From: a virus
Strand: one strand, 5' to 3'
IMG/VR virus record: IMGVR_UViG_3300022602_000004
Coordinates: 1 to 64,000 of that record
DNA: 64,000 nt
Shown here piece by piece: positions 1-64,000 of the stretch; positions within the stretch are counted from its first letter, which is position 1, and the number at the start of each line of letters is the position of its first letter. The notes beneath the pieces are model-generated. The model searched no databases. It was not told the DNA's origin and saw only the letters and a list, made by a program, of their open reading frames with translations. Made by a program: the position numbers and the translations under genes.

Positions 1-1
1 C

Positions 2-226
2 TGTTTAATTGTCGAACAGGAACACAACGAGCTTATGGTAGAAGACCGAAGCAAGTACGAAGCACTAGCACACGCTGGTGGTGTTGAAGTGGGTAAAGAA
101 CTAAAGACACTAACAGATGAGGAAATAAGAGTTGTTTGGTATGGACACCCTGAGTTTAAGGATGGGTTAGGTGTTAACCCAATACCTTTTGCTAGAGCAA
201 TACTAAGAAAGGCACAAGAGAAATGA
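2..226 (+). CDS. hypothetical protein, 5'-truncated by window edge
   Basis: The reading frame is open from base 2, so the gene probably begins before the window; the first internal ATG is at 35 and would give 63 residues. The visible protein is hydrophilic and mixed-charge, with no motif I recognise. The stop codon overlaps the ATG of the next gene (ATGA), which suggests translational coupling. Real coding sequence is likely because of this packing, but the function is unknown. Confidence 0.55.
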   Translation, partial: CLIVEQEHNELMVEDRSKYEALAHAGGVEVGKELKTLTDEEIRVVWYGHPEFKDGLGVNPIPFARAILRKAQEK

Positions 227-339
227 TTGGATTACTAACCGCTTTCTTTTTATTTCATGGCGATGCCGAGTGGTACTGGTGGGCATTATGGTCTGTCTTG
301 GCGTTGGCGAATGTGGTGAACTTTGTCCGTAATCATTAA
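223..339 (+). CDS. small membrane protein (38 aa)
   Basis: The ATG at 223 overlaps the stop of the previous gene by 4 nt. The 38-residue product is almost entirely hydrophobic and aromatic, with a Trp-rich core (EWYWWALW) followed by a Leu/Val/Ala stretch, so it could form one or two short membrane segments. No family is recognised. A hairpin follows the stop directly, which fits the end of a transcript. It is short, so it could be spurious; the coupled start and the hydrophobic pattern argue for a real gene. Confidence 0.45.
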   Translation: MIGLLTAFFLFHGDAEWYWWALWSVLALANVVNFVRNH

Positions 340-344
340 CCCTT

Positions 345-379
345 AGGGAGTTAGGTTTATACTTGACTCCCTATTTTTG
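345..379 (+). terminator. hairpin terminator before the polymerase gene
   Basis: AGGGAGT (345-351) and ACTCCCT (366-372) form a perfect 7-bp stem around a 14-nt loop, followed by ATTTTTG. The loop is long for an intrinsic terminator, so efficiency is uncertain. The right arm overlaps the -35-like box of the next transcription unit. Confidence 0.45.
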
Positions 380-389
380 TAACTATACA
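363..389 (+). promoter_or_regulatory. candidate promoter abutting polymerase start
   Basis: TTGACT (363-368) lies 15 nt upstream of TATACA (384-389). Transcription would begin near 396, leaving only about 6 nt before the ATG at 402. The polymerase gene has no purine-rich ribosome site, which fits a nearly leaderless transcript. The short 15-nt spacer is a weakness. Confidence 0.4.
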
Positions 390-401
390 CCCTCTTATTT
401 A

Positions 402-2288
402 ATGAACATAATTACGCTGGACTTTGAAACTTATTACGCTCAAGACTATTCACTATCTAAGCTAACGACTGAGGAATACATCAGGGACAAACGATTTGAA
501 GTAATCGGTGTTGGTGTTAAGGTTGGCGATGGTGTGGCTGAATGGTTTTCTGGCTCACACCTCGAGGTTCAAAAATACCTATCCACGCTCCCGTGGAAAG
601 ATAGCGCATTACTTTGCCACAACACGATGTTCGATGGTGCAATCCTTGCTTGGCGCTTTGGCATAAAGCCAGCGTTATACCTAGATACCCTTTGCATGGG
701 TCGGGCTACCAATGGTGTCGATGTAGGTGGGTCATTGGCTTACCTCGCCGAGCGTTATAACTTGGGTAAAAAGGGAACTGAAGTCCTTGACGCAAAGGGC
801 AAGAATATAACTGGTTTCACAAATAGCGAGCTTGCCCAATACGGCGAATACTGTAAGAACGATGTAGAGCTAACTTTTAAGCTTTTCCAAGTATTGTCGA
901 GCGCGTTTCCACCGGATGAGCTTTCTTTAATTGACATGACCTTACGCATGTTTATTAACCCGATCTTAGAGGTTGATGATGCGTTGCTCAATGAAAGGCT
1001 GGAAGAATTAAAGCATGAGAAATTACAGTTATTAGGGACACTTAAAGTTACCTTGCAATGTGAAAGCGAAGAAGAAGTTCGTAAGAAATTAGCAAGCAAT
1101 AAACAATTTGCTGCGGTGTTGGAGAGCTTTGGTGTTGAAGTCCCAATGAAAGAAAGCAAGACCACTGGCAAACTGACCTTTGCGCTGGCAAAAAATGATA
1201 CGGGTTTTATGTCTTTACTTGAACACGAAGATCCAATAATTCAACAACTCGCTGCGGTGCGTTTGGGAACTAAGTCTACTATTGAGGAGAGTAGGATTGA
1301 ACGATTCATTGATGTTGGAAGTAGAAACAAAGGAAGATTACCAATACCGCTCAAATATTACGGGGCGCACACGGGTCGTTGGGCGGGGTCGGACAAGGTT
1401 AACTTCCAAAATTTGCCGTCCCGTGATGCAAAGAAAAAGGCTCTTAAGAAAGCGTTGGTTGCCCCCGAGGGCTACGCGATTATCAACTGCGACTCGTCTC
1501 AGATTGAGGCAAGAGTTCTTGCTTGGCTTTCGGGTCAGACCGACTTGGTTCAAGACTTCAAACTGGGAAATGATGTTTACTCCACATTTGCGTCGAAAAT
1601 ATATGAGAGACCTATCACTAAAGAAAACCCTATTGAAAGGTTCGTGGGTAAAACCTGCATTCTCGGTCTTGGATATGGTACTGGCGGATTAAAGTTACAA
1701 CACACGCTAAAGACTAGTCCGCCTGGGGCTGATTTGGAAATAGAAAAGTGTGAGCAAATAGTTAAACTATACAGAGATACCAACGACATGATTGTTAAGC
1801 TGTGGCGCGAAGGAGATAAAGCGTTAAAACAATTAGCCGATTGGCAACCCGAACAAAAACCTTTTTACTATGGTAAGCACAGATGCGTAAGGATTGTGCA
1901 AGAAGGTATTGAGCTACCTAACGGGTTATACATACGTTATCCTGAGTTACAGATCACTGATGAATCTAAAGGCGGATACCAATACAAATCACGAAAAGGC
2001 CCCGTGTCATTATGGGGCGGGTCAGTTGTGGAAAACGTAGTTCAAGCGTTGGCTAGGATTATTGTGGGTCAGCAGATGATTAAACTTACAGAGCGTTATA
2101 GACCAGTGCTAACTGTCCACGACGCTGCGGTGTGCGTAGTTCCCGAAGATGAGGTAGATGAGGCTTGTGCATGGATTGTCGAGGTCATGTCTACCCCACC
2201 AGACTGGGCTAAGGATTTACCCGTAGCTTGTGAAGCTCACTATGGACTTAATTACGGAGATATGGAAGAATGGAGAGCTAATGGGTAA
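402..2288 (+). CDS. DNA polymerase I, family A, with 3'-5' exonuclease domain
   Basis: This 628-residue enzyme should replicate the phage genome. The N-terminal third carries the DnaQ-type proofreading motifs: D7-F-E9 (Exo I), H73-N-x-x-F-D78 (Exo II) and the Y150-x-x-N-D154 region (Exo III). The polymerase half has motif A (D364-S-S-Q-I-E369), the O-helix motif B (R413, K417, Y425-G) and motif C (H573-D574). There is no 5'-3' exonuclease domain, as usual for phage PolA. The O-helix residue equivalent to E. coli Phe762 is Leu421. I chose ATG 402 because the product then begins just before the Exo I strand; a TTG at 363 is in frame but adds 13 residues of non-conserved type. The gene lacks a ribosome site. 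Its last bases overlap the next start codon. Confidence 0.97.
   Translation: MNIITLDFETYYAQDYSLSKLTTEEYIRDKRFEVIGVGVKVGDGVAEWFSGSHLEVQKYLSTLPWKDSALLCHNTMFDGAILAWRFGIKPALYLDTLCMGRATNGVDVGGSLAYLAERYNLGKKGTEVLDAKGKNITGFTNSELAQYGEYCKNDVELTFKLFQVLSSAFPPDELSLIDMTLRMFINPILEVDDALLNERLEELKHEKLQLLGTLKVTLQCESEEEVRKKLASNKQFAAVLESFGVEVPMKESKTTGKLTFALAKNDTGFMSLLEHEDPIIQQLAAVRLGTKSTIEESRIERFIDVGSRNKGRLPIPLKYYGAHTGRWAGSDKVNFQNLPSRDAKKKALKKALVAPEGYAIINCDSSQIEARVLAWLSGQTDLVQDFKLGNDVYSTFASKIYERPITKENPIERFVGKTCILGLGYGTGGLKLQHTLKTSPPGADLEIEKCEQIVKLYRDTNDMIVKLWREGDKALKQLADWQPEQKPFYYGKHRCVRIVQEGIELPNGLYIRYPELQITDESKGGYQYKSRKGPVSLWGGSVVENVVQALARIIVGQQMIKLTERYRPVLTVHDAAVCVVPEDEVDEACAWIVEVMSTPPDWAKDLPVACEAHYGLNYGDMEEWRANG
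581..598 (+). repeat. TTCCAY-N6-GTGGAA element, copy in polymerase gene
   Basis: ATCCAC-GCTCCC-GTGGAA. This is an isolated copy of the hairpin-forming element that recurs nine times between 55.9 and 63.3 kb. It sits inside the polymerase coding sequence (frame reads S-T-L-P-W-K). Its loop lacks the usual TA before GTGG, so it may be coincidental. Confidence 0.4.
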
Positions 2289-2766
2289 GCATAAAAAGCC
2301 TAAAAATGCTAGTAAAAAACAACAGAAATGGCAAGCGAAAACTTTGTCAGAAATGTTTGATAATATAAGACGCGGTCAAGAATATGTGACTGTCGTTATG
2401 CAAAGAGATAGTTGGGAAACATTACAATGGGCTATTGCAGTTGCCCTAAGAGAAGAAGACAAATTTATTGAGGAAAATCAAGTGCCTAAGAAAATTATAG
2501 CCCCTGCGGTTAAAGATAAAAAGACTGGTGTTATCATAGAAGCTCCTTCAAAGAAGTGGGCGCATGACCAGCTAGAAGCCAAAGAACATATCAAAGACAA
2601 GAACGCAAAGCGGGGCTTTGTTACTAATGAGGATAAGTTTGTTAAGCGTAAAGAAGCCGCGAAGATTGCTAAAAAAGCTGGTCAAATAAAAGACAAAGAT
2701 ATCAAGAAGTTACATTCAAGCGACCTGCGTAAGGCTGGCGGATTAGCCAAGAAAAAGATTAAATGA
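2281..2766 (+). CDS. hypothetical basic protein with phage GF(V/L)T...(F)V-R-EA motif
   Basis: The 161-residue product begins at ATG 2281, inside the last codons of the polymerase gene; an earlier in-frame start at 2230 would sit deep in that gene and is less likely. It is lysine-rich. The segment RGFVTNEDKFVKRKEAAKIA resembles a short motif (GF-T...-FV-R-EA-KIA) that I recall from many small phage proteins of unknown function. A lysine-rich N-terminus suggests nucleic acid contact. Its place between polymerase and an HTH protein suggests a role in replication or gene control. Confidence 0.8.
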   Translation: MGKHKKPKNASKKQQKWQAKTLSEMFDNIRRGQEYVTVVMQRDSWETLQWAIAVALREEDKFIEENQVPKKIIAPAVKDKKTGVIIEAPSKKWAHDQLEAKEHIKDKNAKRGFVTNEDKFVKRKEAAKIAKKAGQIKDKDIKKLHSSDLRKAGGLAKKKIK

Positions 2767-2951
2767 AAGAGCCAATTCCTTTTTATGGCTTTTTAGATTT
2801 AGAAGAGCCAGTAGTTAAAATGACTCAGGAAGAAGTAGCTATTGTATTGGGGGTGAGCCGACAGACAGTTAATAATATTGAGAAAAACGCGTTCAAGAAG
2901 ATTCGTAAAGAATTGTTTAAAAGAGGTATTGATAAGGAAGATATTCTATGA
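2763..2951 (+). CDS. sigma-70 region 4-like HTH protein (62 aa)
   Basis: Residues about 20-52 read as a helix-turn-helix of the sigma region 4 type: a T-Q-E-E-V-A first helix, the turn L-G-V-S, then R-Q-T-V-N-N-I-E-K and a basic helix ending K-K-I-R-K-E-L. This is the part of sigma factors that reads the -35 box. With no region 2 it cannot act as a full sigma; a role as a promoter-binding co-regulator is an inference. Start and stop overlap both neighbours (ATGA type). Confidence 0.8.
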   Translation: MKEPIPFYGFLDLEEPVVKMTQEEVAIVLGVSRQTVNNIEKNAFKKIRKELFKRGIDKEDIL

Positions 2952-3034
2952 TTGAGAAATTGCTAAAAGAAGAAATGAAAAAATATTACGAATGGCTTGA
3001 AAATTATTTAAAACAATGTAATATGTCAACATGA
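2948..3034 (+). CDS. small hypothetical protein (28 aa)
   Basis: ATG 2948 overlaps the stop of the HTH gene and its own stop (3032-3034) overlaps the ATG of the nuclease gene, the same coupling seen across this operon. The peptide is a single amphipathic charged helix (E-K-L-L-K-E-E-M-K-K-Y-Y). It may only serve to couple translation. Confidence 0.4.
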   Translation: MIEKLLKEEMKKYYEWLENYLKQCNMST

Positions 3035-3687
3035 ACTTTACTTGGTCGTTCTCCTCTCTAAAAGAATATGTTAATTGTCCTCGGCAATATCAGGAACTTA
3101 AGGTATTAAAGCGGTTTGAAAAGAAACAAACTGAGCAGATGCTATACGGGACTGTTGTCCATAAGGCATGCGAAGACTATGTTCGTGAGGGTAAACCCTT
3201 AGAGAAGAACTACCAAAGATTTAAACCCGTATTGGATGAATTAATTGCTATTAAAGGAACTAAATATCCTGAGCATGAAATGGCTTTGAAAGCAGATAAG
3301 TCGCCATGCGGGTTCACTGACAAAGATAGATGGGTTCGGGGTATCGTAGACTTGTTAATTGTAGACGGAGAGCAAGCGTATATTATTGACTACAAGACTG
3401 GTTCTAATCGTTATCCTGACCCCAAGCAGTTAAAGTTGATGGCATTGATGACTTTTGCCCACTTCCCCGAAGTGCAAAGAATTAAAGCTGGATTGTTATT
3501 TGTAATGCACGAAAGCTTTATGGATGAGGAATATTCTAGGCATCAGATTCCAAAGCTATGGAGTTACTTTAGTACAGACCTTGAAAGATTAAACATATCA
3601 TACGAAAATAATATATGGAATCCAAACCCTACTCCTTTGTGTGGCTGGTGTCCAGTTAAGAGTTGTGAGTTTCATAAGGAAAGATAA
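3031..3687 (+). CDS. RecB/Cas4/Exo5-like PD-(D/E)XK nuclease with Fe-S cysteines
   Basis: The 218-residue protein has the order of a RecB-family nuclease: F-S-S-L near the N-terminus, a G-x-x-x-H helix (G40, H44), G-I-V-D107, the D120-Y-K122 catalytic strand and Q133 beyond it. Four cysteines have the Cas4/AddB spacing: C16 at the start (NCPRQY) and C204-x2-C207-x4-C212 at the end, where they would form a 4Fe-4S staple. Known relatives degrade DNA ends or single strands. In this operon it probably processes DNA in phage recombination or breaks down host DNA. Family call is strong; substrate is not known. Confidence 0.9.
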   Translation: MNFTWSFSSLKEYVNCPRQYQELKVLKRFEKKQTEQMLYGTVVHKACEDYVREGKPLEKNYQRFKPVLDELIAIKGTKYPEHEMALKADKSPCGFTDKDRWVRGIVDLLIVDGEQAYIIDYKTGSNRYPDPKQLKLMALMTFAHFPEVQRIKAGLLFVMHESFMDEEYSRHQIPKLWSYFSTDLERLNISYENNIWNPNPTPLCGWCPVKSCEFHKER

Positions 3688-3833
3688 TGATTGAACCACT
3701 AGTAAAACCTACCCCTCTTGATAATGATGTCGCAGTTATGAAGATAGTTCAGTTGCTTGGGCAGTTAACCCCAAATGACATTAAGTATGTTCAACAAGTA
3801 GTATTGCAAGTTGCCAATGTGGTGGAAGCATAA
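3687..3833 (+). CDS. hypothetical protein (48 aa)
   Basis: Starts at an ATG overlapping the upstream stop (TAATG) and ends with TAATG into the next gene. The product is a short acidic-to-neutral helix-rich peptide (PLDNDVAVMKIVQLLGQL). No family recognised; the tight coupling at both ends supports it as coding. Confidence 0.6.
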   Translation: MIEPLVKPTPLDNDVAVMKIVQLLGQLTPNDIKYVQQVVLQVANVVEA

Positions 3834-4033
3834 TGGATATCCGAGTACAAATTGTTAAGGAAAACAAAGATGGTTCTGCCGACGCTGAAGTTAAGTTTGA
3901 TAAAGAAGGACTCGAAGTCCTTGTGCAGTGGGGGCTTGTTGCTATGCTTACCAAAGCAATTGATGCGTACAAGCCTAGACCCGAGGAAGCTAGCGCGCCT
4001 GTTATTAAACGGGCTAGAAAGAAAGTAAAATAA
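3833..4033 (+). CDS. hypothetical protein (66 aa)
   Basis: The product has a beta-strand-like N-terminal half (V-Q-I-V-K-E) and ends in a strongly basic tail (V-I-K-R-A-R-K-K-V-K), so nucleic acid contact is possible. It overlaps the previous gene by one base and is followed one base later by the HNH-like gene. Function unknown. Confidence 0.7.
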   Translation: MDIRVQIVKENKDGSADAEVKFDKEGLEVLVQWGLVAMLTKAIDAYKPRPEEASAPVIKRARKKVK

Positions 4034-4034
4034 T

Positions 4035-4379
4035 ATGCCATATGTTAATAAACCTAGACCATATAAAAAAGAATATCAACAAGAGAAAGCTCGAGGTGAA
4101 GAACCTCGCCGTGCAGAACGCCAACGCGCTCGCCGCGCTATTGATAAAAAGTTTGCAGACAAGAATAAAAACGGTAAAGCAGATATTCGTGAAGGCAAAG
4201 ATGTTGCGCACGTTAAGGCTTTGGATAAAGGTGGCTCAAATAGAGCTGGTGTATTTATTGAAACTGCGCATGGTAATCGTTCTTTCAAAAGGGATTCAAA
4301 AGGTAACTTGGTTTCTGAGAAATCTAAAGGCGAAAAAGGCGAAAAGAAATTAAGTAAGGTAGTAAAGCTTAAGAAGTAA
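4035..4379 (+). CDS. small HNH-like protein
   Basis: This 114-residue, very basic protein has the layout of small phage HNH-type proteins: a basic N-terminal helix rich in Arg (R-R-A-E-R-Q-R-A-R-R), the core D-V-A-H-V-K-A-L-D-K-G-G-S-N, and a distal N-R-S-F-K-R segment. In typical HNH nucleases this is D-H-x-x-P-L-x-x-G-G-x-x-x-x-x-N-L; here the central His and downstream Asn are kept but no zinc cysteines are present. It may be a nicking enzyme or only a DNA-binding relative. A structured non-coding stretch follows. Confidence 0.65.
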   Translation: MPYVNKPRPYKKEYQQEKARGEEPRRAERQRARRAIDKKFADKNKNGKADIREGKDVAHVKALDKGGSNRAGVFIETAHGNRSFKRDSKGNLVSEKSKGEKGEKKLSKVVKLKK

Positions 4380-4399
4380 AAGTTGTGTCGTTAGGCATG

Positions 4400-4540
4400 A
4401 GTAGACATTGAAGATTTTTATTGGTTTTTTTCTTCATAGGTAAAACAACCATGTCAGTTGGGCGGTGTTTTTGAAGTCTTTGTACTTCTCCTTGGCGCGT
4501 CAGGCTCAACCGACTAACCCCCGTAAGGGGTCGACGTTAT
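4400..4540 (+). promoter_or_regulatory. structured leader or small RNA upstream of helicase
   Basis: The 180-nt gap before the helicase gene contains four stems: TGAAGA (4409-4414) with TCTTCA (4431-4436); an outer arm GTCAGTTGGGC (4453-4463) with GCTCAACCGAC (4504-4514), pairing except one mismatch and one G-U; inside it GAAGT (4473-4477) with ACTTC (4484-4488); and CCCC-GTAA-GGGG (4519-4530) with a GNRA loop. No reading frame of note crosses it. The order outer stem, inner hairpin, then a hairpin 30 nt before the start resembles a cis-regulatory leader, but a small RNA or an RNA-processing site fits equally well. Confidence 0.45.
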
Positions 4541-4559
4541 ATATAGTTAAAGGATAGTT

Positions 4560-6128
4560 GTGGAAATTGTAGATCAGCAAGCAATTAAATTTAAAATAAA
4601 ATCTGACAGAGTACCCCTCGTTACTGACTACCTTGAAAGAAGTGAAGTCTTGGAGAATAACGGGGATGACGCTGAACTATTGGTTTATTGGGGCATTGAA
4701 GAAATGCAACATATGGTCAAAGTCTATGGCGATAAAGTTCCTTCACCGATACAAAAAGATTACGAGTGGCCCGGAATACATACACCTTTCAAACACCAAG
4801 AAGTTACAGCAGCGTTTCTATCATTACATCAACGCGCGTTCTGTTTTAACGAAGCGGGTACAGGTAAAACTTCTTCAGTTGTCTGGGCGGCTGACTACCT
4901 AATGCAACAGGGTTTAGTTAAAAGAGTTTTAGTTATCTGTCCGCTATCCATTATGTATTCAGCTTGGCAAGCTGATATCTTTAAAACATCCATGCACAGA
5001 AGTGTGGCGGTAGCGTATGGCGATGCAGAGAAACGCAAGAAAATTATTAACGGTGTTTATGAGTTTGTCATCATTAATTATGATGGTGTAGGCATCGTGC
5101 AAGAAGATATTAAAAATGCAGGGTTTGACCTGATAGTAATTGATGAAGCTAACGCTTATAAAACAGTTACGACTAAGCGTTGGAAGACGCTAGCAAAATT
5201 AATTACACCCTCAACAAGGCTTTGGATGCTTACTGGTACACCAGCTTCTCAGTCACCACTAGATGCGTATGGCTTGGCGCGTTTGGTCAGCCCAGGAAAT
5301 GTTCCTAAGTTCTATACAGCATGGCGAGATAAAGTCATGTATCAAGTATCTAGGTTTAAGTATATGCCTAAGCCAACGGCAAGAAATGATGTGCATAGAG
5401 CGTTACAACCAGCTATTAGGTTTGAGAAAGCACAATGTTTAGATTTACCTGATGTAACATATCAGACCCGTGTAGTCCCACTTACACCACAGGTCAACAA
5501 ATACTACCAAGCCATTAAGAATCAAATGCTTATTGAAGCGGCAGGTGAAAAGATTAGTGCAGTTAATGCGGCGTCTAAGTTAACTAAGTTGTTACAGATT
5601 TCGGGTGGTGCGGTTTATACCGATACCCATGAAGTCATAGAGTTTGATATTAGTCCCCGCCTTAATGCATTAATGGAAGTGATAGATGAGACGCTACACA
5701 AGGTTATTATTTTTGTTCCGTATCGTCACACTATACAGTTGGTTTCAAACCATTTAAAAGCTAACAATATCTCTAATGAAATTATTAGTGGAGACGTGTC
5801 AGCTAGAGAGCGGTCTGAAATTATTAGTAGGTTTCAAATGTCAGAATTTCCACGAGTTCTAATTATTCAACCACAAGCTGCATCGCATGGTGTGACTCTA
5901 ACCGCCGCTAATACTGTTGTTTTTTGGTCGCCGGTCATGAGTGTGGAAACATATCTGCAGTGCGTAGCTCGTATTGACCGCGTAGGTCAGGTTAACAAAA
6001 TGACTGTTGTACATTTGCAAGGCTCTGAAATAGAACGAAAAATGTATTCCATGTTGCAGAACAAAGTTGATAACCACGAGAAGCTAGTTGACCTGTACAA
6101 AGAGGAGTTAGGTATAGAAGATGAGTGA
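4560..6128 (+). CDS. SNF2-type DNA helicase/translocase
   Basis: The 522-residue protein is a superfamily 2 ATPase of the SNF2 type. Visible motifs are Walker A (A99-GTGKT-S105), the DE-box as DEAN (195-198), motif III L-T-G-T-P (224-228), and motif VI Q-C-V-A-R-I-D-R-V-G-Q (467-477) with its arginine fingers. Two RecA-like domains fill nearly the whole length, with about 75 extra residues in front. Start is GTG 4560, chosen because AAAGGA lies just upstream. Phage relatives act in replication fork remodelling or recombination; this one sits with polymerase and primase genes. The stop overlaps the next start. Confidence 0.93.
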   Translation: MEIVDQQAIKFKIKSDRVPLVTDYLERSEVLENNGDDAELLVYWGIEEMQHMVKVYGDKVPSPIQKDYEWPGIHTPFKHQEVTAAFLSLHQRAFCFNEAGTGKTSSVVWAADYLMQQGLVKRVLVICPLSIMYSAWQADIFKTSMHRSVAVAYGDAEKRKKIINGVYEFVIINYDGVGIVQEDIKNAGFDLIVIDEANAYKTVTTKRWKTLAKLITPSTRLWMLTGTPASQSPLDAYGLARLVSPGNVPKFYTAWRDKVMYQVSRFKYMPKPTARNDVHRALQPAIRFEKAQCLDLPDVTYQTRVVPLTPQVNKYYQAIKNQMLIEAAGEKISAVNAASKLTKLLQISGGAVYTDTHEVIEFDISPRLNALMEVIDETLHKVIIFVPYRHTIQLVSNHLKANNISNEIISGDVSARERSEIISRFQMSEFPRVLIIQPQAASHGVTLTAANTVVFWSPVMSVETYLQCVARIDRVGQVNKMTVVHLQGSEIERKMYSMLQNKVDNHEKLVDLYKEELGIEDE

Positions 6129-6531
6129 TACAACCTTAGATGAATTAGTAAAAATTTACTTGACAATTAGATCCGAACGTGAAAAAATGGAGTCCGATTG
6201 GAAAGAAAAAGATAAAGAATTACACAATGAACAAGCCCTCTTGGAACAACAAATGCTAGGTATCTGTAACGACACCAATGCAACAAGCATTAAGACCGAA
6301 GAAGGCACGATCATTAAGTCGTTGAAGGAAAGATTTACGTTGTCAGACAGAGGAGCGTTTGATGACTTTGTCCGTGAGCATGATGCCGTAGAGTTGTATG
6401 AGGCTCGTATTCATCAGGGCAATTTCAAAGAATTCATGGCTGAGCATGCAGACGAAGGTTTGCCGCCCGGTGTGAATGTTATGAGGGAGTTTACAATCGT
6501 TGTCCGTAAACCAACCTCTAAAGTTAATTAA
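6121..6531 (+). CDS. conserved phage hypothetical protein, coiled-coil N-terminus
   Basis: The 136-residue protein has a charged, probably coiled-coil N-terminal half (about residues 12-50, many E/K), then a more globular part with S-I-K-T-E-E-G-T-I-I and H-Q-G-N-F-K-E-F, and ends with I-V-V-R-K-P. I recall this arrangement (T-x-x-G-T-x-x-x-S-x-K, then E-R-R-I-H-Q-x-N) from many environmental phages, always without assigned function. It precedes the putative ssDNA-binding gene, so a replication accessory role is likely but unproven. Confidence 0.85.
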   Translation: MSDTTLDELVKIYLTIRSEREKMESDWKEKDKELHNEQALLEQQMLGICNDTNATSIKTEEGTIIKSLKERFTLSDRGAFDDFVREHDAVELYEARIHQGNFKEFMAEHADEGLPPGVNVMREFTIVVRKPTSKVN

Positions 6532-6549
6532 GTCAAAGGAGTAGTAAAC

Positions 6550-7395
6550 ATGAGTACACAGTTAGTTAATCTTAGTGAACTTGGCGCGCTGGCAAATGTA
6601 GGTGGATTGGATGAAGATACACTTGCCGTTGCTGGTGGTAATCGCCAAAGCAATAAACGTATTTCAATCAAAGGCGGAGTATTCCGCAAGTATGCAGGTG
6701 GCAAAGAAATCGGTGCAATCGAAGACCGTTACATGAATGTCATCATAGTAAAAATGGCACACAAAGCCTCACGTATGTTTTATGACAAAGGCTACAAAGA
6801 AGGTGAGAAGGTAAGCCCAGCTTGCTGGTCATCTGATTCTGAAAAGCCTGATGCGGACGTAAAAACTCCAGCATCATCTAGTTGTTTATCTTGTCCCAAT
6901 AGCGCTAAAGGTTCAGGCGATAATGGTTTAGGCACAAAATGCAAACTGTCGTGGCGCACCGCAGTCGTTTTACCGAACGATCCAGCAGGTGATGTTATGC
7001 AGTTAGTCCTACCAGCTACCTCAGCGTTTGGTAAAGAAGATAATGGTCGTTGGCCTTTCCGTCCTTACATCCAGCACTTAGCGTCACACAATGTGTCAGC
7101 CGGCCGGGTTGTAACTAAGATGGCTTTTGATACAAAATCTCCTACACCAAAAGTATTGTTTGCTCCGGTTGGTGCAGTACCAGATGGTGATTTGGAAATC
7201 ATTGCCCGTCAAGCCAAAAGCCCAGCGGCAGAAGCAGCTATCAAGCTGAATGTATTCCAAACCGACTCTACTGGTGATGCAGAAGTTGCCCAGCCAGAGG
7301 AAGTTGCAGAGCCAGTCAAGCGGGAGTCAAAAGCATCCGCCGGTGAGAAGGCATCCGACGTGTCGGATATAGTTAAAAAATGGTCTAAGAAGTAA
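6550..7395 (+). CDS. probable single-stranded DNA-binding protein
   Basis: The 281-residue protein has a likely OB-fold core (about residues 35-215) and a disordered, Glu/Pro/Ala-rich tail (about 225-281). Four cysteines C92, C112, C115 and C131 could hold zinc, as in T4 gp32-type proteins. I recall proteins of this type in phages next to helicase and primase genes, called putative ssDNA-binding proteins; the assignment is by type and context, not by a diagnostic motif. AAGGAG lies upstream of the ATG, which points to strong translation as expected for such a protein. Confidence 0.6.
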   Translation: MSTQLVNLSELGALANVGGLDEDTLAVAGGNRQSNKRISIKGGVFRKYAGGKEIGAIEDRYMNVIIVKMAHKASRMFYDKGYKEGEKVSPACWSSDSEKPDADVKTPASSSCLSCPNSAKGSGDNGLGTKCKLSWRTAVVLPNDPAGDVMQLVLPATSAFGKEDNGRWPFRPYIQHLASHNVSAGRVVTKMAFDTKSPTPKVLFAPVGAVPDGDLEIIARQAKSPAAEAAIKLNVFQTDSTGDAEVAQPEEVAEPVKRESKASAGEKASDVSDIVKKWSKK

Positions 7396-7404
7396 GGAAA
7401 CAGA

Positions 7405-7719
7405 ATGCCACGGACGTATAGCAAAGAATTTATTAATGAGTTGGGAACACTGCGACCCTTTGATACCACTGGGGTTCAGCTAGCGAAGGCTTGTATAAGA
7501 GCAAACCTGCCGGCAAAGTATGTAGCCGTTGCGCTAGAAGTTACTCGTATGACGATTCATAGCTGGTTCCGTGGCAAACCTATCCGCGACAAAAACCGCA
7601 AATTAGTTGCTACATTTACAGACTTAGTTGAAAAGGATTTGGATGACGGAATATTGCCAGCCAAGACAACCGCTAAAGCTAAGGCTTATATTGAGGAAAT
7701 GATAGGCGAAAAGATTTAA
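7405..7719 (+). CDS. HTH DNA-binding protein
   Basis: The 104-residue protein carries a helix-turn-helix in residues about 26-56: A-K-A-C-I-R-A-N-L-P-A-K-Y-V-A, then L-E-V-T-R-M-T-I-H-S-W-F-R-G, the pattern of a recognition helix that ends with Trp-Phe-Arg. Basic residues (R-D-K-N-R-K) follow. It is a small regulator or replication accessory protein. AAGGAA precedes its ATG. It is the last gene before tandem hairpins that end the operon. Confidence 0.8.
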   Translation: MPRTYSKEFINELGTLRPFDTTGVQLAKACIRANLPAKYVAVALEVTRMTIHSWFRGKPIRDKNRKLVATFTDLVEKDLDDGILPAKTTAKAKAYIEEMIGEKI

Positions 7720-7721
7720 CC

Positions 7722-7772
7722 CTAGGGGAAACCCTAGCCTTATAACCGAGCCGAGGATATCTCGGCTTTTTA
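7722..7772 (+). terminator. tandem hairpins with intrinsic terminator
   Basis: First hairpin: CTAGGG-GAAA-CCCTAG (7722-7737) with a stable GAAA loop. Second: GCCGAG (7750-7755), loop GATAT, CTCGGC (7761-7766), then TTTTTAG. The second is a standard rho-independent terminator. Together they separate the ssDNA-binding/HTH genes from the primase gene. Confidence 0.85.
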
Positions 7773-7784
7773 GACTCTGCGCAT

Positions 7785-10691
7785 ATGTTAAAACAATTTT
7801 ACGAGAAAGCATTGCCATCGCAGGGTGTTTATTGTGTAAGTGGTATAGATCCGAATAACAACAAAATAACGAACCGCTTTGCAGAAACACTTGAAGATGT
7901 ATTTGAATTAGTTGAGAAGTTTAAAAAGAAGAAAGTAAACGTATATGTAGCGCCAGCATCATTTGAAGGTTTTAGTAGGAAAGCAGAGAGTTGTGTTTAT
8001 GTTAGGTCTTTTTTTATTGACATAGATACACACGGCAAAAATTCATACGATGACAAAGAGGGTACGCTAGAAGCCCTTCAACAATTACTTAGCGCAACGG
8101 AACTACCTAAACCTACCTGCATTGATTCGGGCGGCGGGCTTCATGCCTATTGGGTTATGGATAGGGATATACCCTATGAAGAATGGAAACCCTTAGCTGA
8201 AAAGTTTAAATCTTTATGCCTTAAACACATAGCTATAGATACATCAGTGACAGCAGATGGCGCTAGGTTGATGCGTTGTCCTGATACATTTAACTACAGA
8301 TACACGCCACCAATTATGGCTACTGTGTTGGATGAAGAGATAACAGTCTATGACTTTGATGAGTTTAAGAAGTTTATGGATGAGGTCGAAACTGACCAGC
8401 CAGCTCAAGATCCATTTGCGAATGTACGCAGGGGGTTAGATGAAGATACGCTAGCTATGAAACGGGTAGATAACTACCAGTGGGACTTTTATAAAATAGC
8501 CCAGCGTTCGCTGTCTGGTGACGGATGCGCCCAAGTTAAGTATTGGTTAGAAAACGCTGATACGCTTGGCTATGACGACTGGTTCTCCAGTATGAACATC
8601 GCTTATTTCTGTGCAGACGGAGATAAGATGATTCATGAGGTATCTAAAGATCACCCAGACTACACAGAGAAACAAGTAGAAGAAAAGAAACTTGAGTTTA
8701 TTAAACGCGGCAAACCACAGACTTGCGAGTACTTGGCTAGCCAAAACCCTGACAGATGCAAAGGATGCAAACATCGTGGAAAGATTCATACACCTATCGT
8801 TTTGGGCAAGACTATTAAGGAAGCAACCGAAGAAACTTCAATCGTTGCCGAAGCCCCAAGAGTCGAACCAATCCCAGAAGCAATCTCAGCCCTCTTTGAA
8901 AAAACCAATGAAGCGGAGCCAGTTCGGCAGACACAGAATACCCAAAAAATTCCAGTCTTCCCAGACTATTTAAAGCCATACATTCGTGGAGAAGTTGGTG
9001 GTATTTATTACACTCCGCCACCGAAGCAAGATAAGAAAGGTCAGGTACATTACGAAGACCCAGTAGAGATACTTGCCCACATTCTTTATCCGACGCGTAG
9101 ACTATTTAGTCCTCTAGATGGTGAGTGTATGACAATGAATTTGATTCTTCCTAACGACGGATTAAAAGAATTTTTATTACCTATGAAATCAGTCTATGGT
9201 TTAGAAGACCTTAAAAAGACTTTAGCATTTCATCAGGTAATCTATACCCCTAAATACATTAATAATATCCAAGAGTATCTTGTGAAGTGGAGTCAGTACA
9301 TGATTAATATTAGTAAAGCTCAGCAGATGCGTATGCAGTTTGGCTGGTCAATAGGGCGTACTAGTAAGGAATGGGAATCTCGTACTTTTGTTGCTGGTGA
9401 AAATGAAATCATATCTTCTACCCAATCAGTTGAAGCCCCTGTATCGCCTTATGTTAAGCAGTTGGCAAAATACTTTGAGCCTATAGGTACATTTGAGAAG
9501 TGGCAAGAAACTGCCCATGAGTTAAAACGACCTGGCTTTGAGTTGCATGCTTTAATTTGCCTATCGGGTTTCGGTTCTCCATTGTTAGAATTTATTGACC
9601 AGGGAGGGTTTACCCTAGGTTTATATGGTAGATCAGGTAATGGTAAGACTGGAGCCATGTATGCGGCTGTCAGCACGTTTGGTAGTCCTAAGCCTCTATG
9701 TGTATTTGATAGTACAGATAACGGCTTGGTGCAGCGTTTTGTAGCTTTGCATAGTATGGTCTTTGGTCTTGACGAGGTAACTAACAAGGACCCAGAAGTA
9801 TTATCGCAACTCATCCATAAAATATCTCAAGGCTCAGCCAAAATTAGGATGCAATCTTCTGCAAACGCAGAGCGTGAACACTCATTAAATTGCTCGCTAT
9901 TTGGTATTCTAACTACTAACGATTCTATTGAAGGTAAGATTGAGCGCTTTAGAAATAGTCCTGATGGTGAAAGAGCGCGCTACGCAGAGCTTTATATAGA
10001 GCAACCAGATGCCCTTAAAGGACCGGAAGGAGACGAGCTGGGTAGAAAGATATTTGACCCATTTAGATTTAACTATGGTCATGCAGGTCCTATGTTTATT
10101 AAAGAACTGTTTAAGTTAAGCACACCAGAAGTTATGGCAATGTTAGCTAAATGGGGTAAGCGTTATACAGACGATACTCAGGGTGATGCATCTTATCGTT
10201 ACTACAAAAACTTTATATCTTGTACGTTTGCTGCGGCTGAGATTGTAGTTGGCGCGGGTATTCTTGACTATGACATAGAACATATTTATAAGAAGACTAT
10301 TGATACTTTGAATTACATGAAGCAAAACATTTCTAAGATCAATGCCAACGACTTTACTGCGGTTCTTAATGACTTTATATATGAGAATATGGGTAACATA
10401 CTACGCCTTAAAGATGGTAAGGTAATTGATGAACCGCGCGGTAAGTTAGTTGCTAGGGTTGCTACGGATGAACCTACTCGCATATCTAAAGAAGCGCTTA
10501 AAGAGTATTTAAATAAACGCAAGATGTCTACCAGAGAGTTTGAGAAAGACTTAAAAGAACGTGGTGTTCTACTTAAAGTAGATAGAAAGCATTTGGAAAC
10601 TGGGTGGAAAGCAACAACTAACTCCCAAGCATCTTATGTATATTTAATTAAGAATGATTTCTTAGATGATAAGTCCGAACCAGATCATTGA
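7785..10691 (+). CDS. primase-polymerase fused to DUF927-like ATPase/helicase
   Basis: This 968-residue protein joins two parts. The first 180 residues have archaeo-eukaryotic primase motifs: a D79-x-D81 metal site (F-F-I-D-I-D), S-G-G-G-L-H120, and a distal D152 region. A cysteine cluster (C-E-Y-L-A-S-Q-N-P-D-R-C-K-G-C) lies near residue 320. The C-terminal half has a DUF927-like P-loop ATPase: Walker A G615-RSGNGKT622 and Walker B G-L-D663-E664, expected to form a ring helicase. It would unwind DNA and make primers. There is no ribosome site before ATG 7785; the ATG lies 13 nt after a terminator. A stop 26 nt inside the next gene shows coupling. Confidence 0.9.
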   Translation: MLKQFYEKALPSQGVYCVSGIDPNNNKITNRFAETLEDVFELVEKFKKKKVNVYVAPASFEGFSRKAESCVYVRSFFIDIDTHGKNSYDDKEGTLEALQQLLSATELPKPTCIDSGGGLHAYWVMDRDIPYEEWKPLAEKFKSLCLKHIAIDTSVTADGARLMRCPDTFNYRYTPPIMATVLDEEITVYDFDEFKKFMDEVETDQPAQDPFANVRRGLDEDTLAMKRVDNYQWDFYKIAQRSLSGDGCAQVKYWLENADTLGYDDWFSSMNIAYFCADGDKMIHEVSKDHPDYTEKQVEEKKLEFIKRGKPQTCEYLASQNPDRCKGCKHRGKIHTPIVLGKTIKEATEETSIVAEAPRVEPIPEAISALFEKTNEAEPVRQTQNTQKIPVFPDYLKPYIRGEVGGIYYTPPPKQDKKGQVHYEDPVEILAHILYPTRRLFSPLDGECMTMNLILPNDGLKEFLLPMKSVYGLEDLKKTLAFHQVIYTPKYINNIQEYLVKWSQYMINISKAQQMRMQFGWSIGRTSKEWESRTFVAGENEIISSTQSVEAPVSPYVKQLAKYFEPIGTFEKWQETAHELKRPGFELHALICLSGFGSPLLEFIDQGGFTLGLYGRSGNGKTGAMYAAVSTFGSPKPLCVFDSTDNGLVQRFVALHSMVFGLDEVTNKDPEVLSQLIHKISQGSAKIRMQSSANAEREHSLNCSLFGILTTNDSIEGKIERFRNSPDGERARYAELYIEQPDALKGPEGDELGRKIFDPFRFNYGHAGPMFIKELFKLSTPEVMAMLAKWGKRYTDDTQGDASYRYYKNFISCTFAAAEIVVGAGILDYDIEHIYKKTIDTLNYMKQNISKINANDFTAVLNDFIYENMGNILRLKDGKVIDEPRGKLVARVATDEPTRISKEALKEYLNKRKMSTREFEKDLKERGVLLKVDRKHLETGWKATTNSQASYVYLIKNDFLDDKSEPDH

Positions 10692-10875
10692 GCCAGAGTG
10701 GTTGCTACCGTTTGAGGGTATGGGGGTTGGGGATAGTTTTTTTATTCCTACCCTTCGTCCAGCGGAGTTAATCTATTCTATAGATTGTGGGGCTAAGCGC
10801 GCTGGAAAGCGCGTAAAGAGCTTTGTTACAAGTAAGGAAGGCTACCTAGGCGTACGTTGTTGGCGCACTGCCTAA
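10666..10875 (+). CDS. small conserved phage protein (69 aa)
   Basis: Begins inside the end of the primase gene. The pattern G-V-G-D-S-F-F-I-P, a central A-x-R-x-G-K-R (here A-G-K-R-V-K-S), and the end G-V-R-C-W-R-T-A is of a kind I recall as a small phage protein of unknown function (G-x-S-F-x-V ... R-x-W-R). Its stop codon overlaps the stop of the convergent late block by 3 nt. Confidence 0.75.
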   Translation: MISPNQIIEPEWLLPFEGMGVGDSFFIPTLRPAELIYSIDCGAKRAGKRVKSFVTSKEGYLGVRCWRTA

Positions 10876-13800
10876 GGCTTTAAACCATATCCTCTGAACT
10901 GTTGTACAAGTTCATACTTAACAATGTTCTCTTCTTGCTTAATACCTTTCAAGGCTTCTGCTCGCTCTTTTGGGTTAAGCCCCTGCATCAATCTAATTTG
11001 ATTAGCTTGTTGACGCAGTTCTTTTAATCTGCCATTAACTTGATGGTTATAAAAATCAATAATTTCTGGATCAAGCGGATTCTTTTCAAGATAACTGGCT
11101 TCTACTTCTGGCTTTAATTGAGCCTGTGTATAGACTTTTTCTTTTTCTTTAATTTGATTTTCAATAGATGAAAACTCGCGGCTATCTACGTTTGGTACAG
11201 AACCAATAAATGAACCAATTAATGGAGCGCTTTTTAATCTAGCTAAAGTATCTTTTTCTTCCGCTTGCCCCGATGCTAAATACATACCATTAACTGTGGT
11301 TTCTATAACTCTAGCTGGGCCGTCTGCATAGCTATTGGAAAGGAAATAAATACTATTAGGCGACCAGTCAATAGCGCCGTCTGTAGCATCAAATAAACCT
11401 TTCGCAATGTTTTTATAAATTTCGGGAATATTGTCGCCACCTAAATAAGCATCGCCCATACGGCGGTTAGCATCGTTGTAAATGTTTTGACCTAGACCGT
11501 TCTTATTAACTACAAACTCCATAGCTGGACGTAACATGCTAGGCGTTAAAGAATCAAGCATCCACAACGCTGGGTTGTCTTGGATTGGCATGCGGGATAC
11601 TGGAATAGGTACAAATGAGTCTAAAGAGATCTGCGCTGCAATATTACCCACAGCGTTACCAAAAGACTGATGACCTGAACCAACCATAGCTAATTGAGCG
11701 CCAGCAGCTGCAAAAGAACCTAAACCAAAGCCCCAAGGCATTTGTATCGGGCTATCAGTTCCAGGGATAAAGAACCGTGCAAAGCGTGTCCATTGGCTTG
11801 GGTCATCGTTTTCTACTTTATTACGACCCAAATCATCATCACCTGCCATCATATGTGACATGGTATAAGCCAGCGCGCCAAGACCCATTAAAGCCGTAGC
11901 CATATATCTTGCGTTTCTTTGGCGTTCTGCAAAGTTTTTTCTAAATGTATCAAGCGCTTCTTTACTGGTTCCGGGCGGTAAATCTCTAATTACATTTTCA
12001 ACGCTTTGGAATGCAGGTGCAATAGCTTCAATAGCACGAACAGCGCCAGTTGCAGATGGGCGGAAGAACATAAATACGGAACCAAGTTCTTTACCATACT
12101 TACCTACCTGTTCAAAGTTAGCTAAATTTTTAGCGTATTCAACTGCTTTATTAGAAGCAGCTTCTTCATCCATACCACTTGCTTTAAAGTTTTGTTTTGA
12201 TATAGCGTATGCGGCAGAACGGCTAGATAATTCAAACATGTTATTCCATATGTCTAAAAACTTATCTAGTTGATCTTTACTACGCATTATTCTGCTACGA
12301 CCTAAATCTTTATTTAATTGTTGTAAATTAGATTTAATAGAAAGACCTTGCAAGTAACTAACTAAACCGCCTTTTTGGATATACTCATGCATATCCTTGA
12401 TGATTGGATCACCACCTTTATGGTCACCATTTTTACCTCCAGGTCCATACGCTAGTTTTTCAATTTCAGCCATGTCATTGTTTTCATACAACGAAGCTAC
12501 TTTCATAGCTTTACCTAGGCTGTTTTGAGCCACAACCTTGGTAGAAATATCAGCAATAAATTTAGCTGATTGCATCGGACCCATTTCAGCGCCAATAGCC
12601 CAAGCGTTGGTTAACGCGTCACGAACAAAGTTTAAAGGTGCAAAGTTAAAGTTATAACGAGTATGCATCATACCCAACGTGCTAGTAATTTTATTAGCTA
12701 CATCAACCATAGGATTGGTTTGGGTAAACGTACGACGGATAGACTCAAGCATTCTTCTATCTTTACCAGCGATTTCAATAACATCAATGCTACCATCTGG
12801 GTTGTAGTGGAATACGGTATTTTCTTTAGGTAATTTATTTAATACGTCATCGCTTTTGCGGTCTTCAAAATTTAAATGAAGAATAACTTTTGCATGTTTT
12901 AAAATACCTTGACCATTAGGATTTAATTTTTTATCGTAAGCAGCTGCGTTTTTAATTGCTAAAGTCAAATCTTTACGACCGGCACGTCCCGCGGCGCTTA
13001 CCGCATCTTTCATAGATTGAAGAACTACGTTATCAGATTCTGTTGTACGACCTTCAAATGAATAGATTTTATCTTGTAATTCTCTACCCATACGTTTACT
13101 GTTAAAGTTTAAAGCTTCATCTTCATCTGTATGAAACCCAACTAAAGGTACGTAATGATCCCAACCATAAAAAGCTACGTGGTTACTTACAGGCTGTGAC
13201 CAATAGTTAGCCATTTTATTAAGCTCAGTTGTCTTAGTATGAAGCTCTTTAAGTTGTTCAAGCGCAGTATCTATTTCTTTTTTGTATGAAAATTTATGAT
13301 ATTCCAACAAACGTTGTTGCGCTTTTTGAAACGTTAATGCGGATACGTTATATTCTACGTTATCAATATTTGTAGGCACCCCAATACGCGCCCCGTTTTG
13401 GTCTACTTTTTGCCGTGGGCTTTCACCTAGTTCATTAACATACTTGGTGTTGGGCGATAGCTCACCTTTAGAATTTTTAGTAAATACAATAGCGTTTAAT
13501 TCATGCCGTAATTGGCGAGCTTGTGCGTCAGTAGTTTTATTATCGTTTAATTTACTAAATGCCATATCACGGAACTCTGCGGCAGTCATCTTTTGACCGT
13601 TATGAGTAAAGTCTTTTTTAGTATTATCTAATGGAACAATTTTTAAATACTTAACTTCACGGCGCTCGTAATCGTGTAAAGCTACTGCAATATCATGGAC
13701 TCTATCTAAAGTTTGTTGAATATTTAATCCAGATGATTTAGATATATCATAAATAGCTTTGTCTAATTTTTCTCTTGTACCTTCAATAACAGATCGGTAT

Positions 13801-16800
13801 AAATTCATAGCTTGTGCCGGCGCACGGACTAATTGCCCGTATATGTTATTCATCTTATTACCAGCGTAATAAATTAAACCAGCCAAGTCATTAATGTTTT
13901 GCCAGTGTTTAACTTCATACCGATCGTTTTGAACAGCGTTAGCGATCCGTCTCCAGCCTTGGCGTGTAAATAATAAATCTTTAAAGTATTTAAGATTCTT
14001 AGGTTGGTCTTTTTCTTTGATAGTAGTACCGTTACTATCACTAGTCCACAACGTATCTTCAGTTTCTGCTTTTTTGGCATAAGATACTTCTTTACCAATA
14101 ATGCCTTCGCTTGGCGCTGAGATAAGTCTAGCTAAATCTTCAGCAATCTCTTTAAAGTTTACTGCTTCATCTTTACTGCTTACACCAAATACATTAGCAA
14201 GAGTTCTAACAATAGCTGTAAACATATTGTCTTTTGGCGCATAAGTAGATTCAGACGGCATCAACGCCAAATCCATTTGAAAATTAGAATTAGACCAAAA
14301 CTCTGCAGCAAATTCTTTTATTGTGCCAATGTTATATTTATTACCAAACTTAGCTTTAATCTTCTTGTAGTTATTATTTAATCTGTTTAATGCGGCGCGC
14401 GCTTCATCGCGTTTTTCGCCCGGCAAGGATTTAATATAAGCTTCTGGATTATCAAATACGTGGTCTAACACGGAGTGCGATACTTCGTGCAAAGCAACTT
14501 CATCTAATGCGCGTTTACCTGTATAACCTTGTTCATCATTACCTTGAATAGTAATAGTATCAGTAGCTGGATCATATTTACCGGGTGCGCCATTTTCTAC
14601 TTCACCAAATTGAATCTTAGTATTAGTAGTAAATGTAGCTAGTAAGTTATCAAATATATTAGCAATCTGAACGGTAGCTGGATCACTGCCACGTCTTGTT
14701 CCGCCAACGGCTTTTAATAAAGCTGGTAAGCTTTTATCTTTAATTGCCTGTGTAATATTCTGTATCCGTTTAGATACAGTTCTTTCTTTAGGAGAAGGAG
14801 GAGTCTTTTCTCTCTTAGGCAATACTTTTTCAGCGGCGGCAGATACTTCTTTAGCTGTCTGTTCTAAATCTTTTTCTTCACTAGCTTCTTTTTCAGCGGC
14901 TTCGTTTGCTTGTTTTTCACGCTCAGCTACGTCTGTTTTGGCTTCTTCCAGCTGTTGTTGTACATCAAAGAATGCTTTATCTTTTTGCTTCTTTTCTCTA
15001 TTTTTGCGTTGGTCAGCTTCAGTAGTTTGTTTCTTACGGCGTTCTCCAGCAATAACTTCATCTGCAAAAGAACGTTGCGCAACAGCATTAACTTTGGCTT
15101 GTTGTAAAGGCTCTAACGTACTTACAAACTGATTACGAGACTCTTGGTCTTTTTTGCGGGTAGTGGCTTCACTCTTATCAAAATTAGTTTTGCCAGAGTG
15201 CTTGTCATATAAATCTACTAGCTCTTGTTCAGACATAAACTCAAGGGGTGCCCCAGGTTTAAAATCTTTTATTTGTGCTAAAGCAGCTTTAATGGCTTTA
15301 GGACTTTCGCCGTTATCTTTCATTTGCGAAGCTAATTTATCGCGCTTTTCTTGTTGCTGTTTATTTTTTTCTTCAGCTATTGTTTTAAGTTCTGGTAATA
15401 CACCATTTTTATAGTCAACAGTATCGTAAGCATCAAATGCCTGCTCATGTCCGGCATGATTAATACCTGTGTCAACATCTCCCGGTGCCTGTGCGCTATA
15501 TACACTTTGAGTAGTTAAATAAGGTTTTTGTTCTTCAGTACCTAAGTTTTTTTGTGCTTTTATAGCTTCTACTCTTTGTTCCGCCGCAGACTTTTCTTTA
15601 CCTTGTTGCTCAAGTCTATTTGCTTCTTCATTTAAAGCTCTAACCTGTGCGGCTCTTTGTTGTAGTGCCTCACCATCCAACCCACTATCTGGATTAAGTA
15701 CGTCTTTATTTAATTCAAACGCTTGCTGACGAAGCTGTTCTATTTTTTCACCTAGTGTAGCGCGCTTTGGTCCTTCTCCTGCTTCAGACAAGTCAACAAA
15801 TGGCTTAACTCCACCCAATCCTCCAGTGTCAGTGGTGGTAGTTCCTGAGGTAATTCCAGTGCTTCCTTGTTGTCCAGGTACTTGAGTGCCAGTTCTATCT
15901 GTTCCAGTGACAGTTGTTGTTCCGACATTTTGCGTCTCCTGTGTTAAATGATTTTTTAATGCTTCTAATGCTCTATCTCTAAACCCAGGACCAGTATCTG
16001 GCATTGTTGCGCCCACCGCCGCTAAATGTTTTTTAAGTGTAGAAGCGTTAGGTTGTGTTTCACCAGAATCTATTTTAGCAAGATAGTCAGATGCTTCTTG
16101 TTTAGGTACGTCATAAATAGATTCTTTAGCCGTTGTTTGGTCTGGCGCTACTTCATCTTTAATTTCTGGTTCTACAAGTGGTTTACCATCTGGACCTAGC
16201 GTAACAGGTGAGTTACCTTGTTTAGTAGCTAAAGCTTTTTCTTCTGCAGTTTCACCAACTCTATGCGCTAGATTAGCCCTGACACCACCAATACCAGCAG
16301 GGGCTACCGACATGGCATAAGAAGCGCCAATAGTATTTAAATAGTCTTTAAGAGCGTCGGCATCAGTTAATGACATGTTTGCGCCGTAGCGCTGCGCAAT
16401 CTCTTGAATTGTTTCTGGGACAGCTTCTTTAGTACCAGTAAGCGCAATAGCCTTAGCTATGTCTTGAATCATCTTGCCAGAAGACTTAGCTGCCATACCG
16501 TCTAAAGCATGTAACCCAATCTTTTCTGTAAAATAATCGGCGACTCCATGTACTAATGCGGCTGGTACTACACGACCCATATCTATATCAGTAGGGGCAC
16601 GACCTTCTTCTTGGGCTTGCTGTACCGCTTGTTGTGTAACTTCACCAGCTCCGTGTAAACCAGCTTGCGAAATAAGACCCATATTACCGCCAATGTTCTT
16701 AGCGGCTGTGCTAGCGTATTGTCTAGCTTGTATATCTGTTAATGTTTTAGCGGTTTCGTCGGCAATAAATTTTTCAGACGCTGATTTGGCAGCTGCTTGT

Positions 16801-17411
16801 GCGGCTTCTTTAGTTGCGCCCGCGGCTAATTCTTTTTGTGCGGTTTCTTTTAAAACACTCTCCGCAGCCATTAGAACGCCTTTTTTCACTAATGACTTTT
16901 CTACTACACCAGCCACAGCGCCCGGTAATGCCGCAGCACCCATACTTGTTAAAGCACCCGTGCCAGCACCAATTCCCATAAAGCCAAGAGTCTCAAGGAT
17001 ATTACCTGCCCCGCTACCCATTTGGTATGGAAGCCAATCACCTACTACAGAACCAATACCTTTTTTCCAAGCTTCAGTTAAATCGTCGGTAGGCTTAACT
17101 TCTGTTCTAGCTTCGCCCTGTTTCATGGACTCTAAACCAGACTGCATTAAATTTTCACTACCAAGCGCTTTACCAGCTAATACTTTAGCTCCGCCATATA
17201 CTTGTTGAAGGCTACCTAATTCATTAGTAAGACCGCGCATAAAATCTGGCGCGTTTTCACCTACTTGTTTAGGTCCTTCTTGCGGCGCAGCTTCTTCAGA
17301 TTTAGCAACAAATCTACCTAATGGATCAGCCTGCGGTTGCTGCTCAAGCTGAAAACCCTCAGGCAAATTTGGCTTTTGCTCTTCAAGTTGAAACCCTTCT
17401 GGGAGATTCAT
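10872..17411 (-). CDS. giant internal virion protein with HExxH site and LPD38-like region
   Basis: The 2179-residue protein is the largest in the window and the last in the late block, a position typical of ejected core proteins. The N-terminus repeats L-P-E-G-F-Q-L-E at residues 3-10 and 16-23. Ala-rich amphipathic stretches fill about 60-400; charged coiled-coil-like sequence follows to about 900. H975-E-V-S-H979 in a helix is a zinc-peptidase-type motif. The region from about 1500 to the end (N-F-V-R-D-x-L-T-N-A-W and F-F-R-P-S-A-T-G) resembles the large polyvalent-protein domain LPD38. Likely function is to enter the cell with DNA; peptidase activity is an inference. There is no terminator after it. 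Confidence 0.85.
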   Translation of the reverse strand: MNLPEGFQLEEQKPNLPEGFQLEQQPQADPLGRFVAKSEEAAPQEGPKQVGENAPDFMRGLTNELGSLQQVYGGAKVLAGKALGSENLMQSGLESMKQGEARTEVKPTDDLTEAWKKGIGSVVGDWLPYQMGSGAGNILETLGFMGIGAGTGALTSMGAAALPGAVAGVVEKSLVKKGVLMAAESVLKETAQKELAAGATKEAAQAAAKSASEKFIADETAKTLTDIQARQYASTAAKNIGGNMGLISQAGLHGAGEVTQQAVQQAQEEGRAPTDIDMGRVVPAALVHGVADYFTEKIGLHALDGMAAKSSGKMIQDIAKAIALTGTKEAVPETIQEIAQRYGANMSLTDADALKDYLNTIGASYAMSVAPAGIGGVRANLAHRVGETAEEKALATKQGNSPVTLGPDGKPLVEPEIKDEVAPDQTTAKESIYDVPKQEASDYLAKIDSGETQPNASTLKKHLAAVGATMPDTGPGFRDRALEALKNHLTQETQNVGTTTVTGTDRTGTQVPGQQGSTGITSGTTTTDTGGLGGVKPFVDLSEAGEGPKRATLGEKIEQLRQQAFELNKDVLNPDSGLDGEALQQRAAQVRALNEEANRLEQQGKEKSAAEQRVEAIKAQKNLGTEEQKPYLTTQSVYSAQAPGDVDTGINHAGHEQAFDAYDTVDYKNGVLPELKTIAEEKNKQQQEKRDKLASQMKDNGESPKAIKAALAQIKDFKPGAPLEFMSEQELVDLYDKHSGKTNFDKSEATTRKKDQESRNQFVSTLEPLQQAKVNAVAQRSFADEVIAGERRKKQTTEADQRKNREKKQKDKAFFDVQQQLEEAKTDVAEREKQANEAAEKEASEEKDLEQTAKEVSAAAEKVLPKREKTPPSPKERTVSKRIQNITQAIKDKSLPALLKAVGGTRRGSDPATVQIANIFDNLLATFTTNTKIQFGEVENGAPGKYDPATDTITIQGNDEQGYTGKRALDEVALHEVSHSVLDHVFDNPEAYIKSLPGEKRDEARAALNRLNNNYKKIKAKFGNKYNIGTIKEFAAEFWSNSNFQMDLALMPSESTYAPKDNMFTAIVRTLANVFGVSSKDEAVNFKEIAEDLARLISAPSEGIIGKEVSYAKKAETEDTLWTSDSNGTTIKEKDQPKNLKYFKDLLFTRQGWRRIANAVQNDRYEVKHWQNINDLAGLIYYAGNKMNNIYGQLVRAPAQAMNLYRSVIEGTREKLDKAIYDISKSSGLNIQQTLDRVHDIAVALHDYERREVKYLKIVPLDNTKKDFTHNGQKMTAAEFRDMAFSKLNDNKTTDAQARQLRHELNAIVFTKNSKGELSPNTKYVNELGESPRQKVDQNGARIGVPTNIDNVEYNVSALTFQKAQQRLLEYHKFSYKKEIDTALEQLKELHTKTTELNKMANYWSQPVSNHVAFYGWDHYVPLVGFHTDEDEALNFNSKRMGRELQDKIYSFEGRTTESDNVVLQSMKDAVSAAGRAGRKDLTLAIKNAAAYDKKLNPNGQGILKHAKVILHLNFEDRKSDDVLNKLPKENTVFHYNPDGSIDVIEIAGKDRRMLESIRRTFTQTNPMVDVANKITSTLGMMHTRYNFNFAPLNFVRDALTNAWAIGAEMGPMQSAKFIADISTKVVAQNSLGKAMKVASLYENNDMAEIEKLAYGPGGKNGDHKGGDPIIKDMHEYIQKGGLVSYLQGLSIKSNLQQLNKDLGRSRIMRSKDQLDKFLDIWNNMFELSSRSAAYAISKQNFKASGMDEEAASNKAVEYAKNLANFEQVGKYGKELGSVFMFFRPSATGAVRAIEAIAPAFQSVENVIRDLPPGTSKEALDTFRKNFAERQRNARYMATALMGLGALAYTMSHMMAGDDDLGRNKVENDDPSQWTRFARFFIPGTDSPIQMPWGFGLGSFAAAGAQLAMVGSGHQSFGNAVGNIAAQISLDSFVPIPVSRMPIQDNPALWMLDSLTPSMLRPAMEFVVNKNGLGQNIYNDANRRMGDAYLGGDNIPEIYKNIAKGLFDATDGAIDWSPNSIYFLSNSYADGPARVIETTVNGMYLASGQAEEKDTLARLKSAPLIGSFIGSVPNVDSREFSSIENQIKEKEKVYTQAQLKPEVEASYLEKNPLDPEIIDFYNHQVNGRLKELRQQANQIRLMQGLNPKERAEALKGIKQEENIVKYELVQQFRGYGLKP

Positions 17412-20095
17412 TATTTAACTCCAACAGGCTGCCAAGTTTTTCCACCATCATTAGATATAATACGGTCGCCCTTACCATTAGAAGCGTACAAAGGAGTAGA
17501 CGCAGCTGCTGGTGCAGCGTTGCTTGAAGTTTTAAACTTTGCTGGGGTAACATTTTCCATAACTTGTGAAGCGCGTTCGCTATTGGCCTTCATTCTTGCT
17601 TCAGCATCAGCAAGAGTTTTTTGCGCTATATCATATGAATTTTTACCAAAATCACTTGTATTTTTTGCAAAGACTTTTACATCTTGTTTAGCTTTTTTAT
17701 ACTCGTCAGAATTTCGTATTTTTTCATTAGCAGCTTCCATATTTTCTACAAGTTTAGCGCCAGCTAAATAATTTGTATTTTCTTTTGTAGCTCCAGCTTT
17801 AGCATACTCTGCACCAACTTGCGCCATTTTAGTTTGGTAATCCATTATATAGTGGCTTGCTTCCAAATAATTTTTAGTCGCATCTTGTTTTAATTTATAA
17901 GCTTCACTAACCATACCGGCGCGTTCTAAGCGGTCTGATTTATAAATAGCGGCAATAGCATCGTCTACTTTATTCATTGCTTCATTACGTTTATCTGCAC
18001 TACTAATTAAAGCTGGAATAGCTGATTGAACGCCAGTCATAGCAGCTACAATAAATGAACCGGGAGTAGTTGCCATTTTTGCAAACAACTGGGCATAAGC
18101 AAGATTGTCTCTAGTCTTAGCTGCTTTTTCTTCACGTTGGCGAATAGCTTCTTGTCTATCAACTTGGCTTTGTACATCATTTGGTCCAAGTAAATCTTGT
18201 TGTTCTTTTATTCTACTTCTTACGTAGTCGTCATCTGGCAGCTTCATACCAAATATATTGGTTGAGTTTGGATCAGTAGCGTTTCTAATTGTAGCTTCTT
18301 TAGCTTTAGCTTCGATTGTGCTATGGGCTTCACCAGGTGACAGTTGTTGTTTTGGCGCAGCTTGTTTAATAGAACCAGGCGCAACAGCAGGGGCGGCAGC
18401 GGGGGGATTAACTGCTGGAGTGGCGGCAGGAGTAGCAGCAGGAGTAGCAGGAGTAGCAGCGGGGGCGGCGTTAGTTATAGCACCGGGAGCTGGCTGTGCA
18501 TTTCTAGCTTTGATTTGGTCATATTGCGCTTGAGTAATTTGTTTATCTGCTAATAGCGCCTCAGGAGAACCTGATGTATTACGTTTCCACCAATCAGAAA
18601 TACCACGACCGACATCCCCAAAATTACCAGTATCAGATATTCCTGTATTTACTCCCATTGCATTAGAAGTATCTATAGGAGTTGGAGGCGCAGCTGGAGC
18701 AGGTTTAGGCGGTACATACCCAGATTCAGTGGCTTGACGTTGTGCTGCTTCAATATAAGCTTTATTAACCATAGCTGGATCAGCTTGAGTTGGTTGGTCA
18801 GATTGTACTAAACTTTGATTATTTTCTGGAGTGCTATCAGCAAAGGCAATAATGCCACCACCAGCCGCCGTCATAGGTGCGCCAGCGCGCATTGCAAGAA
18901 TACTTTTAATTTGATTTTTAATGGTATCGCTATCAGTTGAAGCCAGTTCTTTTTGCAAATCTAAAGTAGGCATGTCCATTAAATCATACTTGGTACTATC
19001 AACAATATCACCTTCACCATAGCTAGCAATACCACCACTAGCCATCTTTTTAGACTTAAGCAAACCACCTTCTTTAGATTTAGTTAACGCGCTAAGTGTT
19101 GCGGCAGTGCCTGCGGCGCCCACGCCTTGAGCTAATGAACTTGGCGCTGCTTGATATTGCTGGGTAGTTGCAGATTGCATTGGTAGACCACGCAACATAT
19201 TGGACATAGTGCCCAACTCCATAAGCGGATATTGCTGCGCTGTAGCGTAGTTTTGAATGCCTTGGTTAATAACGTTTTGCGCGTTCTGTTGTTGCAACTG
19301 ACCTTGCGCTGCTTGTGTACCAAGAATACTTTGTTGCGCTGCAAGCTGCTGTCCACCTAAACCAGCTAATTGATTAGCTCCACTTAGACCTTGACCAATT
19401 GCGCCAAGTGCGGCTTGGTTTGCTTGTAACTGATAGCCAGCGTCTTGGTTGTATTGGTTTTGTGCAGCGCCAAAAGCTTGGTTATAGGCATTACCAATTA
19501 ATTGATTTTGCGCCAACATTTGGTTTTGTTGATTTAAACCTTGTTGTAACGCGCTACGTGTTCCACCAAAAGCACCTTGCCCAGTAGCTTGACCGGCCAT
19601 TTGAGTTCCAGCTATACCGTACTGTTGATTAGCTAATTGCAGTGCTGGAGCTAAAGCGTTTTGAATGTAGGGGTTCATATAACCACCTACTTGGTTTTGA
19701 AAGTTTTGTGGGTTAGCCGCTTGACCTAGCGCAGCATTTTGGTTGGCTAAGTTATATGACCCCATAATACCCTGACCGGTAACACCCATAGCTTGTCCAT
19801 ATTGACCCGGTGTTTGTAAATTAGCAGCGGAAGATTGAGCTTGTTGTTGGAGCGGAGAAAACCCTGCCACAGCTTGCTGAGCATTTTGTAACTCTTGGGC
19901 ATTCATCCCTGTATAGGGTTGATACTGATTAAACCCAGTTATGTTTCCGCTAGAGTCGCTATTAAACAGCTGCGCTTGAGTAGCGTTAAGCATGTTTGTA
20001 ACATACGGCTGCGCATAATCAGGAATATTAGTCTGATATACGTTACTAGACGTTTGTTGTGGTGCTGCTGGTGCTGATCCGCCGCCTCCGCCCAT
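17411..20095 (-). CDS. internal virion-type protein, Q/A-rich
   Basis: This 894-residue protein begins M-G-G-G-G-G-S and then N-I-P-D-Y-A-Q-P-Y-V, an N-terminus I recall from structural proteins of environmental phages. Residues about 70-320 are rich in Gln, Asn, Ala and Gly and probably form long helices. The middle is low-complexity (Pro/Ala runs near 510-570), and the last third is charged helix with K-D-A-T-K-N-Y. A short M-A-S-G-G-I-A-S-Y motif near residue 350 is shared with the 20552-22105 protein. It ends one base into the giant protein gene. Role as ejection or core protein is inferred from position and composition. Confidence 0.7.
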   Translation of the reverse strand: MGGGGGSAPAAPQQTSSNVYQTNIPDYAQPYVTNMLNATQAQLFNSDSSGNITGFNQYQPYTGMNAQELQNAQQAVAGFSPLQQQAQSSAANLQTPGQYGQAMGVTGQGIMGSYNLANQNAALGQAANPQNFQNQVGGYMNPYIQNALAPALQLANQQYGIAGTQMAGQATGQGAFGGTRSALQQGLNQQNQMLAQNQLIGNAYNQAFGAAQNQYNQDAGYQLQANQAALGAIGQGLSGANQLAGLGGQQLAAQQSILGTQAAQGQLQQQNAQNVINQGIQNYATAQQYPLMELGTMSNMLRGLPMQSATTQQYQAAPSSLAQGVGAAGTAATLSALTKSKEGGLLKSKKMASGGIASYGEGDIVDSTKYDLMDMPTLDLQKELASTDSDTIKNQIKSILAMRAGAPMTAAGGGIIAFADSTPENNQSLVQSDQPTQADPAMVNKAYIEAAQRQATESGYVPPKPAPAAPPTPIDTSNAMGVNTGISDTGNFGDVGRGISDWWKRNTSGSPEALLADKQITQAQYDQIKARNAQPAPGAITNAAPAATPATPAATPAATPAVNPPAAAPAVAPGSIKQAAPKQQLSPGEAHSTIEAKAKEATIRNATDPNSTNIFGMKLPDDDYVRSRIKEQQDLLGPNDVQSQVDRQEAIRQREEKAAKTRDNLAYAQLFAKMATTPGSFIVAAMTGVQSAIPALISSADKRNEAMNKVDDAIAAIYKSDRLERAGMVSEAYKLKQDATKNYLEASHYIMDYQTKMAQVGAEYAKAGATKENTNYLAGAKLVENMEAANEKIRNSDEYKKAKQDVKVFAKNTSDFGKNSYDIAQKTLADAEARMKANSERASQVMENVTPAKFKTSSNAAPAAASTPLYASNGKGDRIISNDGGKTWQPVGVK

Positions 20096-20096
20096 A

Positions 20097-20555
20097 TTAA
20101 TTTCCTATCATTTTGCTAAAAACTTTATCAGTTTGTTTATAACCCAAATACTCGAATAATCTGGAATTGTCCAAATGCACTTTAGTATGCATAATTATTC
20201 TTTGTACCCCACGTTCTTTCAATACCTTTTCAGCATACTGAAATAACTTAATTCCTACTCTACCTTTGCGATAATCTTTTCGCACAAAATACAAATCTTC
20301 TGTTGCCGTAATACAGGACTTATAATGCAAGTGGGGGGATATAAAAAATATAATGTACCCAATCAATTCACCATCTGCCCTACAAGTAATAACTCTTAAC
20401 ATTCCTGCTTCAGCTAAACGTCTATATGCGTCATAGTCTGGTTCATACTCAAACTCTTTTGTTACACATAATTCATCGTAATGCGCTGGAAATAAATCAT
20501 CTAACTCATTAACAATTTTAAATCCGTCTACGTCTGCGTATACAAGTGTTGTCAT
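20097..20555 (-). CDS. GNAT-fold acetyltransferase-like protein
   Basis: The 152-residue protein fits the GNAT fold: a central strand L-I-G-Y-I-I-F-F, then D-L-Y-F-V-R-K-D-Y-R-K-G-R-V-G-I-K-L-F, where the R-K-G-R-V-G stretch matches the acetyl-CoA pyrophosphate loop (R/Q-x-x-G-x-G/A), and a final N-S-R-L-F-E-Y-L-G-Y strand-helix. GNAT-like proteins are common beside core protein genes in podophages and can be virion parts (as proposed for T7 gp13 relatives), so enzyme activity is not certain. It overlaps the upstream gene by 4 nt. Confidence 0.8.
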   Translation of the reverse strand: MTTLVYADVDGFKIVNELDDLFPAHYDELCVTKEFEYEPDYDAYRRLAEAGMLRVITCRADGELIGYIIFFISPHLHYKSCITATEDLYFVRKDYRKGRVGIKLFQYAEKVLKERGVQRIIMHTKVHLDNSRLFEYLGYKQTDKVFSKMIGN

Positions 20556-22105
20556 TTTGGTATGTATTTATCTGCCTTAACTGCGGGTGCTTGTTTCTTT
20601 TTACCCGTTCTATCCATTCTAACTTTATCCATCATTGTATGTAATTTTTGAGCACCAGCGTCAGTAGAACCATTCCCAAGATGAGAGACGACATCCGCAG
20701 GGACAACAAACTCACCATCAGCCAAACGGGCAGGTTGTCTATCACCGATAGTAGCAGGGATGTTATCAGACATACCATCGCCAGGACCTTTAAGTAAACG
20801 GGGATTTCCACCACTTGCATAGCCTCCTAAGCTGTAACCCATGATGCCACCTTGCGCAGCGCCTTGTATTTGTTGTTGCTGTTGTGCCATAGCCGCACGA
20901 ACCATAGCTGGGTCTGTATTAACAGTACCGTAATTCATAGTAGGTTGAACAATACCTCTACCAGCAGAAGTGGGCATACCAGCTCCTGCCATAGCTTGGG
21001 CAGTTCTATAATTGGCGGCTTCATAAGGCATCATACCTTTAGTATTTGCATCTACTAATTGATTATCTGCTGGTATGGTTGGATTAGTTATCCAAGAAGG
21101 ATCTTGCGAACTTGGCGCGTTTGAACCGGTCATCATATTTTCATACTGGCTCATCATAGCGCTTTCATCTTGAACGTCTTTTACATCTCTATAATTACTG
21201 TTTTTATAACTTGCTATACCGCCTGACGCCATGCCAGGACCTTGATACGGAGTATTTACATAATTTGGATATGTAGGCTGAACAGGGTTTTGTGTTACCG
21301 GCATACGACCGGGTTGAAACGTACTTGGGTTTAAATTGTAATGCCCAGTATTCATAGTGTTGCTAGCGCCGGGAGTACTATATGTAGTTGGACGCCCTAA
21401 ACCAAGTTGCTTTGCGCCAAAATACAAACCAAGCCCCGTAACAATTGGGTGGTCACCCATCCAGTTCAAAGCAGAGTTAAAACCGCTGCCTAATGAATCA
21501 ATACCCGATGGAGATTGCGGTGCAAAAGCATTTAATGGTCCAGTATTAGCGGCTCCTGGGTTTAAACCTTGACCAGAATATGGGGTTCCAGTTGGTGTAG
21601 AGCTATATGCCGGAGCGTTTAATACTTGGTCAGCAGTGGGTGTAGGGGTAGCGGAAGGATTAAATTCACCGGGTAAAGGATTGTTTGGGATAGTTTGACC
21701 ACTATTAAGAGCATTTTGCCAAGCTGTGTAATCAGGGTTTACACCTACATCAGATACAACTCCTGGAGCATTTGCTACTTGATTAATACCAACTTGAGGA
21801 CCGCCAGTTAATTCCGCAGAGGGTCCAGCAACAGCCTCTGGAGTAGCAGCGACAGCAGGGGCAGCTCCACTAACGGTTTCAGCAGCAATTTCGGGGGCAG
21901 CAGAACTAACAACTCCAGGCATAGCAGCACCGGCATATGTCTCAGCCGCCCCAGCCATAAGAGAAGCATCAAGAATTTCTGGGGCTGCTAATAAACCAGC
22001 ATCAAGAGTAAATCCAGCGCCAGCAGTCAACGCTAAGCCAGCATCGGTGGCTACAAATGCGCCTTCGGCGGCTGCGCCAGCTACTGCTACATCTACCATT
22101 GCCAT
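20552..22105 (-). CDS. structural protein, Ala/Pro/Gly-rich with conserved C-terminal block
   Basis: The 517-residue protein starts with a long Ala/Val/Gly-rich hydrophobic stretch (residues 1-110), followed by Pro/Thr/Asn-rich disordered sequence. The C-terminal block G-D-G-M-S-D-N-I-P-A-T-I-G, L-A-D-G-E-F-V-V-P-A-D-V-V-S and L-G-N-G-S is a pattern I recall from many phage proteins near the portal or core genes. It contains the M-A-S-G-G-I-A-S-Y motif. The hydrophobic N-terminus suggests membrane contact during DNA entry. That role is inferred. Confidence 0.65.
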   Translation of the reverse strand: MAMVDVAVAGAAAEGAFVATDAGLALTAGAGFTLDAGLLAAPEILDASLMAGAAETYAGAAMPGVVSSAAPEIAAETVSGAAPAVAATPEAVAGPSAELTGGPQVGINQVANAPGVVSDVGVNPDYTAWQNALNSGQTIPNNPLPGEFNPSATPTPTADQVLNAPAYSSTPTGTPYSGQGLNPGAANTGPLNAFAPQSPSGIDSLGSGFNSALNWMGDHPIVTGLGLYFGAKQLGLGRPTTYSTPGASNTMNTGHYNLNPSTFQPGRMPVTQNPVQPTYPNYVNTPYQGPGMASGGIASYKNSNYRDVKDVQDESAMMSQYENMMTGSNAPSSQDPSWITNPTIPADNQLVDANTKGMMPYEAANYRTAQAMAGAGMPTSAGRGIVQPTMNYGTVNTDPAMVRAAMAQQQQQIQGAAQGGIMGYSLGGYASGGNPRLLKGPGDGMSDNIPATIGDRQPARLADGEFVVPADVVSHLGNGSTDAGAQKLHTMMDKVRMDRTGKKKQAPAVKADKYIPK

Positions 22106-22106
22106 A

Positions 22107-22499
22107 TTAACTTCCTTCTAATAGGGGATTATCTACAAACATATCTTCTAGTTTTTCTATATCAGTTTCATCTGTTGCAAAAACATTTTGAAAAACTACA
22201 GTTTCAATTATGTAAGCTATCTTTCTACCCGGTTTTCCTACAAAAGTCATAGGAGCAACAAGCTCCACAACCTCCCCATCCTGCTTAAGCAACTTCATAC
22301 GCCCTTGAAGCATGATGCACAAATGTTCTGTTTTATGCGGCTTCCCCACTATAATGGAACCAGCTGGCATAGTTATTTCTTTTACATATAAGCCTGGCGC
22401 AAAATGATGTTTTTCAATACACTCAACTTGCGGCGCTGTTCGTAACGCTGGCAATATAGCTTCAATTTTACTAAAAGTTGCATGAATTAGCTCATTCAT
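22107..22499 (-). CDS. cupin-fold protein
   Basis: The 130-residue protein has a cupin beta-barrel pattern: P-G-L-Y-V-K-E-I-T-M-P-A-G-S, K-T-E-H-L-C-I-M-L-Q-G-R-M-K-L, and a second motif with P-M-T-F-V-G-K-P-G-R-K. The first motif has H-K-T-E-H, which could bind a metal; the second motif lacks the usual His. Such single cupins are found among phage tail genes, where they may be structural or trimming enzymes for sugars. It overlaps its upstream neighbour by 4 nt. Confidence 0.7.
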   Translation of the reverse strand: MNELIHATFSKIEAILPALRTAPQVECIEKHHFAPGLYVKEITMPAGSIIVGKPHKTEHLCIMLQGRMKLLKQDGEVVELVAPMTFVGKPGRKIAYIIETVVFQNVFATDETDIEKLEDMFVDNPLLEGS

Positions 22500-22792
22500 A
22501 CTGCACTTCCGCTAGAATTTACCCATTTTTTACCGTTCCACCATATAGGATAACCTAGAGTTGTATCAAAGTAAAACTGCCCAATTTGTTGGTTTGCCGT
22601 TGGTCTATTAACCGTTGTACCATTATCGGGCGTTGCCGTAGCCTGAGAAAAGTTATTTAGCTGGTTAAAGTACAGCCGTAGCACATTAAGGATTTGGTTC
22701 TCAAACTGCGGGGTATAGTTTTCTGGCGCTGAAACGGGCAAGTTTGGCGGTGCTGGATTTAACGCAGTACCATTGTAGAATTTAATAGCCAT
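22496..22792 (-). CDS. small virion-associated protein (98 aa)
   Basis: The protein has an N-terminal strand, then a helix (Q-F-E-N-Q-I-L-N-V-L-R-L-Y-F-N-Q-L), and ends with Q-F-Y-F-D-T-T-L-G-Y-P-I-W-W-N-G-K-K-W-V. The Y-F-D-T-x-L-x-x-P-x-W-W-N-G-x-x-W-V ending is a motif of phage tail fibre tips and adhesins. The gene follows the nozzle-like gene with a one-base overlap, so a tail role is likely. Confidence 0.65.
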   Translation of the reverse strand: MAIKFYNGTALNPAPPNLPVSAPENYTPQFENQILNVLRLYFNQLNNFSQATATPDNGTTVNRPTANQQIGQFYFDTTLGYPIWWNGKKWVNSSGSAV

Positions 22793-25281
22793 TATCTACG
22801 ACCATCCATACGAATATCTATACGAGGTGCGCCTAGCTGCCATGCTACCCCAGTACCGGTAGACTGTAATCTAAATGCCATTTGGCGACCCCGAACACGG
22901 GTATAGACCTGCCCAGTAAACTGGTCAACTGTATATGCTGGTACATTAGTAGAAAAGTTTTGGCTACTTTGAACCGTGGGGTTATCTGCATTGGTGTTAT
23001 AAGCCGTACCCGAATTTAACCTAGGCTGGAGCTGGATAGTGACCGATGGCTGGTTAGTTGTTGAACTATTAAAGTTTACGTCCGGCAACATTCTCCATAC
23101 AAACCCAAAGTTATTACCATCCCCAATATCAAAGTCTGAAGACTGGATATAAGCATTTATAGGTGTGGTTACGCCCTGTACTGAGTTATCGTCATTACCA
23201 TTCTCATGATAAAGTAATCTGCCGTTGTAATCGGCTGCAATAGGGTAAGGCTGAGTTCCAGTTTGATACCAAGCAGTTCTTGCCATGCTACCGTAGTACC
23301 AGCAATTATCTAAATAGTTATAAACCACATACTTATCTACTTTAGTGTCTTGGCTTGAGTTGCTGCAATAGAACCACCATACTTCATTAAAACCTTCATT
23401 AGCGCCAGCAAATACTTGGTAGGATTGATTTTGGTTTAAGTCTTCAAATATGTATTGTTTTAATGAACATGGTAGGGTTTTAACTGTACCGTCATACATA
23501 TAGAAACGGTCTCGTCCCATCCAGTAAGTAATATTGTTTACTGTAATCATGCAGTTAGGTGACATGATAGATATGTTGTCCATCAAAATCTGAAAGCCCC
23601 AAACATAAGGAGCGCCAATATACTGCATAGAATAAATAGCTGAATCAGTCCAAACTAAAATCTCTTGGCGGGTTGCCCGTGCGCCCATAATGTAGGAGCC
23701 GTTAGATAACGTATATTCACCGGCTTGATTGGTAATAATTGGAATCCATTGATATTGATTAGCTTGGTCAGACCAACGTACTGTCATTGGATTAAATGTA
23801 GTATTGGCGTTATTAGGACTATATTGATTAGCGCCAAAACATATTAAAAACTCTTGAACTTCCGAAGAAATAACTTGGTATGTCTCGGTAGGCACAAATG
23901 CCCCTGCGTACGAGAAGTTATATATAGAAGAGCTAGTTCCAGTAGTTGGAGATGTAATAGGTACCGTTGTTGACCCAGTAATATATGTAGAAGCTACTTG
24001 TGTCCCAGCAGAAATATTATTACCCGTAATATACATGTAAGGATAAATATACGGAGCGTTGGCGGATGTTACAGTAATAGATGTGGCGCTAGCCGTAAAA
24101 GTAGAAGCATCGCTTACCGCAGTTGTAGTATTAGCTAAACTACTTAAATATATAGAGCGGGTAGATACCCCATTAACATCTTGCCAATAAAATACTGGTC
24201 CGCCACGAGGTGCAATAACTAAGTCGGCTCCAAAATTATCATTAGACCAAAGACGTAACTGAGAACCAATACCTGATGAATATGCTTGACCCCAACCTTG
24301 TGACCCAGATTGTCCATACTCAATAACTCCAGCACCACCACCCACCATATTAGCAAGCACGGTCTTTTGAACCACAATCGTATAAGCACTTGCATTTGTT
24401 ATGCTAGCAATCGTAAAGGTTCCGTTTAAATAGTTAGAACCCAAAGTATCATAAGTAGCGCCAGAAAGATCATAAGTGCCAGATTTAAAACCGTAAGTAC
24501 CCGATGTAAAAGAATATGTAGTTGGTGTAGTTGCTAAACCATTTACATTAGAAAATGCTACATATTGACCAGCCGCAGTAAATCCATGATTAGGTTGCGT
24601 AACTGTAACTACGTTGCTACCTGCGTTAATTTGGAATGGATTATTAGGGAGTAAAGTAGCGATTGCTGGAGTAATTCCACCCCAAGGCCCTGCGCCCCAT
24701 CCAGTACCCACAGAATAAACAGTATTACCTGATGGATATTCATATTGGGCTGTAACTGTGCCACCGCCTGTAACCGTTGCAGATGCAGTTTGAGCAACAA
24801 TAATTGTGTACTGAGTGCCTGATAATACAGAGGCAACCATATAGTCACCAGAAACTAATACCCCACCGATTGCGGTGGCGCCTGAAAAATTGACATAATC
24901 ACCCGCTGCTGGGCTATAGGCATTATCGGTTACTGTAACAATAGATGAACCAGATGCAGTTGTAAAAGGTCCTGTAAGGGTTTCAGTTTTATAAATAGGT
25001 GTAATGTCGTTATAGACACCGCCAGAATAGATGTAGTATTTAGAGCTTGTGCCTACGCCAATATATTGATTACCTACACCAGAATCACCATCAAGCCAGT
25101 TCCAAATAGACCGGCAAACACCTTGAAATTGATTATTGGATACTTGAACCCAACCACCTATTTTTTCTGGTAGCCCAGAACGAAACCGAATTTTATCCCC
25201 GTCATACCAGCCACCCTCGTTAGAGTAGATAGTACCTTCACGATTTAAGCCCGGTCTAAATTGTAGTTTTTGTAATGGCAT
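22792..25281 (-). CDS. nozzle-like tail protein
   Basis: The 829-residue protein opens with L-Q-F-R-P-G-L-N-R-E-G-T, then E-G-G-W-Y-D-G-D-K-I-R-F-R-S-G and K-I-G-G-W, a signature I recall from large tail proteins of environmental podophages that fill the place of the T7 gp12 nozzle. The rest is beta-rich, with repeated strands (T-V-T-x-x-x-H-G-F in the first third and W-x-D-S-A-I-Y-S-M-Q-Y in the second), consistent with a beta-propeller and inserted beta domains. The gene lies between lysis genes and core protein genes. Confidence 0.7.
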   Translation of the reverse strand: MPLQKLQFRPGLNREGTIYSNEGGWYDGDKIRFRSGLPEKIGGWVQVSNNQFQGVCRSIWNWLDGDSGVGNQYIGVGTSSKYYIYSGGVYNDITPIYKTETLTGPFTTASGSSIVTVTDNAYSPAAGDYVNFSGATAIGGVLVSGDYMVASVLSGTQYTIIVAQTASATVTGGGTVTAQYEYPSGNTVYSVGTGWGAGPWGGITPAIATLLPNNPFQINAGSNVVTVTQPNHGFTAAGQYVAFSNVNGLATTPTTYSFTSGTYGFKSGTYDLSGATYDTLGSNYLNGTFTIASITNASAYTIVVQKTVLANMVGGGAGVIEYGQSGSQGWGQAYSSGIGSQLRLWSNDNFGADLVIAPRGGPVFYWQDVNGVSTRSIYLSSLANTTTAVSDASTFTASATSITVTSANAPYIYPYMYITGNNISAGTQVASTYITGSTTVPITSPTTGTSSSIYNFSYAGAFVPTETYQVISSEVQEFLICFGANQYSPNNANTTFNPMTVRWSDQANQYQWIPIITNQAGEYTLSNGSYIMGARATRQEILVWTDSAIYSMQYIGAPYVWGFQILMDNISIMSPNCMITVNNITYWMGRDRFYMYDGTVKTLPCSLKQYIFEDLNQNQSYQVFAGANEGFNEVWWFYCSNSSQDTKVDKYVVYNYLDNCWYYGSMARTAWYQTGTQPYPIAADYNGRLLYHENGNDDNSVQGVTTPINAYIQSSDFDIGDGNNFGFVWRMLPDVNFNSSTTNQPSVTIQLQPRLNSGTAYNTNADNPTVQSSQNFSTNVPAYTVDQFTGQVYTRVRGRQMAFRLQSTGTGVAWQLGAPRIDIRMDGRR

Positions 25282-25287
25282 ACGGGT

Positions 25288-25878
25288 TTACCCTAGTACT
25301 TGTTTTGCTTTAGTTATTTTAGCAATTCTGTCTTCCAGCCCTAATGTACCACCATTAATGCGTCTAGTCATCTGACCGTATTCTTGAGCGTCCGCCAAAT
25401 CGTTGAGGCCAAGTTTATTCCAGAACCAACCGGCAGACAAAACAGCGTAATGAGGCTCAACCAAAAGCTGTGGTTGATTAATAAGGTCAGCGCTAATTGC
25501 CGTTCCACAACGCTCATAGTTTTCTCGCCCAGTTAATTGAATAACGCCACGTCCATGATATTTCCAGCCATCACCTTCTTCTGTATTTCCCATGCGTCCT
25601 GCATATACTTTGTTTGCAATCTTTTCTGGATTGTTTGCATATTGTTGAGCCACATCTGCACTAGGAAATCTTGAGGGCCATGTACGCATAAGTCCATCGG
25701 CAGAGTAATGAAGGTTCTCTTCCAAAGTTCTGAAATTGTTTGACTCATGTTGGCACTGTCCTATAAAAGATGCTTGGCGCTGCGTAGTATTAATGTTATA
25801 CCTAGCAAACATATCTATTAGTGGGGTATACCATGTTGCTGCGTCAATACCAAGCTGTGTTAGTTGTTCTGGTTTCAT
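25288..25878 (-). CDS. endolysin, glycoside hydrolase family 19
   Basis: The 196-residue enzyme matches GH19 chitinase-like lysozymes in length and motifs: Q-C-Q-H-E45-S-N-N-F with the catalytic acid, E54-N-L-H-Y-S-A with the probable second acid, Y-A-G-R-M-G-N, Y-H-G-R-G-V-I-Q-L-T-G-R-E-N-Y, and R-R-I-N-G-G. It should cut the glycan chains of the cell wall at the end of infection. No signal peptide is seen, so a holin is needed for release. It starts 4 nt inside the upstream membrane protein gene, forming a lysis operon. Confidence 0.95.
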   Translation of the reverse strand: MKPEQLTQLGIDAATWYTPLIDMFARYNINTTQRQASFIGQCQHESNNFRTLEENLHYSADGLMRTWPSRFPSADVAQQYANNPEKIANKVYAGRMGNTEEGDGWKYHGRGVIQLTGRENYERCGTAISADLINQPQLLVEPHYAVLSAGWFWNKLGLNDLADAQEYGQMTRRINGGTLGLEDRIAKITKAKQVLG

Positions 25879-26090
25879 TCGTCTGAACCTATTTTAATAC
25901 CTGTAATTAATCCAATAAAGCCACCTACAATAGTTTGGAAAGCTGGTCCGACTATTTCAAATAACTTGTTGTTGTCTACTTGAGGGTCAAAAAAACCCAT
26001 CATAAATACGCTGACCATAGACACTACTGTTACACATAACGTGAAAGTAGCAATTAAAGTCACCCAAGCGGCTAGCTGTTCTTTATTCAT
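25875..26090 (-). CDS. holin candidate with two membrane segments
   Basis: The 71-residue protein has two hydrophobic segments (about 9-33 and 46-64) joined by a short polar loop containing D-P-Q-V-D-N-N-K, and a charged C-terminus. Size and layout fit a class II holin. It lies between the endolysin and spanin genes with 4-nt overlaps on both sides. A second membrane protein (26494-26721) is an alternative holin; one may be the antiholin. Confidence 0.7.
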   Translation of the reverse strand: MNKEQLAAWVTLIATFTLCVTVVSMVSVFMMGFFDPQVDNNKLFEIVGPAFQTIVGGFIGLITGIKIGSDE

Positions 26091-26494
26091 TTGACACTCA
26101 ACTGTTCATTAATCCACTGCTGGAGTGTTACGGTTTGGAGGGTTGTGGCTGCGCAATCTGAAGCAAGTTGATTGTAGGCGGCGATTGCATCAGAGAGCTT
26201 GGTGGTTGAGGAAATGCCGGACACTGTACTGGCACCATTGTTGTTCCGCACCCCGTTAGCATAATACTGGCGCAAAAGACTAAGCTTCGCATCATATTCA
26301 TCTTGGATTCCTTTAGTAATTAATGCCTGTTGTTTCTGGACCGACTCCGTATGTGCTTGAGCTTTCTCTGCTTCAATTCGGACTTGATCTTTGTAAATAG
26401 TAAAATCCCTATCCCTAGTATGCCAGCCAGCGAAAAACACACCACATACAAGTACAATAAGTAAACCAGCTTTGATGTAGGTTCCATATAACAT
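26087..26494 (-). CDS. Rz: inner-membrane spanin (Rz-like)
   Basis: The 135-residue protein has an N-terminal membrane anchor (about residues 6-24), then a long charged helix (about 35-75), and the C-terminal pattern A-A-Y-N-Q-L-A-S-D-C-A-A-T-T-L-Q, common in Rz-type proteins. It should span the periplasm and fuse the two membranes with its lipoprotein partner. That partner is encoded inside this gene in another frame (26128-26301). Confidence 0.9.
   Translation of the reverse strand: MLYGTYIKAGLLIVLVCGVFFAGWHTRDRDFTIYKDQVRIEAEKAQAHTESVQKQQALITKGIQDEYDAKLSLLRQYYANGVRNNNGASTVSGISSTTKLSDAIAAYNQLASDCAATTLQTVTLQQWINEQLSVK
26128..26301 (-). CDS. Rz1: outer-membrane lipoprotein spanin (Rz1-like), nested in Rz
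   Basis: Fully inside the Rz gene in the +1 frame, this 57-residue frame reads M-N-M-M-R-S-L-V-F, a hydrophobic core, then the lipobox L-T-G-C18, followed by a short, proline-rich mature part (P-A-F-P-Q-P-P-S-S and Q-P-Q-P-S-K-P). This is the classic Rz1 design: signal peptidase II cleavage before Cys, lipid attachment, and a Pro-rich rod. The start at 26301 gives M-N-M-M; the next Mets are also possible. Too short for common gene callers, but the motif order is decisive. Confidence 0.92.
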   Translation of the reverse strand: MNMMRSLVFCASIMLTGCGTTMVPVQCPAFPQPPSSLMQSPPTINLLQIAQPQPSKP

Positions 26495-26721
26495 TACGCC
26501 CCCGGTTCTGAGTTCTGTTTCATCATTACACTAGCCCCACCCGCACCAGATACAATACCTAATGCCGAAGCAAGTTCGGTTAAGCTAATTTGGTGGGACT
26601 GCATAACTTCATAAACTGCAATCGCAATAACGGCAATAAATCCAATAAACCAAGTCCAGCGCCCTAGATCATGAGTTTGGTTATCTTTGCCAGTAAGAAG
26701 TTGTTTAAATATTTCATTCAT
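26494..26721 (-). CDS. small membrane protein, second holin candidate
   Basis: The 75-residue protein has one clear membrane segment (about 22-42, W-F-I-G-F-I-A-V-I-A-I-A-V-Y) and a weaker Gly/Ala-rich one near 48-65 (A-L-G-I-V-S-G-A-G-G-A), with a polar N-terminus. Its position before the spanin genes and one-base overlap fit a holin or antiholin. Confidence 0.65.
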   Translation of the reverse strand: MNEIFKQLLTGKDNQTHDLGRWTWFIGFIAVIAIAVYEVMQSHQISLTELASALGIVSGAGGASVMMKQNSEPGA

Positions 26722-27297
26722 TTAAAACTCAGTCCATCCAGTTATAATATATTTATCATTACTTAGTGGGGGATTACCCCTGTGAGTGTGAGTAAAAGCA
26801 GCGGGCCAGATAACTAACGTCCCTTGTTTAGGTTTAACTCTTAAATGTTGGTAAAGAAACTCAGTTTCCCCACCTTCTTCTACGTCATTAAGATATACCG
26901 TCCAAGTTAACAAACGATTACACATTTCTCTATTGCAAGATTCATAATGCCACACATGGTAACCTCCACCAATAGGCGTTTTTTGAATTTTAAATGCGTA
27001 ATTATTGTGATAGCCAGAATCTTCTAAAACACCAAAATTAGGTAAATATTGTTCTTTATAAATTGTCCAAAAAATTTCATTAAATTCTTGGTACATTTTT
27101 CCCATTCCTGACAAATTAATAATTTCTTCGTCATGACCAAATAAAGCATCGTCTTGCTTTATGGTTTTTAATGCGTTTTCAGCTTGCATACGGTTTTTTG
27201 TAAACCCATTAGCTTTCATATTTTCAAAATATTTTATTGTTCTTTTGCAATATTCTTTTGAAAAAGCATTTTCGTATATACCAATAAACTGCGTCAT
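26722..27297 (-). CDS. 2-oxoglutarate/Fe(II) oxygenase, prolyl-4-hydroxylase type
   Basis: The 191-residue protein carries the iron ligands of the 2OG oxygenase barrel: H117-x-E119 (in W-H-Y-E, with Glu instead of the usual Asp) and distal H172 (H-T-H-R-G), plus K182 likely binding 2-oxoglutarate. E-G-G-E-T-E-F and K-P-K-Q-G-T-L-V-I-W-P are typical of the P4H branch. Phages often carry such enzymes; targets are unknown, and a protein or nucleic acid hydroxylase is possible. Its position among tail fibre and lysis genes suggests a virion protein substrate, which is inference. Confidence 0.9.
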   Translation of the reverse strand: MTQFIGIYENAFSKEYCKRTIKYFENMKANGFTKNRMQAENALKTIKQDDALFGHDEEIINLSGMGKMYQEFNEIFWTIYKEQYLPNFGVLEDSGYHNNYAFKIQKTPIGGGYHVWHYESCNREMCNRLLTWTVYLNDVEEGGETEFLYQHLRVKPKQGTLVIWPAAFTHTHRGNPPLSNDKYIITGWTEF

Positions 27298-27312
27298 TTA
27301 GTTTGCACTCTT

Positions 27313-27579
27313 TTAAAATACATTAATAAATACGGTATTATCTTCTAACGCTTCAATTTCATGCCATTCATTAGCAGGTAAATTTAATGGCTGACTATTT
27401 TTATCAATACTATAGTTACGACCTTCTAGACTAATTAAACAACTTCCAGAATTGCACATAGTTACATGAGAAAAATTATGCTCATGCTTAGGTAAACCTT
27501 GTCCTTTGTTTGCATGGTAAACATCAATTCTTGTATTTCCACAAGTAAATTGATGAGTTATACCAATATTGTTTACCAT
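27313..27579 (-). CDS. single-domain cupin
   Basis: The 88-residue protein is one cupin barrel: first motif with K-H-E-H-N-F-S-H, second motif with P-L-N-L-P-A-N-E-W-H-E. The His/Glu residues (H-E-H, distal H) can hold a metal ion. It lies next to the 2OG oxygenase gene, so the two may work on the same substrate, but this is inferred from position only. Confidence 0.8.
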   Translation of the reverse strand: MVNNIGITHQFTCGNTRIDVYHANKGQGLPKHEHNFSHVTMCNSGSCLISLEGRNYSIDKNSQPLNLPANEWHEIEALEDNTVFINVF

Positions 27580-27896
27580 TATGCAGCTACTGTGCCTGTT
27601 GTTTTAACTTGCGATTTAGCTGGTGGAACTGGAACAGGTGGTGTAGATGGTTCTGGTTCATTAGTAGTTAAAACTGCTCCGTTCCATGTAAAACCAATAG
27701 CGCCGGCCCCAATAACTTCCGTTAATACCCAAGCCGTTGGTGCAGTAGGATTATTTGGTTCCCACACCATTGCTGGAGTAGTTGCTTGAACTAACATGGT
27801 TGCACCTGCTGGAGGAGTCCAATCTGTTCCCCCATCCCAATAAACAATATTAGTAACAACATTGTTTTGTATTTGTAAATAATTTTGTTCTGGCAT
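27579..27896 (-). CDS. tail-associated protein (105 aa)
   Basis: The product begins with a strand pair (Y-L-Q-I-Q-N-N-V-V-T-N-I-V-Y-W-D-G) typical of short tail proteins that also read x-V-x-N-x-x-x-W-D-G, and ends in a Pro/Thr-rich tail (P-E-P-S-T-P-P-V-P-V-P-P). It overlaps the cupin start by one base. Likely a fibre accessory or chaperone protein. Confidence 0.55.
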   Translation of the reverse strand: MPEQNYLQIQNNVVTNIVYWDGGTDWTPPAGATMLVQATTPAMVWEPNNPTAPTAWVLTEVIGAGAIGFTWNGAVLTTNEPEPSTPPVPVPPAKSQVKTTGTVAA

Positions 27897-27908
27897 TTTA
27901 TTTTCCTT

Positions 27909-28496
27909 TTACCATTCAACAAGAACAACACCAGAATTACCGGGACTTCCGGGAACTCCACCGCCACCATTTGAATTTCCACCAGCGCCTACCGTAACAG
28001 AAACTGTTCCTCCGGGTGTTAATCCAGTTACAAAACCTGTCCCTATACCTCCGCCACCACCAAAACTACCACCATAATTAGGAGAGCCTCCAGTACCTTT
28101 AGAGGGAAGCCCATAAAAAACTCCTAGTGGATATCCACCATAAGCCCCACAACCTTGGTTACCGCCAGCTCCATTTATAGCGTACGCTAATGTATTGCCA
28201 CCACCTGTACCACCGCCTACACCACCACTTGGGCTACCACCGCTACCACCAGTACCAGTTACATATGATCCAAAGGAAGAAGTGCCACCACTATTTCCAT
28301 AGCCGCCATTACTAAATCCAGTGCCGCCGCCGCCGCCACCAAGAGCCGTAACTTTTACACCAGTAACTCCAGTAGGGACTGTAAATGTTCCAGAAGAATT
28401 AAAAAATTGACCGTTTATAAAAGTACCGGGAAAAGCGGTAGTTTGAGATGTTGCATCATTAAAAGTTATTGAAGTACCAGATTGTGTAATTGACAT
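27909..28496 (-). CDS. glycine-rich tail fibre/adhesin
   Basis: The 195-residue protein starts with S-I-T-F-N-D-A-T-S-Q-T-T-A-F (seen in many tail proteins), then F-T-V-P-T-G-V-T-G-V-K-V followed by a Gly-run domain (G-G-G-G-G-T-G-F and repeats to the end), which probably forms a polyglycine-II type lattice as in receptor-binding tips. The end A-G-G-N-S-N-G-G-G-G and V-V-L-V-E-W is typical. It binds the host surface by inference. Confidence 0.75.
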   Translation of the reverse strand: MSITQSGTSITFNDATSQTTAFPGTFINGQFFNSSGTFTVPTGVTGVKVTALGGGGGGTGFSNGGYGNSGGTSSFGSYVTGTGGSGGSPSGGVGGGTGGGNTLAYAINGAGGNQGCGAYGGYPLGVFYGLPSKGTGGSPNYGGSFGGGGGIGTGFVTGLTPGGTVSVTVGAGGNSNGGGGVPGSPGNSGVVLVEW

Positions 28497-28509
28497 GTTT
28501 TGCTCCTAA

Positions 28510-29061
28510 TTAAGGTGTAGTACCAGTTTGAGTTGTAAGTAATACTTTAAAGTTTCCAGATGAGTCTAACGAGGCAACGTTAGTGCCATTGTAATTAAAG
28601 TAAAGCTTTGTTCCTGTTGGAGTAATGTTCCAACCACCCGTATTAGCAATCGCATTTGCACTTGGTATAGTTGCGCTAGTTATTGTTCCGGTTATATTTG
28701 CACCGGGAATAGTTAGGCTTGTTGCTGTTCCATAAAGGTTTGGTCCAGCTATGTTTAGGCTAGCTGCAGTTCCAGTAATGTTAGTTCCAACTAAAGTAGT
28801 GGGCGTACCTAAATTAGGCGCAGTTAAGGTAGGAGTTGTAATTGTTGGACTTGTTGCTAAAACTGCATACCCAGAACCTGTGGCTGTATTTGTACCTGTA
28901 CCACCAGAAGCAACTGCTAAAGGCGTAGTTAAAGTTACAACTCCGCTGGCAATAGTCATAGCAGTACCAGTGCCGCCTACAAAAGCTAAAGTGCCAGAAG
29001 TATCCGAATTAATAACAAGCGAAGTTGCCGTAGTTGTGCCGGCTGTTAATATAGTTGCCAT
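28510..29061 (-). CDS. tail fibre protein with S/T/G repeats
   Basis: The 183-residue, Ser/Thr/Gly-rich protein begins with repeated S-D-T-S-G-T-L-type strands, contains A-S-G-G-T-G-T-N, then a run of short repeats (T-G-T-A-A-S-L-N-I, G-T-A-T-S-L-T-I), and ends with Y-F-N-Y-N-G-T-N-V-A-S-L-D-S-S-G-N-F. This is the layout of trimeric beta-structured fibres. Its end resembles those of several neighbours, which suggests duplication. Confidence 0.7.
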   Translation of the reverse strand: MATILTAGTTTATSLVINSDTSGTLAFVGGTGTAMTIASGVVTLTTPLAVASGGTGTNTATGSGYAVLATSPTITTPTLTAPNLGTPTTLVGTNITGTAASLNIAGPNLYGTATSLTIPGANITGTITSATIPSANAIANTGGWNITPTGTKLYFNYNGTNVASLDSSGNFKVLLTTQTGTTP

Positions 29062-29062
29062 A

Positions 29063-29281
29063 TTAGGTTCCTGATGTAGAAGCTAGCAAGTAGTACGTTG
29101 TGCCACCAATGTTTACGGCAATTTTATTAGTCACAGTATTGGTAGATGAGCTTGATACCGCAGTAGAAGCTAAAGCGTTGCCCGTTACGTTGGGAAACGT
29201 AATAACTGTACTACCAGCCGATGCTGGGGCAGCTAAAGATAAAGTCCCGCTTGTATCGCCACTTATTGTAAATTGAGCCAT
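29063..29281 (-). CDS. short tail fibre protein (72 aa)
   Basis: The protein has S-G-D-T-S-G-T-L-S-L-A-A-P, V-I-T-F-P-N-V-T-G-N and Y-Y-L-L-A-S-T, all typical of beta-rich fibre modules and similar to the start of the next gene upstream (S-D-T-S-G-T-L). It is probably a separate fibre section or an attachment piece. Confidence 0.6.
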   Translation of the reverse strand: MAQFTISGDTSGTLSLAAPASAGSTVITFPNVTGNALASTAVSSSSTNTVTNKIAVNIGGTTYYLLASTSGT

Positions 29282-29290
29282 GATTTATTC

Positions 29291-29998
29291 CTATGGTGTT
29301 CCGTTTGGAGTTATGGTACTAGCAGAAACTATGGCGCCTGTAGAGCTTATTGATGCTACTGCAGTACCTTGGTATTTAATAACCAATTTACCACCAGATT
29401 CAGAAATTGAAAAATTAGTTGTTGTTAAGGTATTAGCAGAACCTGCAGTTAAACTTGATGCAGTTCCATTTAATCCTGTTCCGGGTCCGGAAAATTGATT
29501 AGACGCCGCAATGGTAGTGCCAGTTAAAGATCCTACATCTGCCAAATTACCAGTAACATTTAAGTTACCATTAATTGTAAAATTTCCTGCAGAACCAGTT
29601 TGGGCTGAGTAAAAACCAGTAGATCCATCGCAATAAACTTGAGCGGTAGTTCCATTAGGAATAGTAATAACAGATCCAGTAGAAGCGCCAATCGTAATTG
29701 CGTTACCGCCAGTAGTGTTGTTAGTGACCACATACATTTTAGAAACTAATGGGGCGATAACTTGGTAGGTAGTATTGTTTGTGCCTTGCACAATAAGTAC
29801 CATGTTGCGGGCTTCATCTGATAACCCATTAAGAGCGGTTAACGTATAGTTGCTATTACTCATGGTAATAGTACGCACACCAGCTACGGCTTGTTCTATT
29901 AAGTCCCAGTTTGTATTGGTAGTAGAACCCCAAATGCCGGATTGTTCACCATTTCCAATTTTTTGGATTTGTAAGCTAGTTGTATATGAAGATGACAT
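29291..29998 (-). CDS. tail fibre protein
   Basis: The 235-residue protein opens with a conserved type of segment (L-Q-I-Q-K-I-G-N-G-E-Q-S-G-I-W-G and T-N-T-N-W-D-L-I-E-Q-A-V) common in phage fibres, followed by S/T/G-rich beta repeats and the end K-L-V-I-K-Y-Q-G-T-A-V-A-S-I-S-S-T-G. The N-terminus likely attaches to the virion or to another fibre; the distal part is a shaft. Confidence 0.75.
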   Translation of the reverse strand: MSSSYTTSLQIQKIGNGEQSGIWGSTTNTNWDLIEQAVAGVRTITMSNSNYTLTALNGLSDEARNMVLIVQGTNNTTYQVIAPLVSKMYVVTNNTTGGNAITIGASTGSVITIPNGTTAQVYCDGSTGFYSAQTGSAGNFTINGNLNVTGNLADVGSLTGTTIAASNQFSGPGTGLNGTASSLTAGSANTLTTTNFSISESGGKLVIKYQGTAVASISSTGAIVSASTITPNGTP

Positions 29999-30007
29999 AT
30001 CTATCCC

Positions 30008-30910
30008 TTATTGCTGCGTATTATTAATTACTACCCAGTTGGGGGTTTGTGCATCCCCAATATTAGACCAAGTTACGGATCCAGTATTATTAATGGCGTT
30101 CCACGTAATTGTCTGATTATCGTTGATTTTAAACCATCCTGTATTAAATAGGGAGTCTAAAAGGCTAAAGTTTTCTGTAATAGACTCTAGGAAAGCCGAC
30201 TGGGTAGCGTTAGAATCGGCTAAATTAAGGTTTTCGGTAATTGCTTCTAGGAATCCAGCGGCCGCAGTATTGGCATCAGCTACGCTAAGGTTTTCTACGA
30301 TAGACAAGAAAAACACGGAAACAATGGTTTCTAAGTCCGCCAGCGTTAAGTTTTCCATTCTAGAGGCAGCAAACTGGGCGGTTATAGTTTCAAAGTCAGC
30401 CAAGGTAAATGCCTCGGAAACCGATTGGGCAAACTGAGCAGTTATAGTTCTAGAGTCCGCCATAGTAAACGGCTCTGTAATAGACTGCCCAAAAGCAAAC
30501 TGGTTTGTGTTGGAATCGGCAAAAATAGCGTCTTGGGTAATGCTTTCTAATGCAGCAAAATAAGTAGATGGGGTATCAGTTAGGCTAAAGTTTTCGGTAT
30601 CGGATACGGCAAATGCGGCAGTTATAGCCTCAGAATCTGCAAGGTTTACATTTTCCGTAATGGATTCTAAAAAGGCTTTCGTAGCGGTATTGGAATCGGC
30701 TAAAGTAAATCCTTCTGAAATAGTCTCAATAAACAACCCTGCTTGCGAATTATTGTCCGTTATCGTAAAAGGCTCATTAATAGATTGTAAAAGCGCTGCA
30801 GTTACCGAGTTAGAATCGGCTAAACTAAAGTTTTCTGTAAGCGAGAATACATAAGCATTACCACCTAATGCGGCAAACGGGGCTTGGGCAAAGGCAGTTA
30901 TTCCAAACAC
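30008..30910 (-). CDS. fibre-like protein made of twelve 20-residue repeats
   Basis: The 300-residue protein starts with GTG (no in-frame ATG nearby). After 22 residues, twelve consecutive 20-residue units run from about 23 to 262, each close to S-I-T-E-N-F-x-L-A-D-S-x-T-x-x-x-A-F-x-E. The final part holds W-N-A-I-N-N-T and W-S-N-I-G-D, two similar Trp-centred pieces. The exact period implies a regular solenoid or fibrous rod. It sits in the fibre gene cluster, so a host-contact spacer is likely. Confidence 0.75.
   Translation of the reverse strand: MFGITAFAQAPFAALGGNAYVFSLTENFSLADSNSVTAALLQSINEPFTITDNNSQAGLFIETISEGFTLADSNTATKAFLESITENVNLADSEAITAAFAVSDTENFSLTDTPSTYFAALESITQDAIFADSNTNQFAFGQSITEPFTMADSRTITAQFAQSVSEAFTLADFETITAQFAASRMENLTLADLETIVSVFFLSIVENLSVADANTAAAGFLEAITENLNLADSNATQSAFLESITENFSLLDSLFNTGWFKINDNQTITWNAINNTGSVTWSNIGDAQTPNWVVINNTQQ
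30125..30844 (-). repeat. twelve 60-bp tandem repeats
   Basis: Coding repeats of exactly 60 bp inside the gene at 30008-30910. Units have diverged at the base level but keep the A-D-S and E-N-F positions, so the array is old or under selection for sequence variety with fixed length. Adjacent units 7 and 8 (T-I-T-A-Q-F-A) are the most alike, which suggests recent duplication there. Confidence 0.8.
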
Positions 30911-31269
30911 TATTTAACCCAAGTTTTAGTTGTTTCATCCCATTTATAAGGACCGCCTGTAGTAGGCATTGAGGTTGGGGCTTCCCATTTGCAACTAGTT
31001 TCGTTTAGCATCCATGAAGCATATGGTTTTGGGTTAATAAACGCATCTAATCTTGGATCGTATGTGCCGCCCGTCCAAGCATAATTTTTTCTAAAATTAG
31101 CGTTATATGAAGTTTGAACCCATTTAGTATTTTGGCCAAATAAAAACTTGCAAAAATCAATACCTTTTTGTTCTATTTCATTGCCGTGTTCATCCAATAA
31201 TTCATTATTAGCAACTACTGCTATTCCTATAACAACATTATTATCATTTAGTTGAGCAAAGTGAGCCAT
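30910..31269 (-). CDS. conserved tail-associated protein (119 aa)
   Basis: The sequence M-A-H-F-A-Q-L-N-D-N-N-V-V, the F-C-K-F-L-F-G stretch, the F-R-K-N-Y-A-W-T-G-G-T-Y-D segment and the W-x-W-D-E-T-x-x-x-W end form a pattern I recall from cyanophages and other environmental phages. No function is known; it occurs next to fibre genes, which supports a role in tail or fibre assembly. Confidence 0.8.
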   Translation of the reverse strand: MAHFAQLNDNNVVIGIAVVANNELLDEHGNEIEQKGIDFCKFLFGQNTKWVQTSYNANFRKNYAWTGGTYDPRLDAFINPKPYASWMLNETSCKWEAPTSMPTTGGPYKWDETTKTWVK

Positions 31270-31271
31270 GA

Positions 31272-32144
31272 TTAAAAAGTAATAGTTCCTGAACCTGTAA
31301 ATGTATAAATTTTAAATCCGCCCGTATTAGAAAATGAAGGAGAACCTGTTGTAGATGTTGCATTTGCATAAGTATTGGGATATCTAATTACTACTATACC
31401 AGAACCGCCATTACCTCCACCAGAATCTCCTGAGTTAGTTCCATTAGCAAGAGAACCTCCTCCGCCTCCCGAATTTACCCTTCCATCTCTTGATCCATTT
31501 TGAGGCCCACCACCACCATATCCAGTTTGAACGGACCCTGCTTTACCGCCAAAATCTGCGTAATCTAATCCTGATCCAGCACCGCCGCCAGCGTATCCGG
31601 TTGATGTTCCACTAATAGAACTTAAATACCCGTTACCACCATTACCGCCTTGAGCATATGATCCAGCTGTACCAGCTGAAGAATAGCCACCACCACCGCC
31701 GCCACCAGATTGACCACCAGCATCGCCGTATCCAGTTCCGCCTGAGCTACCTTGACCTGATGTTCCACCACCGGGAGTGGGGCTGCCACCACCACTAGAG
31801 TATCCAGCGCCTCCGCCACCCGAACCACCTGAAAGTGATGTTCCAGAATCTCGACCGCCACCAGCTCCGCCACCTACTGCAGCTGTTTGTCCTGTAATGC
31901 TTGAATTGCCTCCGCTTACCCCAGAGTCACCGCCACCTGAAGTACCACCGTTAGCAGCACCAACGACAACTGTATATGTTGAACCTGCAGTAATAGAGTA
32001 AGAAGCGGTATATACAACACCTCCAGCACCGCCACCGCCGCCACCATTCTGACCTGCAGTACCGCCAGCAGCAATAACTAAAGTTTCTATGGTAGTTGTT
32101 TTTAAAATTCCTATACTTCCTAAAAACATTTGTTGTATAGTCAT
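31272..32144 (-). CDS. glycine-rich tail adhesin
   Basis: The 290-residue protein has the strand T-I-E-T-L-V-I-A-A-G-G near the start, then about 190 residues that are roughly half glycine (G-G-G-G-G-G-A-G-G, G-S-G-G-G-G-A-G-Y), and the end G-S-G-I-V-V-I-R-Y-P-N and F-T-G-S-G-T-I-T-F. This is the same class as the 27909-28496 gene but longer. Polyglycine-II packing of the tip is likely; receptor binding is inferred. Confidence 0.75.
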   Translation of the reverse strand: MTIQQMFLGSIGILKTTTIETLVIAAGGTAGQNGGGGGGAGGVVYTASYSITAGSTYTVVVGAANGGTSGGGDSGVSGGNSSITGQTAAVGGGAGGGRDSGTSLSGGSGGGGAGYSSGGGSPTPGGGTSGQGSSGGTGYGDAGGQSGGGGGGGYSSAGTAGSYAQGGNGGNGYLSSISGTSTGYAGGGAGSGLDYADFGGKAGSVQTGYGGGGPQNGSRDGRVNSGGGGGSLANGTNSGDSGGGNGGSGIVVIRYPNTYANATSTTGSPSFSNTGGFKIYTFTGSGTITF

Positions 32145-32145
32145 A

Positions 32146-33666
32146 TTAGGTTAATCCTGCTCCAGATATAACTGCATTAGTTGAAGTTATATATATAAGA
32201 GTAGCAATACCATATAAACCTAGAGTTCTATTGCCGGTTGTTGAAGATGCTTGCCCAGCCCACTGTAGTGTTAATCCACTTCCTTGAGTAATAGTTTGGC
32301 TTGAGCTTGAGTTGTTATAGATAGTAACAATATTACCTGAAGACAATACAGAAGATGGTATGGTAACACCGCCAGTGGTAATTGAAATTGTTTTACCAGC
32401 ATCTGAAGCAACTAATGTATAAGCTGATGTTTGAGAATTAATTGTTGAGCCAGTAGCGCTAAATGTAACTGCTGTAGATCCATTGTATGAAGTTCCACTT
32501 AAACCTGTTCCTGTTGTTAAAGCATAGGCTACTGAAGCGGCTTGTCCAGAAGTATTTCCAGTGCCGCCATAAGACACAGCTAAAGCCGAACCCAACGCTA
32601 AAGAACTAGCGCTTGCTACACCCAACGTTGGAGTAACTAAAGTAGGTGAAGTATTTAATACGTTAGAACCAGAACCTGTAGAAGTTGTTACGCCCGTACC
32701 ACCAGCAAGAACGGGTAAAGTACCCGCAACTAAAGTAGATGGCGATGTAGAATAAATGGCATAGTTAGAGGAGCTAAATGTAGTTAATCCTGTACCACCA
32801 AATGCTGTAGTAATCGTAGATCCACTCCACGATGCATTAGTAATTGTGGCACCGCCAAAAGCAGCGGTAGTAGTATTAAAGTCATACGAAGCTGGGATAA
32901 ATGCGTACTGTCCCCAAGAACCAGCATTGGTTCCGTTAGCTTCTAAATAAATCCAGTCAAGCGATCCGGGCTGAATAGTATCTACTGCGCCACCAGCGTT
33001 ATCTTGAATGATTAAATTACCAGTCGAATCGTTGTCAAAAATATATGTTGCGCCAGTAGGCAGGGTGGTTGCATCTGGCAGCTTAAATGTTTGGTTTCCT
33101 GATCCTGCAACTAACTTCTGATAAAAGCTAGAAGCCGCTGTCATTGTGGTCGTTAGACCTGCCGCTGTAACTGCTGTGTAACTATTAAAAGTATTATTTG
33201 CCGCTATATTTACGTTGGCATCTCTTAATACAACCGAGTTAGCACTATTGCTAGCTGAAGTAGTAACGCCTGTACCGCCAGAAGCTACGGCAATCGTAGT
33301 AGCGCTCCAAGTTCCTGATGTAATCGTACCTAATGGGCTTACGTTACCGCTAGCATTTAAATAAACTGCATCTTCAGCAGGGTATGTAACAAATATGTTA
33401 ACAGAGCCACTAAACGTGCTAACCGCAGTATTGGAGCTTGAAGACGATAAAATCGTTGTGCGTGTTAATGTTGGCCCAGAAGTAGAGTAAGTGCCAAGAC
33501 CTACTTCCCAGTTACCAGAAGCATCTACAGCGCCATAATAGGTGGTGTTTCCGTTACCGACAACGGCAAAAGACTGATACCCTGTAACGCTTCCGCTTAA
33601 TGTAAAACTTACGGTTGTGTTAGCAGTACCAGTCTGTTGGACTCGGTCATACAGCACTAGAGCCAT
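32146..33666 (-). CDS. large tail fibre protein
   Basis: The 506-residue protein begins A-L-V-L-Y-D-R-V-Q-Q-T, a start I recall from environmental fibre proteins, followed by Ig-like or beta modules, and three copies of a V-A-S/V-A-G/V-S-Y-G-G-T-G-(V/N)-T linker. A region with F-K-L-P-D-A-T-T-L-P-T-G-A-T-Y-I-F resembles carbohydrate-binding fibre modules. It is the main fibre candidate. Confidence 0.75.
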   Translation of the reverse strand: MALVLYDRVQQTGTANTTVSFTLSGSVTGYQSFAVVGNGNTTYYGAVDASGNWEVGLGTYSTSGPTLTRTTILSSSSSNTAVSTFSGSVNIFVTYPAEDAVYLNASGNVSPLGTITSGTWSATTIAVASGGTGVTTSASNSANSVVLRDANVNIAANNTFNSYTAVTAAGLTTTMTAASSFYQKLVAGSGNQTFKLPDATTLPTGATYIFDNDSTGNLIIQDNAGGAVDTIQPGSLDWIYLEANGTNAGSWGQYAFIPASYDFNTTTAAFGGATITNASWSGSTITTAFGGTGLTTFSSSNYAIYSTSPSTLVAGTLPVLAGGTGVTTSTGSGSNVLNTSPTLVTPTLGVASASSLALGSALAVSYGGTGNTSGQAASVAYALTTGTGLSGTSYNGSTAVTFSATGSTINSQTSAYTLVASDAGKTISITTGGVTIPSSVLSSGNIVTIYNNSSSSQTITQGSGLTLQWAGQASSTTGNRTLGLYGIATLIYITSTNAVISGAGLT

Positions 33667-33676
33667 TTAGGACTCC

Positions 33677-34288
33677 TTAGCTAGTCGCAGTTGTAGAATA
33701 TGTAACGCTTACAGTATCGCCAGCTGTTGTGGTCTTAGCTGTACCAAATGCGCCAGCGCTGTATAAAGTACCACCAGTATTACCAAAAGTAGATGTAGCG
33801 CCAGTACCGGTAACCAAGAAGCATCCACCAACTACACCGCCTGAACCAGTAATTGTGTAAGTAATAGCAGTAGCAGATGCTGTTACAACATTAGAACCGG
33901 GGGTGGTATTGTTGTTACCAGTAGGCGTTGCAAATACGGCAGTGCCACGAACAGCGGAAGAAGATACGGTGTAAGCAGTAAACTCAGTCCATCCAGCATG
34001 GGATGTCATGGTATCGGTTGGCGAGAATGTGTTTCCTGTACCAACTACTAGTCCAAGATAAGGACCAACTAAAGCAACTGGTGAAGACAATAAAGTTTGT
34101 GACAACATGAAAATTTTGCCAACCTGAACTACTTGGTTAGGGAAGTCTTCAGTCCATTTTAAGTTACCATTTGCATCACGGCACTCTACGTGATAGTGGC
34201 CTTCAATACCAAATGTCTCGTCTTTAATAGCGTTAGTCTGCAGAGTAATTTCTGCGTGGTCGCCAGATCCTGTAAATTCTTTATGCAT
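33677..34288 (-). CDS. virion structural protein (203 aa)
   Basis: Residues 1-60 include a helix-strand unit with G-H-Y-H-V-E-C-R-D-A-N-G-N-L-K-W, followed by V-G-K-I-F-M-L-S and a Ser/Thr/Gly-rich beta half. The first part resembles proteins I recall upstream of fibre genes in environmental phages (often K-E-x-G-x-I-K-W). Likely a fibre base or baseplate-like protein. Confidence 0.6.
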   Translation of the reverse strand: MHKEFTGSGDHAEITLQTNAIKDETFGIEGHYHVECRDANGNLKWTEDFPNQVVQVGKIFMLSQTLLSSPVALVGPYLGLVVGTGNTFSPTDTMTSHAGWTEFTAYTVSSSAVRGTAVFATPTGNNNTTPGSNVVTASATAITYTITGSGGVVGGCFLVTGTGATSTFGNTGGTLYSAGAFGTAKTTTAGDTVSVTYSTTATS

Positions 34289-34296
34289 AATTACTC

Positions 34297-34752
34297 CTAG
34301 TCTGAACTACTATAGTTAATACTACTTGAGGTAGTACCAATGGTTAAAATTGCGGACGAATAACTCGCCGTTGGAAATTGCACGGTAAAGCTGGATGTAC
34401 AAGTCTTGTCTGACCCAAAATTTAGTACAAAACACGCTGCTCCTGTAGTTGCATTGTATACTAACGCCCCCCTAGCGGTAAAGGAAGCTGGATTCCATAC
34501 GGCATTATTAAATGATACGTAAGTGACGTTATATTGGGTATTTTGGGTAGGTGGGGTAGAGATAGTTAAAACCTGACCTCCAGCCGTATATCCTGTACCT
34601 ACAACCTCATTGGTTGAGGTATAAGCCGTAGTCTGCTGTCCTAAATTAGCCAACGCATTATAGAGGGCAATCTTATAGGTTCCGGTAGTAAAGTTCTCAT
34701 TACCGTTAAGCAAATTCTGCTGAAAAATTGTGCAAGAAGTTTGGGTAATCAT
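34297..34752 (-). CDS. virion structural protein (151 aa)
   Basis: The product has the pattern F-T-T-G-T-Y-K-I-A-L-Y-N-A-L-A-N-L, T-N-E-V-V-G-T-G-Y-T-A-G-G and A-V-W-N-P-A-S-F-T-A-R-G-A-L-V-Y, which I recall from small structural proteins next to adaptor genes. Beta-rich. It overlaps the adaptor gene end by 4 nt, so it is probably a tail or fibre attachment part. Confidence 0.7.
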   Translation of the reverse strand: MITQTSCTIFQQNLLNGNENFTTGTYKIALYNALANLGQQTTAYTSTNEVVGTGYTAGGQVLTISTPPTQNTQYNVTYVSFNNAVWNPASFTARGALVYNATTGAACFVLNFGSDKTCTSSFTVQFPTASYSSAILTIGTTSSSINYSSSD

Positions 34753-35708
34753 GAGACCACATTACCTTTAAGATTGATATTAAGTTTTGTTTGACCGTCA
34801 CGATAACTATCACCACGATCAAGACCGTCACAGAAGCGTCTAAATTCCATCAAAGCTTCTTGGTATTTTTGCTCATAATTAGTTACTAAATCAGCTTCTT
34901 GCTTCATAAACAACATAGCTTCCCGCATAGCGCCGTAGAATAAAACGGGGTCAAAATTATCGCCTAGCCAGCTAGTTCCTGTAGCATTAGATACGCTAGA
35001 TACAGTTAATTGAAAACCAGAACCAGTAGAACCTAAAGATGAGCAGGAAAGCACGTCCCCTACAACATAGAAATTACCACCAAAAGTAATATTACAACTA
35101 GTGACAATTCCACCACTAATGACGATATTAGCTGTAGCATTTGCTCCTGAGCCTCCTGTTAATGAAACATTTTGGTATACACCGTTGGTATATAGCGTAC
35201 CTGCATTACTGATATTAGTACCATTAATCTGACCCTGCACAATAGTAGGTGGGTAGTAGTAATAGTGCATTTCTATTGGGTAAGCTTGGTCTGGTGCAGG
35301 GGCTACCATCAAAGTCATTTCATTTACATCAGAATACTGCGAGCCAAATAAGGCGTAGTACTTAGGCGTACCACCCGGAGTTCCTTGATAGGTCGTACCG
35401 TTATTGGTCGCATAAGGATAGGCTTGGCGCATAAAGTTTACGTCTTTGTTAATCAGATAGTTATACATCCCCGTAGTTGGGTCTATAACTGCCACTGAAT
35501 AATTTGCCAGCCAGTCCATTGGAAGCGCTACATATTGGTTTCCAGCAGTCATTGTACCGGTTACATTTTTACGCAGCGATGGTACGTTTACTGAGTTATA
35601 TATACGAAGTTCAGCCTCTTCCACAAAAACGGGAATATTTGCTACGAACAGCTGTTCAGTGTTCTCAGCGTAAGCTTGAATCGAGTTATATAACGTAATG
35701 TAATTCAT
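34749..35708 (-). CDS. adaptor-like head-tail connector, with inserted beta domain
   Basis: The 319-residue protein has an N-terminal helix bundle (about 1-45), then L-P-M-D-W-L-A, and the final R-E-A-M-L-F-M-K-Q-E-A-D-L-V-x-x-Y-E-Q-K-Y-Q-E-A-L helix, which fits T7 gp11-like tail adaptor rings. A Gly/Ser-rich beta insert (about 160-240) interrupts the fold. A related-looking gene lies at 36765-37718. Confidence 0.7.
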   Translation of the reverse strand: MNYITLYNSIQAYAENTEQLFVANIPVFVEEAELRIYNSVNVPSLRKNVTGTMTAGNQYVALPMDWLANYSVAVIDPTTGMYNYLINKDVNFMRQAYPYATNNGTTYQGTPGGTPKYYALFGSQYSDVNEMTLMVAPAPDQAYPIEMHYYYYPPTIVQGQINGTNISNAGTLYTNGVYQNVSLTGGSGANATANIVISGGIVTSCNITFGGNFYVVGDVLSCSSLGSTGSGFQLTVSSVSNATGTSWLGDNFDPVLFYGAMREAMLFMKQEADLVTNYEQKYQEALMEFRRFCDGLDRGDSYRDGQTKLNINLKGNVVS

Positions 35709-36010
35709 TATGCCATTGGGCCTCTAGCCATACGACCTTTAGTTGCGGCGCCAGAACCACGAACTTCAATACCGTCTTCTTTTGGTCCACGATCAATATT
35801 GCCAATACTTACACGCATAGGTACTGTTTTAGGAGTAACTTCATTTGCGCTAAATGTATTTGGATCTTTTGCATCGTGACCGGTTGATTTGCGCATAGCC
35901 GCTACACCAGTACCGTTCTTTTCATACATCTCAGCAGGACCATTATTTTTAGCCTTGCCAGTACGCATAGGCGAACTGTTTTTGGTTGTAGGTTTAATTT
36001 GAGTTGCCAT
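35708..36010 (-). CDS. small basic protein (100 aa)
   Basis: Polar, unstructured-looking protein with many Lys/Gly and R-K-S-T-G-H-D-A-K-D-P. It belongs to the run of tiny basic proteins between the adaptor-like genes and the 39.7 kb structural gene. No motif that assigns function. It overlaps the adaptor gene by one base. Confidence 0.6.
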   Translation of the reverse strand: MATQIKPTTKNSSPMRTGKAKNNGPAEMYEKNGTGVAAMRKSTGHDAKDPNTFSANEVTPKTVPMRVSIGNIDRGPKEDGIEVRGSGAATKGRMARGPMA

Positions 36011-36011
36011 A

Positions 36012-36323
36012 TTAACGACCTCTTGAAGTAGACTTCTGGTTCATAGCACGAGCCATATTACGACCCATAGCTTTTTCTTGAGCGCTAGTTACACCACCTT
36101 TAGCCATTTTTTTAACGGCTTTACCGCCCTTTTTCATACCGGGCATTTCTTTTTTCTCAGACGACTTAATCATTTTGCTGATTAATTTTTTGTCTTGAGC
36201 TTCATCATCGTGTTTCATTTTTGCTTTTTCCATAACTTTACCGCCTTTTTTCATGTTATCTTCTACGTTTTTAGGTTCAAAAGGTTCATTAGTCTTAATC
36301 CCCTTTTGTCTTTGCATTGCCAT
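36012..36323 (-). CDS. small lysine-rich protein with KKGGK motifs (103 aa)
   Basis: About a quarter of the residues are Lys. Two copies of K-K-G-G-K (M-K-K-G-G-K-V-M-E and M-K-K-G-G-K-A-V) are present, a motif shared with the 38103 and 38363 genes. The protein is probably disordered and could bind DNA or another virion protein. Confidence 0.6.
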   Translation of the reverse strand: MAMQRQKGIKTNEPFEPKNVEDNMKKGGKVMEKAKMKHDDEAQDKKLISKMIKSSEKKEMPGMKKGGKAVKKMAKGGVTSAQEKAMGRNMARAMNQKSTSRGR

Positions 36324-36333
36324 GTTAATACTC

Positions 36334-36762
36334 CTAAGTTGTTAGTACAGTTACTGTACCTATTGTAATAGCTAAATTTAAATCGTTGGGGGTAAAAGCA
36401 TCTGCAAAACCCCGTGCCCCGCCCACAGGATTCCATGCCCACTGCGTTTGCCTACTACCGTCGCTAGGATAACCAGCATTATTTGTGTTGTTGCTAGCAT
36501 TAGGGTTTATATATAACCCTGTACTTCCTGACGAATAATAACTTACATCTGGTCTTGGGTCACGTACTGCTTGTGGATCATTAACCGGATACATACCCAA
36601 CTGCAACTGTGGCTGATCTGGATCCCAACAAGTACTACAAACCTTTACTTTATATGGTTTAGTTTTTAGGGTTTGAATATGTAACTGAGATAACTTATAT
36701 CTTTGACCACAACGATCACATTCGGCAATCGCATATTTACCGGCTGAGAACTTATTTGGCAT
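36334..36762 (-). CDS. zinc-ribbon structural-region protein
   Basis: The 142-residue protein has a zinc ribbon near the N-terminus: E-C-D-R-C-G-Q-R-Y and, 24 residues on, V-C-S-T-C-W-D (C-x2-C ... C-x2-C). The rest is Asn/Ser/Pro-rich and ends in hydrophobic strands (I-T-I-G-T-V-T-V-L). I recall this arrangement beside adaptor genes in environmental phages. Function unknown. Confidence 0.75.
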   Translation of the reverse strand: MPNKFSAGKYAIAECDRCGQRYKLSQLHIQTLKTKPYKVKVCSTCWDPDQPQLQLGMYPVNDPQAVRDPRPDVSYYSSGSTGLYINPNASNNTNNAGYPSDGSRQTQWAWNPVGGARGFADAFTPNDLNLAITIGTVTVLTT

Positions 36763-36764
36763 GG

Positions 36765-37718
36765 TTATCTATAGTAGAACATATTACGTGGTACAAACCG
36801 TAAAGGTGCCTTTTCCCTATCCTCATCCTGAGCCAGTTGGAACTGCTGTTCATAATCCGCTTTTAATAATGGAATACGGTTCATATCAATCTGCGGTAAC
36901 TTCATAGCTAAGTAATACGCCAAGCCAGCTGCCATGCATGGAATAAACCGGAATGGAATATCTTCAGTATTAACACCCGTGCCAGCATCCTGTACGCGAC
37001 GCATGCGCCAGTAAACAAAGTTATATTGTGTACCGGGATTACCGGTAGGCCAGATGTTTATGTTTGGCAAATAATTATTATATATGAGAGCGCCCGCTGA
37101 ATGGGACGTTGCAGTAGTTCCGTTTTGAGCGCGGTAGCAGTTTAATAATTGGTTAGCGTTGCTGGTATTTGCAGTGCCAATATTTTGGTAAAGGATGGTT
37201 TCACCATCAATATTAATATAACCCTGAGTGCGTAAATTCTGAGTAGAGGTTACATAAATGGTAGTATCGGTAGCGCTAATAGGATAGCCGCTTGCAACGC
37301 TAGTAACTGGTGTCGAATCTACATTTCCGGACTGGCGGTCAACCCAAACTTGAATAGGACGCCCGTAAGCGTTTTTAGTTGGGATTGTTAAATAGGTATC
37401 CCCGGAGATCCGTGTGATATTAATATCGACCTGATTTTGGCCAACGCCTTGTCTGATGACGTGATCGTATAAATCAATGGTGTCTACGGGAATTGGGTAG
37501 CTAATCTGTCCGCCGTTAATGTTAATCGGAATCTGACCTTGTTCAATAGTCCAAAGGTTTATACCCCGATTTGCCCACTCAATGGTAAGCATATTAACGC
37601 TGCGGGCAGCGGTTCTAAAATCATATCCAGAACGAGATTGTGTGCCACAACGCTCAAAGGCTTCCTCAATGAGGTCGCCCATATCTAAATTAAATAGCGT
37701 TGTGCCGGAAGTAGCCAT
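36765..37718 (-). CDS. second adaptor-like head-tail protein
   Basis: The 317-residue protein has I-E-E-A-F-E-R-C-G, A-A-R-S-V-N-M-L-T-I-E-W-A-N-R-G-I-N-L-W and the L-Y-D-H-V-I-R region, followed by a beta insert (T-T-I-Y-V-T-S, I-N-I-D-G-E-T-I-L-Y), and a C-terminal Y-Y-L-A-M-K-L-P-x-I...L-K-A-D-Y-E-Q-Q-F helix. This is the same two-helix-plus-insert plan as 34749-35708. One is probably the adaptor ring and the other a second ring or connector. Confidence 0.7.
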   Translation of the reverse strand: MATSGTTLFNLDMGDLIEEAFERCGTQSRSGYDFRTAARSVNMLTIEWANRGINLWTIEQGQIPININGGQISYPIPVDTIDLYDHVIRQGVGQNQVDINITRISGDTYLTIPTKNAYGRPIQVWVDRQSGNVDSTPVTSVASGYPISATDTTIYVTSTQNLRTQGYINIDGETILYQNIGTANTSNANQLLNCYRAQNGTTATSHSAGALIYNNYLPNINIWPTGNPGTQYNFVYWRMRRVQDAGTGVNTEDIPFRFIPCMAAGLAYYLAMKLPQIDMNRIPLLKADYEQQFQLAQDEDREKAPLRFVPRNMFYYR

Positions 37719-37930
37719 TACTTAGCCTTTTTAGCAACTTTAGTTGCCTTTTTAGCAACAGTTTTCTTAGCAGCTGGTTTTTTAGACGTACGAGTTGTAG
37801 CCTTTTTTACTTGTGGACGTTTCTTTTTTGGAGGTACAGGAAAAGGCCATGCGGCTAATTCCGGATCAGTAAAAATAACTTCCTCTTTTGGTTTGCTAAA
37901 CAAACCCAGTATCCAAGAAACTAATTTCAT
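37718..37930 (-). CDS. histone H1-like basic protein (70 aa)
   Basis: The first 30 residues are mixed with a short hydrophobic start (L-V-S-W-I-L-G-L-F); the last 35 are Lys/Ala/Thr runs (S-K-K-P-A-A-K-K-T-V-A-K-K-A) like histone H1 tails. It may bind packaged DNA. One-base overlap with the adaptor-like gene. Confidence 0.65.
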   Translation of the reverse strand: MKLVSWILGLFSKPKEEVIFTDPELAAWPFPVPPKKKRPQVKKATTRTSKKPAAKKTVAKKATKVAKKAK

Positions 37931-38103
37931 TTTTTCATTCCTTTTAGGGTTTCCGCCAGCCTAGCCCGCTTACCCATCTTGCCGGGTTTCTTTGCAGCTG
38001 CAGCTAATTTTGCTGACGGAATCTTTTTGCCAGCTGGTACGCCTAGCTCTTTATGCAGCGCTCCGGGTTTTTTAATAGCTTTTTGAATCCATTTTTCTGC
38101 CAT
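37927..38103 (-). CDS. small basic phage protein with KPGALHxxLGVPxGxKIP motif (58 aa)
   Basis: A 58-residue gene with a perfect 4-nt ATGA overlap to the downstream start. It has K-K-P-G-A-L-H-K-E-L-G-V-P-A-G-K-K-I-P and K-R-A-R-L-A-E-T-L, a very common small phage protein pattern as I recall it, without known function. It is probably a virion protein or capsid assembly factor. Confidence 0.85.
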   Translation of the reverse strand: MAEKWIQKAIKKPGALHKELGVPAGKKIPSAKLAAAAKKPGKMGKRARLAETLKGMKK

Positions 38104-38363
38104 TATTTTTTCCTAGCGGCTCTCATGTTATCAACTAAATTAGGATAAGGTCTACCGGCTGCTTTAGCCATAGCTTTTGCACTAGACTTTTTAGCAGCTG
38201 ACATTTTTTTAGGTTTACCAAGCCCTTTTGGACGGGGCTTATCCCAAACCTCACCACCTTTTTTATACATAGTTACATCATTTGGATTGTCTTTACGGAC
38301 AATCGTTTTAGCCTTAGGCATCTTAGATGGGTTAATATCGCCCATCCCACGACTAGCTTTCAT
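38103..38363 (-). CDS. small basic phage protein (86 aa)
   Basis: Begins M-K-A-S-R-G-M-G-D-I-N-P-S-K-M-P, then M-Y-K-K-G-G-E-V-W-D-K and an Ala/Lys-rich end. The start G-M-G-x-I-x-x-x-K-x-P and the K-K-G-G motif are recurrent in phage small basic proteins I recall. Function unknown; overlaps both neighbours by one base. Confidence 0.75.
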   Translation of the reverse strand: MKASRGMGDINPSKMPKAKTIVRKDNPNDVTMYKKGGEVWDKPRPKGLGKPKKMSAAKKSSAKAMAKAAGRPYPNLVDNMRAARKK

Positions 38364-38707
38364 TACTTAGCTTTCTTAGTCATGCCACCACCACACATGG
38401 CTTTTACATGGTCGTGATGCATTTTGTGAGGAGCTTCACCGTACATCTTAGAAACTTTCTCTTGCTCATGCATGTGATCATGGCCTTTGCCATAGTGATG
38501 CTTAACGTGTTCTACATTGTGCTTATGTTCCATAACTTTCCCACCTTTCTTATAGGCATTGCCCATTACGTCCATACGACCTTCTTCCATGCCCTTACGA
38601 GCAGCGTCACCACGAGATCCAAAGACTTCGTAGTCCTGTTTAGCTTCAGCAGCTTTACCTTTTGCTGCGTTATCAGCGTAATACTTTTTTTGCTGTTCTG
38701 GGGTCAT
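38363..38707 (-). CDS. histidine-rich small protein (114 aa)
   Basis: Residues about 59-103 contain twelve His in 45 residues, mostly in H-x-H or HH pairs (K-H-N-V-E-H, K-H-H-Y, G-H-D-H-M-H). K-K-G-G-K-V-M-E occurs just before, as in the 36012 gene. The N-terminus is a charged helix. A metal-binding role is possible, but a virion structural role is equally open. Confidence 0.65.
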   Translation of the reverse strand: MTPEQQKKYYADNAAKGKAAEAKQDYEVFGSRGDAARKGMEEGRMDVMGNAYKKGGKVMEHKHNVEHVKHHYGKGHDHMHEQEKVSKMYGEAPHKMHHDHVKAMCGGGMTKKAK

Positions 38708-38709
38708 GA

Positions 38710-38886
38710 TTATTTGCAGTTAACTAATGGACCATTACCGATGGTGTTACCACTCATCTTTGGATACTTAGTTTTAGTCTTACCACGCTCAGCAATACCA
38801 TCAATGCTTGGAGCACCGGTTTTAACTTTTTGCATAGACTCACTACCCATTGTCTCTTTTTGAGAGAATTTTTTAGTTGCCATCAT
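38710..38886 (-). CDS. small basic protein (58 aa)
   Basis: ATG 38886 overlaps the upstream stop as ATGA; a second ATG follows directly. The product starts M-M-A-T-K-K-F-S-Q-K-E, contains V-K-T-G-A-P-S-I-D-G-I-A-E-R-G-K-T-K, and ends in polar residues. Position and packing support it; function unknown. Confidence 0.7.
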   Translation of the reverse strand: MMATKKFSQKETMGSESMQKVKTGAPSIDGIAERGKTKTKYPKMSGNTIGNGPLVNCK

Positions 38887-39176
38887 TTTTTCTTCACTTT
38901 CCCGCCAGTTTTTTTGCCGACGTATTTATTTAAATTAACATCTGGTGCATTCTTTTGTTGCCCTAGAATACTACCAAACCTTGTCTCTTGACGGTTAATT
39001 TGGTTCTTGCCGCCTCGAGTAATACCAACACCACCACCTAGACCAAATTTCTTACCTTTATCAGCTTTAGCAAACTCTTTACCAATAGACTGTTTAATCC
39101 CTACTTTTTTAGCAAACGATGGGCTATGCGCTACAGCCTCCATCAAATTATGCTGCTTTTTGCTTTTACTTGGCAT
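38883..39176 (-). CDS. conserved small basic phage protein (97 aa)
   Basis: The start M-P-S-K-S-K-K-Q-H-N-L-M-E-A-V-A-H with S-P-S-F-A-K-K-V-G-I and K-A-D-K-G-K-K-F is a motif order I recall from many phage genomes (small protein next to structural genes). Gly/Lys-rich after that. Probably a virion or assembly protein. Confidence 0.85.
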   Translation of the reverse strand: MPSKSKKQHNLMEAVAHSPSFAKKVGIKQSIGKEFAKADKGKKFGLGGGVGITRGGKNQINRQETRFGSILGQQKNAPDVNLNKYVGKKTGGKVKKK

Positions 39177-39427
39177 TATTTCCCCAAATATCCTCTAAGT
39201 CCAGACCAAGCTAAGCCTAGTAAACCAACTACTGCCATCCATACTAAACCAGCTAAAGTTTTTTCAATAATCGCTTTGCGTAATTGAGCGCGCTCAGCCT
39301 CTGCTTTAATAGCCATTCTAACCCATTGAATTTCTTCGTCGGTTAGTGGGTGATGCTCTACTGCTTCAAGAACTGCTTCTTTTAACAGAGTTATTAACTC
39401 AGATTTAGTTTGGTCATCTAAAGTCAT
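39176..39427 (-). CDS. small protein with C-terminal membrane segment (83 aa)
   Basis: The N-terminal 55 residues are helical and charged (L-L-K-E-A-V-L-E-A-V-E); a hydrophobic segment (about 60-77, L-A-G-L-V-W-M-A-V-V-G-L-L-G) follows with a short basic end. It may be an accessory holin or a membrane-contact protein. It sits in the structural block rather than the lysis operon. Confidence 0.6.
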   Translation of the reverse strand: MTLDDQTKSELITLLKEAVLEAVEHHPLTDEEIQWVRMAIKAEAERAQLRKAIIEKTLAGLVWMAVVGLLGLAWSGLRGYLGK

Positions 39428-39428
39428 A

Positions 39429-39689
39429 TTAACATTTCCAACGTTTTAAGCTAGCTGCCTTACGAGTAGGTTTACCGTTTTCATCTTTCATCGGACCGGG
39501 CATACCAGACATTCTTGCACAAAATGACTCCTTACGTGAACCACCTTCAGGTTGCGGAGCCTTTAAATGAGACCCCGTTTCCCGATTATATTTTGCACGA
39601 CCTTTGGCGGTAAGACCAGCACCTTTTGATACTGGAAGCTTCTCACCTCTACCAACTGCAAGTGATGGGCCTTTTTTCTTAGTTGCCAT
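39429..39689 (-). CDS. DUF6321-like small protein (86 aa)
   Basis: The motif G-A-G-L-T-A-K-G-R-A-K-Y-N-R-E-T-G-S, then K-E-S-F-C-A-R-M-S-G and a final L-K-R-W-K-C, matches the small protein type I recall as DUF6321, frequent in phage genomes. Function unknown. The two Cys might bind metal. Strongly basic like its neighbours. Confidence 0.85.
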   Translation of the reverse strand: MATKKKGPSLAVGRGEKLPVSKGAGLTAKGRAKYNRETGSHLKAPQPEGGSRKESFCARMSGMPGPMKDENGKPTRKAASLKRWKC

Positions 39690-39690
39690 A

Positions 39691-40476
39691 TTAGCTGCCG
39701 TTAGAAATTAACTTACCAATCACAATAACGCCAGCTGCAATACTTCCAGTATTTGTTTTTAATTGCCATTGAACATCAGATTTTTCTTGATACATAAATG
39801 GATCTGAAGACCTATTAGCTGTGTATATAGAAACGAATGGTTGTTGCAACAGACTATAACTTACACCAGTAAGGTTGTTGCCAACTTGTACGTTGTAAGT
39901 AACAATAGTAGAGCCAGTATAACTATTTGAAGTATTTACTTCTACCCAGTCTAAATAGAAAGTATTGCCAGCTGGTACTGTATAAATTGTGCTTTGAGAC
40001 TTACCAATACCAGCGTTAATTTGGGCAAGAATATTGGTAGTTTGCTTAACGGTAATTGTTCCAACGTTAGAAGTTTGACCAGAAGCTACGCCAACCATAT
40101 TTAAACTATTAACTCTTAAATATTTATTTTGGGTTGTTACACCAGTTGTTCCATTTAATACAACAACTTCAGAAACTGGGTTAAAGTTTGCATCTAAACC
40201 ATTGATAATAAAAGCGGCTGGGCTTACATCAGTTACAGAGGTGCTAGAACAAGTTAATGTTGTAGCTGTAGTTGGGAAAGTGTAAGTTGTAGCATTTTCC
40301 CAAATAGGAATAGATGTTGCAGTTACGGCTGCTTGATAGCCAAAAATACTTACAGTTTGATGACCAGCAATTTGACCACGTGCTACTTGTAAATCAAAAG
40401 GCTCAGTTTGACCTGAACGGGTAATCGACATTACCGAGTTATTAGTGCTCGGTATTCCACTTGGGCTTTGTGCCAT
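39691..40476 (-). CDS. virion structural protein (261 aa)
   Basis: Ser/Thr-rich, beta-rich protein with A-R-G-Q-I-A-G-H-Q, W-E-N-A-T-T-Y-T-F-P-T, and I-G-K-S-Q-S-T-I-Y-T-V-P-A-G-N-T-F-Y. The latter is a pattern of head or tail surface proteins I recall from environmental phages. It follows a terminator, so its expression is separate from the gene upstream. Confidence 0.6.
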   Translation of the reverse strand: MAQSPSGIPSTNNSVMSITRSGQTEPFDLQVARGQIAGHQTVSIFGYQAAVTATSIPIWENATTYTFPTTATTLTCSSTSVTDVSPAAFIINGLDANFNPVSEVVVLNGTTGVTTQNKYLRVNSLNMVGVASGQTSNVGTITVKQTTNILAQINAGIGKSQSTIYTVPAGNTFYLDWVEVNTSNSYTGSTIVTYNVQVGNNLTGVSYSLLQQPFVSIYTANRSSDPFMYQEKSDVQWQLKTNTGSIAAGVIVIGKLISNGS

Positions 40477-40492
40477 ATTAATCTCCTAAAAT

Positions 40493-40516
40493 TTAAAGAA
40501 GGGGACCGAAGTCCCC
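40493..40516 (-). terminator. UUCG-loop terminator after 40528 gene
   Basis: On the minus strand GGGGAC-TTCG-GTCCCC is followed by TTCTTT. The stem is perfect with an ultra-stable tetraloop; the U-run is broken by C. It would end or attenuate transcription after the 40528-41229 gene. Confidence 0.75.
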
Positions 40517-40527
40517 TAGGGAATTAA

Positions 40528-41229
40528 TTAGTCAAAGTTACCGTATGGGTAGGTTGTCGCATTACCAATGTTCATATCATTTTGTGCGTAACGTAAAGTT
40601 ACTTCAATCTGACCAGAAGTTGGCGCTGTCAAACTAGAAGCAGTAATTGCCAAAGTAACAACAACTTGGCTAAACCATGCTGGCTCGTTACCGGGTTGCA
40701 AGTTTTGAACGTCTTGCAAAGTAGCTGCTGAATACTGAAGTTGTGTACCAACAAAAGTTGCTGTACCACGAGTTGCAGATGTAATTGCAGCCATAGTAGC
40801 GTATACGCCAGTAGAAGTAGCAAACTTGTTAGAAACATATGGCTGAATAGAAGTTGCAGTGTGTGTACCGTCAGTTGGTAATGTACCAACGTCAACGATT
40901 ACATCAGAAATATTGCAAGAGTATGGGAGCCAAAATACTGCGCCACGATAAATAGTGCCAGCGGTATCAGCAGTTGGCAAAGTTGCAACTGTAGGACCAG
41001 TGTTGCTGTATTGACCAGACTGTGGATTGTAAATAACAGCTTGGCTATTTGGAATGTTGTTAGATGCAACAAACTGTTGTGAACCACCGCCGTAGTTAGC
41101 AGTATTAGGAGTTGTTACAGCAAAATCCAAAAAAGCTGTTTGAGTTAAATCAGTATAGCCAACATCACGAAGAGGGCCAAAACGATTGGCGCCAGATAGA
41201 ATTGGGCCACTGAAGGTAGAACGTGCCAT
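40528..41229 (-). CDS. virion structural protein, possibly head decoration (233 aa)
   Basis: The beta-rich protein begins M-A-R-S-T-F-S-G-P-I-L and has A-F-L-D-F, G-A-V-F-W-L-P-Y-S-C, and I-E-V-T-L-R-Y-A-Q-N-D. Few charged residues, many Ser/Thr/Ala. The start M-A-R-S-T-F-S-G-P-V/I is one I recall from abundant virion proteins of environmental phages. AAGGA lies before the ATG and a strong terminator follows, as for a highly expressed gene. Confidence 0.65.
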   Translation of the reverse strand: MARSTFSGPILSGANRFGPLRDVGYTDLTQTAFLDFAVTTPNTANYGGGSQQFVASNNIPNSQAVIYNPQSGQYSNTGPTVATLPTADTAGTIYRGAVFWLPYSCNISDVIVDVGTLPTDGTHTATSIQPYVSNKFATSTGVYATMAAITSATRGTATFVGTQLQYSAATLQDVQNLQPGNEPAWFSQVVVTLAITASSLTAPTSGQIEVTLRYAQNDMNIGNATTYPYGNFD

Positions 41230-41253
41230 GTTAAGTTTCCTTATGCAAAAGTC

Positions 41254-41298
41254 CCTGTACCAATCATTGCATTGTCTGCTGGGGCAGTCCGGTACAGG
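41254..41298. repeat. 8-bp inverted repeat with inner hairpin
   Basis: CCTGTACC (41254-41261) pairs with GGTACAGG (41291-41298), enclosing CTGC-TGGG-GCAG (41276-41287). It lies between the divergent late gene and the cassette promoter, and could be an operator, an RNA structure in the late transcript, or an insertion scar. Confidence 0.4.
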
Positions 41299-41332
41299 TA
41301 ATCACCCAGATGTTGTAATTCTACACTAAAAA

Positions 41333-41362
41333 TTGCATTTGCAAAATGTTTTAATATACAAT
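41333..41362 (+). promoter_or_regulatory. candidate promoter of the glycosylation cassette
   Basis: TTGCAT (41333-41338) and TACAAT (41357-41362) are 18 nt apart; TATACA at 41355 with a 16-nt gap is an alternative. The predicted start lies at or next to the ATG at 41370, and no ribosome site is present, so the mRNA should be leaderless. TTGCAA on the other strand (41339-41344) with TAGAAT (41318-41323) may serve the divergent late gene. Confidence 0.45.
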
Positions 41363-41369
41363 CGGGCAA

Positions 41370-42920
41370 ATGAACAAAAACCTCACGAACCAGGTTCAAG
41401 TCCTATACAACCGAGCTTTAGCGCTAAAAAATCAAGGACAAGCACAGGCATCTTTAGCCGAGTGCGACAGAATACTAAGCATAGTACCAAAGCAGTTTGA
41501 CGCCTTAATCTTAAAAGGTATTATTCTTGGTGAACATGGTAAACAAATAGACGCACTTACTTTTTTTAATGATGCGTTAAGTGTCAAAAAAGACCCAGCA
41601 ATTCTTAATAATAGGGCAAATATTTACCAGCAAATGAAGCAATTTGACCTTGCTATGGAAGATTATGACGCTGCAATTAAGTTAAATCCGCGGTTTTTAG
41701 AGGGTCATTATAATAAAGCAAACTGCTATAAAGAACTAAATCAATACCGCGAAGCTATTATTTGGTACAAAAAAGCCTTAAAAATCAACCCTAAATACTT
41801 CCATGCTTGGAATAATATGGGGCTTTGCTGTCAGTCTATACAAGACTTTGAAGGTGCTTTAGCAGCTTGCCAAGAAGCAGTCAAGATTGAACCCAATAAC
41901 TATGTAATCTATAACAACATGGGGTTTACCCTACATGTGCTAATGCGCCTAGATGAGTCTATTGCAGCTTTTAAAAAATCCATAGAACTTAACCCAGAAC
42001 AAACTGATTCCAAATTTAATATCGGGTTTGTTTATCTTTTAAAAGGTGATTTAGAAAAAGGCTGGGCTGGGCATGAAGAACGCTGGAAAAATAAGTACCG
42101 TCCCGCAGCTTTACCTAGAGTTTGGAATGGCGAGGATTTAACAGGAAAGACCATTTATATTGTCCATGAACAAGGCTTGGGAGATACTATTCAGTTTATC
42201 CGCTACGCCAAGCAATTAAAGGCTGCGGGGACTGCTAAGATTATTGCGGGGGTTAAGCCAGAAATAGTTAAGTTGGTAAGCTCTATGCCCGAAATAGACG
42301 TTATTAACGCTGATCCTAAGTTTATTCCTGAGTATGACTATCAGTGTCCTATGATGTCGCTCCCATATGTATTTAAGACTAGGGTTGACAATATTCCGTA
42401 TCACAGATACTTTTCTGCAGATCCAGAAAAAGTAGCATATTTTAATACCAAAATGGGACCAAAAACCCGATTACGAGTAGGATTAGTGTGGTCGGGCGGG
42501 TTTCGTGCGGATCAGCCAGAAATCTGGGCGGTTAATGAAAGAAGAAATATTAAACCGGAAAAGCTAGCTGAAATATATAACCCTAATATTGAGTTTTTTA
42601 ACCTGCAATTTGGTGCTAAAGAGTTACCTTTTCCTATGGTTGATTTAATGCATGAGGTAAAAGATTTTTCAGACACGGCAGCTATTATTGAAAATCTGGA
42701 CCTAGTTATTAGTGTAGATACTTCTACTGCCCACGTAGCAGGCGCTATGGGAAAAGAGGTGTGGATGCTTAACCGTTTTGATACTTGCTGGCGTTGGTTA
42801 GAAGACCGTAAAGACTCTCCTTGGTATCCTAGCTTTACCATCTATCGCCAAGAAAAATTTAATAACTGGGATAACGTAGTTGCTGATATTAAAAGGGATT
42901 TAAATGCAAGAGCAAAATAG
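41370..42920 (+). CDS. TPR-glycosyltransferase (OGT/GT41-like)
   Basis: The 516-residue protein has about six tetratricopeptide repeats in residues 8-220 (for example A-L-A-L-K-N-Q-G-Q-A, and Y-K-K-A-L-K-I-N-P-K-Y-F-H-A-W-N-N-M-G). A GT-B catalytic domain follows with H-E-Q-G-L-G-D-T-I-Q-F-I-R-Y-A and the sugar-nucleotide site V-D-T-S-T-A-H-V-A-G-A-M-G. Relatives transfer sugars to Ser/Thr of proteins (OGT) or act in surface sugar synthesis. It is the first gene of a four-gene plus-strand cassette, overlapping the next by 17 nt. Confidence 0.9.
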   Translation: MNKNLTNQVQVLYNRALALKNQGQAQASLAECDRILSIVPKQFDALILKGIILGEHGKQIDALTFFNDALSVKKDPAILNNRANIYQQMKQFDLAMEDYDAAIKLNPRFLEGHYNKANCYKELNQYREAIIWYKKALKINPKYFHAWNNMGLCCQSIQDFEGALAACQEAVKIEPNNYVIYNNMGFTLHVLMRLDESIAAFKKSIELNPEQTDSKFNIGFVYLLKGDLEKGWAGHEERWKNKYRPAALPRVWNGEDLTGKTIYIVHEQGLGDTIQFIRYAKQLKAAGTAKIIAGVKPEIVKLVSSMPEIDVINADPKFIPEYDYQCPMMSLPYVFKTRVDNIPYHRYFSADPEKVAYFNTKMGPKTRLRVGLVWSGGFRADQPEIWAVNERRNIKPEKLAEIYNPNIEFFNLQFGAKELPFPMVDLMHEVKDFSDTAAIIENLDLVISVDTSTAHVAGAMGKEVWMLNRFDTCWRWLEDRKDSPWYPSFTIYRQEKFNNWDNVVADIKRDLNARAK

Positions 42921-43671
42921 CCCGCTTTTTTATAGCGAAGGTGGGGTCGGAGATACACTTCAACATTTACCTTTTATGGTGCTAAATAAAAAAGCTCGCT
43001 ACTGTATGATGAATCATTACAAAGGTGCTAAAGAACTTTTAAAGTACTTAGGCATAAAACCTGAGCATACATTTCATTACAAAACGGACATACAAAAATT
43101 AGAACTGTTAAAAGGCATGGGTTTAAAAGAACCTATGCAACAGGTGCCTAGAACAAAATATTTTAGTTCCAATCCGTTCCCACAGCAAAAACCTTTGTTT
43201 ACTAACGGTAAACCCGTAGTCGGCGTGCATTTATGTGGTAGTAAGTTTTCTTCGGATCAATATATTAAAAATGGTGTAGCAACTAAAACTATTCCATCTA
43301 GCATTATTAAAGACTTAAATGACTATAACGTTATAGTTTTTGGACTTCCGGAAGAAGTTAGTAGGTTAAATTTAAAACAATCCGACACCTTAAAAACAAT
43401 AACTTTTTTAGATATAGCTAAAAGCCTATCTTATGTAGGGCAATGTGCGGCTGTAATCGGCGCTGATAGTTCTATAAAAACTATGAGTTCAATGCTCAAA
43501 ATACCAACCTTTGTTTGGGTGTCAGACCACGCAGACTATTTTAGAGACGCTGTATTTATTAACCCTTATGTAGACGATGGGGTAATAAAGGTATTTAGGT
43601 ATAAAAATGCTTTTGCACAACGGCATGATGGCATGAACGCGACCCACGAATTTTTAAAAGGAGTTTTATGA
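42904..43671 (+). CDS. GT-B-fold glycosyltransferase-like protein
   Basis: The 255-residue protein begins S-E-G-G-V-G-D-T-L-Q-H-L-P, matching the G-x-G-D-x-L/I-x-x-x-P start of family 9-type transferases, and has V-V-G-V-H-L-C-G-S-K-F-S-S and A-V-I-G-A-D-S-S-I-K-T-M, in the place of the usual D-S-x-x-x-H site, where Lys replaces His. It resembles the C-terminal domain of the preceding gene. Activity is likely but the donor sugar is unknown. Confidence 0.75.
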   Translation: MQEQNSPLFYSEGGVGDTLQHLPFMVLNKKARYCMMNHYKGAKELLKYLGIKPEHTFHYKTDIQKLELLKGMGLKEPMQQVPRTKYFSSNPFPQQKPLFTNGKPVVGVHLCGSKFSSDQYIKNGVATKTIPSSIIKDLNDYNVIVFGLPEEVSRLNLKQSDTLKTITFLDIAKSLSYVGQCAAVIGADSSIKTMSSMLKIPTFVWVSDHADYFRDAVFINPYVDDGVIKVFRYKNAFAQRHDGMNATHEFLKGVL

Positions 43672-44369
43672 ACTACGTTATATCTTTAACACGCACCCCA
43701 GAACGTCTTAATTCGTTTTTAAACAATAACCAACATATGGATTTTCAGATATTTGATGCTATAGATGGTACGGATTTACAGCCTTTTGGTCAATATAATA
43801 AGTACGCCCGCGCGAACGCATTATCTCATATTGCTCTTTGGAAAAAGTGCGCCTCTGGCAACGAAGATTTTTTAATTTGTGAAGATGATGCTGAACTGCA
43901 TAAAGACTTGCAAAGAGCTTTGAATGGTTTAAAAGAAGCTAAACACCCTTATGATTTTATTGCGTGGGGGTGGAATTTCGATGCTGAACTTTTTGCCAGT
44001 ATTTTCCCAACGCTAAGTCCAGTTAGTATGCGGTTTAGTCCACAACATATGGGAAAGAATAAACAAACTTATCTTAATACTCCAGTAGACCCTGTGTTTA
44101 TGCAATTACACTATTTGTTTGGTAGCTGTTGTTATTCAATCAGTCCAGAAGGAGCTAAAAGATTTTTGGAGATTTTAAACCCGTTAACAGAAGTAGTTAC
44201 CGCGGAAATACCAGATATTAGAACTTGGAGTTTTCAACCACCCGGCATGGATTGCGCTATGGCTGCAGCGTTTGCTAAAACACTAAGCGTAGTTTGTTTT
44301 CCGCCACTGGCATTAACTATGAACGACCACACAATTAGTACGGTACATGGCAAATATGACCAAGCTTAA
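43668..44369 (+). CDS. glycosyltransferase family 25-like
   Basis: Residues 3-15 read Y-V-I-S-L-T-R-T-P-E-R-L, followed by D-A-I-D-G, A-L-S-H-I-A-L-W and L-I-C-E72-D-D74-A-E-L. This is the GT25 order (LPS beta-galactosyltransferase and collagen glucosyltransferase types); E-D-D is the metal site. The protein is 233 residues, the usual length. Its 4-nt overlap with the gene before indicates a shared transcript. Confidence 0.88.
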   Translation: MNYVISLTRTPERLNSFLNNNQHMDFQIFDAIDGTDLQPFGQYNKYARANALSHIALWKKCASGNEDFLICEDDAELHKDLQRALNGLKEAKHPYDFIAWGWNFDAELFASIFPTLSPVSMRFSPQHMGKNKQTYLNTPVDPVFMQLHYLFGSCCYSISPEGAKRFLEILNPLTEVVTAEIPDIRTWSFQPPGMDCAMAAAFAKTLSVVCFPPLALTMNDHTISTVHGKYDQA

Positions 44370-44910
44370 TTTAGGTTGTGGGGGCAACATCTTTCCGGGG
44401 TATGTCAACGTAGGTTTTGAAGATGGTAAAGAAGACTCTGAGTTGTATATGAATTGCGACTTAAGTAAGGATTTTCCATTTAAAGACGTAGACGTTATTT
44501 ACAACTGCCATTTTTTAGAACATTTAAGTTATTACGACGGGATTGAGTTTTTACGTAAGTGTTACGCAGCCATGAATGATGGGGCAGTTATGCGCATTGT
44601 GGTTCCTGATTTGGCTTTGTGGTGTTTGAAATATTTACAGCATGATAGGGCGTTTTTGGATGCATATCGCAACGCTTATCTTGGTCCTGACTATCCTACA
44701 GACGGTTCAATCTTTATGGGTATGCTACACAATCATGGGCATAAGATGGGTTGGGATTATGAAACGCTATACTTTTTACTAACATGGTGTGGGTTTAAAG
44801 AAGTAAAACAAACTAAATATCGTGAAAGTTGTCTAACAGATATTGATATGTTAGAGCCAGTTAATCCTGGTAGGGAACTAGAAAGCCTTTGCGTAGAGTG
44901 TTATAAATAA
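44347..44910 (+). CDS. SAM-dependent methyltransferase, class I
   Basis: The 187-residue protein has motif I L-N-L-G-C-G-G-N, a following strand Y-V-N-V-G-F, and the region V-D-V-I-Y-N-C-H-F-L-E-H-L with the catalytic-loop pattern of methyltransferase type 11 and a H-H-x-H-K-x-G-W-like site (H-N-H-G-H-K-M-G-W). Start 44347 overlaps the GT25 end by 23 nt; ATG 44356 is an alternative. It may methylate a sugar or its precursor. It is the last cassette gene. Confidence 0.85.
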   Translation: MANMTKLNLGCGGNIFPGYVNVGFEDGKEDSELYMNCDLSKDFPFKDVDVIYNCHFLEHLSYYDGIEFLRKCYAAMNDGAVMRIVVPDLALWCLKYLQHDRAFLDAYRNAYLGPDYPTDGSIFMGMLHNHGHKMGWDYETLYFLLTWCGFKEVKQTKYRESCLTDIDMLEPVNPGRELESLCVECYK

Positions 44911-44938
44911 AAAACCCCGCCTTGTGAGCGGGGTTCTT
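44908..44938. terminator. bidirectional hairpin terminator
   Basis: AACCCCGC (44913-44920) pairs with GCGGGGTT (44928-44935). On the minus strand a long U-run (TTTTTTATTT) follows, so it stops transcription from the major capsid gene; on the plus strand GTTCTTG is weaker but may end the cassette transcript. It isolates the cassette from the capsid operon. Confidence 0.88.
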
Positions 44939-44954
44939 GTTGGGGCTTACTAGA

Positions 44955-45857
44955 TTAGTAAGAACCGTAGATTCCCAAAGGATCAGAAACACCGAAGGAA
45001 TAACGCTCACGAGACTTGTAACGTACGTTACCAGTATCAAAGTCGCCGTCCATGCTGTTCTGCAATGGGATACGAACAAAGTGCTTCAAACCGTTTGGAA
45101 CATCAGTGGTCAAGAACCATGCATTGGTTGCGGTCAAGAAGTGGTTAATTGTGTAACCTTCTGGAACAGAACCGTTGTTCTTAATTGCATTGATGTCGTT
45201 GTTGTTAGTACCAACACGGAGTTCAGTGTCGAGCAAACGAGTTGCAACGAACTGGAGTGCAGGTGGAACAACTAACTTCTTAGGTTTAGCAGCGATCAAC
45301 AGACCACGCTCATCAGTCCAAGCAGCGATTTGAATAACAGCATTTTCCAACGCGGTTTCATTCAAGTCAGCAGGAGTAGATGGAGTGTTGGCGTTAACAC
45401 CGCCAGAAATCAAAGGATGTGCGGTAGAGAACAAAGGCTGGCCGTCACCGTAGGTAACTTGGCTGTTAAAACCGTTGTTCAAAACTGCAGCAGCTTTAAC
45501 CTGTTTGGTGTAAGCCATAGCACGAGCTAAGCCTTTGGTGTAGCGAGCAGATAAAGAATCATAGAGGTTGTCCTCGATTGCCTCTTCTGTCAAGCTAAAG
45601 CCAAGAGCAATAGTTTCGTGGTTGTAACGTGCAGTCCATGCTTCTTGCGCGTTGTCGTAAGCGATGGCTTGGCCTTCGTTCTTGACTGGTGCAGCGCTAA
45701 AGCCGGACAGTTTTGTTTCTTCTTCAAAAGAACGCTCAGAGGTCTCAGTTTCATAGATCTCTTTGTGTTCTTCACCGTAGCGAGCATACTCAAGTCCGAA
45801 CAAAGCGTTCAAGCCTGGGAGCAACTCTTTCAGTAGTTGTGCGCGTGAAATAGCCAT
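44955..45857 (-). CDS. major capsid protein, Mu gpT-like
   Basis: The 300-residue protein matches the Mu-type head subunit pattern: E-R-S-F-E-E-E-T-K-L-S-G-F (extended loop), I-A-Y-D-N-A-Q-E, T-A-R-Y-N-H-E-T-I-A-L-G-F, E-E-A-I-E-D-N-L-Y, A-R-Y-T-K-G-L-A-R-A-M, and a helix-beta end. It builds the icosahedral head. The gene uses more C/G-ended codons than its neighbours, as expected for high expression. Strong terminator follows. Confidence 0.93.
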   Translation of the reverse strand: MAISRAQLLKELLPGLNALFGLEYARYGEEHKEIYETETSERSFEEETKLSGFSAAPVKNEGQAIAYDNAQEAWTARYNHETIALGFSLTEEAIEDNLYDSLSARYTKGLARAMAYTKQVKAAAVLNNGFNSQVTYGDGQPLFSTAHPLISGGVNANTPSTPADLNETALENAVIQIAAWTDERGLLIAAKPKKLVVPPALQFVATRLLDTELRVGTNNNDINAIKNNGSVPEGYTINHFLTATNAWFLTTDVPNGLKHFVRIPLQNSMDGDFDTGNVRYKSRERYSFGVSDPLGIYGSY

Positions 45858-45871
45858 TATTTAGCTCCTAA

Positions 45872-46744
45872 TTAAACGCCAGTGGCATTGAAGTAGCTAT
45901 GGTAACCGAAGTTCCATGTTACTAATGCTTCTGGGTAGCCAGTGAATGAGAACTGCGCTGCAGTAGATTGAGCTGTTGTAACTGCTTGGCTCAAAGTAAC
46001 TGTAGTGCCGTTTACGGATGTAACCCAAGTATTGGAACCAGCGTTAATGCCAGGACCAGCTACTACCATACCTGCTTGTAAACCGGTAACAGCAGCAGAT
46101 AAAGTCAAAGTTGTGGAGCTGGTTGTGCCAGTGCCGGTAACAGTGACAGCAGATGCTGTAACAAGTTGGACAATACGGAATGGAGCGGTTGTAGTTAATG
46201 GGCTAGCTACGCCAGTACCAATAGCGGTAGTAGCAATAGCGATACCAGCAGATGAATCACCAGTAGTTGTTGAGCCAGTGTTACTATTAGCGTTACCAAG
46301 GTAGTAAGCATTAGAACCAATGAAAGCTGGGTTAATGTACTGAATGGTAGAGCTGTTAGAACCTTGGGACAATACAACTGCTTGGAATACTGCTTGTGGA
46401 TCATCTACAACGTAACCAATTGCGTCAGGAGCGGTTGTGCCGGCCTGATAGAACTGATAACGGTTTTTACCGTAGATAGGACCACCTGTTGTTGAATATT
46501 CGCAACCAACGAAAACGCCGATAGTACCAGCAGTACCACCGTTAGCGGTTGTTGGGGCTAGAGTTGAAGCAACCAGTGTGCCTGCTGCTGTGCCAACACC
46601 AATTTGAACAACGTCGCCGTTGAACAAGCTAGTAGCATAGCCATTGTAGATCGGAAACATGCGGGTAGAACCAGCAAATACACGACCACCAATGAGGTTA
46701 ACTGGCTTTAGTCCGTAAGGACCTTGTACTGTAGGATAAGCCAT
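45872..46744 (-). CDS. capsid-associated structural protein
   Basis: The 290-residue, Gly/Ser/Thr-rich beta protein starts A-Y-P-T-V-Q-G-P-Y-G-L-K-P-V and contains G-R-V-F-A-G-S-T-R. It sits directly before the major capsid gene in transcription order, a place where decoration or minor capsid proteins are common in this phage type. An inserted beta module (about 195-270) has T-L-T-L-S-A-A-V-T-G-L. Specific role not known. Confidence 0.7.
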   Translation of the reverse strand: MAYPTVQGPYGLKPVNLIGGRVFAGSTRMFPIYNGYATSLFNGDVVQIGVGTAAGTLVASTLAPTTANGGTAGTIGVFVGCEYSTTGGPIYGKNRYQFYQAGTTAPDAIGYVVDDPQAVFQAVVLSQGSNSSTIQYINPAFIGSNAYYLGNANSNTGSTTTGDSSAGIAIATTAIGTGVASPLTTTAPFRIVQLVTASAVTVTGTGTTSSTTLTLSAAVTGLQAGMVVAGPGINAGSNTWVTSVNGTTVTLSQAVTTAQSTAAQFSFTGYPEALVTWNFGYHSYFNATGV

Positions 46745-46760
46745 TTAAATCTCCTAAAAA

Positions 46761-47213
46761 TTATTGAGAACCACTTCCAAACGTAACAGTAGACTTCCGC
46801 TCCATAAAGATTGGCATTCTAGAGTCACTTTGGCGCATTAAATTATTGTCTACAGCCTCTGCCTGTTGAGATGTTTGTTTAGCTTCGTAGTCCATACGTT
46901 GCTGCACTAACTCTTCAGGGATTTTGCAGAGCAATAACCCGCCAATCTCGATATTGTCTTTATATTGACCTTCGCGACTAGCTAACAGTTTATATTTTGG
47001 TTGTTCGTCTACATGGACAGGTTCCCAACCCTCACGAAATTTCGCAGAAATATTGCGGGGATCAGCATTGTTCAACATGGATACACGAATCCAGCGATAG
47101 GCATAACCAGCCTGTTTATCAGGCTCAGGGAGAAGTTCAGGTGGCATCCACTGTTTAGGACGCTCTGTAATTTCACGGTTTTCCATCTCACGTTTTAATC
47201 TATTTGTTGCCAT
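46761..47213 (-). CDS. conserved head-gene-cluster protein (150 aa)
   Basis: The protein begins with R-L-K-R-E-M-E-N-R, then P-P-E-L-L-P-E-P, W-I-R-V-S-M-L-N, R-E-G-W-E-P-V and L-C-K-I-P-E-E-L-V. This order is one I recall between scaffold and capsid genes in environmental podoviruses ("R-x-G-W-x-P-V"). No function is known. A head assembly role is likely. Confidence 0.8.
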   Translation of the reverse strand: MATNRLKREMENREITERPKQWMPPELLPEPDKQAGYAYRWIRVSMLNNADPRNISAKFREGWEPVHVDEQPKYKLLASREGQYKDNIEIGGLLLCKIPEELVQQRMDYEAKQTSQQAEAVDNNLMRQSDSRMPIFMERKSTVTFGSGSQ

Positions 47214-47215
47214 TT

Positions 47216-48181
47216 TTAGGCCTCCAATTTGCTAAGTTCACGGGCGTACTGCTCAGGGGATAAGCCAAGTTTCTTTGACAGAGCCACCTGCGTTTTGGTT
47301 AATACAATCTTTTTGGAAGATGTACTGCGCTTCGCGGGAGCCACGACCGTACTTAATTTCGTACGCTGAGGTTTCTCGTCCTCATCGTTTCTTACCACTT
47401 CGCCAAATTCCTCCGGGAATCGACGTTTTACTTCTTTGTCGATAGACTTATAGTACTCATCGGTACCAACAAAGCCCATACCATATTTCTCTTGTAGTTC
47501 TTCGTGGACACCCTCAGCATATTTGCGCATCGACTTCTTAGCCGGATCTACAAACCACTGATTACGTGATACCCATTCAGCAACTTTAGGGTCCATCTGC
47601 TGTTGAGCAGCTGGTCTTTGTTGTATTTGTACATCATTTTCCAGTTTTTGTACAGTATTTTTAAACTTCTTTGACTTATCCAGCTTGATTTGAGCCTTCA
47701 TTAACTGCTCTTGAGCTTCTAATAGCTTATCAGCATCACCAGAGTCATAAGCTTCCTTATATTCTCGTTTGGCTTTTTCTAATTCAGCTTTAGCAGTTGA
47801 CTTATAACTATCATTTAGCTCTTTTTCACCATAATGAATTGCGTTTTTAAGGCGTTTATTTTCATCAAGGATAGCTTGCGCTGCTTTTAAGGCTTCTTGC
47901 TGCTCGCGTAGGGCTGCTTCTTTAGCACGTCTTTCTTCGTGCCAAGCCTTTTTATACTGGGCAAACTTTTCTTTTACGTTTTTAGAGTATTCTTCAGACT
48001 CATCTAAAGCCTCTAGTTGTTCCTTAGCTTCTGGGTCTAGTGGCTTTCTATTGCGGTCTTCTTTAGGAGTGTCGTCAACAATCTCAACGCTAAACTCCTC
48101 TTCATCCAATGTATCTACAGCTGTATCTACGGGTTTACCCTGATCTTCCATTTCATCAGGAAATTTGAATTCTTCTGGCAT
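47216..48181 (-). CDS. capsid scaffolding protein candidate
   Basis: The 321-residue protein is acidic at the N-terminus, then long charged coiled coil (about 80-190, K-K-A-W-H-E-E-R-R-A-K-E-A-A-L), a Q-rich spacer and a basic C-terminal helix-turn-helix-like end. Scaffold proteins just upstream of the capsid gene usually have this coiled-coil plus basic tail plan. No sequence motif proves it. Confidence 0.75.
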   Translation of the reverse strand: MPEEFKFPDEMEDQGKPVDTAVDTLDEEEFSVEIVDDTPKEDRNRKPLDPEAKEQLEALDESEEYSKNVKEKFAQYKKAWHEERRAKEAALREQQEALKAAQAILDENKRLKNAIHYGEKELNDSYKSTAKAELEKAKREYKEAYDSGDADKLLEAQEQLMKAQIKLDKSKKFKNTVQKLENDVQIQQRPAAQQQMDPKVAEWVSRNQWFVDPAKKSMRKYAEGVHEELQEKYGMGFVGTDEYYKSIDKEVKRRFPEEFGEVVRNDEDEKPQRTKLSTVVAPAKRSTSSKKIVLTKTQVALSKKLGLSPEQYARELSKLEA

Positions 48182-48190
48182 ATATACTCC

Positions 48191-48604
48191 TTAAATAAAT
48201 TTACGTGTAATGCCGCGTGGGTCTTGAACTACAGCCTCTACGGAATCGTCATTAATAATGCGGAACTCACGACCGTGAATTACTAAGCGTGTACCAGCAT
48301 TGGGGCGTGTCAGGACAAAATCACCTTCTTGACAATACGCTCCAGTTGGAAAACGCTCTGGGTCTTTATAGCAATCTGGTCCCATCTTGACCACAAAAAG
48401 AACTGTGGTTAGAAGTTCGTCATGCCGACGAGTTTCGTCTGATTTAAGGATGCCACTATCAAAAGCTTCTTCTGCTTCTGGGATTGCGCACAAAATGCGA
48501 TATCCTTTTGGCTCGGGAAGTTGTTTGGCTTTCTCTTCTGCTTCTCTCATTACTGCTCGTAAGTCAATCGCTTGACTTAAATCTACTACCGTTTGGTCAC
48601 TCAT
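48191..48604 (-). CDS. GroES-like co-chaperonin
   Basis: The 137-residue protein has the GroES barrel pattern: G-Y-R-I-L-C-A-I-P, S-G-I-L-K-S-D-E-T, a mobile-loop region, V-V-K-M-G-P-D-C-Y, and G-D-F-V-L-T-R-P-N-A-G-T and I-I-N-D-D-S-V-E-A-V. It probably replaces host GroES to help fold the phage capsid, as T4 gp31 does. Location between portal and scaffold fits. The predicted mobile loop does not clearly show the host I-V-L tripeptide, so binding to GroEL is untested. Confidence 0.8.
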   Translation of the reverse strand: MSDQTVVDLSQAIDLRAVMREAEEKAKQLPEPKGYRILCAIPEAEEAFDSGILKSDETRRHDELLTTVLFVVKMGPDCYKDPERFPTGAYCQEGDFVLTRPNAGTRLVIHGREFRIINDDSVEAVVQDPRGITRKFI

Positions 48605-48794
48605 CGGAGTTCTCCATAGTTTTATTAAGGTCAGTTATAAAGTTTCGTGCGGCAAAGAGACCTTTTACTTCTCCGCATACTTTTTTGTAGTCTTCAATCG
48701 TCTTACAGTTGTCGTCTGCTAAGCTTTCTTGAAGTTGCAAAATCCGTTCATCTAGTTGTCGTACTATATGACTTAAAGCCTGGTGGGCATCCAT
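48597..48794 (-). CDS. small helical protein (65 aa)
   Basis: A single charged helix-rich protein (I-V-R-Q-L-D-E-R-I-L-Q-L-Q-E-S-L) with C-G-E-V-K-G-L-F-A-A-R-N-F-I-T-D-L, a small phage protein pattern I recall between portal and capsid genes. Overlaps both neighbours. Possible assembly helper. Confidence 0.75.
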   Translation of the reverse strand: MDAHQALSHIVRQLDERILQLQESLADDNCKTIEDYKKVCGEVKGLFAARNFITDLNKTMENSDE

Positions 48795-51349
48795 TATTTA
48801 GCTTTCTCCTTTGGTTTAGTCTCAGTTTGTTTCGTAGCTAATTCTTTTTGCGCTTCTGTTTGCATTTTTGCAACGTCCTTAAGATGTTGATTTTGCTCAC
48901 GTTGTTTGCCTACATCAATAGCCAATTTTGCACCTTCAAGCGTATGGTCGGCTATCTCTTTGCGCTTAGCAAGTGATGCTTGGATTGCCATCTTAGCTCC
49001 TTCAGTTTCTTGTTGGGCGGCAATCCGTTTTGCTTCAAGTTGAATCTGCTGCATCTTAAGCTGGAAGTCATCTTGGTCTTTCTTAGACTTGCGTTGCTGT
49101 TCAGCCATCTTGATCTGCAGTTCTTGTTGTTGCAGTTGGATGATTGGGTCTTGAGCTTGTTGTTGCGCTTGTTGCTGTTGAGCTTGTTGTTGGTTTTGCA
49201 TTAACAGTTTTTGTGCAGCTTGTGCCATCAACGGAGATAACTGAGCTTCCATTTCTGGAGTCATATTAAGATCCTGCTCGCCTTCCATATGAGTATCGTG
49301 CTGTGCTGGTAAAGGCATGCCCATTTGCTGACTAATCTGATTGCGGTACTCAAACCCGATATGCTCATTAACGTGAGACATCATAGCCTGCATTAACTGC
49401 TGAGCCATTGGATTGTTAGCTAAAAGAGCTTGAATCTTAGGGTCTTGTATAGCAGCCATATGCACTTGAATGTGGGCTGGATGGTTTTGGTGAGCAAACG
49501 CCTTGACAGGCTTCATCATTAATACGTTTTGATTTTCCGTTACAGGATCCTGTGGCTTCATATCTTCTGGTAGTGGTACCAGCTTCTGATAGTTTTTGAT
49601 TCCCAACACGTCCAACATTTGACGGTGTAATACTGGTAAGTCATATAGCTGCGGGGCAGTTTGAGCCAGTTGTAAAGCAGCCTGATACTGTACTACTTTT
49701 TGCGCCATAGTAGCCGCATTGGGATCGGAGACAGGTATTACAAACACCATGTCATAGTCTGATTGCTTAGCCATACGAGAGCCTTCGGTTGGCTCATAGT
49801 CATATTCTTCTGGCGTGTAATCTCTAATAATATCTTTAAGCAGCTGGAACTCTTGCTTCATTGCATAGTGAATACGCGCTTGGATTGCGCTCATCGACTT
49901 CAATGTTCTTTCTAGAATTGCCAGTGTTGTTCCAACGGGAGCGTTTGCGCTCATGTCAGATGCTTGAATCTCCGCAGAACCTGCAAACTTGCGGCCTTCT
50001 TCTACGATAGTTCCTAATAAACTGTAAAGGACTTGACTTGGTTCTTTGTAGGGGAGAGGTAAGAGATTATCACGCATGGTGCCAGCTGGCACATCGACAT
50101 CTCTCCATTCACCAGGGGCGATAGGGGTGTCATCTCCTTTAACTCGCATACCACGGGTCTTAAACCCGCCGGGCAAATTCGATAATGTACCTGCGTCGAC
50201 AAGTTGACGAATAAGGCTAGTACCAGACTTAGCAAAAGCGCCGATAAGATGTATAAGGCCAAAGGCGTAGAAACCAAAGCCCGGAATGTACGGATAATGT
50301 ACGAAATGCTGTCTCTTATGATGTTGTTCATCTTCTGGTCTCCAGTTGCGACGGATAGCAAGAATAGTATTAGTACCCTTTTCAATCGTCACGATGTATG
50401 GCAACGCTATGCCAGTTGGTTCGCCGTCTTCATCAGTATGCTCAAACCCTTGAAGGTCTAGCTCTACGTGCATTTCTAACAGCTTAAAACGATCATCGGT
50501 TGTAGCTTTAAAGCCAAGCTTTTCCGCAATTTTCTTTTCAATTTCATCCATTACTTGGGTTGGTTCGCCCAAGTCTACGTCTCGGTAAAAACCTTCATGC
50601 TGCAAACGACGTACTTCATTCTCAGTCTTACGCATCACATGTGTAACACGCTCAGCTGACTCTAAGCTAGAAGCTCCATAAGGGACAACTACATCTTCTG
50701 CAGGGACGTACATAGATACTTGACGCTGTAAGCTTGGGTCAAAGTACACTTTCTTAAACGCGTTACCTGCAAGTCCTAAGCCCCATAACATACGCTCATG
50801 CTCAGGTCTGTATTCTTTCATCACATCTGTAATCTGGTAGTTCATGTCCTGCTGCACACGGTCTGCGGCATCTTTTTTCTCAGGAGTTTCTTTACCAATG
50901 ATTTGTGTTTTAACTGGGCCTGCTGCTGGAAACGTTTCCATCATGGTCTCAGCTTGGAACTTAACTACTGCCTCAGACAAGAGTGGGTGGTATACACCGC
51001 AAGCGCCTTCCCAAGGTTCAGCACGTTCTTCAATCTTTAAGCCAAGTAACTCAAGACCATCAACATAAGTTTGAATCCAGTCTTTTCTTGACGATACATC
51101 ATTATCAAAATCACCAGTCAATTCACTAGCTAATGTAGCAAGTACTTGCTCATCTAATACTTCAGCAAGGTTATCGTCAAACCCTTCTGGCTCTTCGTCT
51201 TTTTCCGTGCGCATGATGGGCTGTCCATCAATGCCAATCTCTACAGCTTCGGGATCTTCAATAGATATTTCTAGCTCAGGCTGATCGCCCTCTTCGTCAA
51301 GTTGATCTAAACCCTGTGGGGCCTGGTACATTGCTTTATCTATTGCCAT
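48794..51349 (-). CDS. portal protein
   Basis: The 851-residue protein carries E-P-W-E-G-A-C-G-V-Y-H-P-L-L-S-E-A-V, A-E-T-M-M-E-T-F-P-A-A-G-P-V, and I-P-G-F-G-F-Y-A-F-G, features I recall from large portals of environmental podoviruses. The last 200 residues are Gln-rich coiled coil (Q-Q-Q-A-Q-Q-Q-A-Q and K-R-I-A-A-Q-Q-E-T), which would form a long barrel above the ring as in P22. It forms the head entry for DNA, downstream of terminase. Confidence 0.88.
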   Translation of the reverse strand: MAIDKAMYQAPQGLDQLDEEGDQPELEISIEDPEAVEIGIDGQPIMRTEKDEEPEGFDDNLAEVLDEQVLATLASELTGDFDNDVSSRKDWIQTYVDGLELLGLKIEERAEPWEGACGVYHPLLSEAVVKFQAETMMETFPAAGPVKTQIIGKETPEKKDAADRVQQDMNYQITDVMKEYRPEHERMLWGLGLAGNAFKKVYFDPSLQRQVSMYVPAEDVVVPYGASSLESAERVTHVMRKTENEVRRLQHEGFYRDVDLGEPTQVMDEIEKKIAEKLGFKATTDDRFKLLEMHVELDLQGFEHTDEDGEPTGIALPYIVTIEKGTNTILAIRRNWRPEDEQHHKRQHFVHYPYIPGFGFYAFGLIHLIGAFAKSGTSLIRQLVDAGTLSNLPGGFKTRGMRVKGDDTPIAPGEWRDVDVPAGTMRDNLLPLPYKEPSQVLYSLLGTIVEEGRKFAGSAEIQASDMSANAPVGTTLAILERTLKSMSAIQARIHYAMKQEFQLLKDIIRDYTPEEYDYEPTEGSRMAKQSDYDMVFVIPVSDPNAATMAQKVVQYQAALQLAQTAPQLYDLPVLHRQMLDVLGIKNYQKLVPLPEDMKPQDPVTENQNVLMMKPVKAFAHQNHPAHIQVHMAAIQDPKIQALLANNPMAQQLMQAMMSHVNEHIGFEYRNQISQQMGMPLPAQHDTHMEGEQDLNMTPEMEAQLSPLMAQAAQKLLMQNQQQAQQQQAQQQAQDPIIQLQQQELQIKMAEQQRKSKKDQDDFQLKMQQIQLEAKRIAAQQETEGAKMAIQASLAKRKEIADHTLEGAKLAIDVGKQREQNQHLKDVAKMQTEAQKELATKQTETKPKEKAK

Positions 51350-51358
51350 AATTTATCC

Positions 51359-52879
51359 TTAATAATAGGCTGCTTTTTTGCGATATTTGTAAAGTATATC
51401 GTCATCAGGTTCGTCACTTGGCAGACGAATAAATCCGCCCTGCCTGAATCTTAACAGAGCTAGCGTAGTTGAGTCTACTAAGTCATCATTTAGACCACTA
51501 GGAAAGTCATTACATTCCTCAATTACATCCTTCGCCCAGCGGTGCGATGGCGCCCAGACGACCCCTCCCGAGAACAGATCGCTAATAGCATTAACTCGAG
51601 AGATTTTGTCTTGACCTTTGCCAGGTGTGAACTCCTGCGCTGGTATACCCATACGTCTGAACTCTTGATAGAGTGCCGCCCCATTGGACTTCTTTTCAAC
51701 CATAAACGCATCCGGTTGCCATTCTTTATATTCTTCGAGACAAAGTTTCTTAAGTTCCGGAAACTCCAGCCGCTTTTTGATCGCATTAAGTAGGATGATG
51801 TTGTAATTGTTGACCTCTTCGTTAAAGAAGACGCCCCACGTTGTGAGCGCATTAAAGTCCGCACGGTTGTTTGCCTCCTGAGCCGCGTCTAGCGACATGA
51901 TAATAAATTCACACTGCGGTGGCTGTTCCTTGTCCCAGATGTTCCACCACTCCCTTTTAATTAAAGCGCCTTCTTCAGATACTGGATTTTGCATATACTG
52001 AGCATTCCAATACCTAATGTCAAGCGCCGCTTTCTTAGCTAACAACTCCTCTACGGGCCAGAACTCAGGCCAAAGGCTTTCGCCATCATCTTTAATAGCA
52101 GGAAACTCAATAACTTCCCAAGGGTCAACCTCGTCGTTATTCTCTAGCTGTTTTATGATCTGTCCGGTTAAGTCAAGTTTAGACCACCGCGTCATCACAA
52201 CAATGATCGCACCACCCGGCATAAGGCGCTGAAGAGGCCCAGACTGGAACCACTCCCAAGCAGGAAGAAAAACGTCTGGTCGTCCTGTTTTGGCGTCTTG
52301 CTCAGAATGTGGATCGTCAATAATGAACAAATCAGCGCCCCTACCAGCGAGAGCACCTCCAACACCAATAGCAAAGTATTCACCATTAAAATTTGTTCCC
52401 CAACGCGAAGCCGATTTACTGTCAGCTTGTAATTCTACCTGCGGAAATATTGTTTTATAGTTGTCTGAACCAACAAGGTTCCTAACACGACGTCCAAAGT
52501 TAACAGCCAAATCCGCTGTGTGAGACGCCATGATGATTTTTTTCTGAGGATACTTACCCAAGAACCAGGCAGGAGCGAGATAGGATATAAGTTCTGACTT
52601 ACCATGACGCGGAGCGATATTAACAATGACTCGTTTTTTCTTACCGTTAGCAATATCTTCAAAAATTTGAGCCAGTTTAAGATGGTGCGGTCCGACTTTA
52701 TAGCCCGGGTATACGTGTTTAACAAAGTCCAAAAAGGATACTTTGCCTCGTTCTTGGGTGAGAAATTCGTCATATTTTTCTAATAAATCCTTAGTTTTCC
52801 GCTTAATTTGCTCTGGAGTTTTGGGGTTTTGGACCAATAATCGCAGCTTAAATAGCTGTTCCTGAGACAATTTATGCAT
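51359..52879 (-). CDS. terL: terminase large subunit
   Basis: The 506-residue motor has Walker A A89-P-R-H-G-K-S-E96, Walker B L-F-I-I-D188-D189-P-H, the T-R-W coupling motif (230-232) and the RNase H-like nuclease: M-S-L-D331-A-A, a mid acidic E in V-E-K-K-S-N-G, and N-D-D-L-V-D-S-T near 470. ATPase and nuclease halves are intact. It packages DNA into the head. It starts 8 nt inside the upstream gene. Confidence 0.95.
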   Translation of the reverse strand: MHKLSQEQLFKLRLLVQNPKTPEQIKRKTKDLLEKYDEFLTQERGKVSFLDFVKHVYPGYKVGPHHLKLAQIFEDIANGKKKRVIVNIAPRHGKSELISYLAPAWFLGKYPQKKIIMASHTADLAVNFGRRVRNLVGSDNYKTIFPQVELQADSKSASRWGTNFNGEYFAIGVGGALAGRGADLFIIDDPHSEQDAKTGRPDVFLPAWEWFQSGPLQRLMPGGAIIVVMTRWSKLDLTGQIIKQLENNDEVDPWEVIEFPAIKDDGESLWPEFWPVEELLAKKAALDIRYWNAQYMQNPVSEEGALIKREWWNIWDKEQPPQCEFIIMSLDAAQEANNRADFNALTTWGVFFNEEVNNYNIILLNAIKKRLEFPELKKLCLEEYKEWQPDAFMVEKKSNGAALYQEFRRMGIPAQEFTPGKGQDKISRVNAISDLFSGGVVWAPSHRWAKDVIEECNDFPSGLNDDLVDSTTLALLRFRQGGFIRLPSDEPDDDILYKYRKKAAYY

Positions 52880-53441
52880 CTTTTTCGTCTTTTTCTGTGA
52901 TGTTTTTAGCTTCTACATCAATATATTTACCCTCAACATCATCTAAAAGGGTCAATAACTCAGCCTCAACCTCTTCCATAGACTGGATTTTGACTGTAAC
53001 TTCGCTTCTTTTCTTGAACGCATCGACTCCATCAACCTCACCAAGCACCCGCAGAGCTGCAACTTTGGTCTTTACATCCTTGGCAGCCTCTACAGAATGC
53101 ACTAAGTTGTTGACTACATAGGTTTTTAGGTCGGATAACTCATCTACGATGCTCACATTCATCTGGGCTACCATGCCAGCTAACATAGCAAGAGTCTCGT
53201 TGGGGTACTGATTAAACTCTGGGCGGAACTTGGGGTCACTTGCCATCTGCACGGCTAGCTTTTTAGCGTCGTCAACGTTACCTTTGTTGGGTGAGATGGG
53301 TTGTCCGCTTAGTTCAGACATTAAAGCCACTACGTTTGCCCGCATGTTTAACTCTTCTTGGGGCGTGAGTTCAGGAAATGCTTCGGTAGCATTCTTTGGT
53401 AGGGGGATGTTACTCTCGATTTCTGGAATATACGCGTCCAT
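52872..53441 (-). CDS. terminase small subunit candidate
   Basis: The 189-residue protein lies directly upstream of terL and overlaps it, the standard place for TerS. It has P-E-L-T-P-Q-E-E-L, a helical middle and an acidic end. No clear HTH motif is visible in the N-terminus, so the call rests mainly on position. No ribosome site is found before ATG 53441; the promoter's start point falls on or near this ATG. Confidence 0.65.
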   Translation of the reverse strand: MDAYIPEIESNIPLPKNATEAFPELTPQEELNMRANVVALMSELSGQPISPNKGNVDDAKKLAVQMASDPKFRPEFNQYPNETLAMLAGMVAQMNVSIVDELSDLKTYVVNNLVHSVEAAKDVKTKVAALRVLGEVDGVDAFKKRSEVTVKIQSMEEVEAELLTLLDDVEGKYIDVEAKNITEKDEKDA

Positions 53442-53447
53442 GCGCGA

Positions 53448-53489
53448 AGTATATAAGGGTTTTAACTATGTGTAAAGAGTTTCTTTACA
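53448..53489 (-). promoter_or_regulatory. late-block promoter with overlapping inverted repeat
   Basis: On the minus strand TTTACA (53476-53471) and TATACT (53453-53448) are spaced by exactly 17 nt, both 5/6 matches to sigma-70 boxes. The start would fall near 53441, the A of the TerS ATG. An inverted repeat, TGTAAAG (53471-53477), loop of 5, CTTTACA (53483-53489), covers the -35 box, so a repressor or activator site is likely. Confidence 0.7.
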
Positions 53490-53577
53490 GAAAAAGAATG
53501 GGGCGACGGCTAAAAATGCGCATCTTTAATTCTACGGAAACCCCTAAAAACACACCCTCACGTGTATGAGTAATATG

Positions 53578-53952
53578 TTACACCTTTTTCTTTTTACGCC
53601 GAACCTTTTTCTTTTCCTCTCGTTCTTCGTGATGATGAATGCGATGGCAATTGGCGCATAGGGGTATGCACTTTTTAATTTCTTCTTTAGCTTTTTTGTA
53701 ATTACCTAATTGAGCTAGGCGGTTTACTGAGTGGTAATCTGTTCTATCTACGTGGTGAAAGTCTAGTGCTGCTGGATGAGAGAACCCACACATCGTACAT
53801 TTAAATGTACTCTTAAATGCATACCACTCTTCACGCTTGTCGCGTTTTAATTTAGCCGCCCTAGCTTTTACTTCTACTTGATTAGCTAGGTAATGCTTAC
53901 GGCTGTACTCCTTGTGTTTGTTTTTTCTTACGTTCGCGTCTTTGTACGGCAT
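53578..53952 (-). CDS. HNH endonuclease
   Basis: The 124-residue protein has a basic N-terminus and an HNH core with two zinc-binding pairs: C-T-M-C-G, then F-H-H-V-D-R with the general base His, and C-A-N-C-H-R-I-H-H at the end. It is a free-standing nicking enzyme or homing-type nuclease. I chose ATG 53952; upstream in-frame codons lie inside the neighbouring gene. It overlaps the GNAT gene end by 56 nt in another frame. Confidence 0.85.
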   Translation of the reverse strand: MPYKDANVRKNKHKEYSRKHYLANQVEVKARAAKLKRDKREEWYAFKSTFKCTMCGFSHPAALDFHHVDRTDYHSVNRLAQLGNYKKAKEEIKKCIPLCANCHRIHHHEEREEKKKVRRKKKKV

Positions 53953-54385
53953 CGGGATGAACCTTATATCTCCAGTAGATAGCGTTTTTAAAAGACCACT
54001 TGTTGGCAGGAGTATATATCTTAAATCCACAAGATATCAAAGAGTTTGATGATGCGGGGTTATTTGTTGTATCAGTGATGAGCCAATTCCAACCTAACTT
54101 CTTAGCTTGTGCTTGTCGTACTTTGATTAATCTTTTCTGTAATCCTTTGCCTGTGTACTCATACATCACACCTGCTCTACATAAGTAACCTGTATCGTTC
54201 CAAGCAATCGACCGAACAAGACCAGCAAATCCCACGGGCTTGCCATCCTCTGTATATACGATCCACCAATGCCCACGATCTGGTTTGTAGATAGAGTCGC
54301 TCGGCAGGATTTTCTTTTGTAAGTAACATAGCATCGTAACGTTAGCAGGTTCGCGTAGATCAACTTTTCGGACAAAGAACTTCAT
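53897..54385 (-). CDS. GNAT acetyltransferase
   Basis: The 162-residue protein has W-W-I-V-Y-T-E-D-G-K-P-V-G-F-A-G-L, A-G-V-M-Y-E-Y-T-G-K-G-L-Q-K-R-L (the acetyl-CoA loop, x-G-K-G-L), and N-N-P-A-S-S-N-S-L-I-S-C-G-F. It is a typical GNAT of unknown target, with a short basic C-terminal tail encoded by DNA shared with the HNH gene. GGAG precedes the ATG. Confidence 0.85.
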   Translation of the reverse strand: MKFFVRKVDLREPANVTMLCYLQKKILPSDSIYKPDRGHWWIVYTEDGKPVGFAGLVRSIAWNDTGYLCRAGVMYEYTGKGLQKRLIKVRQAQAKKLGWNWLITDTTNNPASSNSLISCGFKIYTPANKWSFKNAIYWRYKVHPDAVQRRERKKKQTQGVQP

Positions 54386-54632
54386 AGCAACTCCTAAGAA
54401 TTTTTAAATATTATCCCCCATATATGACAGTTTTGGGTCCCCTTGACGGGGGGTGTTTCTGTATAAATGTAAAGTTATGGATAGGCGCAATTTAGGTCAG
54501 GGGTGTGGCGTTTTTTATTTTTATATTCAATAAGTTAGGTCAATAATGGAGTCGTCTGAGTTTGGAAATTTAGTGGAGTTATTTGTGTAGATCAAAGGGT
54601 ATAGGGCACGGATGGAACCAATCTAGGAATCA
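54386..54632. other. non-coding region before early module 1
   Basis: No gene is seen. It holds CCCC-TTGAC-GGGG (from 54439), two direct TTAGGTCA copies (54492-54499, 54535-54542) and an AT-rich tract (TTTTTTATTTTTATATTC). On the minus strand it must contain the promoter for the GNAT/HNH pair, but no convincing box pair was found. Confidence 0.5.
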
Positions 54633-54662
54633 GGGGGGTGGGGGGTCGGGATTGGGGGCGGG
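54633..54662 (+). other. G-quadruplex-type G-run
   Basis: Five G-tracts (6, 6, 3, 5 and 3 Gs) separated by 1-3 nt occur within 30 nt of the non-template strand, ending 4 nt before the -35 box of promoter P1. This fits the standard intramolecular quadruplex pattern and stands out in AT-rich DNA. Confidence 0.7.
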
Positions 54663-54666
54663 AAAC

Positions 54667-54695
54667 TTGACATATGCCAGCGCTTGGTATAGAAC
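54667..54695 (+). promoter_or_regulatory. early promoter P1
   Basis: TTGACA (54667-54672), 17-nt spacer, TAGAAC (54690-54695). The outer blocks GGAAACTTGAC and TAGAACTGTAATCA with an 18-nt gap are shared exactly with P2, which shows both are functional units. Confidence 0.75.
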
Positions 54696-54702
54696 TGTAA
54701 TC

Positions 54703-54719
54703 ACTGACACGGTGTCAGT
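54703..54719. promoter_or_regulatory. operator-like 17-bp palindrome
   Basis: ACTGACAC-G-GTGTCAGT is a perfect palindrome right after P1, at or just past the expected transcription start. It fits a dimeric repressor site or a stable 5' hairpin of the mRNA. Confidence 0.65.
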
Positions 54720-54739
54720 ATTAACTAAAGGAGAAGGCA

Positions 54740-54949
54740 ATGTATAAACTATTCTATACAACCAACATGAAGCAAGTAGATACAGGAGATGTAGTTCACT
54801 TCGCTAACAGGGCTTGGACAGTAGAAGGCATAGATGAATCAGCCAAGTATCTAGAGACTAGGGTTTGGGTTCGGTCGATGGATGAACAACACCTATGCAT
54901 CAGCGCATCACCTAATGACTTCGGTGCGCGATTTATTCTAACTAAGTAA
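54740..54949 (+). CDS. hypothetical early protein (69 aa)
   Basis: Starts after AAAGGAGAAGG. Short protein with beta-like strands (V-D-T-G-D-V-V-H-F-A-N-R-A-W-T-V-E-G-I-D) and the end F-G-A-R-F-I. No family recognised. It is the only gene of module 1, with its own promoter, palindrome and hairpin, so it is likely an abundant early protein. Confidence 0.8.
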   Translation: MYKLFYTTNMKQVDTGDVVHFANRAWTVEGIDESAKYLETRVWVRSMDEQHLCISASPNDFGARFILTK

Positions 54950-54956
54950 CACTCGG

Positions 54957-54974
54957 TCCCTGCGAAAGCAGGGA
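54957..54974 (+). terminator. GAAA-loop hairpin after module 1
   Basis: TCCCTGC-GAAA-GCAGGGA, a perfect 7-bp stem with GNRA loop, 8 nt after the gene. No U-run follows, so it may be an mRNA-stabilising end or a partial terminator. Confidence 0.6.
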
Positions 54975-54976
54975 TT

Positions 54977-54997
54977 GAAACCAGTTACTTGTTGTCG
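54977..54997 (+). repeat. 21-bp direct repeat, copy 1
   Basis: GAAACCAGTTACTTGTTGTCG, identical to 55813-55833. Both copies follow the hairpin that ends an early module and are followed by GC-rich, G-TG-CG-rich DNA. Confidence 0.85.
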
Positions 54998-55047
54998 GGC
55001 GCGTCTATGCGAGTGCGTTATTTAGTGTGCCATTCTTGCGTGGAAAC

Positions 55048-55076
55048 TTGACTAATGAGCTTGTGTCGCGTAGAAC
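55048..55076 (+). promoter_or_regulatory. early promoter P2
   Basis: TTGACT (55048-55053), 17-nt spacer, TAGAAC (55071-55076). Shares GGAAACTTGAC and TAGAACTGTAATCA with P1, with the same 18-nt gap but unrelated spacer sequence. Confidence 0.75.
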
Positions 55077-55085
55077 TGTAATCAG

Positions 55086-55103
55086 CCAAGCAATTCCGCT
55101 TGG
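55086..55103. promoter_or_regulatory. inverted repeat after P2
   Basis: CCAAGC-AATTCC-GCTTGG. It takes the same place as the P1 palindrome but has a different sequence, so the two promoters could answer to different regulators, or both hairpins could protect mRNA 5' ends. Confidence 0.55.
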
Positions 55104-55140
55104 TCTATGTAGTATTTCATTTTATGAAAGGTAATACAAA

Positions 55141-55758
55141 ATGGCTAAAAACCAAAACCTAGCAGTAGATTTAATCGCCTCCCTCAAAGACGGAGCTTAC
55201 AAACAAGCCTCAGCTAATGACCGCATTGTATCGGTTGCGAAGTATGTAATCGAAAAGGTCAAGGGCTTTCCTGAGGCTTTGCCTGATGAGGCTAAGGCTG
55301 AGTTAGTCGAGGGTTATCGTCTACGCTTTAATGAGAATAACCCTGCTATTCAGTATGTCATTGTTAATGACCACTACTTGTTAGCTAGCGACTGCCCTGA
55401 TGTAAAAGAGGGGTTTGTTAATATCGGGGTAGATTATGCCTACTCATTCAGCCAACAGCAGTTTGGCAAGCTCAAGAATGAGAACCCCTACTTGTATGAC
55501 ATTATCAAGCCTTTGCGTGATAAGTGTTCTACCTATTGCAGTAATCGTATCAACGACCTAAAGCGTCAAGCTCGGGCTTTGCTCAAGACTGATACTAAGG
55601 GTAATCGTGGTGCAACTCTTGATTTTGGACAACGCTTAGTCAAGGTCTTTGATGACCTCGAGGCTAAGTGCAAGGTAGCCAAAGAAAGAGGTGATACAAC
55701 GGCTGATCTAGTCAAGTATCGCAAAGCAGTCGAGGCTTTTAACAAGGCTTGGGCTTAA
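55141..55758 (+). CDS. hypothetical early protein (205 aa)
   Basis: Helix-rich, soluble, charged protein. Features: L-I-A-S-L-K-D-G, the aromatic stretch V-D-Y-A-Y-S-F-S-Q-Q-Q-F, C-S-T-Y-C-S-N-R-I-N-D-L-K-R-Q-A-R-A-L-L-K, and a coiled end K-V-F-D-D-L-E-A-K. No recognised family. It is the sole gene of module 2 with a strong terminator, so an abundant early product such as a host take-over or DNA-binding protein is likely. Confidence 0.85.
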   Translation: MAKNQNLAVDLIASLKDGAYKQASANDRIVSVAKYVIEKVKGFPEALPDEAKAELVEGYRLRFNENNPAIQYVIVNDHYLLASDCPDVKEGFVNIGVDYAYSFSQQQFGKLKNENPYLYDIIKPLRDKCSTYCSNRINDLKRQARALLKTDTKGNRGATLDFGQRLVKVFDDLEAKCKVAKERGDTTADLVKYRKAVEAFNKAWA

Positions 55759-55767
55759 GTAGTATCG

Positions 55768-55799
55768 AGGGACAGGGCTTCGGCTCTGTCCCTTTTTTT
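55768..55799 (+). terminator. strong intrinsic terminator
   Basis: AGGGACAGGGC (55768-55778), UUCG loop, GCTCTGTCCCT (55783-55793), all paired with one G-U, followed by TTTTTTT. Very stable. Confidence 0.95.
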
Positions 55800-55812
55800 G
55801 TGCCTTGAAAAT

Positions 55813-55833
55813 GAAACCAGTTACTTGTTGTCG
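55813..55833 (+). repeat. 21-bp direct repeat, copy 2
   Basis: Identical to 54977-54997, 836 bp away; see that entry. It follows the module 2 terminator. Confidence 0.85.
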
Positions 55834-55898
55834 CGTGCGTGAGTGCGTGTGTTAAATATCTCATAGCCCATGTGCCAGCGCAAGGTCATTGATTAGTG

Positions 55899-55916
55899 TT
55901 CCACGGGATAGTGGAA
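55899..55916 (+). repeat. TTCCAY-N6-GTGGAA element, copy 1
   Basis: TTCCAC-GGGATA-GTGGAA, perfect 6-bp stem, 6-nt loop. The wider block TTAG(T/C)GTTCCACG and TAGTGGAATYTG is shared with copy 2. It lies at the left edge of the repeat-rich region. Confidence 0.85.
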
Positions 55917-55985
55917 TCTGCCCTGTATCATTTAGAATTCTAAGAACTGATGCGACAATATCAGCCAACGCTAAGTTATTACAAA

Positions 55986-56381
55986 AAATTCCAAGTTTAG
56001 AATCGGGGGTTCTGAGTTCCGCAGAAAAATTCCAAGTGGTTTGGAATTTAATTTGTTTTATAAATCATGGACTTACACAGGAAATTCCAAAATTCCAAGT
56101 TTTTTAGAAATAGGCTAGGGGGTAAAGAGTTATTTTAGAAAAGTTGTGTCAGCAAGAAGTCTTTTTTCCCGATGTATTTTAGTAAAGCAGAAAACACTCG
56201 CAAGGTATTGTTACCTCAAAAAAACTTGGAATTTTGGAATTTTTCTTATTCTTCTTCTTTTTTAATTTAATAAATAATATATATAACAAGGACTTATAGC
56301 ATTTTTTACCCCGAAAATTAAATTCCAAAACCATTTTTAAACTTGGAATTTTTCTTGGAATTTTTTACAAACTTGGAATTT
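55986..56381. other. candidate replication origin with 11 AAATTCCAAG repeats
   Basis: Eleven copies of AAATTCCAA(G) or its complement CTTGGAATTT lie at 55986, 56027, 56041 (reverse), 56082, 56090, 56225 (reverse), 56234 (reverse), 56320, 56342 (reverse), 56354 (reverse) and 56372 (reverse). The left group is mainly forward and the right mainly reverse, around AT-rich DNA (56243-56290, A/T almost only). This looks like iterons with an unwinding element. No gene of note crosses the region. An array for a transcription regulator is the alternative. Confidence 0.6.
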
Positions 56382-56420
56382 TTTTGGTCTACCCTCGCCT
56401 AAAAAAGTTATCCACTAAGA

Positions 56421-56449
56421 TTGTGTTAAAGGTAAAGTTATACTATAAT
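56421..56449 (+). promoter_or_regulatory. early promoter P3
   Basis: TTGTGT (56421-56426), 17-nt spacer, TATAAT (56444-56449). Spacer holds GTAAAGTT. Nearly the same block recurs as P4. It would drive the small gene operon from 56564. Confidence 0.75.
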
Positions 56450-56516
56450 TATAGTGTTGGTTGGCGAGAAAATAAGACGGCAACATAGTCCCCTCACCCA
56501 CCAGCATTACTTAGCG

Positions 56517-63839: not shown

Positions 63840-64000
63840 GCCCAATCGTGCATCAATATAACTGGGACTTGTATCGTGTGCCTTTGCGTAAGGTAGGAAA
63901 TAAATACACGATGTATGTGGCTGATGGATTTACTCGGGAATTTGATGAACATACATTACCCGATGAAGTCAAAACCAAGATGGCTATGATACTGTCAAGG
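63824..64000 (+). CDS. hypothetical protein, 3'-truncated by window edge
   Basis: ATG 63824 overlaps the previous gene by 16 nt. The 59 visible residues start M-L-D-K-L-S-P-I-V-H-Q-Y-N-W-D-L-Y-R-V and continue past the window. No family seen. The frame and overlap support a real gene. Confidence 0.6.
   Translation, partial: MLDKLSPIVHQYNWDLYRVPLRKVGNKYTMYVADGFTREFDEHTLPDEVKTKMAMILSR

Follow-up and report, generated by a model that had tools for sequence, protein, structure and literature searches.

A conserved array of short facing sites beside an A/T-rich tract as a candidate replication origin in a widespread phage group

The viral record comprises 65,536 bases, of which the first 122 are repeated as the last 122, so the genome is a circle of 65,414 bp. 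It belongs to a widespread, mostly uncultured group of phages with genomes of about 60–65 kb. In the stretch of 64,000 nucleotides that was analysed (the window), a gene for a 205-aa protein is closed by a strong terminator-like hairpin, which may insulate the downstream iteron array from transcription arriving from upstream. Positions 55759–56563 contain no supportable gene; two ORFs of 72 and 51 aa in this region were rejected as genes since they lack gene conservation. Small + strand ORFs, resembling an early operon, start at 56564 to the right of the array, the last site of which stops about 180 bp short of the next ORF. No match was found in a DNA search against annotated phages or in Rfam and tRNA searches. 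The features of the locus are listed below, with > for forward and < for reverse sites.

55141–55758, + strand: gene of the 205-aa protein, directly 5' of the array
55767–55794, + strand: hairpin resembling an intrinsic terminator, closing the 205-aa gene
55899–55916: left bracketing palindrome TTCCAC-N6-GTGGAA, perfect, 6-bp arms
55986–56381, both orientations: whole iteron array, 11 exact AAATTCCAA sites
55986, 56027, 56082, 56090 and 56320: forward (>) AAATTCCAA sites, exact matches
56041, 56226, 56234, 56343, 56355 and 56373: reverse (<) AAATTCCAA sites, exact matches
55986–56049: outer left sites (> 55986, > 56027, < 56041)
56082–56098, + strand: left tandem pair >>, 8-bp offset, present in dereplicated relatives
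56099–56225: spacer between the facing pairs, 127 bp
56226–56242, − strand: right tandem pair <<, 8-bp offset
56240–56289: A/T-rich tract, candidate DNA unwinding element, with a pure A/T run of 29 bp at 56258–56286
56320–56381: right-hand site set (> 56320, then < 56343, 56355 and 56373)
56517–56534: right bracketing palindrome TTCCAC-N6-GTGGAA, perfect, 6-bp arms, with the next small ORF 47 bp further on

All eleven exact copies of AAATTCCAA in the window fall within 55986–56381, with none outside, against a chance expectation of 1.37 per 64 kb and a maximum of five among 100 shuffles. Four of the five sites in the left group are forward and five of the six in the right group reverse. An earlier note on this DNA had described eleven copies in 396 bp of a gene-free stretch, mostly forward on the left and mostly reverse on the right, and these points were all borne out. 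It had also placed a nearly pure A/T tract between the two groups. The tract is real, but it lies inside the right group, beside the pair at 56226/56234, and the boundary between the groups is the 127-bp spacer. Sites do flank the tract on both sides, at 55986–56242 on the left and 56320–56381 on the right. The << pair and the >> pair together form an inverted repeat of 27 nt (96%). A search of all 65,414 bp for clusters of short repeats turned up just one more, CCGCCACC near 31.7 kb, which lies inside a gene; no further noncoding cluster was found.

Two familiar types of repeat array do not fit the locus. Iteron plasmid origins of the Rep_3/RepA type have regular direct repeats of about 20 bp at helical turns, and the sites here are 9 bp long, irregularly spaced and in both orientations. 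Stoperator-type repressor sites are spread along the genome in a single orientation relative to transcription, and here all 11 sites lie within 396 bp in both orientations.

The two palindromes reported to bracket the array, at 55899 and 56517, are both perfect and have no other perfect copies. The rest of the window holds eleven copies with one or two mismatches, the majority of them in the early region at 55–64 kb, and TTCCAC-N6-GTGGAA palindromes also bracket the arrays of six relatives (L135, G015, G016, L176, L325 and G043). With up to two mismatches allowed, the element was located at 55028, 55899, 56517, 58044, 58423, 58995, 59470, 60902, 62271, 63250 and 581, within and between genes of the early + strand region, with a similar spread in relative G001. 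This genome has 13 of them and G001 has 17, compared to 1–3 in the phages of the TGTTCTA class (see below) that were checked. The scattered copies may represent a second regulatory system, either a scattered operator or an RNA hairpin. Another element, GAAACCAGTTACTTGTTGTCG, occurs twice (54977–54997 and 55814–55834), each time soon after a hairpin, with related copies to the left of the arrays in G013 and G017; it is a candidate phage promoter or regulatory element.

Relatives were gathered via the terminase and the 205-aa protein. In about 37 dereplicated relatives the same 205-aa gene immediately precedes the array and the gene of a 304-aa protein (at 58093 in this phage) follows it; the site word there is related but different. 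Four classes of site word, with the common core TTCYA, were distinguished:

AATTCCA class: this phage, L135, L002, L043, L052, G013, G015 and G016
AGTTCYA class: G001 and G017
TGTTCCA class: L145, L168, G006, G021, G022, G040, G047, G051, G057 and G058
TGTTCTA class: most other relatives

The plan is the same in every class: a >> tandem pair with 8-bp offset, a spacer, a << tandem pair with 8-bp offset, the A/T tract of about 50 bp, one > site and two or three < sites. Many relatives also have a < site some 41 bp ahead of the >> pair, and the spacer usually measures 105–130 bp. In well over a hundred relatives the facing layout beside an A/T-rich tract is kept while the site word varies. The question whether the array is kept in relatives, raised as a check in the earlier note, is thus answered positively: position, geometry and adjoining A/T tract are preserved across several motif classes.

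The 50 bp to the right of the << pair are 83% A/T in 36 relatives, compared to a background of 54%, and the tract exceeds background in all 36, phages with about 50% GC included. It ranked first of five windows in 32 of the 36; of the four exceptions, G016 and G040 have it on the opposite side of the pairs because these stretches were fetched unturned. The inner distances in the first 37 arrays are mostly 112–116 and 123–127. In a wider set of 102, spacer lengths were periodic beyond a smoothed null, with a best fit at about 11–12 and not 10.5 bp. Given this offset and the presence of intermediate lengths, the clustering is no more than suggestive of a face-of-helix constraint.

Clusters of AATTACACA were considered as a further motif class and rejected, being located across the 205-aa gene from the array. 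They lie upstream of that gene (L166:4898–5241, L178, L184, L185, L186 and L196) and consist mostly of direct repeats spaced about 43–65 bp. The contig ends of G001 (L214 positions 1–258 and the end of L217) carry two noticeably different versions of the facing-pair module, which could reflect a duplication of the origin module or else a mixture of strains where the assembly breaks. Short tandem or regular repeats of 12, 14 and 44 bp were seen at L150:13485–13671, L157:16092–16278, L188:7091–7150 and L151:1696–1850.

The bare geometry was also used as a query, without protein information, on 2.9 million viral contigs, as TTCTA or TTCCA pairs facing each other across 106–136 bp. At least 186 stretches matched (67 from one scan and at least 119 from the other). 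Among the matches listed, 102 of 106 dereplicated ones had at least seven site cores nearby, that is a full array, and the better flank was 74–79% A/T compared to 53%. Most of the contigs carry genes for proteins of the group. Among 200 matches listed, all 92 with a homolog of the 205-aa protein have the array 0–1.6 kb past its stop, and in 79 of the 81 that carry the 304-aa gene it precedes that gene by no more than 5 kb. A similar pattern gave nine matches in 50 primase-bearing contigs and none in the reversed control. Searching by AAATTCCAA pairs alone was abandoned, as the matches were mostly chance.

The protein proposed as initiator is a primase-helicase encoded elsewhere in the genome:

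7785–10691, + strand: 968-aa primase-helicase (DUF927), proposed initiator
10362–10688, + strand: C-terminal winged helix, residues 860–968, proposed site-recognition domain

This protein scored 78 bits with PF06048 (DUF927), well above the Pfam cut-off of 22.6, and its profile matches SCCmec Cch (5dgk, E 2.9e-12) and SaPIbov1 Rep (8tch, E 7e-6); a match to NCBIfam Cch1 stayed below cut-off. A winged helix forms the end of a model of the last 189 residues (mean pLDDT 84). In structure comparison this model came closest to 8tch (Z 9.3), the SaPIbov1 initiation protein with helicase activity, and to 5dgk (Z 9.1). The overall rmsd is high, indicating that the two sub-domains are placed differently. 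The protein is thus a helicase of the Rep/Cch type with a C-terminal DNA-binding domain, and would be the cognate initiator of the array. Cch (DUF927) is related to SaPIbov1 Rep, and iterons are recognised by SaPI Rep via the C-terminal domain (PMC7581432); fusions of a DUF927 helicase with an archaeo-eukaryotic primase and a C-terminal winged helix have been predicted to recognise origins (PMC5862659).

The array is probably the replication origin of the phage, working like that of the SaPI/PICI elements, as judged from the conserved array together with a helicase of the type whose known origins look alike; the earlier proposal of a candidate origin is in this respect supported. PICI origins always contain an AT-rich region with one set of iterons on either side (PMC6092414). 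SaPIbov1 and EcCICFT073 share with this phage the two sets of short iterons around the tract and a helicase of the same family that loads itself and carries its DNA-binding domain at the C-terminus. On the basis of these elements the locus can be described as a PICI/SaPI-Rep-like origin far from its rep gene. In SaPI/PICI the origin lies directly downstream of rep, whereas the array is about 17 kb from the primase-helicase gene (56 kb versus 7.8–10.7 kb on the 65.4-kb circle). Also unlike these elements, the phage lacks an integrase, measures about 65 kb and has its primase fused to the helicase, and the geometry of facing tandem pairs is fixed with the site word varying among relatives. SCCmec Cch is the best profile match of the primase-helicase (5dgk); the putative origin of Cch2 likewise has short iterons, of 5 nt, read by the C-terminal domain (PMC7581432), but that protein is of another helicase family and its three iterons are direct repeats beside its gene.

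More distant parallels exist. The origin and crr of phage P4 are served by the alpha protein, a primase-helicase fusion with a C-terminal origin-binding winged helix, and carry iterons at an AT-rich site; as far as we know, iteron word and helicase type differ from those of this phage. P4 alpha was absent from the structure matches, which carries no weight for or against. In the origins of SV40 T-antigen and papillomavirus E1, opposed pairs of short sites lie beside an AT-rich tract and the helicase recognises its own origin, but the proteins are unrelated, their DNA-binding domains are N-terminal and the spacing is much shorter than here.

Copies of the primase-helicase would bind the short sites via the C-terminal winged helix, and the facing tandem pairs would position two oppositely oriented helicase assemblies. 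The adjoining A/T tract would then melt, one helicase ring would be loaded per strand, and the fused primase would lay the first primers for the family-A DNA polymerase.

The primase-helicase outpaces its replication neighbours in evolutionary rate, being 45–48% identical to that of TGTTCTA phages, compared to roughly 61–74% for the polymerase, the nuclease, the SNF2 helicase and the protein encoded at 6550. Sixty-nine alignment columns distinguish the A-type classes from all others, and roughly one in three of these columns lies within the last 11% of the protein. At positions 950–951, Ala-Tyr is invariant in the TGTTCTA class, and TGTTCCA phages never have Ala or Tyr there. In a distance test against site class, with neighbouring genes held constant, segment 860–968 gave the top partial correlation (0.55, or 0.63 under another control). 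Segment 345–540 ranked second and covaried almost as well, the N-terminal primase came last of the primase segments, and the neighbouring protein at 6550–7395 covaried somewhat, which indicates that shared ancestry was incompletely removed. The link between winged helix and site class is correlative, within related genomes. On these sequence comparisons the primase-helicase is likely the binder of the array sites. The HTH protein at 7405–7719, which the earlier note had named for footprinting, showed little covariation (r about 0, or 0.21 under another control).

The locus could also be an origin at which a different phage protein, such as that of the 304-aa or the 205-aa gene, recognises the sites and then recruits the primase-helicase. 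The 205-aa gene always adjoins the array, and the 304-aa protein correlates weakly with the motif (r 0.22, p 0.04). The 205-aa protein is conserved and fast evolving, and was modelled confidently (pLDDT 90), but no known fold and no DNA-binding fold was found in the model and the correlation with the motif was absent (r 0.09, p 0.23), so it was rejected as site binder. As the winged helix of the primase correlates far better and its kind is known to read iterons, a separate binder is considered unlikely, though not negligible.

As a second alternative, the array could be an operator or enhancer cluster for a phage or host regulator of the rightward early operon from 56564. Its place between a terminated gene and that operon would suit such a role, inverted pairs would permit looping, and the spacer lengths cluster periodically. 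However, the sites stop well before the next ORF, a sigma-70-type scan gave no + strand promoter above threshold, exact sites are absent elsewhere, the A/T tract is constant and the neighbouring 205-aa gene does not covary with the motif. In nine genomes no integrase or serine recombinase was found, which makes a lysogeny operator or switch less expected. An operator as such is thus quite improbable; a role in early transcription, alone or combined with replication, is possible. Skew was not used as evidence: the raw AT-skew minimum of the whole genome, at 56647, coincides with the gene-strand change, and strand-corrected third-position skew in five genomes revealed no replichore switch at the array, so that the skew check proposed earlier lent no independent support. 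A partition or packaging (pac) site is very hard to believe, despite a terminase gene about 3 kb away and the resemblance of inverted short sites to centromere clusters, as no ParA/ParB-like gene was recognised among the proteins searched, the motif class follows a replication protein and an A/T tract is unusual for pac.

Within the origin reading a more specific proposal can be put forward tentatively, as conceivable rather than probable: a rigid facing-pair origin, shared by the whole phage group and built for loading two opposed helicases, of which the recognition word has switched repeatedly together with the winged helix of the primase-helicase, creating mutually exclusive replication specificities readable from sequence. 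If this proposal is true, the origins of these phages would fall into ‘incompatibility groups’ that can be read straight from the sequence. For phages of this kind, no published account of an origin of this design was found in the part of the literature covered. Few environmental phages have a known origin; here a widespread group receives a sequence-recognisable candidate, for which both the initiator and its recognition domain are specifically predicted. This would connect the replication of lytic-type phages with that of phage satellites and SCCmec. The initiator-site pairs, in which at least four site words occur, form a natural series that makes an origin-recognition code testable, as well as the question whether satellites hijack phage origins.

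Some observations were made on cultured phages and on the neighbourhood. The array was not found in the part searched of the sequences of the capsid-related cultured phages DSL-LC04 and HTVC023P, the primase of which differs from that of this phage. In Rhizobium phage RHph_TM27A (MN988461, 42248–45331) a gene annotated as ‘putative integrase’ is related to that of the primase-helicase, and the nearby gene order (polymerase, nuclease, SNF2 helicase) matches this phage; a clear array was not found there. The cultured Pseudomonas phage Rollin (OR577172) is one of few annotated phages in which the primase shows a distant relationship over its full length (22% identity). Its own palindromic repeat cluster (L351:1–580; AAAAGGTAG/CTACCTTTT, AAAAGGTAGYAA..TTRCTACCTTTT) counts nine half-sites in 490 bp and is followed by an A/T tract at about 545–580. 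As side support for the origin reading this cluster is a lead. To the right of the array, an AAA ATPase gene beside that of a metallopeptidase-like/VWA protein (DUF2201), at 59091–60167 and 60397–61689, is kept in all relatives compared.
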